Positions 1-64,000 of a DNA stretch of 64,000 nt are shown here, one piece after another. The stretch's first letter is position 1. Each line of letters opens with the position of its first letter. The translations under genes were made by a program, and so were the position numbers. Below the pieces are notes generated by a model. That model was given only the letters and a program-made list of their open reading frames with translations. It searched no databases and had not been told where the DNA came from. The stretch is from Candidatus Altimarinota bacterium (GTDB lineage Bacteria; Patescibacteriota; Gracilibacteria; BD1-5; UBA2023): assembly GCA_028714815.1 (NCBI GenBank), contig JAQTLR010000002.1:124001-188000 (forward strand). The letters run 5' to 3'.

Positions 1-81
1 CGGAATGAACCGTACGACTGTACGGAGAATGAGGAAGCGAAGATTTAAATTCGAAGAACGAGTTTTTCCATAGTTTTGTTT
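1..81 (+). repeat. Palindromic repeat copy, translated inside murG (right half)
   Basis: The stretch with CCGTACGACTGTACGG (a perfect 6-bp stem with a 4-nt loop), then GATTTAAATTCGAA and GAACGAGTTTTT, matches the repeat at 34906-34979 and, more weakly, the one in rimO at 50635-50713. It is in frame with murG and would add roughly 25 residues just before the conserved FVWIG strand. Only the central hairpin and right arm are inside the window. Confidence 0.7.
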
Positions 82-998
82 GGATTGGGGGAAAGGATAG
101 TATGGAACAGGATAAAGCAGACGAGGCAGGAATTAGATTTATACCAATCACCACTTATAAACTCACAAGCACGAGGTCGCTCGGAGTCCTCCTCTATCCG
201 TTCAAACTCTTACAAGGAATTTTCGATGCAAGAAAGGTACTACGAAACGAGCAACCGAAACTCGTTTTCTCCAAAGGCGGACCAGGTTCTGTGGCGGTCG
301 GAATCGCTGCATGGAGCCTCAGGATCCCGCTCTATATCCACGAATCCGACACGGTTCCGGGATTTTCCAACAAGATTCTCGGACGTTTCGCGACGCAGGT
401 ATTCCTCGGGTTCGAAGAAGCTCGGAAATGGTTCCCGGAACACAAAACCACCGTAGTCGGACAGATCCTCCATCCGGAGTTTTTTACAAAAAATCCAACT
501 GGAGATATCGAGTGGAAAACGAAAAAAAAACATATATTCGTAACCTGCGGAAGCCAAGGATCCCGGAAGATTTTCCAGACGCTTCTGGATCAAAAACAGG
601 ATTTCCCCGATACGGAATGGATAATCAGCCTCGGGACCCTGAACCGGAACATGCGGGCAGCATTCGAAAACTGGAAGGATACCCAAATATTCGATTGGAT
701 TCCGCAATCGGATATCCCTCACATCCTCGACGGAGCCGAAATGGCTATCACCCGAGCGAGCGCTACGACACTCGCAGAGCTCTCCACTCGTCCTATCCAT
801 CTCATGATCATCCCGCTTGCTATCTCTGCCGGAGATCACCAGCTCCATAATGCACAGGCCTACCAGCGGGATGGTCACACTGTCATCCTAGAATCGGATC
901 TGGAACAGAGCCACATCGGCAACATGCTCCGATCACCCCACCTTATACCGCATCATGATACGGAAACAAAAATCCTTCCGCTTTTGGAGATTTTCTAG
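1..998 (+). CDS. murG: MurG glycosyltransferase, 5' truncated by window edge
   Basis: MurG (GT28 family) transfers GlcNAc from UDP-GlcNAc to lipid I at the cytoplasmic face of the membrane, the last cytoplasmic step of peptidoglycan precursor synthesis. The frame is open from base 3 to a TAG at 996. Family landmarks seen are FSKGGPGSVAVG, IHESDTVPGFSNK, ITRASATTLAEL and DHQLHNA. The ATG at 102 is not the start, because conserved sequence (FVWIGGKDSMEQDKADEAGI) runs through it; the true start is upstream of the window. TGA at 6 and 30 read as glycine. Codons before about 78 are not MurG-like and coincide with a palindromic repeat copy, so this repeat is translated. A hairpin at 1016-1053 follows. 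Confidence 0.92.
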
Positions 999-1006
999 GA
1001 AAAGTT

Positions 1007-1034
1007 TTGACTTTCAAAAAAGAATTCGTATAAA
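1007..1034 (+). promoter_or_regulatory. Sigma70-type promoter for the 1073 minigene
   Basis: TTGACT at 1007 and TATAAA at 1029 are separated by 16 bases. The -10 box lies inside the hairpin that follows murG, so this terminator and promoter overlap. Confidence 0.5.
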
Positions 1035-1053
1035 CCTGTACGAATTCTTTTTT
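1016..1053 (+). terminator. Hairpin terminator after murG
   Basis: The inverted repeat AAAAAAGAATTCGTA / TACGAATTCTTTTTT has an 8-nt loop and ends in a T run. It is a typical intrinsic terminator, about 20 bases after the murG stop. Confidence 0.65.
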
Positions 1054-1072
1054 AACACAAGGGAGGTAAAAA

Positions 1073-1225
1073 ATGCAATTCGTACATTTCATGTGGCAAT
1101 CGTTTGTTACGGGAGACGACCCCGTTATGAAATTGATCATGTACCCCGGGGTGATACTTCTTTGTTTTTCCATCTATTTGGGCCTTTCGGCCTATAATCT
1201 CCGAAAAGCACAAAACAAAGGATAG
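1073..1225 (+). CDS. Small single-span membrane protein (50 aa)
   Basis: This minigene starts at an ATG eight bases after a strong GGGAGGT ribosome site and ends at TAG. The 50-aa product has one hydrophobic segment (about residues 23-40, LIMYPGVILLCFSIYLGLSA) followed by a basic tail, so a short membrane protein is predicted. It has its own promoter (1007-1034) and an intrinsic terminator (1254-1280). I recognise no family. The 12244 minigene has the same architecture of promoter, strong ribosome site, one hydrophobic helix and terminator. Confidence 0.6.
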   Translation: MQFVHFMWQSFVTGDDPVMKLIMYPGVILLCFSIYLGLSAYNLRKAQNKG

Positions 1226-1253
1226 TATCTCTAAACTGGATACACCGCCCAGC

Positions 1254-1280
1254 AAAAGCCCCGGTTTTCGGGGCTTTTAT
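1254..1280 (+). terminator. Intrinsic terminator after the 1073 minigene
   Basis: AAAAGCCCCGGTTTTCGGGGCTTTTA forms a GC-rich hairpin followed by T residues. Confidence 0.7.
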
Positions 1281-1299
1281 CTGTCTGGTAGACAAGATA

Positions 1300-2835
1300 T
1301 TATTTATGTACTAGTAAAGTAACATCTGTCTCATTTTTCAGTCGCTTGGCATGCTCCTCTTTCCTCTGTATCTCTCCTGCTATACCGGCGTCGAAGAGAT
1401 CTTGTACCATTCAGGATAGATTATATTCTCTTGCTGATCTCTTCGTGACACGGATAAGGATTCCATCCTCCATTTTTTTTCTCCCGGATTCATCAGGTAT
1501 CGTCTTGATGAGTTCCGCTTTTTCACGTATCTCGTCCATAGCTGTCTCTAAGCTTATCCTGATAAGCTCCCTCGTTTTCTCCCTGATATGGGGAGTGATA
1601 ATATTTTTCCAGATGGAAAGGATTTCGGACCGATCGAACACCTTTCTTTGCATCTCTTTCTCATAGAGAGGACGAGCAATGATTTCAACGATCCGTTTTA
1701 TCTCATTGCTTATGATACCCTGTTTTTCTTCCCGCATCTTTGCTTCGATATGCTTTGCGCTGAATACATACCGAGCTTCCTGTTCCATCACATCGATCTT
1801 CTCAGCCAGAGCTTGTCCTTCTATTCTTTGTCGCTCTATTTCCCTATCTTTGATTCGTTGTGTGAGTGTTTTATAGGATTCGCCATAAAACATGTAGCGC
1901 CTCTTGAGTTCTTCTTTTTCATCATCATTCAGAACGGGATATATTTTCTTTGGCAATACTCCCCCATTTTTCCGGATATCGATCTCTTGAATGAACCGTT
2001 CGTACTTCTCTGTCATTTCAGCATCATTCCGCAGCTCTCCATAGAGTGCGAGCATGATCTTTTCCTTTTGTTCAGCAGATCCGCCTATATGGAAGGAACT
2101 CAGGATATACAGAAGGATTTTTGCATATCGGTTCATGGATTGTTCCAATGTATCCGACTCTGCTCATTCGAAGATTTTGCGGAATTGCGTAATGTAGTAA
2201 CCGTGTTTTCATTCAAGGGCAGATCCGGGATTCTCTTGCTCGAACGGATCCGGGGAAATCCAGGGTTTTTCCGGTTCAACCGATTCGGAAGCCGTAGATG
2301 ATGATACTATTTCGGGAATTACTATTTCCTCATGTAGCCCCATTTTAAGACCATGCCGCAAAATTTCTTCTATGGGAGCATCGGAGGAAGGGATATCCGT
2401 CTTATCACTAGCGGATTCCTCTGTTCTCCATGAACTGGCAGGCTGTTTATCATAATCATAATTGATTTGAGGTACATCACTCATATCGATCTCCCTTGCA
2501 GGTTTCGGTTCAGTGTCCTGTTTCAATGACTCTTCGAATGCCTCCCTATCGATCTCAAAAAATGTAGCCGGATCAATAGCTACTTGGAGAATCGATTCAT
2601 CCGGCTCTGTTCATGGGGAGGAAGATCCTTCTGCAATACCCATGGCGTCTCCCCATATTTCGGAATCTGGAACCATGAAAGTCGAGAGATCCAAAACCTC
2701 GGAAACTCATCCTCTTGCATTTTCTTGAGCGGTATCGGTATCAGTCGTCTCATTTTTTCAAGGAATCCCTCCTTGTTCATGGACAGCAAGTACTTCAGCT
2801 TCAGATGGAATGTCGGTATTTGTATTAGATGTCAT
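1300..2835 (-). CDS. Hypothetical protein with acidic N-terminus and charged helical C-terminus (511 aa)
   Basis: One frame runs from ATG (2835) to TAA (1300) once TGA is read as Gly; under the standard code it splits into pieces. The N-terminal half (about 1-210) is acidic and rich in S, T, E and P, probably disordered. The C-terminal half (about 230-511) is rich in K, E and R and probably helical or coiled-coil (for example EKIDVMEQEARYVFSAK). No signal peptide, membrane span or known catalytic motif is seen, so no function is proposed. It faces murG across the terminators near 1.25 kb. Confidence 0.7.
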
Positions 2836-2884
2836 CGGATGCAATGATATTTCTATAAAGGGATATGGTTGTATGGATAAACCC

Positions 2885-2922
2885 AAAACGGGTATATTAC
2901 TAGGGTAGTATACCATACAGTA
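2885..2922. promoter_or_regulatory. Inverted repeat upstream of the 2835 gene, possible operator
   Basis: GGTATATTACTA and TAGTATACC form an imperfect dyad between the divergent 5' side of the 511-aa gene and the 3' end of its neighbour. It could be an operator overlapping the promoter. This is only a pattern observation. Confidence 0.25.
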
Positions 2923-2994
2923 CGGGATAAATCAATTTTAGGAGTATTTTGAAGGAGAGTTTTGCAAAAATTCTCACTTTTCCCTTTAGGTCCG

Positions 2995-3480
2995 TTATTT
3001 ATACATGTATTTCAACTGGAAGAGGATGTACATTCCAATGATGAACCCTAGTATCAGACTGATGATCTGAAGGCTTACAAGACTCGGGATGAAAGAAACA
3101 AGCGAAGCATACAGCATATATTCCCATCCTTCCTTCTTTCGGGCCAAAAGTCCGGGAAGCGCCTTGATCTGGAAACCGAAAGCAACCAAAGAAGCGAGAA
3201 GGGAGATAATGATCGTCGGTGTCCAGAAGGATGTCCTCACTCCATACATCGCTCCGAACATCGCACCGTACTGAGAAATACTAGAATATGCCTGATAGAG
3301 AGTAATATATCCCCAAAGCATGAGAACGAGACCTACTATCATCATATATGGACCGAACTTCACGAGGAACTCCTTCAATCCATCGGGAAGTTGAAACGGA
3401 GCTTTCGTTATACAATACTCATCTGCATATTTTTCCAAGTCAGCAAACTTGGTGTATGCTGTAAAATCTGATGGAGCCAT
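2995..3480 (-). CDS. Four-span membrane protein, unknown (161 aa)
   Basis: The 161-aa product has about four hydrophobic segments (roughly residues 42-63, 70-85, 88-108 and 128-157). A hydrophilic N-terminal part contains a single Cys, and the C-terminus is short and basic. It starts at ATG and ends at TAA with no in-frame TGA. I recognise no catalytic motif; small four-helix inner-membrane proteins of this kind are common hypotheticals in reduced genomes. It is transcribed away from the MFS gene at 3662. Confidence 0.7.
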   Translation of the reverse strand: MAPSDFTAYTKFADLEKYADEYCITKAPFQLPDGLKEFLVKFGPYMMIVGLVLMLWGYITLYQAYSSISQYGAMFGAMYGVRTSFWTPTIIISLLASLVAFGFQIKALPGLLARKKEGWEYMLYASLVSFIPSLVSLQIISLILGFIIGMYILFQLKYMYK

Positions 3481-3661
3481 AAGAAAAAAGTAAAAGGATA
3501 AAGTAAGGTATGTCGGTTAGGAAATAAAGAATAATGGTATTATATACGAAAAGAACAGAATGCAAGCGCGATATGGCAATTCCAAAGATTTTTCTTGCTT
3601 TTTTCCAAAAAATCGAGACACTCCTATTGCTTTTTTATATCAGAACCATTCCGATACAACC

Positions 3662-4813
3662 ATGACTAAAAACAAACCCCTTCTTATCATCATCACCACC
3701 GGACTCCTCGATATCCTCGGACTTGGGATTATCCTCCCGGTACTCCCGTTCATCATCCGAGGGTTCGGACTCGGAGAAAACTGGGTCGGAATAACTTTTG
3801 CGACTTTCTCGGTCGGAATGTTCATCGGAGGAATCGTCTTCGGACGGCTCTCCGACATCTATGGACGGAAACGGATACTCATCCTCACAACCAGTCTCAA
3901 CATGATAGGATACCTCCTCTTTTTCCTTTCGGGGAATATCTTTATATTCCTCGTCGCACGCCTTCTCTCCTGACTCGGCGGCTCCGGTGCTTCGGTCGCT
4001 CAAGCCTATATCGCGGATATATCGGCAGCAAAGGATCGAACCAAGAATATGGGGCTTTTCGGAGCGATGTTCGGGATCGGGTTCACGCTCGGACCGGTAC
4101 TCTGAGGACTGCTTGGCGGAACAACCCTCACATCGCTCGGAGCGATTTCCGGAATAGTCGTTTTCCTGAATCTTTTGTTTATCATCTTCTTTCTTCCCGA
4201 CATCCGGAAAAAACACCCGGAATCCCATGAAGAATCGGTCATGCCCCTCGATTTCCACCATCATAAGAAGCAGATCTATCTCCTTTTCATGACGACCCTC
4301 ATCACCGCACTCGGATTCTCCGCCATGCAATCCACCTTCTCACTCCTGGTTTCGGACCGGTTCGGTTTCAGTCCCAAGATGATCGGATATCTCTTCGGAT
4401 TTATCGGAATCATGTCGGTCATCTATCAGGGTTTCCTCATTAAATACGTTCGGAAGGTATTCGATGAGAAAGGCATGATCCTCTTCGGACTCTCATGTCT
4501 CACCTTCTCGTTCGTCCTGTTTGCGAACAATCAGTACGTATGGTCTATTTTCCCCATCCTCATGTTCTTTCCATTCGGATATGGAAGCATCAATCCTGCA
4601 GTAGGATCACTCCATGCGCACTATGCAGGCCGCGAGGTCGGGAAAGCTCTCGGAACCAATGCTTCCATGATGAGTCTCGGGAATATCATCGGACCGTTCA
4701 TATCCGGATACCTCTACCTCATCTGGAGCGGGATGCCCTATATCTTCTCGGCAGGATTTTTTATGCTCGCGGCGGTCTTGGTATCATTCGGGCTCCGTCG
4801 GATCAAGAGATAG
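3662..4813 (+). CDS. MFS transporter, DHA1-type drug/metabolite exporter
   Basis: A major facilitator transporter of 383 aa with about 12 predicted spans, in the inner membrane. MFS motif A is intact in loop 2-3 ([11 protein letters not shown]), and a TetA-like [14 protein letters not shown] stretch lies in helix 4-5. It is split by TGA at 3971 and 4103. Both read as Gly, giving SGLGGSGAS and LGGLLGG, glycine-rich helix positions expected of the family. Substrate unknown; TetA/Bcr-like efflux is the closest general description. An ATG start is chosen at 3662 because the upstream open frame is not MFS-like. Confidence 0.9.
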
Positions 4814-4821
4814 ATTCTCCT

Positions 4822-5940
4822 TTACTTCCCTTTAAGCGTAAGCACCACAATCTCCGATCGGCTATTTGTCCGCATGGGAGGTCACCAAGTTCCGGCTCCG
4901 CTCGAAACCGAGAGAGTATAATTTCCCTCCCGATATATTCAGAAATCATATCCTCAAAATAAGAGGTTCGTAACCAGATTATACGGATAGAGCTGACCGC
5001 GATGAGTATGTCCGGCAAGTTGGAGAGACACTCCGAGCGATCGGAACGTGGCAATATCCGTCGGAGAATGATAAAGTACAATGGAAGGTTTCCTACGGTC
5101 ATATCCGACTTTTTTTAGTATCCCGGCGATATCCCTTCTTGCCCCCCTCTCCGGGAAAGCGATACCGATGAGCTGGAGTCCATCAAGATCAACCAATGTA
5201 TCATCCATGGGGTGTATATCCGTTTTTTGTATGATATCCAGAGTTTTTCCTGTGCCCAGATAGGTCTCGTGATTCCCGGTGACGAAGTAGGTTCCGTACT
5301 GCGGATGGAGATCATTGAACGGTTCGACCAGTCATTCCAGATGCCCATCCATCCCATCGAAGAGATCCCCAACGATAAAAACAGCAGCAGGATGGACTGA
5401 ATCGGTCATATCCACGATTTTTCATGCGAAATCGCTTCGGATGATATGCCCCAGATGAACATCATTGATTTGGACAATTTTTTTCCCTTCCCATCCGGAA
5501 GGAAGATTTTGGATAGATACCGTCTCTTCACGGATAACCGGATCCGCTGCATTCATGACCGCATACAGACTCGAAAGAATGACTATGATCACCCCTGTAT
5601 ATCCAATCATAGGAAGCGGGATCGGGAAATGCATACGAACAAGGATATTCTCTAGGATCCAAAGGATCGCGAAAACGAAAAATGCATTCGAGAGAATTCC
5701 GAGCCATACTGCAGAACAATAGTATAATCCACGGGAAAAGACAGTGTCCTGCCAATGCGCTAAAAGCGAAGCAATGATAAAACTCGCAGAGAGGAGTATG
5801 AGCACGATGATAGTGATCCGCCTTGCAGTATCGCCCGGATCGAAAAAATGCCGGATAGCGAGATAGAGGAATGCGTGCGATCAAAAAAGCACGACCGAAA
5901 CAACCGAAAGAAAACCGAGAAATTGGGCGATATATGACAT
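4822..5940 (-). CDS. Membrane-anchored calcineurin-like metallophosphoesterase (YkuE type)
   Basis: The protein has 372 aa when TGA is Gly. The N-terminal part has about four hydrophobic segments (residues 1-125). A metallophosphoesterase domain follows with the ordered motifs INDVHLGH, VGDLFDG, GNHE and GHTHRGQ, the metal-binding set of the calcineurin-like fold. The end (SSGAGTWGPPMRTNSRSEIVVLTL) matches YkuE/YaeI-type enzymes, some of which act on lipid phosphoesters. It begins at ATG 5940 and ends at TAA 4822, converging with the MFS gene 8 bases away. Without the UGA-Gly reading both the metal motifs and the C-terminus would be cut apart. Confidence 0.88.
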
Positions 5941-6098
5941 GGGGCGGGAAGATAGATTCTAAGAACGGATCATCATACGGAAAGCTCCAGAAAAATCAAC
6001 AGGAAAATATCCCCATTGTTCCATACGCTATTCCGCTTGTATATATGGGAAATTTCCATATACTCTTCCGACATTTTATCGTGTAATCCCCACAAGAT

Positions 6099-6344
6099 AT
6101 GGTAACCATCTATTCCAAAGATTCCTGCCCCTACTGTGTGATGGCAAAAAACCTTCTCAAGAACCTGAATATCCCTTTCAAAGAGATAGACATCACCCGC
6201 TCGCCCGAAATCATGGACGAACTCGTGAAAAAGTCCCGTATGATGACCGTACCGCAGATATTCGTCGGAGACAAATGTCTCGGAGGATACGATAGCATCA
6301 ATGCACTCCATAAGAAAGGGGAATTAATAGGGCTTTGCAGGTAA
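6099..6344 (+). CDS. Glutaredoxin (CPYC)
   Basis: An 81-aa thioredoxin-fold oxidoreductase with the dithiol CPYC motif at residues 10-13, the cis-Pro segment TVPQIF and the GGYD glutathione-binding end. The length is normal for the class I GrxC family. It would reduce protein disulfides or mixed disulfides in the cytoplasm. There are no in-frame TGA codons. A hairpin terminator (6361-6390) follows directly. Confidence 0.93.
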   Translation: MVTIYSKDSCPYCVMAKNLLKNLNIPFKEIDITRSPEIMDELVKKSRMMTVPQIFVGDKCLGGYDSINALHKKGELIGLCR

Positions 6345-6360
6345 GTATTCCGGATTCCAT

Positions 6361-6390
6361 AAAACCCTCTAGGATTTTCTAGGGGGTTTT
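6361..6390 (+). terminator. Intrinsic terminator after glutaredoxin
   Basis: AAAACCCTCTAG and CTAGGGGGTTTT pair around a short loop just downstream of the glutaredoxin stop, ending in T residues. Confidence 0.65.
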
Positions 6391-6426
6391 CTACAGGACC
6401 GAGAGTGGACAAAAATCCCTATTTCC

Positions 6427-6453
6427 TTGACTTTCCTTATTTCCGGCTATAAT
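6427..6453 (+). promoter_or_regulatory. Sigma70-type promoter for the bactofilin-like gene
   Basis: TTGACT at 6427 and TATAAT at 6448 are separated by 15 bases. The same short spacing recurs at 62814 and 63141 and may be typical of this genome. Confidence 0.6.
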
Positions 6454-6533
6454 TACAGGTTAGTTTTCCTTGAAATTGTATGATCCCGGAATATTTCCGG
6501 ATAATCCACGTTTATCATTTCATTTTTCATCCT

Positions 6534-7655
6534 ATGAAAACAGCACGTATGATTACGGCGGTGCTCGTATTGGCGATACCGTCGCTCGCTCTAGCTTTCA
6601 CGAGCCAGGCTGGAGAATCCGTCACCGTCTCCGTACCTGCCTCGGACGACCTCTATCTCGCCGGTAACCGGGTATCGGTCCAGAGTCCTGTTATCGGAGA
6701 TCTTATAATGGCAGGGGGAGATATCTCGAACGAGGGGAATATTTCAGAAAGCATCATGGCAGCGGGTGGGAATATCGATATCGGCGGACGTATCGGAGAT
6801 GATCTCCGTGCTGCGGGTGGGAATATCCGGATCCATAGCGCCATCACTGGAGATGCGATCATAGCGGGCGGGAATGTCGATATCCGGAAGGATGCGACAA
6901 TCGGAAAAGACCTGGTCGTCATGGCTGGAAATATCTATCTCGACGGGACTATGAATGGAAAAGCACAGATTATCGCTGGAAAAGTCTACCTGAATGGTAC
7001 GATCGCGAAAGATGTGCGGATCACCGCACAGGAAGTCGTGGTCGCGAGCGGTGCACAGATCCGAGGGAATCTCATCTACGAGAGCACCAAGGTGAATCCT
7101 GCTCTTGAAGGGATCGTCTCTGGGACGAAGCAATTCATACAGAGTCCCATCCGAGGAAAAACCCTTGGAGATATCCGGGGAAAGGCTCTCGGAATCCTCT
7201 TATCCTATATCCTTCTCAAGATCATCTTCCTCACCGTCTTCGGATGGCTCCTCTATGCCTTTATGGAAAAGTACATCCACGAAGCGTCCGATATCCTGAA
7301 GACATCACCGTGGATAAGTCTCTTTACTGGTATCTCCTTTTTCATCCTCGTGCCGATCACTGCCCTGGTCCTTGTTTTCACGATCATAGGGATACCGGTC
7401 GCGATGCTTATGATGGCGGTTCTCTGTTTCGTGTTCCTCTTCTACGAACTCATCGGGACGGTCATCTGGAGTTCATGGATACTCGACCGCTATATGAAAG
7501 GGAAGAAAGACCTCTGGTGGCGTAAGCTCCTCGTCATTTTCGCCTTCGCCGTCGCCTTCGGAATCATCTCCGGCATCGACATCATCCCGGCCTGGATGGC
7601 TATCGGAGCCCTCTTGACCCGGCACTGGAGGTTACTGGAGAGCATCCGGAAGTAA
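6534..7655 (+). CDS. Exported bactofilin-like (polymer-forming) repeat protein with C-terminal membrane domain
   Basis: A signal peptide (residues 1-19, ending SLALAFT) precedes a series of about 18-residue repeats (ITGDAIIAGGNVDIRKDATI and similar), the right-handed beta-helix pattern of polymer-forming cytoskeletal/bactofilin-like domains (about 25-185). A helical membrane domain with about four to five spans follows (about 215-365). The repeats probably lie outside the cytoplasm and may scaffold the envelope. The start at 6534 (MKTARM) is preferred over 6480 because it places the signal peptide at the N-terminus. There is no in-frame TGA despite abundant glycine. Confidence 0.78.
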   Translation: MKTARMITAVLVLAIPSLALAFTSQAGESVTVSVPASDDLYLAGNRVSVQSPVIGDLIMAGGDISNEGNISESIMAAGGNIDIGGRIGDDLRAAGGNIRIHSAITGDAIIAGGNVDIRKDATIGKDLVVMAGNIYLDGTMNGKAQIIAGKVYLNGTIAKDVRITAQEVVVASGAQIRGNLIYESTKVNPALEGIVSGTKQFIQSPIRGKTLGDIRGKALGILLSYILLKIIFLTVFGWLLYAFMEKYIHEASDILKTSPWISLFTGISFFILVPITALVLVFTIIGIPVAMLMMAVLCFVFLFYELIGTVIWSSWILDRYMKGKKDLWWRKLLVIFAFAVAFGIISGIDIIPAWMAIGALLTRHWRLLESIRK

Positions 7656-7776
7656 GTTTAAAAACATCACTCCTTTTTGCCCCAAATTTTTCACTTTATT
7701 GACAAATAGATTTGCATATTGCTGAGTAATAATTATATTGCTTAGGAAAGTGCTTAATTAATGCGTCATTATTGCT

Positions 7777-10626
7777 ATGCAAAAAATACAGGGATTACAA
7801 GAAGAGGTGTCTAATTTGCTTGATAGTGCGGACTCAACAACCATCAAGCAACTTGCCAGCGTGAAGAGATCGGTTCGTGAAAAAGCGATTTATGCTCTTA
7901 CGATATCACTAAATGTGACATCTGGGGAAGATAATGCTATTTTCCAGTCCATCCCCATGAAACTTATGGAAAGGGGGGACACTGTAGGGGCGATATGGTA
8001 CATAGAAACCGTCTGAAAAGTTGGGAGTAATATATTATGGGATGTAGTAATGCAGGTATATAGACAGGCTATATCGGATTGCGATATGTGTGTCATCGAA
8101 GAAGATGAAAAATGAATCAAGGCGATATCATCTGCTCTGGATGCTCTGTTTCGGATGGCAAAAAGCCATCCTCTCTATAAGGAGATGCCGGAGCTCTATC
8201 TACTGATGGGGAATTATGAAGAGGTCAAAGAAAAACCCCTGAATGCCATCCCTTTGTATAACCGAGCAATCGAGTACGGCTCCATCGACGGGTATTTGGC
8301 TTCGGCAAATATCTATGAACAGATGGGGCAATACGAATGGAGTATAATGGTTCTTGAGACGGGATGGAATATTCATAGTGATACAAGACTCCTCACTAAG
8401 CTTATATATATTCTCTGTAAAATAGAGAGGTCCGAAGCAGCCATAGAAAGATATCAAGAACTCAAAAAGGTGGATCAGGATGATATTCCTCCGTTTCTTA
8501 TATTCAAAGGAAGTATAGAGAATGATGAGGAACTCGATGTCTTTGAGGAGGTTATAGCCAAATACATCTCAGAATGAACTTTTGTCCCACTGGAATCTCT
8601 GAATGCGCTTACAAATTCAGCATCCTATTATATCTCAGAATCCGCACATAGAGAGGATGAGAAGATTCAGGTTATCAATGAGAAACCACAAGAGGATTGG
8701 ACCACTACCGAAAAAACGGAATATATCAGAGCAACCCAGCGAAGACTCTATCTCATGCAAGTCGATATACTCACACTCTGCGATCCTCGATACCTTAACT
8801 ACTATCTGGCAGATTTACAGAAACTGTGAATCAAGGGAGATAACGATGACAGGGATATCCTGCATGAATTTTTTTTCGAGCACTTTTCCAAGGAGGTAGA
8901 GTACATCATATGAGATGAAATATGTGGCCGAGCGGATCTCTTCGAGAAAATATCTATGCACCTCTCGAGGATAGAGGAGCTATTTTTTCAATGAAGTTTT
9001 TATGATGTTCAAAAAAATACCATCCACCCTATGATTCATGACTCCGCCAAGATAAGCGGTAATTATGATGAAGAAGTATGAGATGAACTCTTGAGGAATA
9101 TAACGATACTCAAAAAGCAATCCGATTATTATTATTCACTTCGCCCGGATATCCAGAAAAACTATGAGGACCTCTTGAACGAATTCGATGAGAAATACGG
9201 TATGTTCTACAGACGACACCTCCAGTTTCTTGCTGTAGATCCAGTTATTACCCCCGATAAATATCCATCGGCCATCGAGGAATATCCGGAGATAGCTTTT
9301 CTATTCTGGATCGAGAAAGTCCTCAACGGGAAAATCAGCAATGATCCCGAAGATATCGAGAGAATAGTAGAAGATTATTCTCTGGCGAAAGTAGATACCA
9401 TAGATGCGCTTTTGTTCTGATCTCTTATATATAGTATCTCGTCGGATTATGCCTGCTGATTTCTCGCTAGATCCGCCCATATGTTTAAGGAACCCGGAGC
9501 ACTCTATATTATCACAGAAGGTTTGCGCTCTATGAATACAGACATGCGAAAATATGCAATAGAAGAACTCGATGAAATCGCCAGAGACGATTACAATACA
9601 CCAGGATTCTTTGAATATATCGAGCATTCTTTCGAGGCTATCCGCAATGATAATCCAACAGAGGAAGAACAAGAATATATGTTCCTCACAAGTGGAAATA
9701 TTGCCATACTCCAGGGAAGAGAAGGCATCGATTCCATCACGAATTTTCGTATTGTTTCCGATGAATACAAATCTCTAGAATGACTCATCCAAGCGGGTAA
9801 TTCCTATGAAAATAGATGAGAATATGAGAAAGCGCTCGGTCTTTTTGAGCAAGCATTCTGTCAAGATGACACTGTAACTATTGTCGAAAAGATTCTCAGT
9901 TGCGCGATTCAGGCTAGGAACTTTGTAAAAGCACAAAAATATATAGATTATGCCATTAAAGAATGATATAATATCGAAAATCACATGCTCGCTTTCCATC
10001 TCTGGCAATGAGAAGAGAAACTTGCATTTCTTCAGATAATTTCCATGATAAAAAATAAGGTAGGTTTTACCGATGAACCTTATGGGATGATGAAATTATT
10101 CTTCGAAACCCTTTCTTCTGCTCTCAATACAGAAAGTGAGATGCCGGAAGTCCTAAGAGAATCCAAAATTCTTGCCTCCTACATACTCGCTAGCACCAAC
10201 AATAATGGAACTCTACAGAATCCGAAAAGTTCTCTTCTTCATTGGAAATACATCACTGCTCTTTGTAATTCATGCGAATGAGATATGCTTCATGAAAGTA
10301 TTAGAGAATCTATCGAACCTCTTGTTTGAAGTATAGATTGAGATATCGCAGATCTATCACCGGCAGAGACCTCCGGAACACTTCTCCAAAAACACGCATG
10401 GAATACCTATTGATCATTCCATGAAATGTTCCAAAATGCAAAAAAATATGAAGATATAGAGGGACAAAAGGAGATGTTCACTACTATGAATAATTTTTGT
10501 TTTATAATGATCCACCTTCTTGAGAGGTTTCCTCATACGGAGAAATATATATTCAAATGGAGAAATCTGGTAAATTTCACCCATTTTGGGCATATCACAG
10601 GCGATATCCCGGAAATGGTGCAGTAA
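7777..10626 (+). CDS. Large TPR-like helical-repeat protein (949 aa), about 17 UGA-Gly codons
   Basis: Six pieces in the same frame join into one 949-aa protein with no TAA or TAG when TGA is Gly. The content is almost entirely helical, and the segments look like degenerate tetratricopeptide repeats: residues about 130-260 (YKEMPELYLLMGNYEEVKEK, YNRAIEYG) and about 670-735 (NSYENRGEYEKALGLFEQAF). No signal peptide, membrane span or catalytic motif is seen. It is probably a cytoplasmic scaffold or regulator; the partner is unknown. It resembles the TPR parts of the 54-58 kb proteins in style. It ends at TAA just before a bidirectional terminator. Confidence 0.75.
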
Positions 10627-10633
10627 ATAGTAC

Positions 10634-10662
10634 AAAAAGAGCGGTCCAGGACCGCTCTTTTT
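10634..10662. terminator. Bidirectional terminator between the TPR gene and rhlE
   Basis: AAAAAGAGCGGTCC and GGACCGCTCTTTTT form a near-perfect hairpin with T runs on both strands, between convergent genes. Confidence 0.8.
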
Positions 10663-10663
10663 C

Positions 10664-12100
10664 TTATCTTCCCCCGAAGTACCCTTTCTTCGCTCCCCCA
10701 CCCTTCGGACCAGATGGACGATTGCCAGGACCGGACGGTTGGGAGTACGAACCTCCGGAAGAGGGATGAGATGGTACGGATTTGCCAGCTCCATGGATCC
10801 GTTCGCTCGTTCGTGGTTTCTGATGCGAGTGACCTTCCGCTCTCGAGGATGAAAACCGGCTATCGCCCGGAGTTTTCTGGAATCTCGGATCCGAACTTCC
10901 CCGTCCGCGACCGCCGCCCGCTTTACCCTGAGGAGCTTTCGATTGAATAGGAGATACGACGCCCGTTCTCGGAAACGGGTGATCCTCGACAACCGGAATC
11001 TTCTGAGAAATGAGTTTCTCGATATCCCGGAGATGCGCGATATCGTCGTTATCGCAGAAGGATATCGCCACACCCTTCGCTCCAGCACGACCCGTCCGAC
11101 CGATACGGTGCACGTACGTCTCGGAGATATTCGGGATGTCGTAGTTGATCATATATTCGAGCTCGTCGATATCGATCCCTCGGGACGCGATATCGGTCGC
11201 GACCAGCACCCGAGTCGTCTGCTCCTTGAAGTTGGAGAGTGCTCGTTGCCGGTTATTCTGGGATTTGTTCCCGTGGATCGCTTCGGCGACGATCCCTCGT
11301 CCCACGAGGAATTTCACGACCTTGTCGGCTCCGTGTTTGGTTCGCGTAAATACGAGCACGTTCTTGATCTTCGGATTCTCGAGAAGGTGGACGATCAGGC
11401 TATTTTTATTCCCCTTGTCCACATGGTATACCGACTGGGTAATGGTCTCGGCAGTCGTGGAAACCGGGGTGATCTCGATCTTCTCCGGATTACGGAGAAT
11501 GGTTCCTGCGAGCGTCATGATATCCGGTGCCATCGTAGCAGAGAAAAAGAGAGTCTGGCGTTTTACCGGAATGACTTTCAGAAGTTTCTTGATATCGTTG
11601 ATGAATCCCATATCGAGCATACGATCCGCCTCGTCGAGGACGAATATCTCGATATCCGCGAGTGAGACATACCCCTGCCCCATGAGATCGAGGAGCCGTC
11701 CCGGAGTGGCGATGAGGATATCGACCCCTTGCCGGAGACGTTCCACCTGATTCCCCTGCTTCACTCCTCCGAATATGACCGCCTGATGTAGTCCGGCATA
11801 CCGTCCGTACGCCCGGAAACTCTCCTCGATCTGGATCGCGAGCTCTCGGGTCGGAGTGACGATGAGGGTCTTAATCTTCCATTTTCCCTTATTCGGGTCT
11901 TTCTTCGCATAGAGGAGCTGCAAAATAGGTATCGCAAAAGCGGCGGTCTTCCCGGTCCCGGTCTGCGCGCATCCGAGGAAATCCCGTCCGGAAAGGATGG
12001 TAGGAATGGCAGCCGCTTGTATGGGTGTCGGAGTCGTATATCCTTCGTCGTCTATAGCACGAAGGATCGGTTCTATGATCGGAAGGTCGGAAAATTGCAT
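10664..12100 (-). CDS. rhlE: DEAD-box RNA helicase (RhlE-like)
   Basis: An ATP-dependent RNA helicase of 478 aa. The motifs are in order: TPTPIQ (Q motif), AQTGTGKT (I), PTRELAIQ (Ia), TPGRL, DEAD (II), SAT (III), and later ATDIASRGIDI and HRIGRTGRAG (V, VI). The C-terminal tail of about 110 residues is basic and rich in G, S and P, typical of RhlE/CsdA-type RNA-binding extensions. It probably works in ribosome assembly or mRNA turnover. The ATG at 12100 (MQFSDLP) is chosen because it begins directly before the Q-motif region. There is no in-frame TGA. Confidence 0.93.
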   Translation of the reverse strand: MQFSDLPIIEPILRAIDDEGYTTPTPIQAAAIPTILSGRDFLGCAQTGTGKTAAFAIPILQLLYAKKDPNKGKWKIKTLIVTPTRELAIQIEESFRAYGRYAGLHQAVIFGGVKQGNQVERLRQGVDILIATPGRLLDLMGQGYVSLADIEIFVLDEADRMLDMGFINDIKKLLKVIPVKRQTLFFSATMAPDIMTLAGTILRNPEKIEITPVSTTAETITQSVYHVDKGNKNSLIVHLLENPKIKNVLVFTRTKHGADKVVKFLVGRGIVAEAIHGNKSQNNRQRALSNFKEQTTRVLVATDIASRGIDIDELEYMINYDIPNISETYVHRIGRTGRAGAKGVAISFCDNDDIAHLRDIEKLISQKIPVVEDHPFPRTGVVSPIQSKAPQGKAGGGRGRGSSDPRFQKTPGDSRFSSSRAEGHSHQKPRTSERIHGAGKSVPSHPSSGGSYSQPSGPGNRPSGPKGGGAKKGYFGGR

Positions 12101-12181
12101 GAAAAGGTATTTATCGGATAGAGGGGCGTATGATATGGTAAAAGCAGGATATAGCAAATGAAAAATATTACGAAAAATTTT

Positions 12182-12209
12182 TTGACTTATCTATCGATTT
12201 TCATACAGT
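12182..12209 (+). promoter_or_regulatory. Promoter for the 12244 minigene
   Basis: TTGACT at 12182 and TACAGT at 12204 are 16 bases apart, 35 bases before a strong GGAGGAG ribosome site. Confidence 0.5.
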
Positions 12210-12243
12210 AACGAACGCAAACTTTCAACCAAATGGAGGAGTT

Positions 12244-12462
12244 ATGTTTGTAAGAATAGTGATACTTGGCATTTTCATCTTGGTATACCATGGAATTATC
12301 CAAGTACAACCGAAAGGGTGGGAATATTATGCTGGATCCATGACAATCTTGCTTTTGGCATTCGGCATATTCTGCATCTATCGCTTGTTTGGGGAAATAA
12401 ACGCATCATCCCCTCAGACAAAGATATGTAGATGCTCTACAAAGATCTGCCATTTTCCTTAA
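12244..12462 (+). CDS. Small membrane protein (72 aa)
   Basis: A short gene with a strong GGAGGAG ribosome site seven bases before the ATG. The product has two hydrophobic stretches (about residues 2-20 and 30-48) and a Cys-containing polar tail (ICRCSTKIC), so it may bind a metal or form disulfides. No family is recognised. A GC-rich intrinsic terminator at 12472-12502 follows the TAA. Confidence 0.6.
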   Translation: MFVRIVILGIFILVYHGIIQVQPKGWEYYAGSMTILLLAFGIFCIYRLFGEINASSPQTKICRCSTKICHFP

Positions 12463-12471
12463 TCGACCACA

Positions 12472-12502
12472 AAGGCGCGAGCGATCGCGCCTTGTTTTTT
12501 TT
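12472..12502 (+). terminator. Intrinsic terminator after the 12244 minigene
   Basis: AAGGCGCGA GCGA TCGCGCCTT is a perfect hairpin followed by a run of eight T. Confidence 0.8.
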
Positions 12503-12565
12503 CCTGGATACGAAGAAAGGTTGTCATATTTCAGGTATCGAACCGGATTTTTTCTTTCATATGAC

Positions 12566-13105
12566 TTAATATTGTGGAGTACATGATGACCAAAACACTC
12601 ACCCCCCCTGTCCACAGTTACCACATGTACTTACATTACTACATCATTGTCCGGTTACATTCGTCGATCTCCATAAAGGGGGTTGATTACCATTACACAC
12701 ACAACTATATCCTGTGATCACCGGAGGTGCAATCGTAGCACCAGCGGGACCTTGTGGTCACTGCGGACCTATAGGACCTTGCGGTCAGACAGGACCAGTA
12801 GCGCCATTCGATCCACTCGGTCCCGTAGGTCACTGTGGACCGGCTGGAGCTGTCTCGCAAATCTTGGTAAAATCAGCATTATATCCTCTCAGGTATTGTC
12901 CGCCCGGACAGGCTCCTTTAATTTTGTTGAAATAATCCGTAAACTTTCCACCAATAACCTCTGTTCAGCCAGGAGTACCGGATGGCCACGACGTCATCGC
13001 AAGAACCCCAATGCCCCCGGCAAGAAATATGACAAAAAATACTACAAAGAAAAAACTCTTAAAAGCCTGCTCTTTGATAGTCTCTATTTTCTGAATGATT
13101 TTCAT
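12566..13105 (-). CDS. Membrane-anchored collagen-like protein with Cys-rich C-terminus (179 aa)
   Basis: The gene is visible only if TGA is Gly, since several TGA codons fall on the Gly of G-X-Y triplets. The product has a short cytoplasmic start, one membrane span (about residues 14-34), a conserved block (GGKFTDYFNKI...CPGGQYLRGYNADFTKIC), about 12 collagen triplets (GPQGPTGPSG...), and a C-terminal Cys-rich module with about seven Cys. The topology suggests a surface rod with a disulfide-stabilised tip, possibly an adhesin. Paralogues are the gene directly upstream (13177) and the one at 43199. It ends at TAA. Confidence 0.8.
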
Positions 13106-13176
13106 GTTGCATAATGATAGGGCTAAATATTCTCTCTTTTTCAAGGCAGTGCTGTCAGAAACGAATCGACGGATTA

Positions 13177-13560
13177 TTATGGACCCTGTGGTCAGACAGG
13201 GCCTATAGGTCACTGGGGTCAGACAGGGCCTGTGGAACCATTTGCCCCATTTGGTCATATTGGACCTTGAGGTCACTGAGGACCGGCTGGGACCGGACTG
13301 CAGATTTTATTATAGTTCGCATCATATCCATCCAAATATTGTCCAGACGGACAAGAATTCTGGATACTATTGAAATAATTAGCGAATTTTCCCCCTACTA
13401 TTTGTGTTGATGGTGCCATAGGAACTCATCCAGGACCCGTAGGCCATGTGATGGCAAATGCCCCAGTAGTTCAGACAATGGCTGCAAGAGAGAATACTGC
13501 CAATAAAAATCCTCCAAAAGCCTGCTCTTTGACTATCTTCAGTTTTCAGGATATACCCAT
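13177..13560 (-). CDS. Collagen-like membrane-anchored protein, shorter paralogue (127 aa)
   Basis: Same design as its neighbour: a membrane span at about residues 15-38, then the conserved block (GGKFANYFNSI...CPSGQYLDGYDANYNKIC), then about 12 G-X-Y triplets with many TGA-coded glycines. It stops at TAA inside the collagen region and lacks the Cys-rich tip of the 12566 gene, so it is either a short form or 3'-truncated. The two genes lie in tandem 71 bases apart on the minus strand and look like a recent duplication. Confidence 0.72.
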
Positions 13561-13686
13561 ATGAAAAAGCTTGCGAAGTAAAATACCCATCTTTTTGAGA
13601 GATGAGTATAGCATTTTTTTCCGGTAAGTAAAATTTTATATTTGAATTCGTGAATGCATGATTTATGATATTAAACCATGCCACTC

Positions 13687-15006
13687 CTAAACATTCTCCT
13701 GTGCAACAGCCTTCTTTCGGAGCAATGCCCATTCTCCCGGATCCTCCGGACAATTCATCCAGATATCGAAATTTCCGCCGTGCGCCGACGGTTTTTCCTC
13801 GCCTTTCGGGTCGAGGATTTTCTCTACTGTGAACTCAAAAGACTTATCTGGTGTGATGATTTTCACAAAATCATGGAGATCGTACCGGTTTTTCACCTCG
13901 ACACGGCACATCCCGCGGACTGCATCGTATTCTCGGATGATTCCAATATAATCCTCCTCTTTGATTTCACCATTTTTCTCGAACCAGATCCCTTTCTCTC
14001 CCGGGTTCCCTACAAGGAATCCTGGAGTATATCCGCGGTTCGATATGGCGAATACCTCTTTTCCAAGCTCATCCGCATCATAGGATTCCTCTTTTTCGAC
14101 CGCATCGAGCGCCTTCCGATAGGCCCGTCCGACTCCAGCAAGATAATTGAGGGTTTTGCTTCGTCCTTCTACCTTGAATGACACGACTCCGGCATCCGCC
14201 AATTCCTGCATATAGGAAAGCAGACAGATATCCCGTGAATTCATGATGTACGTCCCGTACTCATCCTCGTCGATCGCCATGATCTCCCCTGGCCGTTCCC
14301 GCTCCTCAAGATAGAACTCCCCCTTAAGAGGGATGTATTCCTCCGGGCGCCCCGTAGAATCATAGAGATCCGCATCGGATACATCTCGTTTGAATACTTT
14401 GTATTCCCATCGGCAAGAATGGGAGCAGGTTCCCTGGTTCGGGTCCCGATGGGAGAAATAATTCGAAAGGAGACATCTTCCGGAATAGGCCATACAGATG
14501 GCTCCATGGACGAAGAATTCTATTTCGATATCGGGACATTCCCGGTGGATTTCCTGAACTTCCTTGAGGGACAATTCTCGGGAAAGGATGATACGTTTGA
14601 TCCCCATCTTCTGCCAGAACTTCACCTGTGCCCAATTGGTATTATTCGCCTGTACCGAGAGATGAATCTCTGCATCGGGGTACTCGGTCCGTACCATATC
14701 GATCAGTCCCGGGTCGCTCATGATATACGCATCCGGTTTCATCGCATGCATCTTCGCGAAAGACGCCATGAACGGCTTCAGTTTCATGTTGTGCGCATAG
14801 ATATTCGCCGTGAAATAGATCTTCTTCCCACGGCTGTGACAGTATTCCACCGCTTCCGCGAGGTCTTCCCAGGTGAATTGGTTCTCACGGGCCCGAAGCG
14901 AGAACATGGGCACTCCAGCATACACCGCATCGGCTCCGTAAGCAATGGCGTATTTGAGTTTTTCGAGATTTCCGGCTGGAAAAAGGAGTTCGAGTTTCTT
15001 GGACAT
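13687..15006 (-). CDS. trhP: U32-family protein, TrhP/YegQ-like tRNA hydroxylation factor
   Basis: A 439-aa member of the peptidase U32 family. The signature stretch at about residues 165-200 includes FVHGAICMAYSGRCLLSNYF and the Cys motif GTCSHSCRWEY. In well-studied bacteria YegQ/TrhP is needed for prephenate-dependent hydroxylation of wobble uridine to ho5U in tRNA; the protease role is doubtful. The full length is present, with no in-frame TGA. It ends at TAG and starts at ATG 15006. A hairpin lies just upstream (15027-15056). TrhP versus other U32 subgroups is inferred from length and C-terminal extent. Confidence 0.85.
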   Translation of the reverse strand: MSKKLELLFPAGNLEKLKYAIAYGADAVYAGVPMFSLRARENQFTWEDLAEAVEYCHSRGKKIYFTANIYAHNMKLKPFMASFAKMHAMKPDAYIMSDPGLIDMVRTEYPDAEIHLSVQANNTNWAQVKFWQKMGIKRIILSRELSLKEVQEIHRECPDIEIEFFVHGAICMAYSGRCLLSNYFSHRDPNQGTCSHSCRWEYKVFKRDVSDADLYDSTGRPEEYIPLKGEFYLEERERPGEIMAIDEDEYGTYIMNSRDICLLSYMQELADAGVVSFKVEGRSKTLNYLAGVGRAYRKALDAVEKEESYDADELGKEVFAISNRGYTPGFLVGNPGEKGIWFEKNGEIKEEDYIGIIREYDAVRGMCRVEVKNRYDLHDFVKIITPDKSFEFTVEKILDPKGEEKPSAHGGNFDIWMNCPEDPGEWALLRKKAVAQENV

Positions 15007-15026
15007 AAAAAAGAATGAAAAAATAA

Positions 15027-15056
15027 AAAAATCTACCGATTTTACCGGTAGATTTT
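15027..15056. terminator. Hairpin between divergent trhP and nucleotidyltransferase genes
   Basis: AAAATCTACCG and CGGTAGATTTT form a perfect stem, 20 bases upstream of trhP. It could be a 5' leader hairpin for trhP rather than a terminator. Confidence 0.4.
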
Positions 15057-15256
15057 ACACAAGCATCATTTTGATACAGAGGCACACTACCGTCCAAAAA
15101 GAAAGCCCTTTGGAGATTATTCAAGAGAGTGTGCACTATTTCTTTGAATGGAGGTATTGTATGGAAATTGAGGGAAAGTCAAGAAAATATGATGAGGTTT
15201 TGTTGTTTCATATATTATCCCTTGTATAAAACAAAAAATCCGTACAATACACTTCT

Positions 15257-16009
15257 ATGCAAACCATTCTTCAAAAACTCGAACCCATCCTCGGTGCTAA
15301 GCAAATCCCTTCTCCAGAAGAAAAGAAGCTCTTTCAGAGAACTCAAGACTTCATATGATATATCGGATGGATTCCAGGACTCCGTATGGTCGCGGTTTCC
15401 AATTCCCTCGCCATGTATGCGACACACGAGAACTCCGATATCGATCTCTTTATCATCACTGCTCCGCATCGGCTCTGGATCGTACGCACGCTCGTGCTTC
15501 TTGTGGCGACTCTTCTCCGGGTACGTGCCAAGCCAGGCGACGAGGCCGGAAAGTTCTGTTTTCCGTTTTTTATGACGGAAAAAAACATGAATCTGAAAGA
15601 GATCGCCCTAGAAGATGATATCTATCTCGCCTATTGGATCCGGACACTCAAACCTATCTATAATCAGGACTACACCTATGGACGGCTGATGGAGGTGAAC
15701 CGGGATTTTTATGAAAACACCCTCCGGATACATCCTTCCGAAGAAGAACGCAGTGCCCTCCTGAGAGAAAATAGGACCTTTCTCGTACTGACTTGGAAAC
15801 ATCCATGGGCAACGAAGCTCTGAATATTCCTCTCTCCCATCCTCTCTTTCAAGGATATGATTCTCGGACTTCTATCGAAGTGGTACATAACCAAAAAAAT
15901 CCCCTCCGGAAATACGGAAGGAATCATAATGAATGATGATATGCTAAAACTCCATTTTACCGATCGTCGGAGGGAGATTCGAGATCAGATTATGGGTTCT
16001 ATTAAGTAG
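15257..16009 (+). CDS. Nucleotidyltransferase-fold protein (250 aa)
   Basis: The protein has a minimal nucleotidyltransferase motif, SNSLAMYATHENSDIDLFIIT (residues about 46-66): the helix, then D-x-D of the pol-beta-like fold. It is followed by hydrophobic and basic sequence, and the rest resembles no enzyme I can name. TGA at about 15350 and 15822 read as Gly. It ends at TAG 16007-16009, overlapping the end of the convergent NACHT gene by 8 bases. Its last ~40 bases, encoding EIRDQIMGSIK, recur in altered form at 21990-22033, which may mark a site of island insertion. Confidence 0.75.
15972..15988 (+). repeat. Left copy of 17-bp direct repeat flanking the NACHT island
   Basis: GGGAGATTCGAGATCAG occurs here, within the 3' end of the nucleotidyltransferase gene, and exactly again at 21990-22006. 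Sequence beyond it remains similar at the protein level (IRDQIMGSIK versus IRDQVIASVSGQ). Confidence 0.7.
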
Positions 16010-19000
16010 TAATTATAGCTTTTAATCACATGGACTCATAGAGAGTTGTTACAATTTTGATGTTTGATTCAATTAAAAGGGTGGTTAGTTCGCTAGACTT
16101 AACCCTATCTCCAGAAGCTACTCGCCTCATATAACTATACATGAACTTATTCATAACATATGTTGGTATGGCAAAAACCTGACGTGGCATCATTTTATTA
16201 CCGAGCCGCCTGAAAGCGTTGAATTCACGACAAATCGTTTCTGTGCGCTCTTCCTTCTTGGAGAGATAATATACGTCATCCGAGATGGCGATATCGAGTC
16301 CGACATATTCTGCCCCATTCGGAGTCTTCATCTCCACAATGAGATCGACCCCTGCAAATACATCATCCGAGTCGCTCGTAAGGGATACGGAAGCCTCTAT
16401 ATGATCGGATCGAAGCATATCTTCGACGAGATCGCGTATCACTACCTCCACAAGGTTTTTGAGATGATAGTTCGGATCGCTACGGAATTGCTGGAACAAC
16501 AAAGCCCTTTCTGGGCTTATCTTCCAATTCGGCGCCTGATAGGATCGGGATTGTACCTCTTCTAAATACCACTTATTTATCACTTCTGATTCTTTGTATT
16601 CTTTTTTTCAAAGTTTCATACTTCTATAATTTCCACTTACAGCACTCTCCCAAAAATTTATCTGTTTCGCAAGAGTCTTATTGTATTTTCCTCTAACTTT
16701 TTTTATAGAACTACACAATGTTTTTCCTGATAGTTTATACAAAACCTCCAGTTTATATAAAATCTCCAACCCTACGAAAAACCACTCATTAGATATAACG
16801 TCTACTTCTTTTCATAAAAATTTCTCTAATTCATCCCACCTCTCCTCTTTTGCGAGTATTTCACCATAAAACAAGACTACCGGACGAAATTCCCGCCAGT
16901 CATTCCAGTTTTCGAGCTTTTTCTGGTCCCGAAAATCATAGATTTCCTGATTTCACTCATTCTTTGGCATCTCTGTGAGATGTTTCGCCAGAAAGAATTC
17001 ATAGAACGATTTGTGGATGAAGTCGTATGATCCGCTTTCCGTGCTCTTGAAGAGAATGGACAGATTTGCATCGAAAAACTTCTGGTCTATTTTTGTATTC
17101 TTGGTGTCCGAAAATATATCGAAAGCATATTTTCCGAGTCTTTCCATAAATATCTCGAGCATCGTTTCGGATCAAACCGATCCTTTCTGATCCATTTGGT
17201 GCTTCGCGAGCACGAATCGCACAACGCTCTCATACAGATCTGCATTGGTCCATATCTGGTCGAGCGGGAGTATATAGTAATCATTCATCCATTTTTTTTC
17301 GTCCTCTGTGGCGTTCGCAAGGAGGGTAATCAGGTTCAGGAGGAGTGGATTCCCCTTGATCTCATTCGCGAGTCCTTGATTCTTAATCCATTTTTTTACC
17401 TTCATTGCCTTGACTCAATCCCCCTGAAATCTCGACTCGATATATACATCCATATCGATGGCAGTAAAATACAAAACACAGGTTGTGTCATTGGGACTGA
17501 AAAACTCGGAGTGCCGGGTAGTTATGATGCTCCGTCCTGTGAAGCCACTAAACAGGCCCTTTATCTTCTCTCGTGTCTCCGGCTTCGCTTCATCGACTGC
17601 GTCGATACACACAAAAACATCCGGACTGTCGAATAATCCGTCGATATCTCCCATCCTATCATCGAACTCCTTCGCTCGGACGAATCGCACTTCTATATCT
17701 TGCTCCAGAGAGAAGTTCTTCACGAGTTCGGAGAGATAGATCGATTTTCCCTCTCCCACATGAGCACGAACGACAAACTTGGTATATTTCCCTCCCCCAT
17801 CGAACATATGGGGATGAAAATCCTTTTGCACCAGGGATGTATCTTTTTTGTTATTATCCGACTCAGAATCTCGTTCGTTTTTCGGTTCTCGTTTCTCTTC
17901 ATAGTACAGCTTCCTATCCGACACCGCACCTTTCTCTCCATTCTTAATCAATGGATCAAGTGAGTTCGATTGCAAAGTCATAGCCTCCTTGTAGGCAATC
18001 CTTGCCCGCTTCAAAGAAGCGTAAGAATCTTGCTGTCATTCTCTCGAAAATAACTCCCCCTCCTCACCGTTCCATATATCCTCCCGACTTATGAAAAGTT
18101 TCCGGAGAATAGTTCGTATTTTCGGGTCTTTGACATTCTGGAGAATGAGAATTTTTTCTTCAGCTGATATGGTTGCAGCCTCGGAAAGATAGTATCTTTC
18201 GATAGTGTTGTAGTCTTGGAGTCTAATGAGGTTGGCGAGGGAGAATACCCGTAAATCCACAGGTAAACCGAAATTCTCAAAGTACCCCTTAAATTTCTCC
18301 GGCTTCTCATAGAAAAATCTATTTATTTGATTTTGTGCTTTTTGGGGAGAGCTTGTTGTTATTATATCGTTGTTTTCTTTCCTGTTTATAAAGCTTGCGA
18401 TCCCTTCCATATTAGAAGGAGTTATCTCTATTTGCAATCCTCCTATTTTAAGTGGATGATTAATGGATTTCTCACAGTAATCTATTTGAAAATATGAGGC
18501 TTCTTCAAATATTGCCTCATTATCCTCATGGGTTCGATCCCTATCTGACTTAAGTACGTCAAATCATTCCGCGTATGATCTATTTCAGATAATCACGATT
18601 GTTTCATAATTTCATTGAGTTATATCAAAGACATCTTGCACTGCTTTTTTAATTTCAGTAACCTTATCAGCATCACTCAATCATCTTTCGTAGTTTTTAT
18701 TGGATCATGGTAAATTTACATGTCAGACAAATCAGAGACTTGGGAAAGTTTCTGATAAATCTTTCCCCGTAAGATTAGCACGTCCTTCTTTGCTTAAATC
18801 AAAGAAAAGAGCAGTTTTTTCTGGACTGGAAAATATTGTCTCATACAATTTCTTTACCTCATCAGGAAGTGTCTTAAATTCAGGAATTATCCGAATAATA
18901 TTCCCGAGTCTTTCTATTTTCGTATTGTTTTCTTTCTCGTCCTCCTTTCATTCAAGTTCCTTTCTTCTTTTAAGACATGCTTCATATTCGTACCATTCAG

Positions 19001-19178
19001 AAGTATCTATGTATGGATAATGTCTAAGAAGATAGATACGGAGTACAGTTTCTTTTAGGGTGTTTTGTGAATTGAGCACATCAGAAACATCCTCTTTTAT
19101 ATCTGATGATAAATTATTTATATCAGTGGTAAATGAGAGTGGAGTATTGAGGTGATTTTGGTGTTTTGATATATTCAT
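16002..19178 (-). CDS. NACHT-domain STAND NTPase (1058 aa) with unique C-terminal domain
   Basis: Five track-length pieces and several shorter ones join into one frame with about 15 UGA-Gly codons and no TAA/TAG until 16002. The N-terminal region (1-~460) is of unknown fold. The NTPase core has Walker A (HVGEGKS, about 474-479), Walker B (VCIDAVDEA, about 524-532), a sensor-like GRSIITTRHSEF, NPLLLNLITLL and FIHKSFYEFFLAKHL, the order typical of NACHT proteins. The C-terminal domain (about 834-1058) is homologous to the separate gene at 22237. Prokaryotic NACHT proteins often act in phage defence by sensing and abortive response; that role here is inferred. The ATG at 19178 follows a good promoter at 19207-19235. 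Confidence 0.85.
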
Positions 19179-19206
19179 ATTGTTCCCTATATTAGTTTTC
19201 TCGTTG

Positions 19207-19235
19207 AGTATACTATACATTATGGGATTTTGCAA
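19207..19235 (-). promoter_or_regulatory. Promoter of the NACHT gene
   Basis: On the minus strand, TTGCAA (19230-19235) and TATACT (19207-19212) are spaced 17 bases apart, 29 bases before the chosen ATG. This argues against the in-frame start at 19235. Confidence 0.55.
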
Positions 19236-19282
19236 TGATTTTGACTGATTTCAGATTCTGAGGGGATTATGATTTGAGAGGA

Positions 19283-19993
19283 TTATGGGAGATTTCGAAG
19301 AGCTTTTCGGATTTCTGTGATTACCATATTTCTATACTCTTTTGATTTTGGAGTATACTTAGCCGATATATCCTCGTCACTCCACTCTTTCCATTCCCTT
19401 TCAAGTTGATCGATGGGCATAAATTCAATTCTTTTTACTTCTTTCTTTTGAAGTTTAAGTTTTTCTAAATCAACTTCGTGCTGGAGAATAAAAACTCCAT
19501 CAAGTTCATTATTATGCCAATATTCGCCATTCATTGGCATGGTAATTTCTTCACGGTATATTCCAATCATCTTTAAATCCTCCGGCATTACATCGAGACC
19601 AATTTCTTCCTTCGTCTCGCGTAGCCCTCCTGTAATGAAATCCTCCCCGCTATCAACATGTCATGCAGCGGAAAAATCCCAGAGATTTGGATAGGGCCAC
19701 TTATCAGAGGCTCGTTGCTGTATAAGCACTTCTCATCTGGAATTATAGATCCATATATGTGAGGCAAGGTGTAAGGCTCAGATATTATGTGCCTCCTGTT
19801 TTCCAATTTCTCCGGATTTCGTAAATATAGGTAGTCCATTAGCAGCAATTTGCTCAGTAAAAATATCAAGGATTTCACCAATCTTCTTTCTCACCTCGTA
19901 TATCCTTTCATTGTGCTCAGGAGAGGTATTAATACCCAAGACATCTACATAATCAGGAGAATATACCTGAGATTTGATAAATTTTGTTTCCAT
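19283..19993 (-). CDS. Nudix hydrolase, IPP-isomerase-like (236 aa)
   Basis: With TGA as Gly a single frame from ATG 19993 to TAA 19283 carries a complete Nudix box, GHVDSGEDFITGGLRETKEEIGLDV (pattern Gx5Ex7REx2EExG); the first G of the box is a TGA codon. The N-terminal half (HLASHIWIYNSRGEVLIQQR, WPYPNLWDFSAAGHV) resembles the isopentenyl-diphosphate isomerase branch (YfcD type), members of which hydrolyse nucleotide diphosphates or isomerise IPP. The substrate cannot be told from sequence. It lies between the NACHT and GHMP-kinase-like genes, all on the minus strand. Confidence 0.85.
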
Positions 19994-20107
19994 AAGGTTT
20001 TACATAAAGAATACTATTGGTAGTGTAAGTATTAAAAATCAAAAGGAAAAGAAAAATTAAAGAAAAATCATAAACTAACAGGATCCTTTGGAATAGAAGC
20101 AGAAAGT

Positions 20108-21856
20108 CTATAAGTTATTTTTTATAATTCCTATTTTAGTATTCGTTATGTCTAATTTAAGATAAAAATCATTAATACCACCCTTACACACAAAAGGGAA
20201 ATCCACATCAAGTGTTTCTTTTATAATTTTTACAAGGGGAATTACTATTTTTCAAAGCATTTCATTTTTATTGGATGCATAGCTTGAGACGGGAAATTCC
20301 TTTACAGAAACATCTTCTCATTTGCGCTCAAGTAATATTTCAAGAACTTCACTGGTGGTATTTTGTGCAGGGATTTCTTTGGAGGTAAGCCGTACTCAGT
20401 TGATATAAATCTTCTTCGAAATAGTATCAATCAAAAGTCCTTTCTGTTCTTTTTCCAAAATATCATTATGAGTACCGAGATATGAATCACCGAGATTATT
20501 TTTATAAACTACTTGATTTTTTGGAATAAATTTTGAATATATTTTATTATTAATAAATTGTTCTATGATAATTCCATCATGGGATGTACCATCCACATAA
20601 GAGCAATAGTCAATTTCCACATTTGGATAAATTTTACGCATTTCTTCGAGAGTAATATCGAGTGTATCGCGACTCATTCAAGGATTCATAATAAAAACGC
20701 ACCCCCCTCATAGCTTACTTGAATAGATTGGTAATATTCCTATATTCTCAAGCGTATTTTTTTGAAATTTCTGAAAAAGAAAATGAAACTGTTCTGCAAA
20801 GTGATTTTCCTTGGAAATAGTCGAGAGCATCTTTCTTTGGTTGTTTATGTGTTCGATAAAATTTGAAATCACTTGAAAATCAAGACCAGAGCGATAGATA
20901 TTTCGAAGAAAATAGACTGTTTTTATACTAAGGAAGCTCAATATTTGCCCATAAGCATTTGTAAGAGTACTAGAGTCGGAGAAAGAATCGAAGAAATATC
21001 CGGACCGATCTTGTAAAATGTCTTTTCTTATAAAATCACTATACTTTTCAAAACCTGAAAAGTCAGATTCCTTCATTTCCTCAATCTGTTTTGAACTTGT
21101 TTCAATTCCAGTGAAGATTACCCCATAATCAAGGGGAAGTTCTCGTTCCGATAAACTACATGTATCCAAACACTGGACAGGAAGGACTCAGACTTCTATT
21201 TCCTCTATAATATCCTTCTCTCCTTCGGATAGAAATTCCTGACAATACACAGACAAAGGGGCTCCTGTGCTCGAAAATGTGCTTCTAATTGCCTGAGAGA
21301 TGGTATTTCCATATCGAGAAATAAGAGACAAAGACCATGCAAACTTAAGAATTTCCCTAATTTGAGTTCACTGTTCGAATTCAGAATAATTTTTAAGAGC
21401 CTCTGATTCAGTTTTTCAATAAAATAAATATAGAGCGGTTGATAAGATAGCAAAGGATGTATCACTAAATCAAAAAGAGTGACCTCGTGGTATTTCTGAA
21501 AGGATGGATATAGTAACCCCCTCGATCTTTCCGTTTTCTGTTAAAAATTTTTGAATTTTTTCTCTTATCATATCCTCTTCTTTGATTACCTTTCCATAAG
21601 AGATAGACTCTACTGACTTCTTTAAATTATTAAAAAAGACTACATCGGTAAACTCTATTTTTTTATTTGTATTCTTTTTTAGTCAGATATAGCATTTAAG
21701 CGGTATTTTTGAGCGTGTAAGTACATATTTTGATTGATGCAAAATCCCTTCGTTTCCCCACGACATTGAAAAACACCCACTCACCACCAGATCGTTTTTC
21801 GAGAAGAAATCTCTGTATACTTCTGGGAAATTTTTCTGGAGCTGGGTGCTGTTCAT
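20108..21856 (-). CDS. GHMP-kinase-like protein (582 aa)
   Basis: A single 582-aa frame with about ten UGA-Gly codons. The middle holds a GHMP motif 2-like stretch, EIPRGHSFGFSDTSFAILSTAL (about residues 118-139), and the C-terminal region has KLGGGCVFIMNPGM, resembling the glycine-rich motif 3 of GHMP small-molecule kinases. The usual P-x3-GLGSS loop is altered (GHSFGFSDTS), so activity is uncertain. A C-terminal extension of about 180 residues is unassigned. The neighbouring IPP-isomerase-like Nudix gene suggests an isoprenoid or sugar phosphate context, but that is inference. Confidence 0.6.
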
Positions 21857-21885
21857 ATTTGATGTGTAAGCGAAATAATACCTCT

Positions 21886-21912
21886 ATTATAACAATAATA
21901 AGAAAGAATCAA
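21886..21912 (-). promoter_or_regulatory. Promoter of the GHMP-kinase-like gene
   Basis: On the minus strand TTGATT (21907-21912) and TATAAT (21886-21891) are 15 bases apart, 30 bases before the ATG at 21856. Confidence 0.5.
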
Positions 21913-21989
21913 ATTTTCCATCTTTAAATCGAGGAAAATTGTTATTAACCTCCAGATAGAACTTAGAAGAGAGGATTATAGATAGCTAG

Positions 21990-22006
21990 GGGAGATTCGA
22001 GATCAG
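21990..22006 (+). repeat. Right copy of 17-bp direct repeat flanking the NACHT island
   Basis: An exact second copy of GGGAGATTCGAGATCAG. In the + frame it continues as EIRDQVIASVSGQ then TAG, a diverged copy of the nucleotidyltransferase C-terminus without the rest of that gene. Confidence 0.7.
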
Positions 22007-22013
22007 GTAATTG

Positions 22014-22229
22014 CTAGTGTTTCTGGACAATAGGAAAATCCTCCTCATCAAAGAGTCCTCATAGTATTTCTTGAAAATACCGCCTTCGCTTTTCTAATTC
22101 GTCGATACACCCTTCTCCGAAGAGTTCTCCTTGTCGGTTTTTCGCATGTATTTCATCAACCCCGATCTCAATTTCACGATCCCGATTGATAATATCCTCG
22201 ATAGTTTCTGGCATTTTTCTGTTTATCAT
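22014..22229 (-). CDS. Small charged protein (71 aa), unknown
   Basis: One TGA within the frame keeps this gene hidden under the standard code. It runs from ATG 22229 to TAG 22014, and its ribosome site (CAGGAA) overlaps the stop of the upstream gene at 22237, so the two are translationally coupled. The product is acidic and helical (EDIINRDREIEIGVDEIH, ELEKRRRYFQEILGGLFDE). No family is recognised. A small partner of the 22237 protein is possible from the overlap alone. Confidence 0.55.
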
Positions 22230-22236
22230 ATACGTT

Positions 22237-23028
22237 TTATTCCTGAGGAAGTAAAAGAGAATTTACATGAGATTGGATTTCTTGAAACATTTTTCAGAAA
22301 TCTTCTCTCGGGATGGCTTTTTTGGCGACTTGTATATTTGCCAACATTTCATATGCTTCAAGGAAAGTCGGTGGGTTAAGAGAACTTGCCTGTTCCATAT
22401 ATTCAGAAAGAAAAACTGCCATCCATTCTGGTCGGATCGCAAGAACGGTTCGAGGCATCCCCCGTTCTTTTCTGTGCCTCTTATAATTGTATTCCCGACA
22501 CTCCGTAATAAAAGGATAGAGCTTTTCATTTAAATACGTTGCATTTCTCGAAACCGCCAAATCCACCGAAATAGGAGTTATGACCCCATCTTTTTCGAGT
22601 TCAACAATGAAATCCGTTTTCGAAAATACATCATCGTGATCACTTGTGATAAGTACCTTTCCTTTTATGCCCTGTTTATAAAGATAGCCCTCCAGTACAT
22701 CACGCATCGCCATCTCGGCGATATTTTTGACCGGATAGTTCCGATCCTCTTTGAATTTTTGAAGTAGCTCCTGTTCCCGAGGATTTCGCACCTCCCACTT
22801 GGGAGATTTTGCTTCATAGGTTTCTCTGGTTTGTCTGTACCATACACGAATATTGTTCGCAAAATTAGCATCCGATTCAGACATAAGAGAAAATTGGTTG
22901 TTTATGGATTGGTTCCAGAAGGCAATTTCCCTATGAATATTTTTTTCATGATCCATAAGCGTATTGACAAGCGTCGATGCTCCGCGAGAGTCGATTTCTC
23001 GTTCGGAGGCGGTGAGATGAGTGTGCAT
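22237..23028 (-). CDS. Stand-alone homologue of the NACHT C-terminal domain (263 aa)
   Basis: This protein aligns over most of its length with the last ~225 residues of the NACHT protein. Shared blocks include FW, a WY pair, P-x-W...RE-x-x-LL, F-x-x-D-x-NY, the TSD-x-DDVF-x3-D-x-IVE motif, and a D-x-A-x-S stretch (VDLAVS here, LDIAIS there). Conserved acidic residues around a beta-strand pattern hint at a nuclease-like fold (PD-(D/E)xK is the nearest idea), but the diagnostic lysine is absent, so I do not assign activity. TGA at 22294 reads as Gly and the end is TAA 22237. The start is ATG 23028. Confidence 0.7.
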
Positions 23029-23056
23029 ATTTTTGTTTTGGTTTTAGTGTGTAATT

Positions 23057-25870
23057 TTAGGAAAGATACTGCGCTGGGGTTTTTATACCCAATTCTTCCA
23101 ATCTTGAAAGAGCTACAGATTTAGGGAATCCATTTTTCTCAAGCCTCTCAGCCATCTCTTTAAGCGCTTCACGACCATGAAAGAAATTCACATCACTTCC
23201 AATTCCTCGGAATGCCGTAATGAGTGTCTGTTCTTGTTCTGGAGTTACTGGTGTCCTAAAAGTGATATCATACTTTCCATTTTTTGAGACGATATCGAAA
23301 GCATCTTCCTTTCCAATAGTTCCTGAGGCTATGGCTTTCGCAATGATATCTTTTTCATCCTGAGAAAGGGTAACAAACCGTTTCTGAATTTCGGCAGTCA
23401 CAAATTGTCCATTCTCATCGATGACCCCTTCCTTTTTCCACGAAGCTAACATATCTTCCTGCTTATGTTCCTTTCATGTATCCCAAGCGATTTTCCCAGC
23501 AACGACCAGAGCAACAACCACAGCAGTGACCCATCCTCATCTTTTTGCAAATTGCGCCAATTCCTTTGTTTCTCCAGCTTTAATTGATTTTAAAAGTCCA
23601 GCAGATCACTTTGCCGCAGCCGTTCCGGTTTTACTGATTCCTCCAACAAAATCCACTACCATCGTAACTGGTCTTCCGATAAATCGAGCTGTTTCTAATA
23701 TTTTGTTTGAAGAACGGAGGATTTTTACAACTCCCCACGCATCAAGTGCAACCATTCCTGATGCTGTTACAATATAACCAGTGCTTGGCATTCCAGTCTC
23801 CTTATTAAGAGCACTTCCTTCCCTGAGGAAAAAATACTCCCCAACAAAAGGTACAAACATACTGAATCCTTTTACAAGCGCAGATAATTTTTCTGAAGGA
23901 GTGTTTCCTTCTGCAAGAGCTCCTCCTCCAGTAATAACCAGAGCGATATTTGAGAAGAATCCCTTTACAAGGTTGGGGGATTCCTGAACAAGCCGACTCA
24001 ATACTCATTTGAATTTATCAACCTCATTTGCTTGAACCGAAAGAATCGTTTTATTTGCAATCCCTGGAAGCGTTTCAAATCGTCCAACATTTTTCATCTG
24101 AGTCCATATCTCTCCAAGGGTAGAACCGTTATTTTTGACAGCCTCTCCAAGTCCTGTAAGAACTGACTTTGCTCGTTCGTATGTTTCTGCCCTAAAGAGT
24201 TTCGGATCCGCATATGAACCCTTCGCCCATTTCTCCGCACCTCCCATAAGTTTTGATACATCCGTAAGACTGTGATCTTGACTCATTTTCTGTATCTCTG
24301 CACCAATTGTAGGAGCATAACTATGAAGAGGTTTGTTCGTATCAGAAATAATCATCCGTATCGCTTCGATGGAAGACTTATGAATATCTACACTTACTTT
24401 TTCCAGGCTCTCAAGATTCTTGAGAAACTCCTGAGATGAAGCGGATTTCTTATAAAGATCTGTAATGAGTGTTTTAGTATATACTTCTTGCATAATGACT
24501 CGAAGTTCACCTGCCACAGTATTGTTTGTGTCCCCCAGCATCTGAAGGATTACTTTTGGTCATTCCGCAGCCTTATCATATTTTCCGAGAAGTGCATTAT
24601 ACCCACTCTTGAGAGCATCCCACCCAACTCGTTCATTCCATGTTGGATACATGGTCATGAGATTTGTGAGTCATCCGGCAAATACCCCTGTAAGATAGGT
24701 GGTAAGTCCGAATCGATGATATACTGTGTACCCCAAAACCTCCTTTTGCTGAGGAGAAAGATTGGAATAATCCTGACCCAGTTCTTCGATGGACATCTCT
24801 CCAAAAATCTGATCGAGTTCACTTCGTCCAAAACCAAGGAGCGATCGACCGGTTGCGATACCAAACTGAACAATACGATCCGTTCCGGCCTTGATCTGCA
24901 TAGCGATGGCTTCTTTCGGGATAATTCCTTCGGAAACGAGATCAAACATAAAATTGAGAGAAGCCTTTCCTCCAAGTACCGCCCCGTCTAAAAGATAGAC
25001 TGTTTCACCGTCCTTGTAGGATCCAATTATATTCTTTGCATTTGCGTCAATAGTTGTGGAATATTTATTCCATACCTTCTCAAATTTCTGAGCTTTATCA
25101 GAGTCTTTAAAATTCACTCCCCATTCTTTCGAGAGTTTATCCATAAAAGCTTGTTTTTTCTTACTGACAGCTTCTTTGAGCTTATCAGTATTTCCTAGTT
25201 CATTTTTTGCTTTATCCAAACCGTCTTTCATCGCTCATTCCGCCGTCTTCTCCAATGTTTTTGCCTTCTCCAAATCCGCCTTTGGTACGAAAAATCCAAC
25301 TATTCCCGAGAAGAACTTGATGATTCCGGCAAGAAAAGCATAGATTCCACCCTTTGCCTCCAATCCTTCCGCCATGGCATCCATCTTGACCGCAAGCCCT
25401 GCCATCGACCCTATTTTTTTAGCTTCATCCACTATTCCCTCAGCTTTTTTCTTTGCATCAGCAATACTCTTAGATGATGCAAGTTCTTTCATTTTATCAG
25501 CAGTTTCTGTGCCAAACTCTTTTGTTTTTTCGGCCATTGCTCCTGCACCTGATTTCATAGAATCCATATCCATTCCGTCAAATGCCTTCGCAATAGTACT
25601 TTCTGTACCGGTCATTTTTTCTATGAGCATTTTCATCTTTGTCTTATCCTGGACTGTCATACCGACCTTCATATTATTGAATGCTTCCTTGGCATCCAAT
25701 TTAGAAGTCGAAAACTGCTCAAGCTTAGTAAGAAGAACATTGGCGTCCGTTTTTTCTTTCGGAGCAAGATTCTCCATACCATTTTTAAGAGCATCAAGCG
25801 CATCGCGAGTGGATGCTTCCATATGAGGGGTTTCTGGGAGAAATTCCGGAGTTTTCATAATATCTGCCAT
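23057..25870 (-). CDS. Very large membrane-associated protein, unknown (937 aa)
   Basis: Five pieces in one frame join across UGA-Gly codons. The N-terminal ~170 residues are rich in A, K, M and E and helical (coiled-coil-like). A hydrophobic hairpin follows (GGIYAFLAGIIKFFSGIVGFFV, about 180-200), then long helical and mixed regions. Late hydrophobic stretches include LVKGFFSNIALVITGGGAL (about 640) and VTAVVVALVVAGKIAW (about 790). No enzyme motif is seen. It follows the 1092-aa gene in the same direction, after a terminator-like hairpin, and both look like lineage-specific envelope proteins. Confidence 0.7.
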
Positions 25871-25930
25871 AAGAGCTTGAATAAAAAGTATTTCTTTCAG
25901 ATTACCATATTCTCTCTTTTAAAGCAAAAA

Positions 25931-25959
25931 AATCCCTTCTTTTTTGGAAAGAAGGGATT
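25931..25959 (-). terminator. Terminator between the two giant genes
   Basis: AATCCCTTC and GAAGGGATT form a stem just downstream of the 1092-aa gene on the minus strand, with T-rich flanks. Confidence 0.65.
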
Positions 25960-25986
25960 GAAATACAAATACCATAATCATGGATA

Positions 25987-28900
25987 TTACCATTTTTCAA
26001 TAGTTTCAGAGGCTTTCTTCACAGCATCGATTTGAAGAAGTGTTAGAGTATCAATCATAGGACTCAATTGCATATTCTTAACATACTCAAGAAATGCTAT
26101 GGCCCCGCTGGAAATCCCTTTTGCATCGGGATGGTTCGAATGAAGATCATTTACTGCCTGTGTACCAACATACGCAACAAGTGCCATAGTTGCAAGTGCT
26201 TGCATTTTATGATCTTTAAGTGTACCTTCCTGGAAAGCATCTTTATTTCCGAGAAAAATTGTCTTCAGGATGTCCTTCGTTTTACTCGTCGATTCGCCTC
26301 GAATCGTTTCAAAGATGGTACGAGTAGTAACAATTGGATATCGGACAACATTAGCGACTGTACCAGGTATAGCCATCAATCCATCCGTTTTCGCTTCCTT
26401 TGTAAACATATCATAAATAAATTTTCCCGGAGTATCCTTGAAATATGCAATAGTATCGTCAAATCCTTTCCAAAAGGCTTTCGTATTTACAATAGCATCG
26501 AAAACAGCATCCGGATTACGGTCAATGAGTCGTGATATTTCTTCGGAAGTAAGTTCCCTATCTCCAGCAATTTCCTTTTTAATGAATTTCCCCTCCTTAT
26601 TAATCGCATATTCAGTCTCTCCTACACGGACTTCCCGTGCAGGATTTCCTTTTTGTTCCTTTATAGTATCGATGATTCCTTTTGATTTATTCCCCTCCTT
26701 AAGGAATAAAGCGAATTTTTTCTGCGTATCGAAACTTCGCACTCCATTATTTTCTGGAAGAGTTACATCAAGTTTCTTGGTTTGAATATTCCACTTCACA
26801 GAATATTCTCCGACAACTATAGGATCTGTACTCTTTTTCGCCTGTTTCCATATATCACCCGCAGCCTTGAGGAATTTTCCTTCGGATAGCTTTTCAGGAG
26901 CAGGCTCTGTAGGAGCGGCGGTTCCGGCTTCATTCGGAGTCGCAGGACGAACAGGCTCTCCTGCAAGACGTTCTATGACGAAATTCTTACTTCCTTCTCC
27001 TCGTCCAGCCATAGGATCTGCAATGAGAGCCTCATTAGTTTCAAAATATCTTATATCGTCACCGTTCGTAAGTTTCCATCGTCCGTCTGCAAGTTTTTCC
27101 AATATCCCCATATCTCTCAATCGGACAGTATCACCAGGCTGTGCCTCGTTGATGAATCTGGTTTTTGCCTCTTTCGTCGATAACCGTTGATTTCTGGTAT
27201 ACTCACGAATTGTCGGTGCTCTTTCCGCAACGACCGTGGGGATACTCGTATTCTCCGCTACCGGTTCCGCTCTTATTTCCCCATTTGGAGCCTTCGATAT
27301 CATCACCCTGCTCGCACCCTTGAAGAATGCGGCCATGAGCATCGCTTGAGCGAGCTGTTCCGGCGTCCAATTATCCCGTCCATCGACCATGATATGACCA
27401 ACAGCTCCGGCCGTTCCGAAAATTGCAGCACCTTCGATCATGATCTGTCCAGTGAATGGAAGGATATTATTTCAGAATCCGGCACCCTCTTTGAACCGGA
27501 TACCGTTTCCGAATACCCCATTTTCGATCAGGCTTCCGACCCCTTTCAGGGCTCCCATCATAGCAATGGACTGCGCGTATCATTCTCTTGTTCAGAGAGT
27601 ACCCCCTTCGCCTTCCATAACACTCACCATATTGGCATGTCAGAGCTCGAATCCGGCACCACTTCCAAAAATACGCCCGACAGTGGTTGTCATCTGACGT
27701 GTTTTCGATGCAGCGTTATATGCCTCAACCGCCTTGGCTCATCGATAGGCGTTACGACCGAGCATCGCAGTATTGATTGCAGCTGTACCAAGTCCGGCAG
27801 TTACTGTTCCAACAGCAAGCGCAATAGCCTCAAGCGCCAACATCTTGGCAACCTCCCCGGTCATGTCTGTAGTCCGATCAGACATCTTCCATGTACCAGC
27901 TCCAAGGACATCCTGAAGCATCTTGAGTCCAGGATCGGATTGCGGTTTATTATACATGGCTTGGTATGCTATTTCCTGCTTCGCGAAGTGAATGACAGTA
28001 AGTTTTTCATTTTGCAATCGTGCTGCCTCTTCATTGATCTTCACTCCTGGGTTCTGTTGCTTATACTCATTAATATATTCTTTCTTATTCTCATTCCAGT
28101 TCTTGGTCGCTTCTGCTCTCGCCTTCCCGATAACCTCACGCACTTTCTCTATTCCTGTCTTTCCAAGTCCAGTCGATGAAAGATCCACCCCCTCTTTGGT
28201 AAGATCCGAATCCGCCGGGAAACCGAATGCACCCTGATTCTCCTGGATAAGAGTCTTTGCAACGAGATCATGCTGTCCGAGCCGTTCCCGGACAAATTGG
28301 AGCACTGCCAGATGACGTACTTTCGGATCCTCTTTTCGAAGTGCTTCATTGATGGATTTCAAATCGGTATCACCAAATGATACACGGAAATTCGAGAAAA
28401 GTTTTCCTGTTATCTCTGTAATGCTCTTTATGTCGATCATTTTCTTTCCGAGCCTGACGTCATTATCGGCAAAAAGCTTCTTCGCAGATTCTGCCGCAGT
28501 ACCGTACTTAACCTTTTCCTTTGGATTCGCAAGAAGATATGCATCCAATACAAGCGCAAGATCCTGAACGATAGCAACCGACTTCTGAAGTTTCTCCGGA
28601 GCATCTTTCGGCATACCGACAGTTTGTGCAAGACTCTGGAAATCGACGCGAGTCGGATGTCCCTTCGGTCCGATGAGATAGTATGCCCCATCTTTGAAGA
28701 TCATTTCTGGTTTTACTGTTTTAAGAATATCCTTTTGTTCCATCGGCATAACAGACACTATCTTCTTTTCTTCACCTTTCGGTTGTACTGAATTTTCTCA
28801 TTTCTTTTCCGCTTTCGGAGCGGATGCTTTCTCATTTTGAGCAGCTTCCGGCGATTTTTTATTTTTCTGTTCTCTCTCTTCTTTTAGTTTCCTAGCAGAA

Positions 28901-29265
28901 GATTCCTTCTCTTGTTTCTCCTTTTCTTGTCTCTCCTTTTCTTGCTTCTCTTTCTCCTCTTCTACTTTACGAGCCGCTTCAGCAGTCACTGCTGCTTTGT
29001 TTTTATTGAATTTCTCCTCATATTGTGTCTGAAGCCTTTCCCACTCGCGAAAAAGCGGTTTTAGACCCGTGGTTGGATAGTTTTTTTCCTCATTCACGAT
29101 AAAATCGCGAACCGCTTGTATATCCTGTTCGGTTACTTTATGGATATCACCCGGTGTCATCTCACCAGAAAGGACATCCATGCGATCATATTCGAGTGGT
29201 TTTCCATCAACCTTTTTACGGAAAAAATCAATCTGAGTCTCGACATTGTATTTATTGGCTCCCAT
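25987..29265 (-). CDS. Very large protein, unknown, with coiled-coil N-terminus (1092 aa)
   Basis: Three long pieces and a TGA-dense linker (27442-27738) form one frame from ATG 29265 to TAA 25987 with about six UGA-Gly. Residues about 90-155 are a highly charged E/K/Q coiled coil. Around 320-360 lies a glycine-alanine-rich hydrophobic stretch (AIALAVGTVTAGLGTAAINTAM), followed by glycine-rich sequence, a basic-polar middle (with an A-T-P-E-rich segment near 760-780) and a late hydrophobic stretch (ALATMALVAYVGTQAV). No known catalytic motif. It is perhaps a secreted or membrane-embedded structural protein, but this is not demonstrated. Confidence 0.7.
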
Positions 29266-29341
29266 ATATTTTTGTTTGAAAAAATAATATAACGGGTCTA
29301 TATTACCCTATTTTGGAAGATAATGCAAAAAAACGAGCACC

Positions 29342-29373
29342 AAAAAAGCACAACAGGTTTTGTTGTGCTTTTT
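29342..29373. terminator. Bidirectional terminator after rpsO
   Basis: AAAAAAGCACAACA and TGTTGTGCTTTTTT are a near-perfect hairpin with T runs on both sides, 12 bases after the rpsO stop. Confidence 0.8.
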
Positions 29374-29384
29374 TGGTTTCAAGA

Positions 29385-29654
29385 TTATTTTCTCAGCTCG
29401 AGTTCTGCGATGAGTTTCTCGTACCGAGCATTGTCTTTCTTTTTGAGATAATTGAGGAGTTTCCGACGTTTCGCTACCATGAGCATGATACCACGTCGTG
29501 AGTGGTTATCTTTCTTGTGGATATCCAAGTGGAGTTTCAGATCTTCGATACGTTCCGTAAGGATCGCTACCTGTACTTCTGGAGAACCAGTGTCGCCTTT
29601 ATGTGTCGCGAACTTCTCCATAAGTGTCTTCTTGTCTTTTTTTTCGAGTGCCAT
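29385..29654 (-). CDS. rpsO: 30S ribosomal protein S15
   Basis: An 89-aa S15 with the family core [15 protein letters not shown] and [25 protein letters not shown]. It binds the 16S rRNA three-way junction and is a primary binder in 30S assembly. Normal length, no in-frame TGA. It is last in the truB-side minus-strand run and is followed by a strong terminator. Confidence 0.97.
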
Positions 29655-29755
29655 AGACCAAGGTATTATGATAAAATAAAATGCCTTCCAAAACCAGAAA
29701 ATACGCCAGAAATGGAATAGGGCAAACTATATGGAAAAGCGGGAAAAAAGCAAAT

Positions 29756-30622
29756 TTATTCGATATTATTCACACATATCCTCACCTCCCCGACCCGCTC
29801 CTCTACAAGCGATACATACTTCTCCCCGTCTTTCACCAGATATTTCCTCCCGGATTCCAGTCCGAGCGTATTCGGGAAAACGATCCCATTCCGAAGATCC
29901 GAGAGCACCTCCTTCGATGGAGCGAGCACTCCGAACTGCGGAAAGACAAGTTCATAAGAGATCGCATCCCCGATCGTCGTATCTTCCATCTTTTTCGCAA
30001 GGTCTTCACCCAGGTGCTCTATCTTGCTCCTGTGGAGCATGGTCACGTATCCGGCAAGCCCGAGTTTCTGCCCGAGGTCCCGTGCGATGGACCGGATGTA
30101 GGTACCAACGGAAACTTCCATCTCGATAGTCACTTCCGGGAAGGAGAATGAAACGATCCGGGAAGAGAAAACCTCCACCGGACGTTTCGGGATATCCACT
30201 TCCTGTCCTGCACGCGCCATATCGTATGCACGTTGTCCATTGATCCGGAGGGCGGAATAGGAAGGAGGGAACTGTTCTATTTTTCCGGAAAAATACGCTT
30301 GTAATATTTTTTCCACATCATCCTCCGTAAGGGTGTTTCGGGCTTGCTCAAGAATTGCAGGATCTATGTATTTCACCGGAGTATCCAGGTCGCACGAAGG
30401 GGTATTTCCATCCAAGCGAACCGTGAAAACATAGGTCTTCCGGGCCTTATCGATATATGGGATAAGTTTCGTCGAGTTTCCTGTCGCAACCAATAAAAGG
30501 CCCGTCGCGAGCGGGTCAAGGGTTCCGGTATGTCAGACTTTCTTGATTCCGAGCTTCTTCCGTAGATGGGCGATAGCCGAGAAACTCGAAAGACCGAGAG
30601 GTTTCTGTATGAGAAAAAACAT
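29756..30622 (-). CDS. truB: tRNA pseudouridine-55 synthase
   Basis: TruB isomerises U55 in the T loop of tRNAs. The 288-aa frame includes MFFLIQKPLGLSSF, then GHTGTLDPLATGLLLVATG with the catalytic Asp, and YSALRINGQRAY. The first Gly of GHTGTLDP is coded by TGA (30533-30535). This Gly is nearly invariant in TruB, so it is among the clearest proofs of UGA=Gly here. Without that reading the catalytic motif would be cut off. It is immediately downstream of the HD protein (12 bases). Confidence 0.95.
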
Positions 30623-30634
30623 GGGATTTGGTTA

Positions 30635-31144
30635 TTATTCTTCTCCTACCATTTCCATGAGAAGTTTGGTTCTCTTAAGCTTGATGCGATCGTGCTGGAA
30701 CTGCAGGAAGAGGATGGAATAGCTGATTTCAAAAAAAGCGGCGCTGAAATCCGCGATTTTCACGACCCAGAAATTTCGTCCATGGGCACGCTCTATCTTG
30801 CTTCTTCCAAGCGGGTACATATGGGACCGTACTATCTCCACTACCTCTTCGCTTACCATGAAACGTTCCGCATTTTTTGCAGCGATCACGGCATGGCTAT
30901 AGGATTTAAGCGTCGTGAAATGGTAGTCATGAAGCAATCCAGCAAGAGCACATACCTTCAGATCCGCACGAAAAAGCCTCGCGAGCTGGTACGCGAAAAA
31001 CGAGGCATTCAGGAGATGTTCGTAGCGGTTGAAAAACATATGATGCCGATGATTCTGGAGTTTCCGGAAATCTTCATCGCGTACGATATGCCCGATGATC
31101 GCGCGGAGCTCGCGTATATGGAAATGGGGATGTTTAGGCGACAT
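30635..31144 (-). CDS. HD-domain hydrolase (169 aa)
   Basis: A small HD-superfamily protein. The first metal-binding His lies in YEHLLNASFFAYQLARL, the HD pair in LAGLLHDYHF, and a later His in IVRSHMYP. HD enzymes hydrolyse phosphate esters of nucleotides or cyclic nucleotides; the substrate is unknown. No TGA. It sits between lepB and truB on the minus strand with short gaps, probably in one transcript. Confidence 0.8.
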   Translation of the reverse strand: MSPKHPHFHIRELRAIIGHIVRDEDFRKLQNHRHHMFFNRYEHLLNASFFAYQLARLFRADLKVCALAGLLHDYHFTTLKSYSHAVIAAKNAERFMVSEEVVEIVRSHMYPLGRSKIERAHGRNFWVVKIADFSAAFFEISYSILFLQFQHDRIKLKRTKLLMEMVGEE

Positions 31145-31190
31145 TTAACGATTTAGTTATTATGTTTGAAGGACAAGTTCTCCAGGGATC

Positions 31191-31982
31191 TTATTCCAAT
31201 TCCCTGTATATCCAATCCTTTGGGGTTGCCAAGAATCGTGGTGCGTGGGTCCATTTCCATTCCCCTGTCGCACTCACCCCTCCCTCGTGGAAAATATTGA
31301 TATATCCGAAATCAATGAAAAGTTTTCCCACGACATTATCACGACTGACAAAATGACCGGATCATGGTATGGAACAGGACATGAAGCAAGACCGGGAATC
31401 CGAAGAATTGTTCCGATTATCCCCCATGACGAAATACTGCCCAGCAGGGACCGTAAACTCTGTCTCCTTTATATCCATAGGAAGAAAGGTTTTTCCGTTG
31501 TTCGCAGTAGAGAGATACCCCTCATTGAGTTGTACGAAGTCTGTTTTCCCCGCTTCTCTCAAGAAAACATTCCCTCCTTCGAATTTCACCGTATCGCCCG
31601 GTAATCCGATGGTCCGTTTTATATAGTATTCCTTATTGTTTGCGGCGTGCGGGCGAAGAATCACTACATCTCAACGGGCAGGATTCCCGACTTTTGCAAG
31701 TCAGAAATCAGCATAAGAAAACTTGTTCACAAGGATGAATTCCCCATCATGATAACTCTCTTCCATGGATGATCCGCTGATTTGGAAAGGGGCAGCAATA
31801 AAGGTTCGGACAAAAATCACCACTATGAAAATGATAGCAAGATCCCGGAAGAAATCGATGGTTTCCTGGAGTTTCGTTTTTGTAGGTTCTTCGGATTGTT
31901 CTCCATGATCGGAAATAGTATTTTCTTCTAGGTTCATGGAAGGAGAAATATCTTCTTCCGCTTTGATTTCATTTTCTGGCAT
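31191..31982 (-). CDS. lepB: Signal peptidase I
   Basis: A 263-aa type I signal peptidase: a cytoplasmic acidic N-terminus (1-38), one membrane span (FFRDLAIIFIVVIFVRTFI), the catalytic Ser motif SGSSMEESYHDGE, the catalytic Lys in YYIKRTIGLPGD and the GDNRNNSSDSR box. It cleaves signal peptides of Sec-exported proteins, such as the secretory proteins in this window. TGA at 31701 and 31362 read as Gly; the C-terminal half after 31362 (HFVSRDNVVGKLFIDFGYI) is family-like and would be lost otherwise. It is next to secA. Confidence 0.93.
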
Positions 31983-32049
31983 GAATGGTGAATGATGAGA
32001 TATCTAATGAGAGAGATTTTACAGAATTTTTAGGAAAAGCAAGGAGAAA

Positions 32050-34800
32050 TTATTTCCCATGGCACTGCTTGAATTTCTTCCCGCTTCCGCATGGACATGG
32101 GTCGTTTCGTCCGATATTCTTGTATTCTGCCGATAATTCCGGTTTGCTATCCGCACGGAATACCCGAACCCCTTCTTCCTTGTGTCCTGGAGCTCCGAAT
32201 TTTTGAGCCATGGCATCGGAAAGGAGATTGTTGATATTCAGATTCTTGAGCTCGTTATCATCAGTCGCAAGCAATGCCTGAAGCATATTCTCATCGAGTT
32301 CGATCTGCTCGATCTGCTCGCGTGGCGAAGCGGTCAGAAGCCCCTTCGTCACCTTAAATCCGACCTCTCCGAGAAGCGCTACGAATTTATCGAAAGCACG
32401 TTCCTTATAGACGATGAGCGGATTCTTTTGGGCATATCCTTCGAAGGCCACCTCTTCCCGGAGGTGTGCCATGGCATCGATATGCTGCATCCAGAGTTCA
32501 TCGATGGACTGGAGCGTCAAACGGCGTTCGAAATCAGCGAAATCCTCTGCTTTCCCGTTCGCGCGGATCGCTTCGATCGTAGCGATGAATCGATTCGCTA
32601 CAGCTTCTTTTATCGCTTCTTTATCTTCCCCATCGGTGATATGTTCGGTTTTGAGTATCTCCTGCCCTGCAAATGCATTGGTCTCGGCAATGAGGTGATC
32701 GAAATCCCAATCGTACTTGTCATCGGAATAGAGAACCCCTTCGACAAAGGCTCCCGCCTGATCGCGGACCATAGCGATAATGTCTTCATGGATATCGCCT
32801 TGCTCCAGGATCTTATTGCGTCGTCCATAAATCACGAGACGATGCTGGTTAAGGACATCATCATATTCGAGGATATGTTTCCGTACGTCGAAGTTCCGAC
32901 CCTCTACCTGTTTCTGGACCCCATCGATACGCTTCGTGAGCATTCCTGACTCGACAAGCGGCTCATAATCCGGAATGGAAGCGAACATCGGTGCATTGAA
33001 GATAGAGAAAAGCTTGTCTCCTCCGAATATACGCATGATATCGTCCTGCGGACTTACCATGAACTGCGAAAGTCCCGGATCCCCCTGGCGCCCCGAACGT
33101 CCTCGGAGCTGGTTATCGATACGACGGGTCTCATGTTTTTCCGTTCCGATGACAGCAAGTCCTCCAAGTTTGTATGTCTGCCCCTCCACAATTACTTCTC
33201 CGGAGAGGTTCCGGACTTGGTCCGATACCTTGATATCGGTTCCTCGTCCCGCCATATTGGTCGCAATCGTTACCGCTCCAAACTGTCCGGCAGCCCCGAC
33301 AATCTCGGCTTCGTTCGCATCTTGCTTCGCATTGAGCACTTTATGAGGTATTCCTTCTTTTGTCAGGAGATCACTCAAGTACTCGGACTTCACAACAGAA
33401 ACTGTTCCGATAAGGACCGGCTGTCCCACCTCGTGGAATGCCTTAATGAGTTTTACGACATACGCGAATTTTCCGGTTTCGTTCTTGAAAAGCAGATCGG
33501 ACCGGTCGTCTCGGATCATTGGACGGTTTGTTGGAATCGGAAGCACTTCGAGTCGGTAGATCTTATAGAACTCTTCTTCCTCGGTCTTCGCAGTTCCGGT
33601 CATTCCGGCAAGTTTCCGGTAGAGACGGAAATAGTTCTGGAAGGTAATAGAAGCGAGCGTTCTGGATTCCTGCTGGATCGTCACGCTTTCCTTCGCTTCG
33701 ATCGCCTGATGGAGCCCATCGGAATACCGTCGCCCAGAGAGGACGCGACCGGTATGTTCATCGATGATCAGGATCTCGTCGTTTCGGCTCAGATAATCCA
33801 CATCCTTCTGGTACACCGTTTCCGCCTTGAGGGCATTTTCGATATGATGGAGGTCGTTATAATGGGCGGACACATAGATATTGTCTATTCCGAGAATACG
33901 CTCGATCTCCATAATCCCCTCTTCGGTCAGACTCGCGGTTTTCATTTTCTCATCTACCTTATAGTGTTTCATATTCTCAAGCTTCTTCGCAATCTGTGCA
34001 AACTTCATATATTTGCTCGTCGGTTCGCTATCCGGCGCGGAAATGATGAGCGGAGTGCGGGCTTCGTCCACGAGAATGGAATCCACCTCATCGATGATCG
34101 CGAAAAAGAGCGGCCCCATAGCGCGGCGTTCCAGAGTCGGAGCCATGTTATCACGGAGATAGTCGAATCCGAGTTCGTTATTGGTCGCGTATACGACATT
34201 GCATCAGTACTGCGCTTGTTTCTCGCTCGGTTGTTGGTTATGGACGATCACCCCGACGGTAAGCCCGAGGGCTTTATAGATGATCCCCATCTCGCTCGCA
34301 TCACGCTTCGCGAGGTAGTCATTCACGGTCACGACGTGGACCGGGAGTCCGGCAAGTGCATTGAGGTACGCGGCAATCGTCGCAACGAGCGTCTTCCCTT
34401 CCCCGGTCCGCATCTCGGAGATGGAACCATCATGGAGCGCGAGAGCACCGACCAACTGTACATCGTACGGGATCATATTCCATTCCACGCTATGACCTTC
34501 TCCGAGTTCGAACGTCTGACCGGCGATGAGTCTGCAGGCGATCCGGTGCGTCGCGAATGCTTCGAATTTGATCTCATCGAGTATGGAACGGATCTGCTGG
34601 TAGTCCTCGTCTTTCCGGTAATCCAGACCCTCAAATCTCGCCATGAAATCGCGGGTCTTCGCCTGCACGAGCTCGATGGATACAAGCTCTTTCTCGAGTT
34701 TTGCTTCGATGAGCTTGATTGCTTCAAGGTCGCGAGTATATTGTTTCACTCGTTTTTCAGATGGATCTCCGAAGATTTTTGTGATGAGATTATTTATCAT
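32050..34800 (-). CDS. secA: Preprotein translocase ATPase SecA
   Basis: A 916-aa SecA with the Walker A segment [12 protein letters not shown], the DEVD box ([17 protein letters not shown]), [12 protein letters not shown], and a C-terminal zinc motif [19 protein letters not shown] (SEC-C, binds SecB or ribosome-linked partners). It is split by TGA at 34204: read as Gly it gives [23 protein letters not shown], the conserved substrate-channel strand. ATG 34800 begins [12 protein letters not shown]. It drives export through SecYEG; secD lies elsewhere in this window (43950). A palindromic repeat separates it from tig. Confidence 0.96.
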
Positions 34801-34881
34801 AGATTTTTGAATTATACGGGCAGGAGATATTATATCGTTTTCATAAAAAGACAGTGTAAAAAACAACTTTTAGAAATTTCC

Positions 34882-35002
34882 ATAAAACTCTCAAAAGCGA
34901 AGTAATTTGAGTGCAAATCGAGTACCGTAGCGAGGTGTACTACTGTACGATGAGCGAGGCACGGAGATTTAAGCTCAAAGAACGAGTTTTTCAGAGTTTT
35001 AT
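34882..35002 (-). repeat. Palindromic repeat element between tig and secA (complete copy)
   Basis: A long imperfect inverted repeat. Outer arms are ATAAAACTCT (34882) and AGAGTTTTAT (34993); inner arms are TTTGAGTGCAAATC (34906) and GATTTAAGCTCAAA (34966-34979); the centre holds GTACTACTGTAC. It overlaps the tig stop (34999-35001), so it could double as the tig terminator. The core matches sequence inside rimO (50635-50713) and murG. Confidence 0.8.
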
Positions 35003-36330
35003 ACAGCAAAGAAGGAGTCAACTACTTTCCGGTACGTCACCCGATTCTTGATATCCTCGTAATAATCATCTCCGGGAACAAGCTTCTCTCGGAGTCGATC
35101 TACGACTTTATCGCTCGAATACGCAGCGATGACTTTCGCTACTTCTTCCTTCACTTCCTCTTCGGTGGCTTCGATATTCAGAAGTTCTCGAACCTTCTTG
35201 AGGATGAGTTCCGCTTTCGCACGGCGAACCGCCTCTGGCTTCACTACTTCCTCCTTGTAGGAAGCTTCGTCTTTTTTCGCATGGGAAAGATAGTCCTTCA
35301 TGGTATATCCCTGGGATTCGATATTATGTTTCTGTTCGGAGAATACCCGGTCTATCTCGCTCTGGATGAGGGATGGACCTACTTCGAGCTCGGTGATTGC
35401 CATAAGCTCGGTCAAGAGATTATGTTCGTCTTTCGCTCGGGCTTGGTACTCTTTTTCTGCCTGGATCTCTTTACGGAGTACCTCTTTGAATCAGGCGAAG
35501 TCGGTCTTCACTCCTCGGAGCCTCTCGATGAATTCCGGAGTCCACTCTGGTTTGTGCGCTTTCTCGATACGGAAAATAGTGGTCATGAAGAATACCTTAC
35601 GAGACTTGAACTCTTCCGAGTGATAATCGGCGGGGAAAGTGATATCGAATTCGACGACTTCACCCACTTTCTTTCCTATCATCTTCTCCTCGAATCCTGG
35701 AATGAATGATCCAGAACCGATCACAAGCGGAAATGCCGCAACCTTTGTTTCTGGAATCTCCTTCCCTCCCTGTTTATCGAACCCTTGGGTATCGATTGTT
35801 ACGCGGTCCCCTTTTTCGATAGCGACAGCGGAAGCATCGAATCCATCCTCGCTATGCCCACCGGCATCGTGGAAATGGGTGAATCGTTTCTCGATCTCCG
35901 CGATCGTGGAAGTCACTTCGTCTTCTTCGGTTTTCACCTCTGTTTTTTTGATCTTGACCTTCTTCATCTTCTTTTCATCGATAATCGCTTCCGGAAGCAC
36001 TTCTATATCGAGAACAACCTCGAGCGGAGATTCGGATACCACTGATTTCACCGCTCCAGCCGAAACAGGAACAATCCCCTCTTTCTGAAGCGCCTTATGG
36101 TAGATCTTATCGAGGAGTGTATTCACTGCCCGTTCCCGGATCATCTCCTCTCCGTACTCTTTCACAATCACTTCTTCCGGGATATGCGCCCCTTTTCGGA
36201 ATCCCTTGATACTCGCATTGTTTCGGATGTTTTCGATGGTTTCCGTTCGGGCCTTGTCGAATTCCTTAGAGTTTTCTTTAATGGTAAGCTCTACCGTGTA
36301 GGCATTAAGTTTTTTGGAACTGCTCTGCAT
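34999..36330 (-). CDS. tig: Trigger factor (ribosome-associated chaperone and prolyl isomerase)
   Basis: A 443-aa trigger factor: N-terminal ribosome-binding domain with the GFRKGAHIPEEV loop (about residues 40-51), an FKBP-like PPIase core (RVTIDTQGFDKQGGKEIPET, FIPGFEEKMIGKKVGE) and the helical C-terminal chaperone domain. TGA at 35491 reads as Gly and joins the PPIase to the C-terminal domain. It starts at ATG 36330 and ends at TAA 34999, inside the palindromic element. The gene is upstream of secA and lepB, a coherent protein-export neighbourhood. Confidence 0.95.
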
Positions 36331-36507
36331 AAAATCTTGGTATATTATTGAATAAAAGTGGCGTTATTATATGGAAAATCGCAAAAAGACAAATAAAAAT
36401 ATAATATATCACCCCTTGTAATGAGACTTATACGAAAGCATATCCACCAAAAAATAAAACCCCGGAAAAAGAGATAAAGGAAAGGGATTCCATTTTTTTA
36501 TTTCCAT

Positions 36508-36535
36508 TTGAAAAATAGCGCTTCCGTCATATAAT
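36508..36535 (+). promoter_or_regulatory. Promoter of the ftsA-ftsZ operon
   Basis: TTGAAA at 36508 and TATAAT at 36530 are 16 bases apart, about 110 bases before the ftsA ATG, in the divergent tig/ftsA region. Confidence 0.6.
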
Positions 36536-36645
36536 ATGTCGCGTCAAGGGATACCCCCTTCTACGGAGAAGACCTTTACATAAAGGACTCTCTTGAATAC
36601 AATTTTTATACACCACTTTTATTTTCCACTAATCAACCACTACAT

Positions 36646-37881
36646 ATGGTATCTGGAGAAGTTTTCACCGCCATAGATATAGGAACAGCCAAGATCAAAA
36701 CCGTCATCGCCACCTTTACCGAGGAAAAGAAACTCCGTGTACTCGGAGTCGGTATCGCTAAGTCGAACGGTATCCGAAAAGGGAATATCATCGACATGGA
36801 TGAGTTCAAAAAAAATATAGACGATTCCCTCTCGGAAGCGGAGCGGATGACCGGAGAGCAGGTTTCCGCCATCTATCTCTCCCTTTCCGGAACCAATATC
36901 GAGGTGGTCACCAATAACGGTATTATTTCCGTTCCGCACGGAGAAGTCAGCAACGATGACGTCAATCGGGTTCTCGATATGAGCCAGAATGGAGTGGATC
37001 TCATGAATAAGGTCGTTCTCAAAGTTATCCCGGAATCTTTCACGCTCGACATGGAGTCCGGAGTGAAAAACCCGGTCGGGATGTCTGCCAAGAAACTCGA
37101 GGTCCGCAGCCATATATTCTGCATTTCGAGCAACATCCTCAGCAATATCAAGAAAGGCATCTACGATGTCGGGGTAGATATCCTCGATATCTATCCGAAT
37201 GTCCTTGCAGCACCGGAAGCGGTTCTCTCCAAGAGACAGAAAGAGCTCGGGGTCGTATGTATCGATATCGGAGCCAGCACAACGGATGTAGCGGTATATG
37301 AGGAAGGCTCTCTCATATTTGCATCGGTGATACCCATCGGAGGAGAACATGTCACTTCCGACATCGCTCTTGGAGCACGTGTATCCATCGATACGGCGGA
37401 AAAACTCAAGATCGAGTACGGTTCTGTCGGATTCTGCAAAGACGAAAAGGCGAAAGACGATGAGATCGACCTCGCGAAGATTTCCAAGAATGAAACCACG
37501 ACCATCTCACGAAAGTATCTCTCTGAAATCATCCGAGCCCGTTACTCCGAGATATTCTACTACGTGAATAACGAACTCAAGAAGATAGGAAAAGATGGAA
37601 TGCTTCCGGAAGGGGCGGTGATCAGCGGAGGCGGAGCGAAAGCACGGGATATGAACGATCTCGCCAAAGAAGTTCTCCGGCTCCCTTCCATGATCGGAAC
37701 CCCGGAAGATTCCGACTTCATCAGCGGAACTTCCATCGGAGACCCGATGTTCGCCGGTATCATCGGAACGCTCCTTCTTTCTCAGAAATACGGAGTGTCA
37801 CGGAGCGGATTCAAGATGAATCTCTCATTCGGCGGATTCTTTGGATCCATCAAGAATGCTTTAAAGAAGATAATGCCTTAA
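36646..37881 (+). CDS. ftsA: Cell division protein FtsA
   Basis: FtsA is the actin-like protein that tethers FtsZ to the membrane at the division site. The 411-aa sequence shows the phosphate-1 loop (AIDIGTAKIKTVIA), the SHS2 region with a conserved VSNDDVNRVLD, the phosphate-2 motif CIDIGASTTDVAVY and the adenosine loop VISGGGAKARDMNDLAKEVL. The C-terminus ends in a likely amphipathic membrane-binding helix (FFGSIKNALKKIMP). No TGA despite many glycines. ftsZ follows after 28 bases in the same direction. Confidence 0.95.
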   Translation: MVSGEVFTAIDIGTAKIKTVIATFTEEKKLRVLGVGIAKSNGIRKGNIIDMDEFKKNIDDSLSEAERMTGEQVSAIYLSLSGTNIEVVTNNGIISVPHGEVSNDDVNRVLDMSQNGVDLMNKVVLKVIPESFTLDMESGVKNPVGMSAKKLEVRSHIFCISSNILSNIKKGIYDVGVDILDIYPNVLAAPEAVLSKRQKELGVVCIDIGASTTDVAVYEEGSLIFASVIPIGGEHVTSDIALGARVSIDTAEKLKIEYGSVGFCKDEKAKDDEIDLAKISKNETTTISRKYLSEIIRARYSEIFYYVNNELKKIGKDGMLPEGAVISGGGAKARDMNDLAKEVLRLPSMIGTPEDSDFISGTSIGDPMFAGIIGTLLLSQKYGVSRSGFKMNLSFGGFFGSIKNALKKIMP

Positions 37882-37909
37882 TTTTTATTACTCTTAATTT
37901 TCCCTATAT

Positions 37910-39124
37910 ATGGTTGTTCGAAAGACTGATGATAAACTCAAATCCCTCCTCGGTGGAGGAAGCAATTTTTCCCGGAATAGCGTTGAAGAAATCAATGTTT
38001 CCGAATATATCTCCCCTATCGCCAACATCAAGGTAGTCGGAGTCGGAGGAGCTGGATCCAATGCGATCAATCGGATGATCCAATCCGGACTCGAAGGTGT
38101 GGAATTCATCGCGGTCAATACCGATGCGCAAGCGCTTTTCACTTCTAAAGCACAGATCCGGATCAATATAGGACGAGCCACGACTCGCGGACTCGGAGCC
38201 GGGGCGAATCCTGAAATCGGAAAGAAGGCAGCGGAAGAATCCTCGGAGGAGATCAAACAAGCGCTTGCAGGAGCGGATATGATTTTCATCACCTGCGGAC
38301 TCGGAGGAGGAACCGGTACCGGAGCGGCACCCGTTATCGCGGAAATCGCGAAGGGACTCGGGGCGCTCGTTATCGGAGTCGTTACCAAACCATTCGCCTT
38401 CGAAGGACAACGTCGTTTCGTCCAGGCTATCGACGGATATGATCGACTCAAAGAAAAAGTGGATACACTCATCACTATCCCGAATGATAAGATCCTCTCC
38501 ATCATCGATAAAAAAACTCCCCTTTTGGATGCATTCAATATCGTAGACGAGGTTCTCAATCAGGGCGTACAAGGGGTTTCTGACCTCATCACCCTTCCCG
38601 GGCTCATCAACGTCGACTTCGCGGATGTTCGATCGGTTATGGAGAATGCCGGTTCCGCTCTCATGGGTATCGGATACGGTTCGGGTGAAAACCGGGCGCT
38701 TGAGGCTGCCCGAGCGGCAGTGGATTCCCCTCTTCTCGAACTCTCCATCGCGGGAGCTCGCGGACTTCTCTTCAATATCACCGGAGGAACCGATCTCTCT
38801 ATGTTCGAGGTCGATGAAGCGGCTCGGATCATCACCGAAGCATGCGACCCAGAAGCGAACATCATCTTCGGAGCAACCATCAATGAGAACTACACCGGAG
38901 AGATCAAGGTTACCGTGGTCGCTACCGGTTTCAACGAAGAAACCAATCAACGATACCAGGAGACACCGAAAGCCACAGCGAACCCATTCGGGAAAAAGAT
39001 GCTCGGACACCAGGCTCCTATGCAATCACAAAACCAGAGTTCCATGAGAAACATGAATACCGGGGATAATAACCCGCAATCCGAATTAGATGTTCCTGCA
39101 TTCCTCCGAAACAAGATGAAATAG
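37910..39124 (+). CDS. ftsZ: Cell division GTPase FtsZ
   Basis: A 404-aa FtsZ. Landmarks are [15 protein letters not shown], the tubulin signature [17 protein letters not shown], and the T7 region [25 protein letters not shown]. The C-terminal tail carries a conserved-type end peptide ([10 protein letters not shown]) that binds FtsA. It forms the Z ring. No TGA. It ends at TAG before a strong terminator at 39134-39169. Confidence 0.97.
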
Positions 39125-39133
39125 TCTACAAAC

Positions 39134-39169
39134 AAAAATATCCTTCCGCCGTGGCGGAAGGATATTTTT
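39134..39169 (+). terminator. Terminator after ftsZ
   Basis: ATATCCTTCCGCC GTG GCGGAAGGATAT is a 12-bp perfect stem flanked by A and T runs. Confidence 0.85.
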
Positions 39170-39252
39170 GAATCTTCTTCAGGAAGACAGAGTGTCTCTA
39201 TCCTAAAAACTATTTATTTTACAGCCTCCAACAAGGAAATCCGTTCATATAC

Positions 39253-39591
39253 TTAATTTTCATTAACTACCTGACTGACACTGGTTTTTACATCCGGGAT
39301 GAGAACATTCGTTCTTCTGAAAGCATCGTGTACGATATCGCATGCGATCAATCCCCGCACTCACTGTTGAAGGGCGAAAGAAACGTTCATTCCTTCGGAA
39401 ATAGTCTTGAATCCCTCGATTCCGCCCCGGCAACTGGGGATATAGAAACGGATATCTTTGCCTCCATCTGCAGGAGTGATAACCCCGAAGCCTCCTCTCC
39501 CGCCTGCGCGTTGCTTGACCGATTTTATGACCCCCCACTGAGATGCTCCATCCTCAATGCTTTCCCATCCCATTCATACGTCCATTGCCAT
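39253..39591 (-). CDS. Cold-shock-domain protein, divergent (112 aa)
   Basis: A CspA-like domain: WGVIKSVKQRAGGRGGFGVITPADGGKDIRFYI and EGMNVSFALQ align with the RNP1 and RNP2 strands. The core RNP1 KGFGFI has become RGGFGVI and the FVHFS strand is replaced by RFYIPS, so nucleic-acid binding is plausible but changed. The C-terminal extension (~35 residues) after TGA 39361 is unusual for a CSP. Three in-frame ATGs (39591, 39585, 39573) are possible; the upstream one is used. No clear ribosome site. Confidence 0.7.
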
Positions 39592-39662
39592 ATACGTGAA
39601 AATAAAAAAATAAATTGATGCTTTATTTGTATTCCGAAAACGTGTCTTCTCGGAAAATACGG

Positions 39663-40526
39663 CTATTCCTCAAACTCACTCGTTAGGTATTCCTCGGAAA
39701 GCAGCGGCATCACAACATCTGCATAGAATTTCTGGATGCGCTTATCGGGTGCATAATTCGCGTACAACGGATATTTCCGATCGATCGCCTGGAGGATGAT
39801 TCTCTGGAGTAAAGGGAAAGATATTTCTTTTATGTCCACATACATTCATTCGCAACGCTGAAATTTCATACATACTCGTTCCTCATCTATAATTCAACCG
39901 TTTCCAAAGTACTGTTGATATGCATGGCACATAAGCTGAAGCGCTGATATATTCTCCAGTGAAGTAAAATCATCCACCGTATAATCCAGTCATTCTCCAT
40001 CCAGATCACTTATGCAACATGCATAATATCTTTTATCCCCTATCGCTTTGATATCTTCCGCATGGAAAAATTCTGCGTTTTCGCTATCCATAACCGATTC
40101 GGTTATAATATCTTTTGCCCGTATCATACCGATCTGTATGCTCATGAGATTCAAAACTGGAATAAGAAGTGCATCGATATCCGTATTTCAAACCAGTCAT
40201 CCTGGGACTGGTTCCGTGAGACGGATGAAATCAGCGACCATCATTTTACGGATGCTGTTTTCTCCTGTTTGTACGATAAGTGCCGATTCAGTTTCAATAT
40301 CCCCCTCTTCATTGACTATAGTAACTTTTCCAATCTCCAAAAGCGCCTTGAAAAAATCCATCGCAGTATCATCACCATCGGTAAGTCGCTCCTCATAGAT
40401 ACGGAATCCTGGTTCCGGTTGTATGAGTTCGTTGACCATCGCAGCTCTTCCATCAATGGAAGGGGAAATATTTGCCACCTTTTGGGTTTTTCCTGTACGA
40501 TTCCGGAAGTCTATTACATTCGTCAT
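39663..40526 (-). CDS. Hypothetical protein (287 aa, 302 aa from an upstream start)
   Basis: Two pieces in the same frame join through several UGA-Gly codons; the middle (39846-40196) is hidden under the standard code. Starts are possible at 40526 (MTNVIDF) or 40571. The sequence is acidic and mixed alpha/beta, with Cys near the middle (YYACCISDLDGE) and a helical C-terminus. No signal, membrane span or recognised motif. Function unknown. Divergent from the ABC-F gene. Confidence 0.6.
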
Positions 40527-40715
40527 AGAAAAGAAATTGGATGTATAATCGGAGTATATGGAAATAGACAAAAATACAAATCATTTTTATATATTACATC
40601 AATATACATATTTGTATAGAGTTTCCATTCGGCAAATACCGCTATTGTCGAAACCCCGCTTGACTAAATAGACTCTATCGCTACACTACCCGCTATTACA
40701 TTTTACTTTCCAGAA

Positions 40716-42539
40716 ATGCTCTCCGAAATAATCTCCCGAGTCCTTGTTGTACATCCGGATTTCACCTACGAGGAAGTCGAGGAGGTATGTGAACTCTTTC
40801 TGAGTTCCATCACCGAGAAGATCAAAGAAGAAACCAAACTCAAACGACTCGTGAAGTACCTGGAGAAAGAATTCGAGCTCGAGAGCCAAGAAATCAAAAA
40901 GACATCGAACAAAGCGTATAGTCTGGAGCTTATTCCAGAGTATCTCTTCAATGGGAAAGCAGAAATCGCTTCGAGTTTGGTGATTATCACCAATCTGACT
41001 AAAAACATCGAACAGACCGAGCTTTTTCTGAACGCCGAGATGAAGATCAATCGCCGGGATAAGATCGCGCTTATCGGAAAAAACGGAGCAGGGAAAACCA
41101 CTCTTCTCAAAATGATCATCGGGAAAGAAGGCGATTTCGATGGACGGATCGAAAAAGCATCTGGACTCAAGATCGGATATCTCTCACAGGATCTCTTCTG
41201 GCAGGATACCCGGAATACTCTCCGGACCGAGATGCTCATGGTATTCCCGGAGATCACCGAAAAAATGAACCGACTCATGGCTATCGAGCACGACGATGCA
41301 CACTGGGAAGAAGCGGATACACTGAAAGCATTTATGCGGGAAAACGACGGGTATGCCCGATATGACCTGCAATTGGAAATACTCAAGTATTTCGGATTCT
41401 CGGACGAGCAGATGGATTTTAATGTACTCCAACTCTCTGGAGGAGAACAAACCAAAGTCCAGATCGCGAAGTTTTTGATTACCGAAGTGGATCTCCTGAT
41501 TTTCGACGAGCCCACGAACCACTTGGATATCGAGGGGATCATATTTCTCGAACACTTCTGCAAGATCTGGAAAAAAGCCATCCTCTCCATCTCCCACGAT
41601 GTCCGGTTCATCAACAATACCTCCGAGAAAATCGTGGAGATTTCCGAGAAAAAACTCTGGAACTACCCCGGAAATTATGAGCAATATTTGACCCTCAAAC
41701 AAGCCAAGTATGACCAACAACTGAAAGACTATGAGACCCAACAGAAAGAACTCGAAAAACAGCAGGCGTACATCGACCGGTTCCGCTACCAGGCAAGCAA
41801 GGCTGCCGGAGTCCAGAGCCGCATAAAACAGGTGGATAAAATCGAACGGATAGAACGCCCGGAAAATGAATCAACGGTCCGGAATCTGGTCGTCAAAACC
41901 GATAAGAGACTCCCGGAGAAAGTCATGGAATTCTCCGCTCTTGCCATCGGATACAAAGATCCGATCATCACCACTCCCGACGAACTCATCGTCCGGAAAG
42001 ACGACAAGATCGGAATCATCGGACGCAACGGAGCTGGGAAAACCACCTTCCTGAAAACCATCCTCGGGGAACTTCCCTTGCTCTCCGGAAGCTTCAAAAT
42101 CAATCCCGACCTCATCATTGGTTCCTATTCGCAAGTGCTCGCGGATCTGGACGGAGAAGAAAGTATCATCACCGAGCTCGGGAAGAACCACGAAAAAGAG
42201 AGCGAGATCCGTGCGATGCTCGGAGGCCTGCTTATTTCGGGAGATAAGGTGGAACAAAAGATCAAGACTTTATCGGGAGGTGAACGTGCCAAAGTAGCAC
42301 TCACCAAGATGCTCCTGACGAAGCCCCACGTCATCATCATGGATGAACCCACCAACCATCTGGACCTCCACTCCAAAAATGTTATCAAAAATATGCTCGA
42401 ACACTTCAATGGAACGAGCCTCATCGTCTCGCACGATCGTGACCTTCTGGAACATATCTCCAACAAGGTATGGCTCATTCAAGAAGGGATCCTCCGGACG
42501 TTCGACGAGCCGGAGAAAGGGTTTGCGGAAGTGTTTTAG
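40716..42539 (+). CDS. ABC-F family ATPase (ribosome-associated type)
   Basis: A 607-aa twin-ATPase with no membrane span. ABC1 has Walker A GKNGAGKTT (near residue 123), signature LSGGEQTKVQ and Walker B LLIFDEPTNHLD. ABC2 has GRNGAGKTT, LSGGERAKVAL and VIIMDEPTNHLD. A coiled-coil linker of about 80 residues (QQLKDYETQQKELEKQQAYI) lies between them, as in EttA/Uup/Vga proteins, which act on the ribosomal E site. It has an extra N-terminal extension of about 90 residues not seen in EttA. No TGA codon. Subfamily uncertain. Confidence 0.93.
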   Translation: MLSEIISRVLVVHPDFTYEEVEEVCELFLSSITEKIKEETKLKRLVKYLEKEFELESQEIKKTSNKAYSLELIPEYLFNGKAEIASSLVIITNLTKNIEQTELFLNAEMKINRRDKIALIGKNGAGKTTLLKMIIGKEGDFDGRIEKASGLKIGYLSQDLFWQDTRNTLRTEMLMVFPEITEKMNRLMAIEHDDAHWEEADTLKAFMRENDGYARYDLQLEILKYFGFSDEQMDFNVLQLSGGEQTKVQIAKFLITEVDLLIFDEPTNHLDIEGIIFLEHFCKIWKKAILSISHDVRFINNTSEKIVEISEKKLWNYPGNYEQYLTLKQAKYDQQLKDYETQQKELEKQQAYIDRFRYQASKAAGVQSRIKQVDKIERIERPENESTVRNLVVKTDKRLPEKVMEFSALAIGYKDPIITTPDELIVRKDDKIGIIGRNGAGKTTFLKTILGELPLLSGSFKINPDLIIGSYSQVLADLDGEESIITELGKNHEKESEIRAMLGGLLISGDKVEQKIKTLSGGERAKVALTKMLLTKPHVIIMDEPTNHLDLHSKNVIKNMLEHFNGTSLIVSHDRDLLEHISNKVWLIQEGILRTFDEPEKGFAEVF

Positions 42540-42553
42540 AGAAAAAAGTTATT

Positions 42554-43126
42554 CTACCACCAATCGGAAAATAATGCAGGATGAGCACCATCCCCTGTTC
42601 AATTACCGGTCGATCAGAACAGACGTTCGTAAACCGCCTGTTTCTCTCGGAAATCCTCGATCTCTTTTGTCGCTTTCTTCGCGTATTCGCAACGTTCGAT
42701 GCTTCCGGATTCAGCAAGCACTGAGCAACCGAGACTATCACGGATGATAGCACGGATCTTGCAACGCTCCGGAGCGCTCGAAACTATGACATTCACACGG
42801 TCCGGCCGGGTACCCTGAGATCGGAGTATCTCTTCAGAAGTTTTTGTGACATCGCTCGAATCGCAGTCCGCCAGTTTCGTCTGTGCAAAAGCGTTATACT
42901 TTTGCTGCTGCTGTTTCTGGAGAGTTTCCAGAGCTTTCATATCGAATCCGGTGGCAGTGCTTTGGACTGTTTGTACCGGCATTGCTGCTGATATGGTCGA
43001 TACGGTCGATGTCTGTACCATGACAGATGCCGTTCCGCTCGGATCCATCGGTTTTTGAACGGTGGTATTATTCGAGCAGGATGCTATGGATAGTATAAAA
43101 AACAAGGGGAGGATATATTTGAACAT
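42554..43126 (-). CDS. Putative lipoprotein (190 aa)
   Basis: A signal peptide with lipobox (ILSIASC, Cys 17) marks a lipoprotein. Residues about 20-75 are rich in T, S, V and Q (linker), followed by a helical domain with four more Cys (DCDSSD, ERCKIR, LGCSV, ERCEY) that could form two disulfides. TGA at 42614 and 42600 read as Gly and extend the C-terminus to TAG 42554. No homology recognised. It lies beside the collagen-like gene at 43199, also on the minus strand. Confidence 0.75.
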
Positions 43127-43198
43127 AGAGTAGGGTTAAAAAGATGGATCTTATGCTACGATTCCGGAAAGTATTCATACAAGATATATCCGGGACTC

Positions 43199-43768
43199 CT
43201 ATGGTGAAAAACAACTTTGACCAGGAATAGTTCCAATCAAAACGCTTGTTCCATTTTGACACTGGTAAACATTATTGTTACCACATGTATTATAGACATT
43301 ACTAGCAAATACGGTCAAATCCTTAACAAGGGCTGTCACCCCTGATCCCAAGAAAAATCCATATGGGGAACAAACACCAGGAGCTGTAAAAACAGGCACT
43401 CATGAGACATACGCGACGCACACCGTACAAGAAGCTCCGCCGGCTCCGGCGGGTCCGGCTGGTCATTGAGGTCCTGTGGCTCCGGCAGGTCATTGTGCCC
43501 CATTGGCTCCGGCAGGTCCGGCTGGAGCGGTAGCACAAACCTTATGGAAATCCGTATCATATCCATTCAGGTACTGTCCTGGTGGACAAGCTATCCGGAT
43601 ACTGTTGAAATAAGCGGTAAATTTCCCTCCTACAGTCTGCGTTGCATCCGGTGCCCCACTTGGAAAATTAAGAGCATATACTACCCCGACAATACTCATC
43701 AAAATGAATATCGCCGTAACAAATCCGCTCAATGCCCGTTTTACGAACCAAGATATGAAGCTTTTCAT
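43199..43768 (-). CDS. Third collagen-like membrane-anchored protein (189 aa)
   Basis: A paralogue of the 12566 and 13177 genes: basic N-terminus and membrane span (about residues 8-32), the conserved block GGKFTAYFNSIRIACPPGQYLNGYDTDFHKVC, about ten G-X-Y triplets (GPAGANGAQGPAG) with TGA-coded glycines, and a Cys-containing C-terminal globular part (ASCTVC...). It ends at TAG. The anchored stalk plus Cys-rich tip suggests a surface-exposed rod. An alternative start at 43795 adds nine residues; MKSFISWF at 43768 gives the more typical N-terminus. Confidence 0.75.
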
Positions 43769-43869
43769 AAAAAAAGATAAAGAGATAAAAAACATGTATC
43801 TTTGGCGGAAAGGATAGTGTATTTTATTTTTTTTGCAAATGAAAAATCAGAGGATTTTCTATCTTCCCG

Positions 43870-43945
43870 GAGGATCCTATGATTTATATATAAAAATCCC
43901 CAAGCCATCTCTGACTCGGGGAAATCTCCTTGATTATATAAACTC
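43870..43945 (-). terminator. Hairpin after secD
   Basis: On the minus strand CCCCGAGT and GGCTTGGGG can pair downstream of the secD TAG, followed by T-rich sequence. A weak terminator candidate. Confidence 0.35.
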
Positions 43946-43949
43946 CGGT

Positions 43950-45731
43950 CTACACTCCTATGAACGTCTTCGTATTCTTCCGCATCTTGTTCCCGACTAC
44001 GAGGATGAGGATACGAGATATCCACATCGCCGTAAAGAGGGAGAGGAGGATACCGAGCCCGAGCATGAGCCCGAACCCTTTGATGAGACTGATACCGAAG
44101 ATATAAAGGACGATCGCGCTCGTGAACGAGGTGATATGGCTGTCCCAGATAGCTGACCAGGACTTCCCGAATCCGACGATGATCGCTTTCTCGATTTCCA
44201 CCCCTTTGCGGAGTTCTTCCTTGGTTCGCTCGAATATAAGGATATTCGCATCGATCGCAAGCCCGATAGAGAGGATGATACCGGCGATAGAAGCGAGCGT
44301 CAGAACGATTCCGAACGACTTCACGATTGCGAGGAGGAGGAGTCCGTAGATAACGAGGGCGACACCAGCCATGAGTCCGGAAACACGATAGATGAGGATC
44401 AGGAATCCGATAATGAGAAGAAGTCCGATAAGACCGGCATGGATGATGACTTTCAAGGAATCCGCTCCAATCTTGGCATCGATCGTCCGTTCGCTCGTGA
44501 GGTAGATCGGTGCTGGGACGATACCGGTATTGATATTGGTTGCGAGTGCCTTGGCGCTATCAGCAGTGTAATTTCCGGTGATGACCGCTCGTCCATCCGG
44601 AATAACCGATTGAACGGTCGGAGCTGTGAGCATCTCCCCACCGACAAATATAGCGATCTGTTTCCCTATGAGACGCTTGGTAAGTTCTGCAAAAATCTTT
44701 CCGCCATCCGCATTGAAGAGGAGGTCTACCTGAGGAGAGAATCCTTGAGAGAAGCTTACAGAAGCCTTGGTGAGATACTGTTCATCAAGAACTTTCCCGT
44801 CTGCCGTTTTTGCAGGAGTCCATTCGCTTGGTTTCTGGCTCACGAATACCCCTTCGTAATCATAGATCTTTTCAGTGTATTTTTCCTTCTTTGTCACTGC
44901 ACTCGCTCCGGTTCCGGTCGTCACATCACGCTCTTTTTCTACGCTTGTTGTGCTTTTGATCCGAACAATGCTATATCCTTTCTCCCCTTCTGTCGTCACG
45001 AGCTTATTGTCGGTTCCGAGAGTATATCCTGCTCCTTTCTGAGTATCCATGATCTTCGGTGAGGTATACGGAGCCTGTACGTTCTCCATTCCCGTGAAAG
45101 CGAATTCTCCGGGAATCTCCGAAGCTGCCCCGCTTCCTGCCCGATATTCTATATTTTCATACTGATCCTTGTATTTGTTTGCGATCGTCGCAAATGGATA
45201 TTTCGCTGCCTGGATTTCTGCGAGAAGATTATTCGCTATATCCGTCCGTTCTTTTTTATCTGCATCGGTGATGACTGTTTTCTGTTCTTTGAATTCGAGA
45301 CGAACCACTTTCCCGATCGTTTCTTTCGCTTTCGCTATATATTCGTCGTTCTTCGCTTTCTTTTCTTCAGCGGTAAGATTTTCTCCGTCAAAATTCTGCG
45401 TCGGGATCTGGACGATGATATGTTCTTCGCCTCCATAACTCGCCGTCTGGATCGTCGGTTCAGCGGTACCGAGAGAATTCACCCGTTTCTCCACGATAGA
45501 TTTAAGTCCCTCTATGATATCCTTCGGTTGGAAAGTGGATCCGTTTTTCTGGGCATCGGTCATGTCTATCTTGTAATCCAGCTCAACTCCCCCATGGAGA
45601 TCAAGACCGAGCTTATATTCCGTAACAGGAAACGGAGTATCGATTCCGATGGTTTTCCATGGAAGTATGTAAGCACCGGAAAGAAGGGCAAGAAGCACGA
45701 TGATCGCGAGACGAAAACCAAGTCATTTCAT
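43950..45731 (-). CDS. secD: Protein-export membrane protein SecD
   Basis: SecD, with SecF, uses the proton gradient to help pull exported proteins through SecYEG. The 593-aa sequence has the first span (residues 7-24), the D1 signature YKLGLDLHGGVELDYKIDM, the large periplasmic domain (with an insertion near residues 175-260 rich in T, K and E), the D4 segment LKVIIHAGLIGLLLIIGFLILIYR, and the conserved GLAIDANILIFERTKEE. TGA in codon 3 reads as Gly (MKGLGFRL). It ends at TAG; no secF-like gene is adjacent. Confidence 0.95.
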
Positions 45732-45863
45732 AAAAATAGGAGTAATAGGATAATAAGACACGCGGGATTATATGGAAAAGCCTTTTGTTTGCAAGTTTTT
45801 TGCTTCTTTCCAAGAAGTGTGATACTATGAGAAAAATATCTGCTTAATGCCATAAAAATATAT

Positions 45864-48098
45864 ATGTCGGAAGCTCTACAACAAAACATTACGTTTGAAA
45901 CACCCAAAAAATTGCCAGAAAATACCATTCCGGACTTTTCTCTCGGACTCAGAAACATAGCCGATAAATATACCGAGAGCCAGAAACGTAACCACAATCC
46001 CGTGGATACGAAGGATCTTGCCACAAAACAGCTTCAGGAGCTCACAAAAAAAGCGTTATCAAGACCGAACATCCTATTGGAAATCTATGAAGAATTCGGT
46101 CAGATCCCGCAAGAACTCCAGGAAAATCCGGAATTCATAGCCATACTCAACAACGGACTCGCCCGGGAATACCCGGATTTTTTCGGGTTAGCCCAAGGGA
46201 AACCGTGGTACACCGACGGCGGGATAAATCTAAGTAAAATCTCCACTCTTCTGGATATCATAAAATACCGACCCTTTGAACGACGGAAAGACTTCCTGGA
46301 TATGATGGATGGAGGAAAAAATAACAGGTGAGAAACAGCACTGGAATCCTATGAAAAGTATTTTCTTGGCACAGAGATCGGGAATGGAATTCTCACATTT
46401 TTCCCCAATTCCCAACTCCTCTCCGATCGTAAAAATGAAACACAACAAATATTAGATATACATAAAGAGAGGCAATGAGATAAAAAAGGGGAAATATTTG
46501 ATATCATATATGGGAAACATGTGACGCCGGATGGCTTAGACACAGCGAAACATTTGGCTCAGGATAGTTTTATTAATATTCCAAACAAAGACCTTGAACG
46601 TCTCCTTTCTCTTCTTCCGACCATCGAATCTCAGTGTACTAACGGGAACGATATCGATTCTCTGGTAAAAAATATCGATTCCCTTAACATAGACACCCTG
46701 TATAAAGTACAGTTCTTCAGTGGACTTACCCGTCTCGCAGTATTGTGAAATACAAAAAGCCAAACCATCAGTATGTCTTTTTATAACAAGGTGGTAGTAC
46801 ATTATGTTGAACAAACAGATGTTACTAAAGAAAAGAGTATGCTATCCGAGCAATGAATGCAGTATTCCATTATTTCCCGTGCTTTTTCTGGATTAGATAA
46901 GGAAAAACAGGAACAGAAAAATAAAGATTTCAGGGTTTTTTTAAAAAGAGTTACTGATGAAAAAGGTAAAATCATTGCCAGTAAAAAAACTCTTGACGAG
47001 ATGCTCGGTGGGATATTCAAAGACACTCCAGAAGCAGATAAAATATTGCAAGATATAAAGAAAAGCAAAGATGGAAAAGCAGTTTTCAAACTCCTCGCCG
47101 AGGCATATGCAGAACAAGGAAGTCAACAAGAAAAAGCTCTCAGGAATGAAGGGTTTGATACTGAAAAATGGAAGAAAGACAAAGAAAATAAAGTCATCCT
47201 AGAGCATCTCAGCAATACTTCCCTGAGTACCGAAGAAAAGATGAAAATTCTCCGGAATTTCATCGATCCGAAGAAAATCCCGGAAGACGGAAAAGAAAAA
47301 CAGGAATTCATAGATAAGATAGTAAAAGATCTCTTGGATTGGACAGGAACAACAGAAAATACAAAAACCTTCTCAAAAGAAAGTCTCGAAGATTTCAGTG
47401 CATCATGGAAGACCGGTGATTTCAGCACATTCAACAAGAAAGTCCAGGAACGCGAAGAGAAAAAAGAAGCGGATGAGAAGAAAAAACAGGAAGAGCAGAA
47501 AAGAGGAGAGCGGATCAATAAGAGAAACGTTACGGAATTCATTGATTCGAATTCATTCAATGCTGATTTCGTAAAAATAGACAATGGTAAGGTTGTGACT
47601 TCCTATATCGATAACAATGAAGTATTTATCAAGAAAAATACAGATAGTACCGTGTCCATATATTCCAATGGGATTCCCATAGAAAATATCAATATATCCG
47701 ATCCGAAAGATGTCATCAAAGACATCAAGAAAGCTATGGACTCCATACAATTCCTCCAGAAATATGGACTCGGCGTTTTCCGTGACGATATACCGACTAT
47801 CGTGGAGCTCATAAACAATAGACCATTGCGATGAGGAAAAACAAAGATCGATCTCTCGGACGACATAGACCCCGAAGAGGAGTTAATACTCCTTGAATCC
47901 ATCGCCAAGCTTGCCGATATAAAAATACCGGAATGATCACCCACCGACAGACTCAGTGCATTGAAAACCGATTTCCATACGCTCGGGCAACAAAATGGAA
48001 GACTCACTTCCCTCTTGCGAACCAAGTGATACGTGCAAACGGGGAGTAATTCCATCAATAAACTCGCTCTCGAAGAGGGTGTAAAAAATACCGTATAA
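45864..48098 (+). CDS. Hypothetical protein, mostly helical (744 aa)
   Basis: Three visible pieces join via several UGA-Gly codons into one 744-aa protein ending at TAA. It is helical and K/E-rich, with a coiled coil near residues 525-555 (REEKKEADEKKKQEEQKRG). A central region (CSLL..., FKLLAEAYAEQGSQQEK) and an N-terminal motif are unassigned. No signal peptide, membrane span or catalytic motif. Perhaps a scaffold or adaptor. It precedes a palindromic repeat and gatB. Confidence 0.7.
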
Positions 48099-48171
48099 AA
48101 ACCAATTCCGTCTTGCATTTTTGCACTTTTCCATACAATACTTGGGTTATTATCTCATAAAGATGTAGCCC

Positions 48172-48265
48172 GATTTTGAAAATGATTTTTGAACGCACCG
48201 AGGACTGTCCGAGTCATTACTAAGAGACGAGTTCCACAGGAAGTGAAAAATACATTTTCAAAATC
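48172..48265 (+). repeat. REP-like hairpin element upstream of gatB
   Basis: Perfect 13-bp arms GATTTTGAAAATG (48172) and CATTTTCAAAATC (48253-48265) enclose a 68-nt interior with GGACTGTCCGAGTC and GACGAGTT. The interior resembles the 51699-51773 element and, less closely, the palindromic repeats in murG and near secA. Confidence 0.65.
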
Positions 48266-48293
48266 CAAAAATATACTCTATCATCGATAAATT

Positions 48294-49724
48294 ATGGAAA
48301 ACCAATATGAAATCGTCATGGGACTCGAAACCCATGTCCGGATAAAATCCGAAACCAAGATGTTCTGTGCCTGCCGTAATGCGGTGGAACTCGCCGACGA
48401 ACCAAACCTCCACACCTGTCCGTACTGTATGGCATTTCCTGGAGCGCTTCCAGTTCTGAATGAAAAGGTTATCGACCTTGCGGTCCGTGCCGGTCAGGCG
48501 ATGCGGTGCACGGTCAACGAGACTTCGGTATTCGATCGGAAATCCTACTTCTATCCAGATAATCCGTCCGGGTTCCAGATCACCCAACTCTACCACCCGA
48601 TCGTCCAACATGGGGTGGTTCGTGCAATGGTCGGAGACGAGGTAAAAAGTTTTAAGATCGAGCGGATGCACATCGAAGCCGATGCCGGAAAACTCATCCA
48701 CTCCGGGAACAAAACGCTCTGTGATTACAACCGTGCCGGAAGCCCGCTCATGGAGATCGTGACCGAACCGGATTTCCGCTCCAAAGAAGACGTAGTCGGA
48801 TACCTCGAAGAACTCCAGAAGCTCATGCGATGGTGTGGAGCCAGTGATGCCGACATGGAAAAAGGGCAGCTTCGATGCGATGTGAATATCTCTATCCGAA
48901 AACCGGGAGAAACTATTCTCAACAACCGTGTCGAGCTCAAGAATATCAACTCGTTCTCCGCTATCGGACGCGCCATCGACAACGAGTACAAGCGTCAGAT
49001 CAAGATCGTCGAGGCTGGAGGAAAAGTTCCTCAGGAAACCCGCGGTTGGGACGACGAAAAAGGAGTGAGCTCCTCCCAGCGTTCCAAGGAAGACGCCATG
49101 GACTACCGATACTTCCCGGAACCCGACCTTCCACCTCTCGTGATATCGAAAGAGTTCATCGAAGAGCGTTCCATCGGAGACCTCCCGATCGACCGACGGA
49201 TGAAGTACGCGTGAGAATACAAGCTCCAATCGGACGACGCCCGAATCCTCTCCGCTTCCCGAGAACTCTCCGACTTCTACGAAGAGCTCGTGAAACTCTC
49301 CGGTGACGCCAAGAAATCCTGCTCGTACATTACAACTATTCTCTTTACTCTTTTTGATGCCCATAAAGAAACTATTTCTTTCGACAGTCTCAAATTCGGG
49401 GTCGAAGAGCTCGCTCAAGTCATAAAGCTCGTGAATAAAGACGAGATTTCCAGCACTAACGCGAAAATCGTCGTAGAAGAGCTCTTCCTTCATGGAGGGA
49501 AAACCGACGCTATCGTGGACGCGAAAAAACTCCGACAAGTATCCGATACCGGAGCCCTGAAGGCCATCGCTGAGAAGGTTCTCGCCGATAATCCAGCTCA
49601 GGTCGCAGAATACAAATCCGGAAAAGAGAACCTCTTCGGATTCTTTGTCGGACAGTGTATGAAAGCCAGTGCCGGACAAGGAAACCCAAAGATGTTCACG
49701 GAAATTTTGAAAGGGATATTATAA
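48294..49724 (+). CDS. gatB: Aspartyl/glutamyl-tRNA amidotransferase subunit B
   Basis: GatB, 476 aa, is the kinase-type subunit that converts Glu-tRNA(Gln) or Asp-tRNA(Asn) to the amidated form. It has the MGLETHVRI start, Zn-site CACRN...CPYCMAFPGALPVLN, the SCxx-type signature DYNRAGSPLMEIVTEPD, and the C-terminal YqeY-like domain (SAGQGNPKMFTEILK). TGA near 49214 reads as Gly and links the catalytic and C-terminal parts. gatA and gatC are not in this window. A REP-like hairpin is directly upstream. Confidence 0.95.
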
Positions 49725-49762
49725 AATATGCACCGGCATTTAATTGAAAATAAATATAAAAT

Positions 49763-50104
49763 ATGAGTACATCCATAAACGGTAATTTAAATATTCTGCT
49801 TTTGTTACTAATGTTTAGTATAGGACTTGGCATTGTGATTTGAATAGTATATTTCATATTTTCTCCTGAAAGGAAATTCTGGAAAAATCCACAATTTACA
49901 ATGATACTATCTTCATTGCTTGGATTACCAATTACATGAGCCTTTGGATCATGAAGGGTGAAGATTTTTCAACATAATACCCACTTTGGCATATGGGAGA
50001 GCGCTATCTATAAATGAGATATCGTAGCTTGGGTAATTTGGATATTACTTTATGTCTTATGGCTTTGGTTTACATATAAAATAATTTTCAACCAAAAGAC
50101 CTAA
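49763..50104 (+). CDS. Small three-span membrane protein (113 aa)
   Basis: A gene not visible under the standard code because four TGA codons interrupt it. As Gly they give a 113-aa frame from ATG to TAA with three hydrophobic segments (about residues 10-34, 50-63 and 92-110, WVIWILLYVLWLWF). No family recognised. It lies between gatB and rimO on the same strand, 28 bases before rimO, so co-transcription is likely. Confidence 0.6.
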
Positions 50105-50132
50105 ATTTATATTTTACCTTCATATTTTCATT

Positions 50133-51662
50133 ATGTCCTTTCGCTTCTCCTCCATCAACCTTGGTTGCTCCAAAAACCTCGTCGACCTCGAATTCGCTAT
50201 CGGGGAAATCTTGAAATACTCGGATCGGACTCCGATCGAGTATATCGAGGACCCGGAGGATCCAGAGACCGACTATGTGATCGTGAATACCTGCGGATTC
50301 CTCTCCTCTGCGCGCGAAGAGTCCGAGGACACCCTCCAGCACTACGACCGACTCGGAAAGAAACTCATTCTCATGGGGTGCTATGTTTCGGTGAAAGACG
50401 ATAATTTCCTGTCGAGTCTCAAAAACCTCCATTCGGTAGTCCCGTTCATCAGCTATTCGACTATTGAAGGGCTTCTCTTCGGAAAAACGGTCGGAATCGA
50501 TATGAGCGCTATCGTGCGAGCGAAGGTGGCTATGAAGCAGTCGAAAGAGAAGAAGCTCACGGAATACCTGGACTCAATTGGAGAAAAAAGTATAAAAAAG
50601 AGAGGGTCACAGGAAATGGGAAAGAACGATAATATTCGTGCGAAAATCGCGGACCGTAGTGAGACGTACGAAGATAGTACGGCGAACGAGGAAACGCAAG
50701 ATTTGAACACGAAGATTGAAGTTATTTCTCATTTACCCAAGAGTGCGTTTATATGGCGAGGTGACGAAGTCCGTGCCTATATCCATGCGCCATTCGGGTA
50801 CGAGTACCTGAAAATCGCGGAAGGGTGCGACAATAGCTGTACCTTCTGCATCATCCCGCAGATCCGAGGGAAGCAGACCTCTCGTAAGATGGAAGATATC
50901 GTGAAGGAAGTGAATACTATGCTCGCAAGCGGGATCCGAGAAGTCCAGATCATCGCACAGGATACGACCCGATACGGAACCGATCTGTATGGGGAACCAA
51001 GACTTTTCGAACTTTTGGAACAGATCGAAGCGATTCCGGGAGATTTTACCTATAGGCTCTATTACATGTATCCGGATATCCTGACTCTCGAACATGTCCA
51101 GAAGCTAAAAACTTTCAAAAAACTCCTCCCCTACTTCGACATTCCGTTCCAGCATTCGAGCGAACGTATCCTCAAACGTATGGGACGCCACTACGATGAA
51201 GCACATGTGGAAGCATTTCTCGCATCCATCCGCGAGAACTTCCCGAACGCATTTATCCGGACCAGTTTCATCGTCGGGTTTCCGGGTGAAACCGATGCGG
51301 ATTTCAACCACCTTCTCGAGTTCGTGAAACGTCACGATTTCGAATCGGTCGGAGTATTCCAATACCACGACGAACCGCTCGCAGCAAGCTCCAGACTCGA
51401 CCATAAAGTATCGGAAGCGGTCGTGAACCAACGGATGAAAAAACTCGCGAAAGTCCTCGATGAAATCTACGCCAAACACGCGAGAAATGCACGAGGAAAG
51501 ACCTTCTCCGGATACATCATGGATGCAGACGAGAAACGGGCGATCATCCGCCGCGAGATCCAAGCACCGGAAGTGGACGAGTACGACGAAGTGAAATTAT
51601 CTGCCATTAAATGATCTAAACCAGAACTTGAAATCGGAAAGTTTATAGAGTACAAACTCTAG
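50133..51662 (+). CDS. rimO: RimO-like ribosomal protein S12 methylthiotransferase, with an inserted repeat
   Basis: A radical-SAM methylthiotransferase: the N-terminal MTTase domain with NLGCSKNLVD and VNTCGFL (Cys for one [4Fe-4S]), the radical-SAM motif EGCDNSCTFCIIP (CxxxCxxC), and a C-terminal TRAM-like part. The protein has 509 aa, longer than the usual ~440: residues about 130-205 are an extra segment, of which about 168-194 are encoded by a palindromic repeat (50635-50713). TGA at 51612 reads as Gly and extends the end to TAG 51660. RimO over MiaB is chosen from the NLGCSKNLVD start; S12 methylthiolation is inferred. Confidence 0.88.
50635..50713 (+). repeat. Palindromic repeat copy translated inside rimO
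   Basis: Arms TTCGTGCGAAAATC (50635) and GATTTGAACACGAA (50700-50713) pair. The centre CGTAC/GTACG pairs too. The sequence aligns with the intergenic copy near 34.9 kb (shared ACCGTAG, GAG, GTACG, CGAGG, AGATTT). Where the arm changes from TTTGAG to TTCGTG the opposite arm changes from CTCAAA to CACGAA, keeping the stem. Confidence 0.75.
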
Positions 51663-51698
51663 ACAAAAAAAATGATGACCATCCCAAACTGGGGGGTT

Positions 51699-51773
51699 TT
51701 TAGGGGTAAAACTGTCTGAGTCCGATGAAAAACAGGAAAGTAGCTGCCACCCGACGAGTTTTTTACCCCTAAA
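51699..51773 (+). repeat. REP-like hairpin element after rimO
   Basis: Perfect 12-bp arms TTTAGGGGTAAA (51699) and TTTACCCCTAAA (51762-51773) around an interior with ACTGTCTGAGTC and CGACGAGTTTTT. The interior shares ACTGTCnGAGTC and ACGAGTT with the 48172 element. It lies in the noncoding gap after rimO. Downstream, TTTTGGTACTTTTGGTCACA continues a second repeated-looking motif. Confidence 0.65.
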
Positions 51774-51826
51774 GACTTTTGGTACTTTTGGTCACAAAAG
51801 TATAGAAATAACCCTATCCTATCCCC

Positions 51827-52267
51827 ATGCTTACCAGAAACCGTTCCGCATTCACACTCATCGAAGTACTGGTCGCCTCAGTGATACTTTCGAGCGTCTT
51901 TTTCGCTATTTTAAAACTCATCTCCAGCAATACCTACCAAGCGACCAATCTCGAACATTCCCGGATGATGGACGATCTCTTCCTCTCCTCCAAAGCCTGC
52001 ATAAGATCCTTCGGGTACACTACCGGGACAACCGCAACACAAAGCCTCAATTTCGGTACCGATAATATGGGATGTTTCACAGGAAGCTATGACCCGAGCC
52101 TCTCGTTTACCGGAATTTCGCTCGAAAGAAAAAACGGTACGGAGACGGGATCGACCGTTTTCTGGAGCTATTTCCGTGCGGAAAACAATACAGGAACACT
52201 GAAAGTATATAATTCCATCAGCGACGGAACAGAGAAAAAGGATTACGATTTCATCATAGGATTATAG
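51827..52267 (+). CDS. Type IV pilin-like (pseudopilin) protein
   Basis: A 146-aa prepilin-like protein with the class III signal sequence RNRSAFTLIEVLVASVILSS: a short basic leader, then Phe at +1, Glu at +5 and a hydrophobic helix. Residue -1 is Ala, not the usual Gly, which processing enzymes can accept. The globular part has one Cys pair (KAC, MGC). It would be cleaved by the prepilin peptidase at 60990-61871. Which pilus or secretion system it serves is unknown; no other pil genes are nearby. Confidence 0.82.
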   Translation: MLTRNRSAFTLIEVLVASVILSSVFFAILKLISSNTYQATNLEHSRMMDDLFLSSKACIRSFGYTTGTTATQSLNFGTDNMGCFTGSYDPSLSFTGISLERKNGTETGSTVFWSYFRAENNTGTLKVYNSISDGTEKKDYDFIIGL

Positions 52268-52287
52268 AGGTACACCGTAGTATATCT

Positions 52288-53193
52288 CTATTCGAACAAA
52301 AAAGCCTTGGAAACATCTGTGTCCCGGTTCACCCGTATACGCGGGAGAGTGAGGGGATTTTTATCTAGATCTTCTGGAGTAATAATCCCCTTTTTTGTCG
52401 TAAATCCGAAACTATACCCGCTCTCTTTCGCTATTTTCAGAGTCAAGCCGTCATATTTCCCAGAAGGATATATGAGAGTATTGATCGGAATATGGAACCA
52501 ATTCTCCAGGGTCTGTTTACTGAGAAGAATCTCCTTTTTCAACACCAACTCTGTCTGATTATGAAGTTCGATATGGGAGAAACTGTGCGATGCGAGAGTT
52601 ATGAGCCCTGAACCGAGCATCTCCCGGATTTCGCGCTCATTCAGGAAATTATTGATTTCCGAAGGAGTGGTGGAAACCTTATCCGCGATAATCCCAAGAT
52701 TGAACTTCATATTGTATTTTTTTGCGAGAGGGAAAAGAAAATTATACCCATCATCCCAACCATCGTCTACAGTCAGAAGGACTATGTTTCTCGCCGGAAA
52801 ACACCCTGTTTTATTGAATCCCTGAAGCTCTGTTAGATCCACAACCTGGATTTTCTTATCGGAACGGGCCTGTCAAAGCGCTTGAAGTATACTTTCCAAT
52901 TTCTCTGGAGGGATACTATTCCCGTACTCGATTTTATTCTCTTTATCTACATACTTATCGGGGATGATGTAATGAAACATATAGGCATATATTTTTACAC
53001 CATTGGCATTTTTTATGCACTGCCTCTGGGTTTCTCTGGAATTTCCGCTTCCGGTGATATTTGCATGCACATTCTTTATTATCCGGAAACCATTCCCCTG
53101 AGACAACAAACCTCCTACAATAAGGTAGAGAGATATGATACTCATAATGGCAAACAATCCTATAATAGGGATATAGATTTTTTTTGGCGACAT
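52288..53193 (-). CDS. Polysaccharide deacetylase (NodB-like)
   Basis: A 301-aa membrane-anchored (span at about residues 6-26) deacetylase. NodB motif 1 is TVDDGWDDGY, motif 2 is SHSFSHIEL (metal His pair), motif 3 is LIYPSGKYD. It removes N-acetyl groups from surface polysaccharide or peptidoglycan glycans. TGA near 52875 reads as Gly. It starts at ATG 53193 (MSPKK) and ends at TAG 52288, next to hrcA and convergent with the pseudopilin gene (21 bases). Confidence 0.9.
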
Positions 53194-53231
53194 AGGATGG
53201 TAGGATTGTATAAAGATATTTTTCAGATGTT

Positions 53232-53930
53232 CTATAAAATATTCCGCATCGCCGCAATATTGAACGCATAATCCATCTTGAGCGATCCGAGGATACCGAG
53301 ATATCAATCCTCTCCTTCTATGCTGATCTTTTTGACCACCATCGTACAACTCTCAAGATCAGGGAATATATTCTCCTCGCCGATAAAGACCGAAACTTTC
53401 TCTCCGATATCGAGCCCCTGCAAAAGATCGATGAAATGGTATTTATTCTCCAGGACTTTGACGATATTGTAGACATTGCTTCCCATAGTGACAGCGTTTT
53501 TCTCGAGAAAATTGGAAATCCCTAAGTAATAGTTGGCCCCGAGGGACGGGACGCAGGCAAAAGTGATCTCATTCGTGATCTTCATGAGCCTTGAGACGAG
53601 CAGATAGAGCGTATCGTCGAGCCGCGCATCCACCGCACGTTCCACTACCGCTTGTTCCGCTTCCAGAAATACACCCGGCATCTGCTCCATGAGGTAGTCG
53701 ACAAATACCCGGAGCCCTCTGGTGGTTGGGAGCCGTCCGGCAGAGTTGTACGGTTGGAATATGAGCCCCATCTTCTCGAGGGCCGCCATATCGTTGCGGA
53801 TCGTGGCACTCGAAACCTGGAGATCGTACTTCCTCAGGAGCGACTTCGATCCGGTGATCTCCCCGGTCTGGATATATTCCTCGATGATGAGTTTCAGTAT
53901 CTGGACCTTCCGGGTATCGATTTTTTTCAT
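53232..53930 (-). CDS. hrcA: Heat-shock repressor HrcA, shortened
   Basis: HrcA is a winged-helix repressor of chaperone operons. The N-terminal helix-turn-helix region (TGEITGSKSLLRKYDLQVSSATIRNDMAALEKMGLI) is intact, followed by the GRLPTTRGLRVFVDYLM loop. The protein is 232 aa, well below the usual ~340; the middle ligand-sensing domain is trimmed, but the ending YLGILGSLKMDYAFNI keeps the family C-terminus. TGA at 53304 reads as Gly and is needed for that end. No CIRCE operator was found in this window, so its targets must lie elsewhere. Confidence 0.88.
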
Positions 53931-54092
53931 AGACTCTGCTGATAGATAAAAGATGTGTGAAGTATACGAAAAAAAGCGTATCTGTAAAATATAAAATTCC
54001 TGAAAAATGTTTCTCGATAATGAGGTTGAATAATAATGAAAAATGTATATAAACTATGCGATTTATTTATTTATTTATACTCGATAGATTTC

Positions 54093-56141
54093 ATGGACCT
54101 CTCAAAGCTATCTGTCCTCGTAGTGGAAAAATCTCCGATATATCAAGGCGAATTCAATCGACACCTTCGGGAGTGGTGATGTGCGAATATTACGATGCTC
54201 ACAGATGTTCCAAGTGCGATTTTAAGAGTACGTCAGAGGACTACCGAACTTTTGCCGTTCGACCTGATACTCTGTGACCATGATCTCGGGTCTGAAACTT
54301 CCAAAAAAACCGGACAGTATCTCTTGGAGGAACTTCGCATGAAGGAATTCATGCCACCTGAAACCACTTTCATCATGCTGACGAGCATAGCAAGATACGA
54401 AGAGATAATGGCCCGAACCGAAATAAAACCGGATGGATTCTATTCCAAATCAAATACGAAGGGTGGGATGAGAGTAGATGAAAAAGAACTCGAAAAAACC
54501 ATACGATTTTCTCTAAGCAAGAGGAGGATAATAACACTCATCACCTGTTTGATACAGGATCAAAAATACCAGGAAGCGCGGAAAATCTGTAAAGCCTTTC
54601 TACGAAGAGAGAAGAAATATGCGGATGAGATCCAGATGCTTCTTATGAGTGCTGAAGAGAAGCTTGAAGAAATAAAGAAAGCGGATATTTCCATTCGCGA
54701 GGGGGAATTCCTCTTCCATGAACAGAAAACCGATGAGGCGATTTCGCTCATGAAAGAAACAATAGCATCCTGGCCGGAACATATCAGGTGATATATGGTC
54801 CTTTCGCAAATATACGAAGATACCGACAAAGGAATAGAAGCCCAGAAAATACTGGAACAATGATTGGATATGGCCCACAGCGATATCGATTATCTCAGGC
54901 AACTCGCAAATATAGCCCTTTGAAATAATGACATTCGTACATCCTCAGAACAATTCACGAGAATCATCAGCATGAATAAATATTTGCCTGAAGATTTTGT
55001 AGGCCTATCGAAAACGATGGTGTTATCCTGAGATATCGAATGAGCGAGACGAAATATGCATGATATGGAGCGGAAATTCAAATATTCTCCTCATATCGAT
55101 TTTTGCGTGACGTATATCAAGATGGAGATATTGAAAGGTGAATGCGATGAAATAGGTTTCAAAGAAGCATATCTACAGGCGAAAATACTCTTTTCGATCT
55201 ATGGAGATACTATGCCCATACCGGAAAATATCCGCATTGCATTCATGGAAGAATGTTTCATCCGTCATGATGATGATATAGCAGAGGACGTGCTCAAGAA
55301 CCTTATCAGAAAAACGGATCGCCTGATTTGATTGGAGAATAAAATCAAAAAATTGCCAGCATCTTTTCAAAATAACCACAAAATCAAGATTTTTCTAAAA
55401 GATGTAGTGGATGAGCTCCATGAAGAAAGCCTCCTATTGGTGAAAGAAAATAAACTCAATGAAGCAGTTAAGCAAATCATGAGAGCGGTACTAAAATTCA
55501 AGGATGAGGAGGATATTCTCAAAAAGGCGATATTCATACTCACCGCAGCACTCAGGCGCGAATGGAATGAATTCTACTATCAAACCGTGGAAAAATATTA
55601 CACAAAGCTCGAGGAATTCAGAACCAATGACATACTTTTGCAGACCGGAGCCATGAACCGGATCAGAAAAACATATGAGGACAGGATCGAATCCCTTAGG
55701 AAAAAGTCCTCAAAAAAATGATTGGAGAAGATGCGAGACGAACGTCTGCAAGAACGGATCCCTGTCACAGAGGAATCAGATATAGTCAAGGCAAGAACTA
55801 ACCCCGAGATATTGAAACACTGTTTCCATGTACCCGTAGGTCTCCATAGGCCGGATGATGTGAAAATCAGATACGCCGGTTTTATCCGCGATATAAGCAA
55901 TGGCGGATTATCCATATCTTGCAACCACAATCAAGCAAATACTCCCGATTTCGAAACCTATGACCAATTGCTCGTTGAATTCATATTCGAGGGGAAAGAA
56001 TACAAGACTCTACTCACTATCACAAGCACAATCGATACTCCCGATGAAATTTTACGAATAGGCGGATACCATACCGATTCCGATAAGAAGAAGGAGATGA
56101 TGGAATTGAATGAGAAAATAAGAGGTATAATAAAAAGATAA
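54093..56141 (+). CDS. Receiver-TPR-PilZ protein (682 aa)
   Basis: The N-terminal receiver-like domain (1-~128) has the acceptor Asp62 in LILCDHDLG, the Thr97 switch in FIMLTS and Lys119 in FYSKS; the acidic pair of a canonical receiver is weak (VVEKS). TPR-like helices fill about 140-540. A PilZ domain at about 548-675 has RxxxR at 551-555 and DISNGG at 600-605, the cyclic-di-GMP binding pattern. Four pieces are joined by about ten UGA-Gly codons. Suggested role: coupling a phosphorylation signal to cyclic-di-GMP sensing. It is followed 65 bases later by a related receiver-TPR gene. Confidence 0.82.
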
Positions 56142-56205
56142 GGTACTTGTACTTTAATTTCATATAAAAGCATATTTATCGACATATCACTATAAATACT
56201 CAACC

Positions 56206-58176
56206 ATGACCCACTGACTCCGAAATAAAGATATGCTCTATGTAGAGCCAAACTCAACATTTTATAGTCATATGTCGAGAGTTCTGCTTCCCGATATAGA
56301 TTCGAAAACGAAAAACAATTTAAGTCTAGAAAGAGCAGTAACATATGCTGACGCTCTCAAAAAAATACAATCCAAAGTAGAAGAGATACTCGATAGTACT
56401 ACTACAACCGGAAAGAAGAAAATCGGAAAATATCATGATATCATCTTTTGCGAATATGAGCTCGGAAACGGGAAAACCGCCCAAGACCTTCTGGATAAAT
56501 TACGGAAAGAAGAGCTTATTCCTCTGAGTACTATCTTTATCATGATTGCATCAGAGGATGTGAAATCCAAAGTTATGGCAGTCCTCGAATATATGCCAGA
56601 TGCCTACATCTTCAAGTGAAATACTCCAGATGATATGGAAAAACGTATTATGCGAGCTGTCCGAGACCGTGCAGAACTCATAGATATCTATACTGCCATC
56701 GGTCACAAGGAATATGAACAAGCACTACTGTTTTGTGATACCTATATTCATGAAAAAAAACGTCTTACCCCCTATGTCTTGAGGCTTCGTGGATTCGTAT
56801 TAATAGAACTCCATAAATACGAAGAAGCGAAAAACGCATACCAGCAGATCATCGAAATGGAAAAAGCAAAATCAAGACTTGAAAATCGTGACATAAAACC
56901 CATTCCTTATGCACAAAGTGGACTTGCAAAGTCTCTCTACTATCTCGGGGAACAGGAAGAGGCGGAAAGCATCCTTACAGAACTCGTGATCGAGAGTCCT
57001 GATTATATGGAAGGGTATGATCTCCTTTCCGAGATATATCTCGGAACCGATCGTCCGGAAGAATCCCAGAAGATACTAGAAAAAGCCACAGTCAAATCCC
57101 CACATCGCTTCGATAGACAGAAACTCCTCGGACTTACCGCATTGGACAATGAAGATATCGAATGAGCGAAAGCAGCCTTCAAGAAACTTACTAACGAAGG
57201 AAGAACATCGAATTCATGACATCCGGAAAATTTTGCTCATCTCGCGGAAATACATACAAAAGAAGGAGATATGAGAGCAGCGGACGCTTGTGTAAAAAGA
57301 GTAAGGAACGAGTTTAAGGAATCTGAATTCAAGGATGTCGCGAAATTCTGTGCTGCAACCATGGAACACTCTATTTATACACAAAGAGGGGATACCGAAA
57401 AAGCAAAACTTGCTCTTGAAGAAGCGGTATTCCTTCATAAAAATGGGGTGAATGTAGGGGAAATGAGCGAGCGAATGCAGGTGGGTTTTGCATGCGGATG
57501 TATTGAAGGATGACATGATGAGGTCGGTGTAAATGTCTTAGAAAGCGCACTACAAGGTTCTCCACGAAAAGAGCTTATCACCAAACGAGCAGAAAAGATA
57601 CTAAAAGATAATCCAAAGGCTGTCGAGATTATTAAGGTTGTCGAAAAAAAAACACAGGAAAACATAGACAGTGAATTGGAGAATGTTATAAATATATTTC
57701 GATCCTGAAGGCACGATCTAAGTAAACGGATGATTAATATCCTTCTAAAAGAAAGCCCAAATAATCCGGATATCCTAGCGAAAGCGGCCTACATCTATTT
57801 CTGATCTATAGATACTATTAGTCCCGATGTGACTACTTTCAACGAAGCGAAAAAATATCTCAATCTACTTATTCGCAACAAGCCGAATCATCCCGAGAGA
57901 GAATCTCTCACAAAGCAGAGTAAGATATTAAATGAAACGGTACGACTCATGCATATAAGACATGCTATTCAAAAAAGCGGAGATGATCCTGATGTTCTCA
58001 TTACCGCAGTAAGGACATTCTTTACGTATCTCAATACCCAACAATTTCATGAAAAAATCTTCAAGGAAGCAGTGAGTATTCTAGAGACGCTCGTGAAAAA
58101 ATATCCGACCCATAATGGCATATCGGTCCTCCAATCACAAGAAAAACGCATAAGAATGAAAAATGGGATGATGTAA
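56206..58176 (+). CDS. Pseudo-receiver-TPR protein (656 aa)
   Basis: A paralogue of the upstream protein: an N-terminal receiver-like fold (about 1-140) in which the acceptor Asp is replaced by Glu83 (IIFCEYELG), the switch residue lies in FIMIASED and Lys137 is in YIFKG. So it would mimic the phosphorylated state or be inactive. The rest (about 150-656) is TPR-like helices (YEQALLFCDTYIH, YEEAKNAYQQIIEME). No PilZ domain. About eight UGA-Gly codons. It ends at TAA 58176. Confidence 0.78.
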
Positions 58177-58270
58177 CTATTTTTTGTTCTATTTAATCAA
58201 CAGCACCTAAAGGGGTTCTATAAGAAAGATCGTCTAACAATTCCATACATATACTCTTCCCTCCTTTTTT

Positions 58271-58298
58271 TTGACAAAACGGTTGTTTTGAATACATT
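58271..58298 (+). promoter_or_regulatory. Promoter of the 58332 gene
   Basis: TTGACA at 58271 and TACATT at 58293 are 16 bases apart, about 34 bases before the ATG. Confidence 0.5.
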
Positions 58299-58331
58299 TG
58301 CATATATATGTATAATAAATAACCGATTCCT

Positions 58332-60293
58332 ATGCTTCAAGCAAAAATCTATAAAAACGAGAGGACTGAAAACGGTTTCCTTTCATCAAGAAAAATAGAA
58401 ACCAGCAATGGTGCGCTTCTGCTCCTTCAGATATCTTTCCATGATGCGAAGCTCGGATCTTTCATCGAGAATACCATCATTGATCTGATACTCACGAATT
58501 CTGTCGCTATGGAAAGCGATGCTTATAGCCACTTCGGATATCTCCTCGAGCGTCTCAATAAGTACTTCAAAGAGATAGAAAAAGAATCGGATTTCGAGAG
58601 TCTTTCGATTTTCATCGGGATCGTCCAGGATTCCACCCTTCATTTTTCCATACTCAAGAATGCTTTTACCTACCTCTTGAAGGGAGGGAAGATCATGAAT
58701 ATTGCGGAGGGGATGGGACTCAGTGAAAAAGTGCCGCAATTCTCTTATATCTCCAGCGGTGCCATCGGTCCGGACGATACCCTTTGCATCAGCAATACCA
58801 ATGTGCTCGATCATCTTACCGAGGAAGATATGTTCGAGATGCTCCCGAAAGCGGCTTTAGGAGGAGGAGATGAAAAAAGACACTCGCGCGAAGAAAACAA
58901 CCATGTCATAGAAAACCTTCTTTCCCGCGAGATCCGTGATATCCCTACCGATCTGATCCTCCTCTACAATCCGGAAAAGATCGCAAAGAGATCTACTCTC
59001 AATTGGGATACGACCGCTCTGGAAAAAGTTCTTTCAACCATCAAGCAACAAGGAGGAAAACTCTATGCTACTTGTAAGGAAAATGAACATGTCCTGCATT
59101 TTATAGAAGAAGCGAAAAAACGGATCGATTTCAATAACAGATATATCCGGTCCGGATTTTTCGGTCTCTGAGCGATCGTTTGCATCTGACTCCTCTATCT
59201 GATACTCGGGTCGATTTTCACCCAGCAAGCCAATACGACCATTCCGGAGGAATATAAGAATAAGCTTATCGAAGCACAGCTCATCATAGAAAAATCCAAT
59301 AAGGATATGGGGAATCGCGATGTCTTCAATGCGAACATCAAAAAAGCGGAAGATATCATCTTCGAGGTCCGCAAGAAGCAGGTGTTCCTGAACGATGTGA
59401 AAAAACTCCTCGGAGATATTTCCATCCTTAAAAAACAGATGAACGGAGTGGAATCGTTCGATCCGAAAACTTCCCCATCCGAGTATCTCTTCGAAGGAAA
59501 CGGGTTCGGGGTCAATGGTATTTTTGAAATCAGCAAGAAACTCTACTTTATCGGAAAAACAAGTATCATCGGCCCATATGTAAAGGGGGGAGAAGTGAAA
59601 AAATATAATTATCCCGATTGAGAAGAGGCTGTTTCATCCGATGTGAATCCGGATGGATATGTCTATATATTCACCAAAACAGGGCGGCTCTTGAGTTTTT
59701 ATAAGGGAGAATTCGCTTATGTGAATGTAGAAGGGCAGAAAACCTGGGAAAAAGGAAAGACGATCAAATTCTATAATTCCAATCTCTATGTGCTAGCAGA
59801 AGATGGAAAACAGATCTACAAACACAAACCAGGGGTTAACGGTTTCTGATCCAAGACAGAAGTCCTTGATCCTGCAGATACGAAAAACCATACCATTCTC
59901 ACCTTCGGTATCGACGGAGGATTCTATATCCTCAAGGAAGATTTGACAGTCGACAAGATTTTCGGGCTTCCGAATTATACCAAACGTTCTATCCGGATCA
60001 ATAATCTTCCCGAGAATTATACACTCGACGATCAGGAAACTCCGGACTTCTTCAATGCTCCGAATCTCAACTACCTCTACCTGGTCCTGAGCAATAAGAT
60101 TTGGATCTTCGAACCGGATACGAAGAATTACAAAGATGTGAAGGCGATCAAATACATCGGACAGATCGAGTTCGTAGAAGGAAAGATCGGTTCCATCACC
60201 GTACCGAAAGACGGGACCATCATCGCTGCAACGGATACAGGGGTATATACGGTGAATTTCGAGGTTTCTGACGGGAAAGTAATCGTTCGATAA
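58332..60293 (+). CDS. PP2C-like domain, membrane span and beta-propeller protein (653 aa)
   Basis: The N-terminal ~275 residues resemble a PPM-type phosphatase in order (ISFHDAKLG, FSILKNAFTYLLKGGKI, FSYISSGAIGPDDTLCIS) but I cannot place the metal-binding aspartates with confidence, so it may be degenerate. A membrane span follows (about 279-297, AIVCIGLLYLILGSIF) and the outside part (about 330-653) has repeated Y/F-rich beta strands with KGE, KGK and DG turns, typical of a beta-propeller. A signalling receptor or lipid/cell-wall sensor is plausible. Four pieces join via UGA-Gly. recO follows directly. Confidence 0.68.
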
Positions 60294-60296
60294 AAT

Positions 60297-60878
60297 ATGT
60301 TCACGACCGAAGCTATTCTCCTCAAGAAGATCCCTATCCGAGACGGAGAGGAACTTCATGAACTTTTCACGAGGGATTTCTGAAAGATCCGAGCATGGAC
60401 CAAGAAGCGGAAACAGATCGCGAGCGCTGACCACGGGAGCATCATACACTGTGTCATCTCCACCAAAGGATCGAAAAATACCGTGGAACAGAGCAGTATC
60501 AAGCATATGATACGGACAGAGGGATTGGACTATCTCTCCCTCCTCTGTCCGCTTCTCTGTGTACAATCCATTTCCCTCTTCTGTCCAGCCGGAAATCCTC
60601 ATACGCAGATCTATTCCGATTATACTGCCCTCCTCCCTTTTTTCAGCGATTCGGAATGGAGCGAAAGAGCGAAAGAGCTCTTTGTCATGAAACTCCTCAA
60701 ATCCCATGGGATCGGATGGAACCGGAACGAAACGGATGAAAGCATGATATTCCGCAAGATCTACAAGAATATCGATTCCTATGCTATCGGGGCATTCGTA
60801 AAACTCAAAGAGCTCGATACTGCGATACTCTCCGAGATACGCTCGATCAATCAGATCTGTATGAGCCAGTATGTATAA
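60297..60878 (+). CDS. recO: RecO-like DNA repair protein (193 aa)
   Basis: RecO loads RecA via RecF/RecR and anneals ssDNA. The N-terminal OB-fold shows TTEAILLKKIPIRDGEELHELFTRDFGKIRAWTKKRKQ; the Gly of DFGKI is coded by TGA. The length (193 aa) is less than the typical 230-250, so it is a compact RecO, without visible zinc Cys. ATG 60297 starts three bases after the upstream stop. Homology is judged from the N-terminal strand pattern only, hence moderate confidence. Confidence 0.7.
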
Positions 60879-60893
60879 ATAAGTCTATATCAG

Positions 60894-60989
60894 AGCGAAT
60901 AGGATTTTAAATTCAATGTTCATGTGGCCTTGGTAGGCTTCAGTATACCCACTGGCTTCATATGAACAAGAAATAAAAACCTATTCGCT
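60894..60989 (+). repeat. Long palindrome between recO and pilD
   Basis: AGCGAATAGG (60894) and CCTATTCGCT (60980-60989) are perfect outer arms; an inner pair is GTTCAT and ATGAAC. The stem encloses about 75 bases. It reaches the GTG at 60990, so the ATG at 61020 is the more likely start of the following gene. Its interior does not match the murG/rimO family. Confidence 0.55.
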
Positions 60990-61019
60990 GTGATTAATAC
61001 CTATATAATTAAAACATTC

Positions 61020-61871
61020 ATGACCCTTTTCTTCCTTATTTCTCTCTTCGTCTTCGGAACCATGTTCGGAAGCTTCGCTTCCGTGCTCATTTGGCGGATC
61101 CGGAGCAAAGAAGGTGGGATCACGACCGGTCGGAGCCATTGCCCGAAGTGTGGACATATCCTTGGAGCGCTCGACCTCTTCCCTCTCTTCTCCTATATCT
61201 TCCTTCGTGGAAAATGCCGGTTCTGCCAAGAAAGGATCTCTCCCGTATATCCCTTTCTCGAACTTATTACCGGACTCCTCTTCATGCTTTCCGGATACTT
61301 CTTCATAAATCCCCTGCTTCTTTTCTCTCCTTCCCTTCCCGAGATCATGAAACTCGGATTCTTCCTCATCATCGCTTTCATAACTGTCGTCTTCGTCTTC
61401 TATGATATCCTCTTCATGGAAATCCCCGACGAAGTGCTCATTCCGGTGGATATCCTCCTCTTCATCCTCCTTTTCATCGTATCCCTCGGGGTCGATATCC
61501 CCGTCTTCGGGCATTTCCTTCCGTTTCAGAACCCGATCCTCAATATTCCTCTCGTCAATGCCTCGCTCGGGGCATTCGGAATATTTGCCTTTTTCTACAT
61601 TCAGATTCTTGTCTCAAAAGGGAAATGGATGGGCGGAGGAGATCTCCGGATCGCCCTCTTCATGGGGCTCGTAGCGGGAGCGAAGATCGCAGCACTCGGA
61701 CTCCTTCTTGCCTATTTCGCAGGAAGCATCATCGGGATCATCATCCTCATTGCCACCCGGAACCGCAATACCGAAGTCCCTTTCGGCCCATACCTCGCAC
61801 TCGGGCTCTATATCTCCCTTTTCTGGTATACACCGATCGTAGAATGGTACACGAAACTTTTTACCCTTTAA
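61020..61871 (+). CDS. pilD: Prepilin peptidase (type IV leader peptidase)
   Basis: A membrane aspartyl peptidase that cleaves and may N-methylate type IV prepilins. It has MFGSFASVLIWRI, a zinc-binding Cys pair set (CPKCGH...CRFCQ), YDILFMEIPDE (first catalytic Asp) and MGGGDLRIALFMGL (second Asp). About eight spans. Its likely substrates include the pseudopilin at 51827. The start was taken at ATG 61020; a GTG at 60990 would add ten residues inside the palindrome. No TGA. It overlaps the next gene by 28 bases. Confidence 0.92.
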   Translation: MTLFFLISLFVFGTMFGSFASVLIWRIRSKEGGITTGRSHCPKCGHILGALDLFPLFSYIFLRGKCRFCQERISPVYPFLELITGLLFMLSGYFFINPLLLFSPSLPEIMKLGFFLIIAFITVVFVFYDILFMEIPDEVLIPVDILLFILLFIVSLGVDIPVFGHFLPFQNPILNIPLVNASLGAFGIFAFFYIQILVSKGKWMGGGDLRIALFMGLVAGAKIAALGLLLAYFAGSIIGIIILIATRNRNTEVPFGPYLALGLYISLFWYTPIVEWYTKLFTL

Positions 61872-62203
61872 ACTCACCGCACTTGCAAATTCTCGCTCTC
61901 TTTCTCGTATTCATCGGTGAATTCCTCGCCATCGTTTCCGAAGTACTCTTCATAAAGGGGAAAAATATGATTCCCATCATCGTCCTCATGTGTATCGCTT
62001 GAGTTTTTCTCCTATTCGGATACTATTTCGGATACAAGCATATCAAGAATCTCTGGCTCATCTATATCGTTTCCATCACCGCGATCCTCATGCTCGAACC
62101 CTTCATCATATACTATTTCACGGGAGAAACCCCGAATCTCGGAGCGAAAATCGGATTCAGCCTTGGAACGGTCTGATTCTTGGCGGCAGTGTTCATTAAG
62201 TAG
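61844..62203 (+). CDS. Membrane protein, DMT-like (119 aa)
   Basis: Starts 28 bases inside the end of pilD, so translation is probably coupled. The 119-aa product has about four hydrophobic helices (LQILALFLVFIGEFLAIV, IPIIVLMCIAGVFLLFGYYF, LIYIVSITAILMLEPFIIYY, and a final stretch). TGA at 62000 and 62174 read as Gly. The hydrophobic pattern resembles a half of an EamA/DMT transporter, but it is too short for firm assignment. Confidence 0.55.
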
Positions 62204-62229
62204 CATCTTATTTTTTCACCATTCTCTGT

Positions 62230-62730
62230 ATGAAAAATAGTATCGTCATTGCTTTTCTCTTTAGTCTCTTCCTTACTTCCTGCTCCGCCCCCTGGGATGA
62301 TACAGAGGACCAGAGGATCACCGAGCTCCAAAAACAGATCACCAAGCTCGAAAATACGACCTCGACCGGGATGATGCTGTTCGAGAAACGCACCAGATGT
62401 GCCGCGCTCGCACCCGATATCCAGATGAAAATAGACACCTTCAATAAAGAATACCCGAATCTTGGAAAGTTCAGCATCGGCGGGATATTCTATAGCCCCA
62501 TGAAAGACGCCTGCCTCTGGGTACGATTGACTGCCACCAACGCTCCGGACGGATCTCCGATGGAACGACGGGCGCTCTATCAATTCGGAGACGACTTCGG
62601 TGCATCCGAGCCCATCATCGGATGCGAGAAGATACTCGGCGAAACGAAGGGGGTCGATGCCTGCTCAAGCTGGAATACGGAACTGGAAAAACTGAAATGA
62701 GAGGAGGAGAAAAGCATCCTGAATCCATAG
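62230..62730 (+). CDS. Putative lipoprotein (166 aa)
   Basis: The signal peptide ends in a lipobox (LFLTSC, Cys18). A short helical segment (TEDQRITELQKQITKLE) precedes a globular domain with four Cys (RCAAL, DACLW, IGCEK, DACSS). TGA at 62698 reads as Gly and the frame ends at TAG 62730. No homology recognised. Same strand as pilD and the small membrane protein; probably one transcript. Confidence 0.75.
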
Positions 62731-62813
62731 GGATTTTTCGTTACAGTAAGGATAAACGTATTGACTATATATAAAATTATGATCTAATAATTAAATATTT
62801 ATTAAAAAATAGA

Positions 62814-62840
62814 TTGACAATAAAAAAAATCGCCTATAAT
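62814..62840 (+). promoter_or_regulatory. Promoter of minigene cassette A
   Basis: TTGACA at 62814 and TATAAT at 62835 are 15 bases apart. The leader that follows has a GTTCC/GGAAC hairpin. Confidence 0.65.
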
Positions 62841-62908
62841 CCCTCATTGTTCCTGCACGGAACCGTTCGATCCGATCGGAAGGACGAAAACAAATAGAGG
62901 AGATGGTC

Positions 62909-63073
62909 ATGGCAAAAAGACAAAAAGCATTCACCAGCACCAAAGTACGTGAAATACGCGGAAAGGGGGAAGTGGTCCCCCAAGACGTAAAACTTACTAT
63001 GGGAGCACGACTCATGCTCCAATCCCTTGAAAAAAAGGGAAACCAGACCAGCCGAAGAATCCGGTACGCATAG
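62909..63073 (+). CDS. Small basic protein (54 aa), cassette A
   Basis: A GAGGAG ribosome site eight bases before the ATG and a terminator at 63100-63126. The 54-aa product is very basic (MAKRQKAFTSTK, GNQTSRRIRYA at the end), so it may bind nucleic acid or the ribosome. No TGA. No family recognised. First of three consecutive promoter-minigene-terminator units. Confidence 0.6.
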   Translation: MAKRQKAFTSTKVREIRGKGEVVPQDVKLTMGARLMLQSLEKKGNQTSRRIRYA

Positions 63074-63099
63074 CGTTACTGTCTGATTCGGCAAAAAAG

Positions 63100-63126
63100 A
63101 AAAGGCTGCTACCGGGCAGCCTTTTT
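63100..63126 (+). terminator. Terminator of cassette A
   Basis: AAGGCTGC and GCAGCCTTTTT pair with a short loop; the T run is directly followed by the next -35 box after 15 bases. Confidence 0.75.
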
Positions 63127-63148
63127 CATATCCAAAAGATTTGACAAC
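63119..63148 (+). repeat. 30-bp terminator-promoter junction, first copy
   Basis: The 30-base string beginning GCCTTTTTCATATCCAAAAG and ending ATTTGACAAC is repeated exactly at 63345-63374. It links a terminator tail to the next TTGACA. Confidence 0.8.
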
Positions 63149-63167
63149 CCTATAAAATCCATACAAT
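63141..63167 (+). promoter_or_regulatory. Promoter of minigene cassette B
   Basis: TTGACA at 63141 and TACAAT at 63162, 15 bases apart; a CTCCA/TGGAG hairpin follows in the leader. Confidence 0.6.
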
Positions 63168-63210
63168 GTCCGAGCTCCAAATAATGGAGTAATCAAAAAG
63201 GAGAAGCATC

Positions 63211-63309
63211 GTGGCTGTAAAGAGACCGTTGGGCACTGGGAACAGACATCACTTCTGGAACAAAAGGCAAAAAGAGGAGGTTCCTGGTCCGACGAAACTC
63301 CCATCGTAA
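63211..63309 (+). CDS. Very small basic ORF (32 aa), cassette B
   Basis: GTG start with an AAGGAG ribosome site, then 32 residues (VAVKRPLGTGNRHHFWNKRQ...), ending at TAA. Very short and basic; coding status rests on the ribosome site and cassette structure. A terminator (about 63327-63352) follows. Confidence 0.45.
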   Translation: MAVKRPLGTGNRHHFWNKRQKEEVPGPTKLPS

Positions 63310-63326
63310 GGTGGGACCAGCTTGAA

Positions 63327-63352
63327 GAAAAGGCCGCTTCGGCGGCCTTTTT
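63327..63352 (+). terminator. Terminator of cassette B
   Basis: AAAAGGCCGC TTC GGCGGCCTTTTT is a strong GC hairpin with a T run. Confidence 0.75.
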
Positions 63353-63374
63353 CATATCCAAAAGATTTGACAAC
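63345..63374 (+). repeat. 30-bp terminator-promoter junction, second copy
   Basis: Exact second copy of the 30-base string at 63119-63148; the downstream sequence then diverges. Confidence 0.8.
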
Positions 63375-63394
63375 TCTCCCACTCTCCATACAAT
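63367..63394 (+). promoter_or_regulatory. Promoter of cassette C
   Basis: TTGACA at 63367 and TACAAT at 63389, 16 bases apart. It reads toward the mazF-like gene. Confidence 0.6.
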
Positions 63395-63425
63395 ACCCGC
63401 ATTGAATTCATCACCAACCCTCGCC

Positions 63426-63476
63426 ATGGTCGCACGACTTGATACACGCACGACAACCGGAGCTCTCACACCGTAG
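63426..63476 (+). CDS. Possible 16-aa Thr-rich leader peptide, cassette C
   Basis: MVARLDTRTTTGALTP with five Thr, stopping exactly at TAG where the first strand of an alternative hairpin begins. No clear ribosome site, so its translation is uncertain. It has a leader-peptide-like size and position before an attenuator-like structure. Confidence 0.3.
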   Translation: MVARLDTRTTTGALTP

Positions 63477-63527
63477 GGACTTTTTTGGCGCGAAGCGAAA
63501 AAACTCCCGCGACAGGCGGGAGTTTTT
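63476..63527 (+). terminator. Terminator with possible competing antiterminator before mazF
   Basis: The stem AAAAAACTCCCGC / GCGGGAG plus T run (63498-63527) is an intrinsic terminator. Its left strand can also pair with the upstream GGGACTTTTTT at 63476-63486 (10 of 11 matches), giving two mutually exclusive structures. Confidence 0.5.
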
Positions 63528-63554
63528 CTTTTATACTCTCTATCTCTTCTATAT

Positions 63555-63977
63555 ATGACCCCAGAAAACTTCGACTCTTGGAATGAAGAAAAGAAAATAC
63601 TTGATAAGATTAAGTCATTTTCAGTTACAGGGAAATGAGAAAAGAAACCAAGAGTTCTGTTCCATGAAGGAGAAATCTGGTGGTGTAGTCTCGGAAAGAA
63701 TATCTGACGGGAAGTGTATGGAAAATGAGAACAATTCTCTCGACCGGTTTATGTATTGAAAAAAATCTCAGGTGATATGTGTATTATAGTCCCACTGACA
63801 TCGCAAGAGAAAACAGGAACTTGGTTTCATAGTATAGAAACAAAACATGGAAAGCAGACCTTTATTCTCCCTCAAGTTCGACTTATCAGTACCAATCGAC
63901 TTTTGACGAGGATATCCACCCTGACAACAGAGGAGAAAAAACTGGTAAAAAAGAAATTTCTCGAGTTCTTTACATAA
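63555..63977 (+). CDS. MazF/PemK-like toxin (140 aa), no visible antitoxin
   Basis: An mRNA-interferase fold protein: HEGEIWWCSLGKNIGREVYGKGEQFSRPVYVLKKI contains the MazF GEIWWVxxG...G-E-x-x-G-x...RP pattern, followed by IVPLTSQ and LPQVRLISTNRLL near the end. Three TGA codons (63636, 63711, 63729) read as Gly; the last two fall on the family glycines NIGREVYGKG. No antitoxin gene lies directly before or after within the window, so it is an orphan or is paired elsewhere. It ends at TAA near the window edge. Confidence 0.85.
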
Positions 63978-64000
63978 AAAATATTCCCCCTTGATTTCTC

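What the first reader, a model, noticed from the sequence alone, without database searches (positions are those of the whole stretch)
16002..19178. A 1058-aa NACHT NTPase hidden by the code change
Several fragments join into one protein with Walker A, Walker B and the NACHT C-terminal landmarks, a long N-terminal region of unknown fold and a C-terminal domain shared with a separate gene. Prokaryotic NACHT proteins are known immune sensors; in a host-associated small genome such a defence gene is notable. Annotation with the standard code would record only short pieces and miss it.
Basis: partly seen in the sequence, partly recalled or inferred. Interest (0 to 1): 0.7.

Follow-up and report, generated by a model that had tools for sequence, protein, structure and literature searches.

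The report
NACHT protein with kinase-like partner gene
In a small bacterium that reads TGA as glycine there is an intact NACHT switch protein, related to animal and bacterial immune receptors, whose start resembles a histidine phosphatase and whose gene, like all its relatives, travels directly behind a gene for a kinase-shaped protein; that pairing appears undescribed, and an immune role is plausible but unproven.

Summary
Confirmed: window 16002-19178, minus strand, encodes one intact 1058-aa protein under code 25 (15 in-frame TGA), with Walker A/B and NACHT landmarks. Its modelled core superposes on NLRP/NLRC4 structures (best Z 13.9). In all 12 genomes of the class (353 searched) that carry this domain, a ~580-aa homologue of window 20108-21856 lies directly upstream; it models confidently as a GHMP kinase (Z 27, mevalonate kinase). 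In the window a NUDIX gene lies between the two. The cassette is patchy, low in G+C and flanked by a 17-nt exact repeat, so probably mobile. Relatives end in HEAT/TPR-like repeats; this copy instead ends in a domain shared with a stand-alone gene, seen fused only here. Most likely a NACHT signalling switch coupled to a kinase/phosphatase-fold pair, perhaps immune. No defence database, phage, plasmid or literature match supports an immune role directly. New variant of a known kind.

The parts
16002..19178 (-). 1058-aa STAND/NACHT protein (P0001), complete under code 25
18399..19061 (-). N-terminal histidine-phosphatase-like domain (about residues 40-260; RH52-53, R133, N199 in place of the second His)
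16959..17801 (-). NACHT NTPase and associated helical region (about residues 460-740): Walker A 472-479, Walker B 521-530, GNPLLL 609-614, FIHKSFYEFF 720-729
16005..16703 (-). C-terminal domain (about residues 826-1058) shared with stand-alone genes; conserved E, DD, D, D, S, K; predicted alpha-beta-beta-beta-alpha core, low model confidence
19283..19993 (-). NUDIX hydrolase gene (236 aa), nearest to isopentenyl-diphosphate isomerase models but below their cut-offs
20108..21856 (-). 582-aa GHMP-kinase-fold protein with a very conserved C-terminal module (P0002); homologues lie directly upstream of every N-domain gene found
22237..23028 (-). stand-alone homologue (263 aa) of the C-terminal domain of P0001
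15972..15993 (+). direct repeat copy 1 (17 nt exact, 22 nt at 91%), at the 3' end of the convergent gene
21990..22011 (+). direct repeat copy 2, upstream of P0002; the repeat brackets P0002-NUDIX-P0001

Best explanation
P0001 is an intact STAND NTPase of the NACHT clade. It belongs to an accessory cassette of Gracilibacteria and relatives in which a GHMP-kinase-fold gene always precedes a gene with a divergent histidine-phosphatase domain. Proposed mechanism: the C-terminal superstructure (HEAT/TPR-like repeats in relatives) recognises a trigger, NTP binding lets the NACHT core assemble, and the assembly changes the activity or ligand occupancy of the N-terminal phosphatase-like domain. The GHMP-fold partner makes, binds or reports the same phosphorylated small molecule. 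NUDIX, present in some loci, fits the same small-phosphate theme. The biological role is most likely stress or immune-type signalling. In this genome the repeats are missing and a domain shared with stand-alone genes is fused in their place, so this copy may have a re-wired sensor or may be partly disabled. Shown: intact frame, NACHT core, the phosphatase-like N-domain by profile match, the GHMP fold by model, and universal pairing in 12 of 12 genomes. Inferred: the switch mechanism, the shared ligand, and the immune or stress role.
For: NACHT core: VIA-align Z 13.9 (rmsd 5.8, 380 aligned) to NLRP2 and 13.8 to NLRC4; Pfam NACHT above its cut-off in two close relatives (L033 28.7 and L048 30.4 against 26.7 bits); nSTAND_NTPase5 2.5e-4 in P0001. 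N-domain: R52 and H53 invariant in 9 sequences; hhalign against 19 PF00300 domains of the same lineage scores 44.1 (prob 85%), with RH, R..T and GN aligned to RHG, RA..TA and VAH, against a maximum of 17.7 in 100 column-shuffled controls. Partner: model pLDDT 88, GHMP kinases at Foldseek E 7e-13 and Z 27.4. Pairing: every N-domain gene, apart from one 38-aa chance hit, has a P0002 homologue directly upstream on the same strand (coordinates). A second P0002 subfamily is followed within a few kb by a different protein that ends in a true histidine phosphatase domain (prob 98%, E 1.6e-14), so the GHMP/HisPhos link recurs. Mobility: 13 of 353 genomes, G+C down to 0.32, GC3 0.29 in P0002 against 0.575 in SecA, flanking 17-nt exact repeat.
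Against: No antiphage library match to P0001 or P0002, no defence-island context seen, and nothing in phages, plasmids or viral contigs. The second phosphatase His is Asn in nearly all members and the GHMP catalytic Asp position is not conserved, so both may be binding domains rather than enzymes. P0002 is mostly solo (53 of 353 genomes), so its function does not need the NACHT protein. This copy lacks the repeats that would be the sensor.
Confidence: 0.5

Rival explanations
1. A conventional bNACHT antiphage protein: C-terminal sensing of phage protein, NACHT assembly, and an N-terminal effector that kills or arrests the cell. The upstream GHMP-fold gene is only a regulator or accessory.
For: Tripartite architecture in relatives (N-domain, NACHT, HEAT/TPR-like repeats); patchy, low-G+C, repeat-flanked cassette; weak match of L118 to antiphage NACHT EruA (E 9.6e-6). 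Known bNACHT proteins are tripartite with an N-terminal effector (PMC12169576).
Against: The N-domain is not a known killing effector and has lost one catalytic His; no PADLOC match; this copy lacks the repeats; an obligatory partner gene is unlike the single-gene bNACHT cases described in PMC12169576.
Confidence: 0.25
2. A non-immune regulatory STAND protein (in the manner of metabolite-sensing STAND regulators), in which the GHMP-fold protein and the phosphatase-like domain read a metabolite and control gene expression or metabolism.
For: The GHMP partner is mostly solo and lies next to a threonine-synthase-like enzyme in three loci; NUDIX and phosphatase-like domains suggest a small phosphate ligand; in two genomes the N-domain is joined to an S4 RNA-binding domain instead of NACHT.
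Against: Very patchy distribution and signs of mobility fit accessory conflict genes better than a core pathway; no DNA-binding domain could be demonstrated.
Confidence: 0.2
3. This copy is a by-product: a cassette integrated beside or inside a resident gene, its STAND gene lost its repeats and ran in frame into a copy of the resident gene, and the 1058-aa protein is on the way to decay.
For: The fusion occurs only here; stand-alone CTD genes occur without NACHT in many genomes. In G005 a single CTD gene sits next to the same convergent gene without the cassette. The first 30 aa of the window's stand-alone copy are 73% identical to that G005 gene and the rest about 35%, while P0001's CTD shows the opposite pattern (7%, then mostly 33-63%).
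Against: The frame and all NTPase motifs are intact over 1058 codons with 15 reassigned codons; the direct-repeat boundaries would place the CTD of P0001 inside the inserted unit rather than in the resident gene.
Confidence: 0.2

Closest known systems
bNACHT antiphage proteins (e.g. bNACHT25 in PMC12169576; EruA model NF058535 in NCBIfam)
   Same: NACHT-clade STAND core; tripartite plan in relatives; patchy accessory gene
   Different: N-terminal domain is a divergent histidine phosphatase, not a nuclease or other described effector; an upstream GHMP-fold partner is always present; no tested immunity; no library match above cut-off
Animal NLRs (NLRP2, NLRP3, NLRC4, NOD2)
   Same: NACHT plus winged-helix/helical region superposes (Z 13-14, 340-397 residues)
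   Different: No leucine-rich repeats, different N-terminal domain, distant sequence (11-17% identity)
Histidine phosphatase superfamily, branch 1 (PF00300)
   Same: RH motif, Arg in an R..T helix motif, alternating beta/alpha order
   Different: RHY/RHF instead of RHG; second His replaced by Asn except in L042/L119; below Pfam detection except a weak hit in L042 (E 0.06)
GHMP kinases (mevalonate kinase, galactokinase, homoserine kinase)
   Same: Residues 19-440 of P0002 model as this fold with high confidence
   Different: Altered glycine loop, catalytic Asp position not conserved, extra very conserved C-terminal module of ~115 aa, family apparently without a name in Pfam or NCBIfam
Ternary NTP-dependent conflict systems (PMC7159879)
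   Same: STAND NTPases combined with enzymatic and small-molecule domains in multi-gene accessory loci
   Different: That paper does not mention histidine phosphatase or GHMP domains; no vWA-MoxR core here

Membership tests
NACHT-clade STAND NTPase | Walker A GxxxxGK[ST] and Walker B hhhhD[GAS]hDE with the extra acidic pair | tested here: met
   AHVGEGKS 472-479 (first Gly is Ala here, GKAGSGKS in L033/L118) and VFVCIDAVDE 521-530
NACHT-clade STAND NTPase | Profile match to NACHT (PF05729) above the curated score | tested here: inconclusive
   Not reached by P0001, but reached by close relatives L033 (28.7 bits) and L048 (30.4 bits) against 26.7
NACHT-clade STAND NTPase | Fold of NTPase plus winged-helix/helical region as in NLRs | tested here: met
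   Z 13.9, rmsd 5.8, 380 residues to NLRP2; 13.8 to NLRC4; model pLDDT about 70-86 there
Antiphage bNACHT system | Protection against phage | not testable with these tools
   Needs expression and phage challenge
Antiphage bNACHT system | C-terminal sensor domain on this protein | tested here: inconclusive
   Relatives have HEAT/TPR-like repeats; this copy has a 230-aa domain shared with stand-alone genes instead
Antiphage bNACHT system | Match to models of known defence proteins | tested here: inconclusive
   No PADLOC match for P0001 or P0002; weak NCBIfam EruA match in relative L118, 24 bits against a cut-off of 1000
Histidine phosphatase superfamily | RH[GE] motif with catalytic His and Arg | tested here: met
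   RH invariant in 9 of 9 sequences, followed by Y, F, L or G
Histidine phosphatase superfamily | Second catalytic His after the strand (VxHG-like) | tested here: not met
   N199 in P0001 (GNRSY); Asn or Arg in all but L042/L119, which have GH. So: a divergent, possibly inactive relative, not filed as an active phosphatase
Histidine phosphatase superfamily | Profile-level homology | tested here: met
   hhalign score 44.1, prob 85%, against 17.7 maximum of 100 shuffles and 11.8 reversed
GHMP kinase (partner P0002) | Fold | tested here: met
   Z 27.4 to mevalonate kinase 8tfo, rmsd 3.4, 338 residues; pLDDT 88
GHMP kinase (partner P0002) | Catalytic Asp and canonical ATP loop | tested here: inconclusive
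   Motifs 2 and 3 recognisable; Asp position judged by eye on the alignment is not conserved; some GHMP kinases such as homoserine kinase lack it (own knowledge)
PD-(D/E)XK nuclease (C-terminal domain) | alpha-beta-beta-beta-alpha core with acidic residues and Lys | tested here: inconclusive
   Invariant E86, D113, D114, D120, D137 and near-invariant K150 (numbering); predicted order alpha, three strands, alpha but pLDDT under 50; no profile or fold match

The most novel reading that the evidence does not exclude
A new class of two-gene STAND signalling system in Gracilibacteria/SR1: a GHMP-kinase-fold protein sets the phosphorylation or occupancy of a small molecule, a degenerate histidine-phosphatase domain reads or removes it, and that domain is the input or output of a NACHT switch, giving a metabolite-coupled innate immune receptor in bacteria with reassigned TGA.
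Probability: 0.25. Interest if true: 0.75.

Novelty: new variant of a known kind. Interest (0 to 1): 0.55.

Why it matters
NACHT proteins are a shared currency of bacterial, fungal and animal immunity, and the known bacterial set comes mostly from well-annotated genomes. Here a family is broken up by standard-code annotation. Its N-terminal domain and its constant partner gene point to a small phosphorylated molecule as part of the signal, which would be an unusual logic for this receptor class and can be tested with purified proteins.

Tried and rejected
Relatives of P0001 by back-translated patterns in genome contigs: none; in phages and plasmids: none; P0002 family in viral contigs: none; alignments A1 and A2 too diverse for that search. 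PDB sequence searches with P0001, A1 and A2: nothing credible. OmpR/PhoB winged helix for the C-terminal module of P0002: suggested by residue order and predicted secondary structure, but hhalign score 17.2 against a shuffle maximum of 18.8, so not claimed. Direct profile comparison of the N-domain with the other P0002-associated phosphatase domain: no match, although both match PF00300-type domains. The fold search of P0001 was filled by its NTPase core, so the N-domain alone is not tested against solved structures. A first impression that L034 and L104 lacked the partner was wrong: longer antisense frames hid it, and the profile search found it. Promoter and terminator scans were at chance level.

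Full report
Observation. Window 16002-19178 on the minus strand is one open frame of 1058 aa under code 25 with 15 in-frame TGA; under code 11 the same strand shows only pieces of 185, 199 and 133 aa. The reassignment is supported by homologues: at the TGA positions of the neighbouring conserved protein P0002 the commonest non-TGA residue is Gly, and invariant glycines are written TGA in some genomes and GGN in others. The genome is a 1.2 Mb assembly in 23 contigs. Its closest named relative with the same locus is a Candidatus Gracilibacteria MAG (L113, the contig that one search lists as same-genus genome G001).

NTPase. P0001 has Walker A (AHVGEGKS, 472-479), Walker B (VFVCIDAVDE, 521-530), a sensor-like IITTRHSEF, GNPLLL (609-614) and the NACHT landmark DFIHKSFYEFFLAKHL (719-734). 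Pfam gives only nSTAND_NTPase5 below cut-off for P0001 itself, but two relatives pass the NACHT cut-off. The AlphaFold2 model has pLDDT of about 70-86 in this region. VIA-align places it on NLRP2 (Z 13.9), NLRC4 (13.8), NLRP7, NLRP3 and NOD2. The NACHT assignment is therefore firm.

N-terminal domain. Alignment of nine homologues shows R52 and H53 as invariant, in the context hhhhRH[YFLG]. The most divergent member, from Candidate division SR1 bacterium RAAC1_SR1_1 (L042/L119), reads RIFFVRHGIS...GHKSNAG and gives a weak PF00300 hit (E 0.06). Nineteen true PF00300 domains were collected from genomes of the same lineage. hhalign of the N-domain profile against theirs gives score 44.1 and probability 85%, with RH, the Arg of the R..T helix and the G-N turn all in register with RHG, RA..TA and the second His. 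One hundred column-shuffled controls reach at most 17.7. The predicted order of strands and helices fits. The second His is Asn (N199) or Arg in all other members, so activity is doubtful. Two genomes carry the same domain joined to an S4 RNA-binding domain instead of NACHT.

Partner gene. In the window the next gene but one upstream (20108-21856) encodes P0002, 582 aa, without any Pfam or NCBIfam family. Its model has pLDDT 88 and matches GHMP kinases (Foldseek 7e-13; Z 27.4 to mevalonate kinase). Comparison of coordinates shows that in all 12 genomes with a genuine N-domain gene (G000, G001, G013, G014, G016, G023, G032, G039, G046, G051, G070, G106) a P0002 homologue lies directly upstream on the same strand, with 0 to about 220 nt between them. 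The window is the exception in spacing, because a NUDIX gene sits between the two; NUDIX genes also lie directly upstream of P0002 homologues in L114, L117, L131 and L135. P0002 itself is wider: 53 of 353 genomes of the class and 9 of 380 sampled across the phylum, usually alone. The one-sided rule (N-domain implies P0002, not the reverse) suggests that P0002 supplies something the N-domain needs.

Recurring association. A second P0002 subfamily (L120, L121, L123, L124, L127) has downstream, at 0.5 to 4 kb, a different protein that ends in a histidine phosphatase domain (prob 98%, E 1.6e-14 to the PF00300 set), with weak matches to a c-di-GMP phosphodiesterase-type response regulator before it. 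A third subfamily lies next to a threonine-synthase-like enzyme (L116, L126, L128). The kinase-fold/phosphatase-fold pairing thus recurs in two architectures. The Asp position of GHMP kinases is not conserved in P0002, so both partners may bind rather than turn over their ligand.

C-terminal domain and the history of this copy. Relatives of the body continue into long repeats: HEAT in L042 and L048, TPR-like in L030 and L034. P0001 instead carries, from about residue 826, a domain that elsewhere is a stand-alone gene of about 260 aa (18 of 353 genomes), one of them in the window at 22237-23028. Conserved acidic residues, a Lys and the predicted strand order resemble a PD-(D/E)XK core, but the model is poor there and nothing confirms it. 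Genome G005 shows the neighbourhood without the cassette: a single stand-alone gene followed by the same convergent gene as in the window. The first 30 residues of the window's stand-alone copy are 73% identical to the G005 gene and the rest about 35%, while the C-terminal part of P0001 has the reverse pattern. A 22-nt direct repeat, 17 nt of it exact, lies at 15972-15993 (end of the convergent gene) and 21990-22011 (upstream of P0002), bracketing P0002-NUDIX-P0001. G+C falls to 0.32 inside, and GC3 of P0002 is 0.29 against 0.575 for SecA. The cassette was most likely inserted here; whether the fused domain came with it or was captured on the spot is not settled.

Mechanism. Best supported: a NACHT switch whose N-terminal phosphatase-like domain works with a GHMP-fold partner on a small phosphorylated ligand, as accessory stress or immune signalling. 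The switch core, the domain identities and the pairing rest on tool results; the ligand, the direction of signalling and the immune role are inference. Against immunity stand the lack of PADLOC matches to P0001 and P0002, the absence from phage, plasmid and viral collections and the missing repeats in this copy. For it stand patchiness, signs of mobility and the tripartite plan that bNACHT proteins share (PMC12169576).

Known or new. No paper in the library held both Gracilibacteria and NACHT, and the main survey of STAND-containing conflict systems does not mention histidine phosphatase or GHMP domains (PMC7159879). Most subscription papers are not in that library, so absence there is weak evidence. 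The protein is a new variant of a known kind.

Noticed in passing
G000:C6:17724-18275 (L057); also L050, L052-L055, L063-L065, L067-L069: What reads as isoleucyl-tRNA synthetase in these Gracilibacteria carries one or two histidine phosphatase domains inserted in frame, and in some genomes also alpha/beta-hydrolase-like, NUDIX-like or DUF559-like stretches (recognised by eye). Striking and apparently unexplained.
   Followed up: partly
G000:C10:10506-12308: A second P0002 homologue in the window's own genome, without a NACHT gene found beside it.
   Followed up: no
G000:C4:32383-32970 (L107): A third copy of the C-terminal-domain family in the own genome, with neighbours shared with G004.
   Followed up: no
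L116, L118, L119, L135, L131, L115, L126: A small gene of about 100 aa without known family recurs next to P0002 or the NACHT gene.
   Followed up: partly
window 23057-25870 and 25987-29265, minus strand: Two long genes (937 and 1092 aa, code 25) with no credible Pfam or PADLOC match; 937 aa has a weak relative in G003 next to the same convergent gene.
   Followed up: no
L116:3049-6433, L131:5372-8818, L132:6400-9914: A transglutaminase-core gene recurs upstream of P0002 homologues, with a peptidase S41 gene before it in L116.
   Followed up: no

Follow-up and report, generated by a model that had tools for sequence, protein, structure and literature searches.

A NACHT, Nudix and GHMP-like gene block probably inserted into the end of a nucleotidyltransferase gene in a Gracilibacteria genome

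Introduction

Islands and other integrative elements can enter the 3' ends of genes, where the end of the gene is restored on one side of the element and the old end is left on the other. Among cargo of an immune type, the bNACHT antiphage proteins have an N-terminal effector and a C-terminal sensor, as described in PMC12169576. A literature search returned no paper on NACHT proteins in Gracilibacteria.

Here we describe a locus within a stretch of 64,000 nucleotides (the window), part of a 1.2-Mb assembly of a Gracilibacteria-type genome, in which the long genes can be read through only with code 25 (TGA = glycine). Three genes, encoding a NACHT/STAND protein, a Nudix hydrolase and a GHMP-kinase-like protein, lie between two exact copies of a 17-bp sequence, and we regard insertion of this segment into the end of the neighbouring nucleotidyltransferase (NTase) gene as the best explanation of the locus and a probable one.

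Results and discussion

Layout of the locus

The features are listed by window position, strand and nature; related genomes carry G numbers.

15257–16009, plus strand: NTase-like gene (P0001, 250 aa, code 25), an open reading frame and the presumed target gene, with the near repeat copy in its 3' end
15972–15988, plus: near copy of the 17-bp repeat, coding for EIRDQ in the NTase tail, taken as the original copy (the tail DRR.EIRDxI is conserved in same-genus NTases)
15989–16009, plus: new NTase tail (IMGSIK-stop) in the sequence, which would have come with the insert
16002–19235, minus: NACHT/STAND protein (P0002, 1077 aa) with an RH..P-type N-terminal domain, a STAND NTPase (Pfam nSTAND_NTPase5, 21.3 bits, under the cut-off of 34) and an X domain replacing a long tail
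16002–16700, minus: X domain X2, the C end of the NACHT protein (31% identity to P0006 over 192 residues, E 7e-31; 54% to the X of G018)
19283–19993, minus: Nudix hydrolase (P0003; Pfam NUDIX, E 4e-17)
20108–21856, minus: GHMP-kinase-like protein (P0004, 582 aa), a conserved family
21990–22006, plus: far copy of the 17-bp repeat, an exact match
22007–22033, plus: putative old NTase tail (VIASVSGQ-stop by translation), antisense to the 3' end of P0005, with the same kind of overlap in G005
22014–22229, minus: small gene P0005, 3' of the resident X gene; small genes also lie 3' of X in relatives
22237–23028, minus: resident X gene (P0006, 263 aa), in a clade with the X gene of G005 (95/95)
23057–25870, minus: P0007, the other edge of the variable locus; a homologue directly faces the NTase end in six family genomes

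We call P0001 nucleotidyltransferase-like on the basis of a sequence motif and its label in the first-pass annotation. Pfam gave no match for the NTase, the GHMP-like P0004, P0005 or P0006.

The 17-bp repeat

The repeat, GGGAGATTCGAGATCAG, is exact at 15972–15988 and 21990–22006, as first annotated, and its exact form is confined to this pair: the window holds no further copy with up to three mismatches, there is no third exact copy elsewhere in its own assembly, and a search of seven genus genomes allowing up to two mismatches found seven places in three genomes, only the window pair being exact. By a Markov model of the window, 0.55 direct repeats of at least 17 bp should occur per window, and 0.05 within 7 kb; four such pairs within 7 kb are observed, the NTase-tail pair among them, and another of the four (13061/13516) sits in adjacent similar genes. 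When the last 70 bp of the NTase gene were compared with 9 kb of simulated downstream sequence, the longest exact match was 14 bp or less in 2000 runs, against 17 bp in the window, and in a set of 90 real NTase loci followed by 1.5 kb or more of sequence the window match is again the longest, the next being 15 bp (AT only) and 13 bp. The repeat is unlikely to be a chance product. One might still suppose that the insertion is real and the match coincidental, with the true edges elsewhere, for example inside the NACHT frame, where a GHMP–Nudix–NACHT module that had lost its tail would be fused to a resident X. We think this unlikely: the window does contain several 17-bp repeats, but a match of at least 15 bp arose in none of the 2000 simulations and both copies are located at gene-end boundaries.

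The near copy codes for EIRDQ within a tail, DRR.EIRDxI, that is largely conserved in readable same-genus NTase ends (that of G004 is the most divergent), and because it sits in this conserved coding end we regard it as the original. The far copy has an in-frame stop codon just 5' of it and then eight codons to a stop, and this reading overlaps the 3' end of P0005 by 20 bp. Outside the repeat, 8 of the following 21 nt agree between the copies (14% of random pairs match as well), as do 7 of the preceding 30 nt, both at chance level. Homology between the two edges stops abruptly at 17 bp, and the relationship between the protein ends past the repeat that was noted at first pass finds no support. 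This want of similarity beyond 17 bp on either side is an argument against insertion. An inverted repeat of at least 9 bp between the segment edges was sought and not found, and this, like the lack of an integrase in the segment, also weighs against insertion.

That the assembly is a chimaera joined at the 17-bp match seems to us very improbable: nothing was found in its favour, 17 bp would be a small overlap for an assembler, the junction shows a clean 8-bp overlap between the NTase and NACHT frames, and an X-family gene adjoins the NTase in an independent genome (G005, below).

The same site in relatives

Homologues of the NTase were found in 22 of 27 family genomes and in five of the six other genomes of the genus. 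Relatives were compared for an island-free site, as the first-pass annotation had proposed. In G005 the NTase end faces one X gene (251 aa) and a small gene, the latter overlapping the NTase tail in antisense with its 3' end; the NACHT, Nudix and GHMP genes are absent there, as is a second copy of the 17-bp sequence, and four more window genes retain their order farther along. In the window, the orthologue of X and a small gene come only after the far repeat; the most likely reading is therefore that 6,018 bp entered between this small gene and the end of the NTase. The NTases of G005 and the window differ at a third of their residues, so that this empty site does not come from a close strain. 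G001 lacks X too, and there the NTase is faced by a homologue of P0007 only 69 bp away. The empty site expected of a gene-end island is therefore seen in both G005 and G001, neither a close strain.

The NTase junction is filled differently among the other same-genus genomes. In G002 the end of another gene faces the NTase and the contig stops after about 330 bp; G004 has a RelE-like gene (Pfam 22.3 bits, under the cut-off of 27) about 0.9 kb from the NTase, with no P0007 in the 2.4 kb examined beside it; and the G006 contig ends inside the NTase gene. A NACHT–NTase adjacency considered for G002, where the two genes lie 101 bp and 331 bp from different contig ends, is not put forward: no overlap between the ends was found, and other genes lie beyond the module. 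GHMP, Nudix or NACHT genes at the NTase junction were found in no relative with a readable site, nor was any relative found that had the same three genes in place and no second repeat, the finding that the first-pass annotation had named as a refutation.

Across the family, a convergent P0007-like gene lies within 70 bp of the NTase end in six of the 21 other NTase-bearing genomes (G001, G007, G017, G018, G019 and G026, from five genera); the P0007 profile was built from the genes of these six genomes, the BLAST hits being independent of it. The remaining NTase-bearing family genomes have other genes or none at the junction. From these gene orders we infer that P0007–NTase is the old arrangement and that the junction is one where genes come and go.

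The enclosed 6 kb had been described at first pass as AT-richer and TGA-rich, and both descriptions hold. The GC contents of the three segment genes (0.392, 0.378 and 0.329) lie below the gene mean of 0.448 (sd 0.049), and 28 of their 106 glycines are encoded by TGA; for the remaining genes of the window the figure is 135 of 1316 (p = 8e-6). Given the 28 TGA-coded glycines in the segment, its donor must have read TGA as glycine; it probably also carried an NTase-like end.

Another possibility is that the ancestor already had the block here and that G005, G001 and other genomes have lost it, possibly through deletion across the repeat, since deletion between 17-bp direct repeats should recreate an empty site; but the direct facing of P0007 and NTase in six genomes of five genera, the presence of the module at other loci elsewhere, and GC and TGA use unlike those of the neighbours make this order of events quite improbable.

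The X gene and the X domain

The last ~220 residues of the NACHT protein (X2) are a second copy of the P0006-type X domain carried by its neighbour, a point that the first-pass annotation had missed, as it had the probable earlier insertion layer consisting of X and the small gene. An X tree of eight rows, out of a 15-row set with order-level rows, places P0006 and the G005 X in one clade (95/95) and X2 outside it, nearest to G018 and G017 (another genus), with several inner branches open and long branches for P0006 and G006. Identity gives another picture: X2 and the G005 X are identical at 86 of 172 columns; for P0006 and the G005 X the figures are 32 of 62 columns close to the N end and 64 of the other 185. 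As X2 is the closer to the G005 X by raw identity, the link between P0006 and G005 rests on the tree and not on identity. Read by the tree, X and the small gene came first and the 6-kb segment later, which makes G005 an empty site for the segment.

These relationships bear on two of the alternatives. Edges inside the NACHT frame, with a coincidental repeat, would suit the position of X2 relative to the NTase, which is that of the G005 X gene, and the other modules that could be read, which have long tails of their own without X; the tree, however, groups the resident lineage with P0006 and not with X2. Likewise, a tandem duplication of X and the NTase tail in this lineage, with the module then inserted between the copies and NACHT fused to the second X, accounts for both 17-bp copies being downstream of X-family sequences, but P0006 and X2 are only 31% identical and are not sisters in the tree, and an exact 17-bp relic is not expected after such divergence. 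We consider a duplication improbable.

An X domain borne by the insert beside a resident X gene is an unexplained coincidence if the insert is purely foreign, and this too is an argument against insertion.

A small reading frame lies 3' of X in G005, G007, G008, G006 and probably G017. Those of G007 and G008 are alike (E 7e-8), as are those of G005 and G017 (E 4e-4); P0005 has no significant match to the relatives' small genes 3' of X. It may be guessed that X and the small gene form a toxin–antitoxin-like pair.

The X domain has no Pfam or PDB sequence match of note. A structural model of X2, built on three sequences and of low confidence (pLDDT 68.9), runs helix, strand, short helix, two strands, helix, strand, around invariant acidic residues. 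Its fold matches are weak, all with Z < 8 (PaqCI 5.3, BsaWI 5.1, Hjc 4.8), with a Foldseek E of 0.01 to MspJI, and the same range of Z or E also takes in Prp8 of spliceosomes, chimallin, a SUMO protease and viral endonucleases. Because folds other than those of bacterial nucleases occur in this range, the nuclease reading of X stays weak, and the modelled fold might be called weakly nuclease-like. D119 and D136 are invariant, and A138 occupies the position where a lysine is expected (D-x-A; first sequence of the alignment), so that a canonical D...(D/E)xK active site with its usual lysine is absent from X.

The cargo genes

The match of P0002 to nSTAND_NTPase5 (E 2.5e-4) is below the curated cut-off, as listed above; its homologue L064 passes the Pfam NACHT cut-off (28.7 against 26.7 bits), and the NACHT part of P0002 is 51% identical to its G002 counterpart. 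Five full-length NACHT relatives have long C-terminal regions (weakly TPR-like in L066), and X was detected at none of 15 GHMP-bearing neighbourhoods scanned; thus, by sequence comparison, the window NACHT protein seems to be chimeric, having lost the long tail and gained X2. The motif of the N-terminal RH..P domain resembles that of histidine phosphatases. Kinship of this domain with histidine phosphatases was considered and dropped, there being no library match.

The best NCBIfam kin of the Nudix protein P0003 are isopentenyl-diphosphate isomerase models, under cut-off, and the GHMP-like family matches Pfam GHMP_kinases_N weakly (one of six members, E 0.026). P0004 is 36–44% identical to proteins of several genera, about equally distant, whereas the NACHT part is 51% identical to that of G002, a difference which suggests that the cargo genes have been shuffled. 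Relatives of the GHMP-like protein, of whatever kind, are present in 53 of 353 genomes of the class and in 10 of 379 genomes of an even phylum sample, the window's own genome counted in both.

GHMP-like and NACHT genes are adjacent in 10 of the 15 neighbourhoods scanned (G002, G008, G018, G020, G031, G033, G054, G068, G075 and G498; the G018 and G031 pairs are cut, and G498 has the NACHT core only), and this pairing is conserved among related genomes. In G020, G031 and G068 a Nudix gene stands ahead of the two, giving the order Nudix–GHMP–NACHT, against GHMP–Nudix–NACHT here. The GHMP-like gene stands without a detected NACHT partner in G025, G029, G032, G069 and G460. PADLOC (2023 library) returned no match for the NACHT, GHMP or X proteins. 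Carriage of the module by phages was also considered and set aside: searches of viral contigs with GHMP and X alignments confirmed no relative.

Repeat bracketing was also looked for at an X locus and at five other loci with a GHMP-like gene. Neither G020 nor G008 has a direct repeat of at least 13 bp, nor have the tight edges of G075, and none brackets the G005 X locus. Only at wide edges does G075 show a 17-bp pair, which is AT-rich; in the window's own genome, a solo GHMP locus on contig C10 carries a T-rich 17-bp pair; and G068 has a 19-bp pair whose motif recurs at eight places (up to two mismatches) in that AT-rich genome, and another 19-bp pair at the same locus. Regular bracketing of the module by direct repeats was dropped as evidence, given the recurrent G068 motif and the lack of repeats at G020 and G008; that such bracketing is not regular is a further point against insertion.

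A possible history of the junction

If insertion is the right explanation, the NTase/P0007 junction would be a small insertion hotspot in this Gracilibacteria genus. At first P0007 would have faced the NTase end; X and the small gene would then have come to lie between them, in an ancestor shared by the window genome and G005; the 6,018-bp segment, with NACHT and its X domain, Nudix and GHMP-like genes, would have followed, entering the NTase within its last codons. The 17 bp coding for EIRDQ would thereby be left at both edges. The segment would have given the NTase a new end, IMGSIK-stop, the conserved part of the tail being kept, and the old end, VIASVSGQ, would remain beside P0005, so that before insertion the NTase may have ended in EIRDQVIASVSGQ, directly overlapping P0005. 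The order of events, the arrival of IMGSIK with the block and the standing of VIASVSGQ as the old end are all deductions.

A trans-acting enzyme might have recombined the DNA at the shared 17 bp, or the donor, circular or broken, might have crossed over through short homology; either route should leave the same picture. The segment genes are NACHT, Nudix and GHMP-like, with no integrase or recombinase among them, as the first-pass annotation had also seen; elsewhere in the genome, a single match to Phage_integrase (C6) and three to Resolvase (C1) are on contigs other than the window's. The island at the NTase 3' end proposed at first pass is thus supported by G005, which lacks the segment, and by a repeat beyond chance, but not as to a site-specific mechanism, for which an integrase and an inverted repeat of at least 9 bp at the edges are missing.

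We also offer, as a speculation that we ourselves rather doubt, that an integrase-free, non-autonomous cassette of TGA-recoded Gracilibacteria, a conserved GHMP-like/Nudix/NACHT (RH..P) signalling module, moves from one recoded genome to another by recombination at short target-gene ends, and that here its NACHT tail gave way to the X domain carried by an X/small-gene cassette of this hotspot, two cassettes at a single site thus yielding a new receptor of immune type.

Comparison with known systems

The locus offers a readable case of immune-like blocks entering very small recoded genomes without visible mobility genes, and a conserved GHMP-like/NACHT pair, outside the matches of the 2023 PADLOC library, whose C-terminal part is exchangeable. 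If X is a nuclease, its fusion to NACHT would represent a domain swap that arose naturally in an NLR-like protein. A possible likeness to the PD-(D/E)XK nuclease superfamily lies in the many restriction-endonuclease-like chains among the weak fold matches of X2; unlike that superfamily, X lacks the lysine (D-x-A) and any sequence match, and its Z scores are below 8 on a model of pLDDT 68.9.

With the bNACHT antiphage proteins described in PMC12169576, the window protein shares a putative NACHT/STAND NTPase core, a multi-domain build and a patchy distribution; it differs in having an X domain for the long C-terminal region of its relatives, an RH..P N-terminal domain, and GHMP-like and Nudix neighbours. 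It ends in X, where a C-terminal sensor region would be expected.

Like islands in gene 3' ends, the segment has a direct repeat of the gene end, a kept and an old end, foreign composition and an empty site in a relative, but it has no integrase or mobilisation genes, and its target is an unusual protein gene. Insertion at gene ends is an ordinary way to gain islands; the block itself and the NACHT–X fusion are unusual.

Genes surrounding the nucleotidyltransferase-like gene and the NACHT module

In one relative, the same-genus genome G002, other defence genes are found near the nucleotidyltransferase-like gene, as genes for Cas12a, Cas4 and Cas1 lie within a few kilobases of it (L018:5113–11407); Cas12a scores 847 bits against NCBIfam TIGR04330 (cut-off 300). 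A distant member of the X family, a second domain of which ends the NACHT protein, also occurs on another contig of the window's own genome (L061 and L068, G000:C4; E = 5e-24), and it grouped with the same-genus genome G004 in a discarded X tree with order-level rows, in which some reading frames had been wrongly picked.

Within the window, neighbouring, mutually similar genes with collagen-like GPQGPQ runs occupy 12566–13614 (minus strand), scoring 25.3 bits against Pfam Collagen, slightly below the cut-off, and the 17-bp repeat pair 13061/13516 falls inside them.

Genomes G068 and G075 carry modules pairing GHMP-like and NACHT genes. A 16–19 bp motif, AAAGACAAAAACTGAA, is repeated between genes of the AT-rich G068 genome and also flanks its module (L063:6370, 7719 and 14176); it is possibly promoter-like. 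Near the G075 module lies a histidine-phosphatase-family gene (L064:3365–4942).

Resemblances of the encoded proteins

The GHMP-like protein (20108–21856, minus strand) has a C-terminal third that looks, by eye, like a winged-helix response-regulator domain, a likeness that no library match backed. Proteins of the NACHT family (window member 16002–19235, minus strand) share conserved RH(Y/F/L)P and GNRSY-like motifs in their N-terminal region, which are reminiscent of a degenerate histidine phosphatase.
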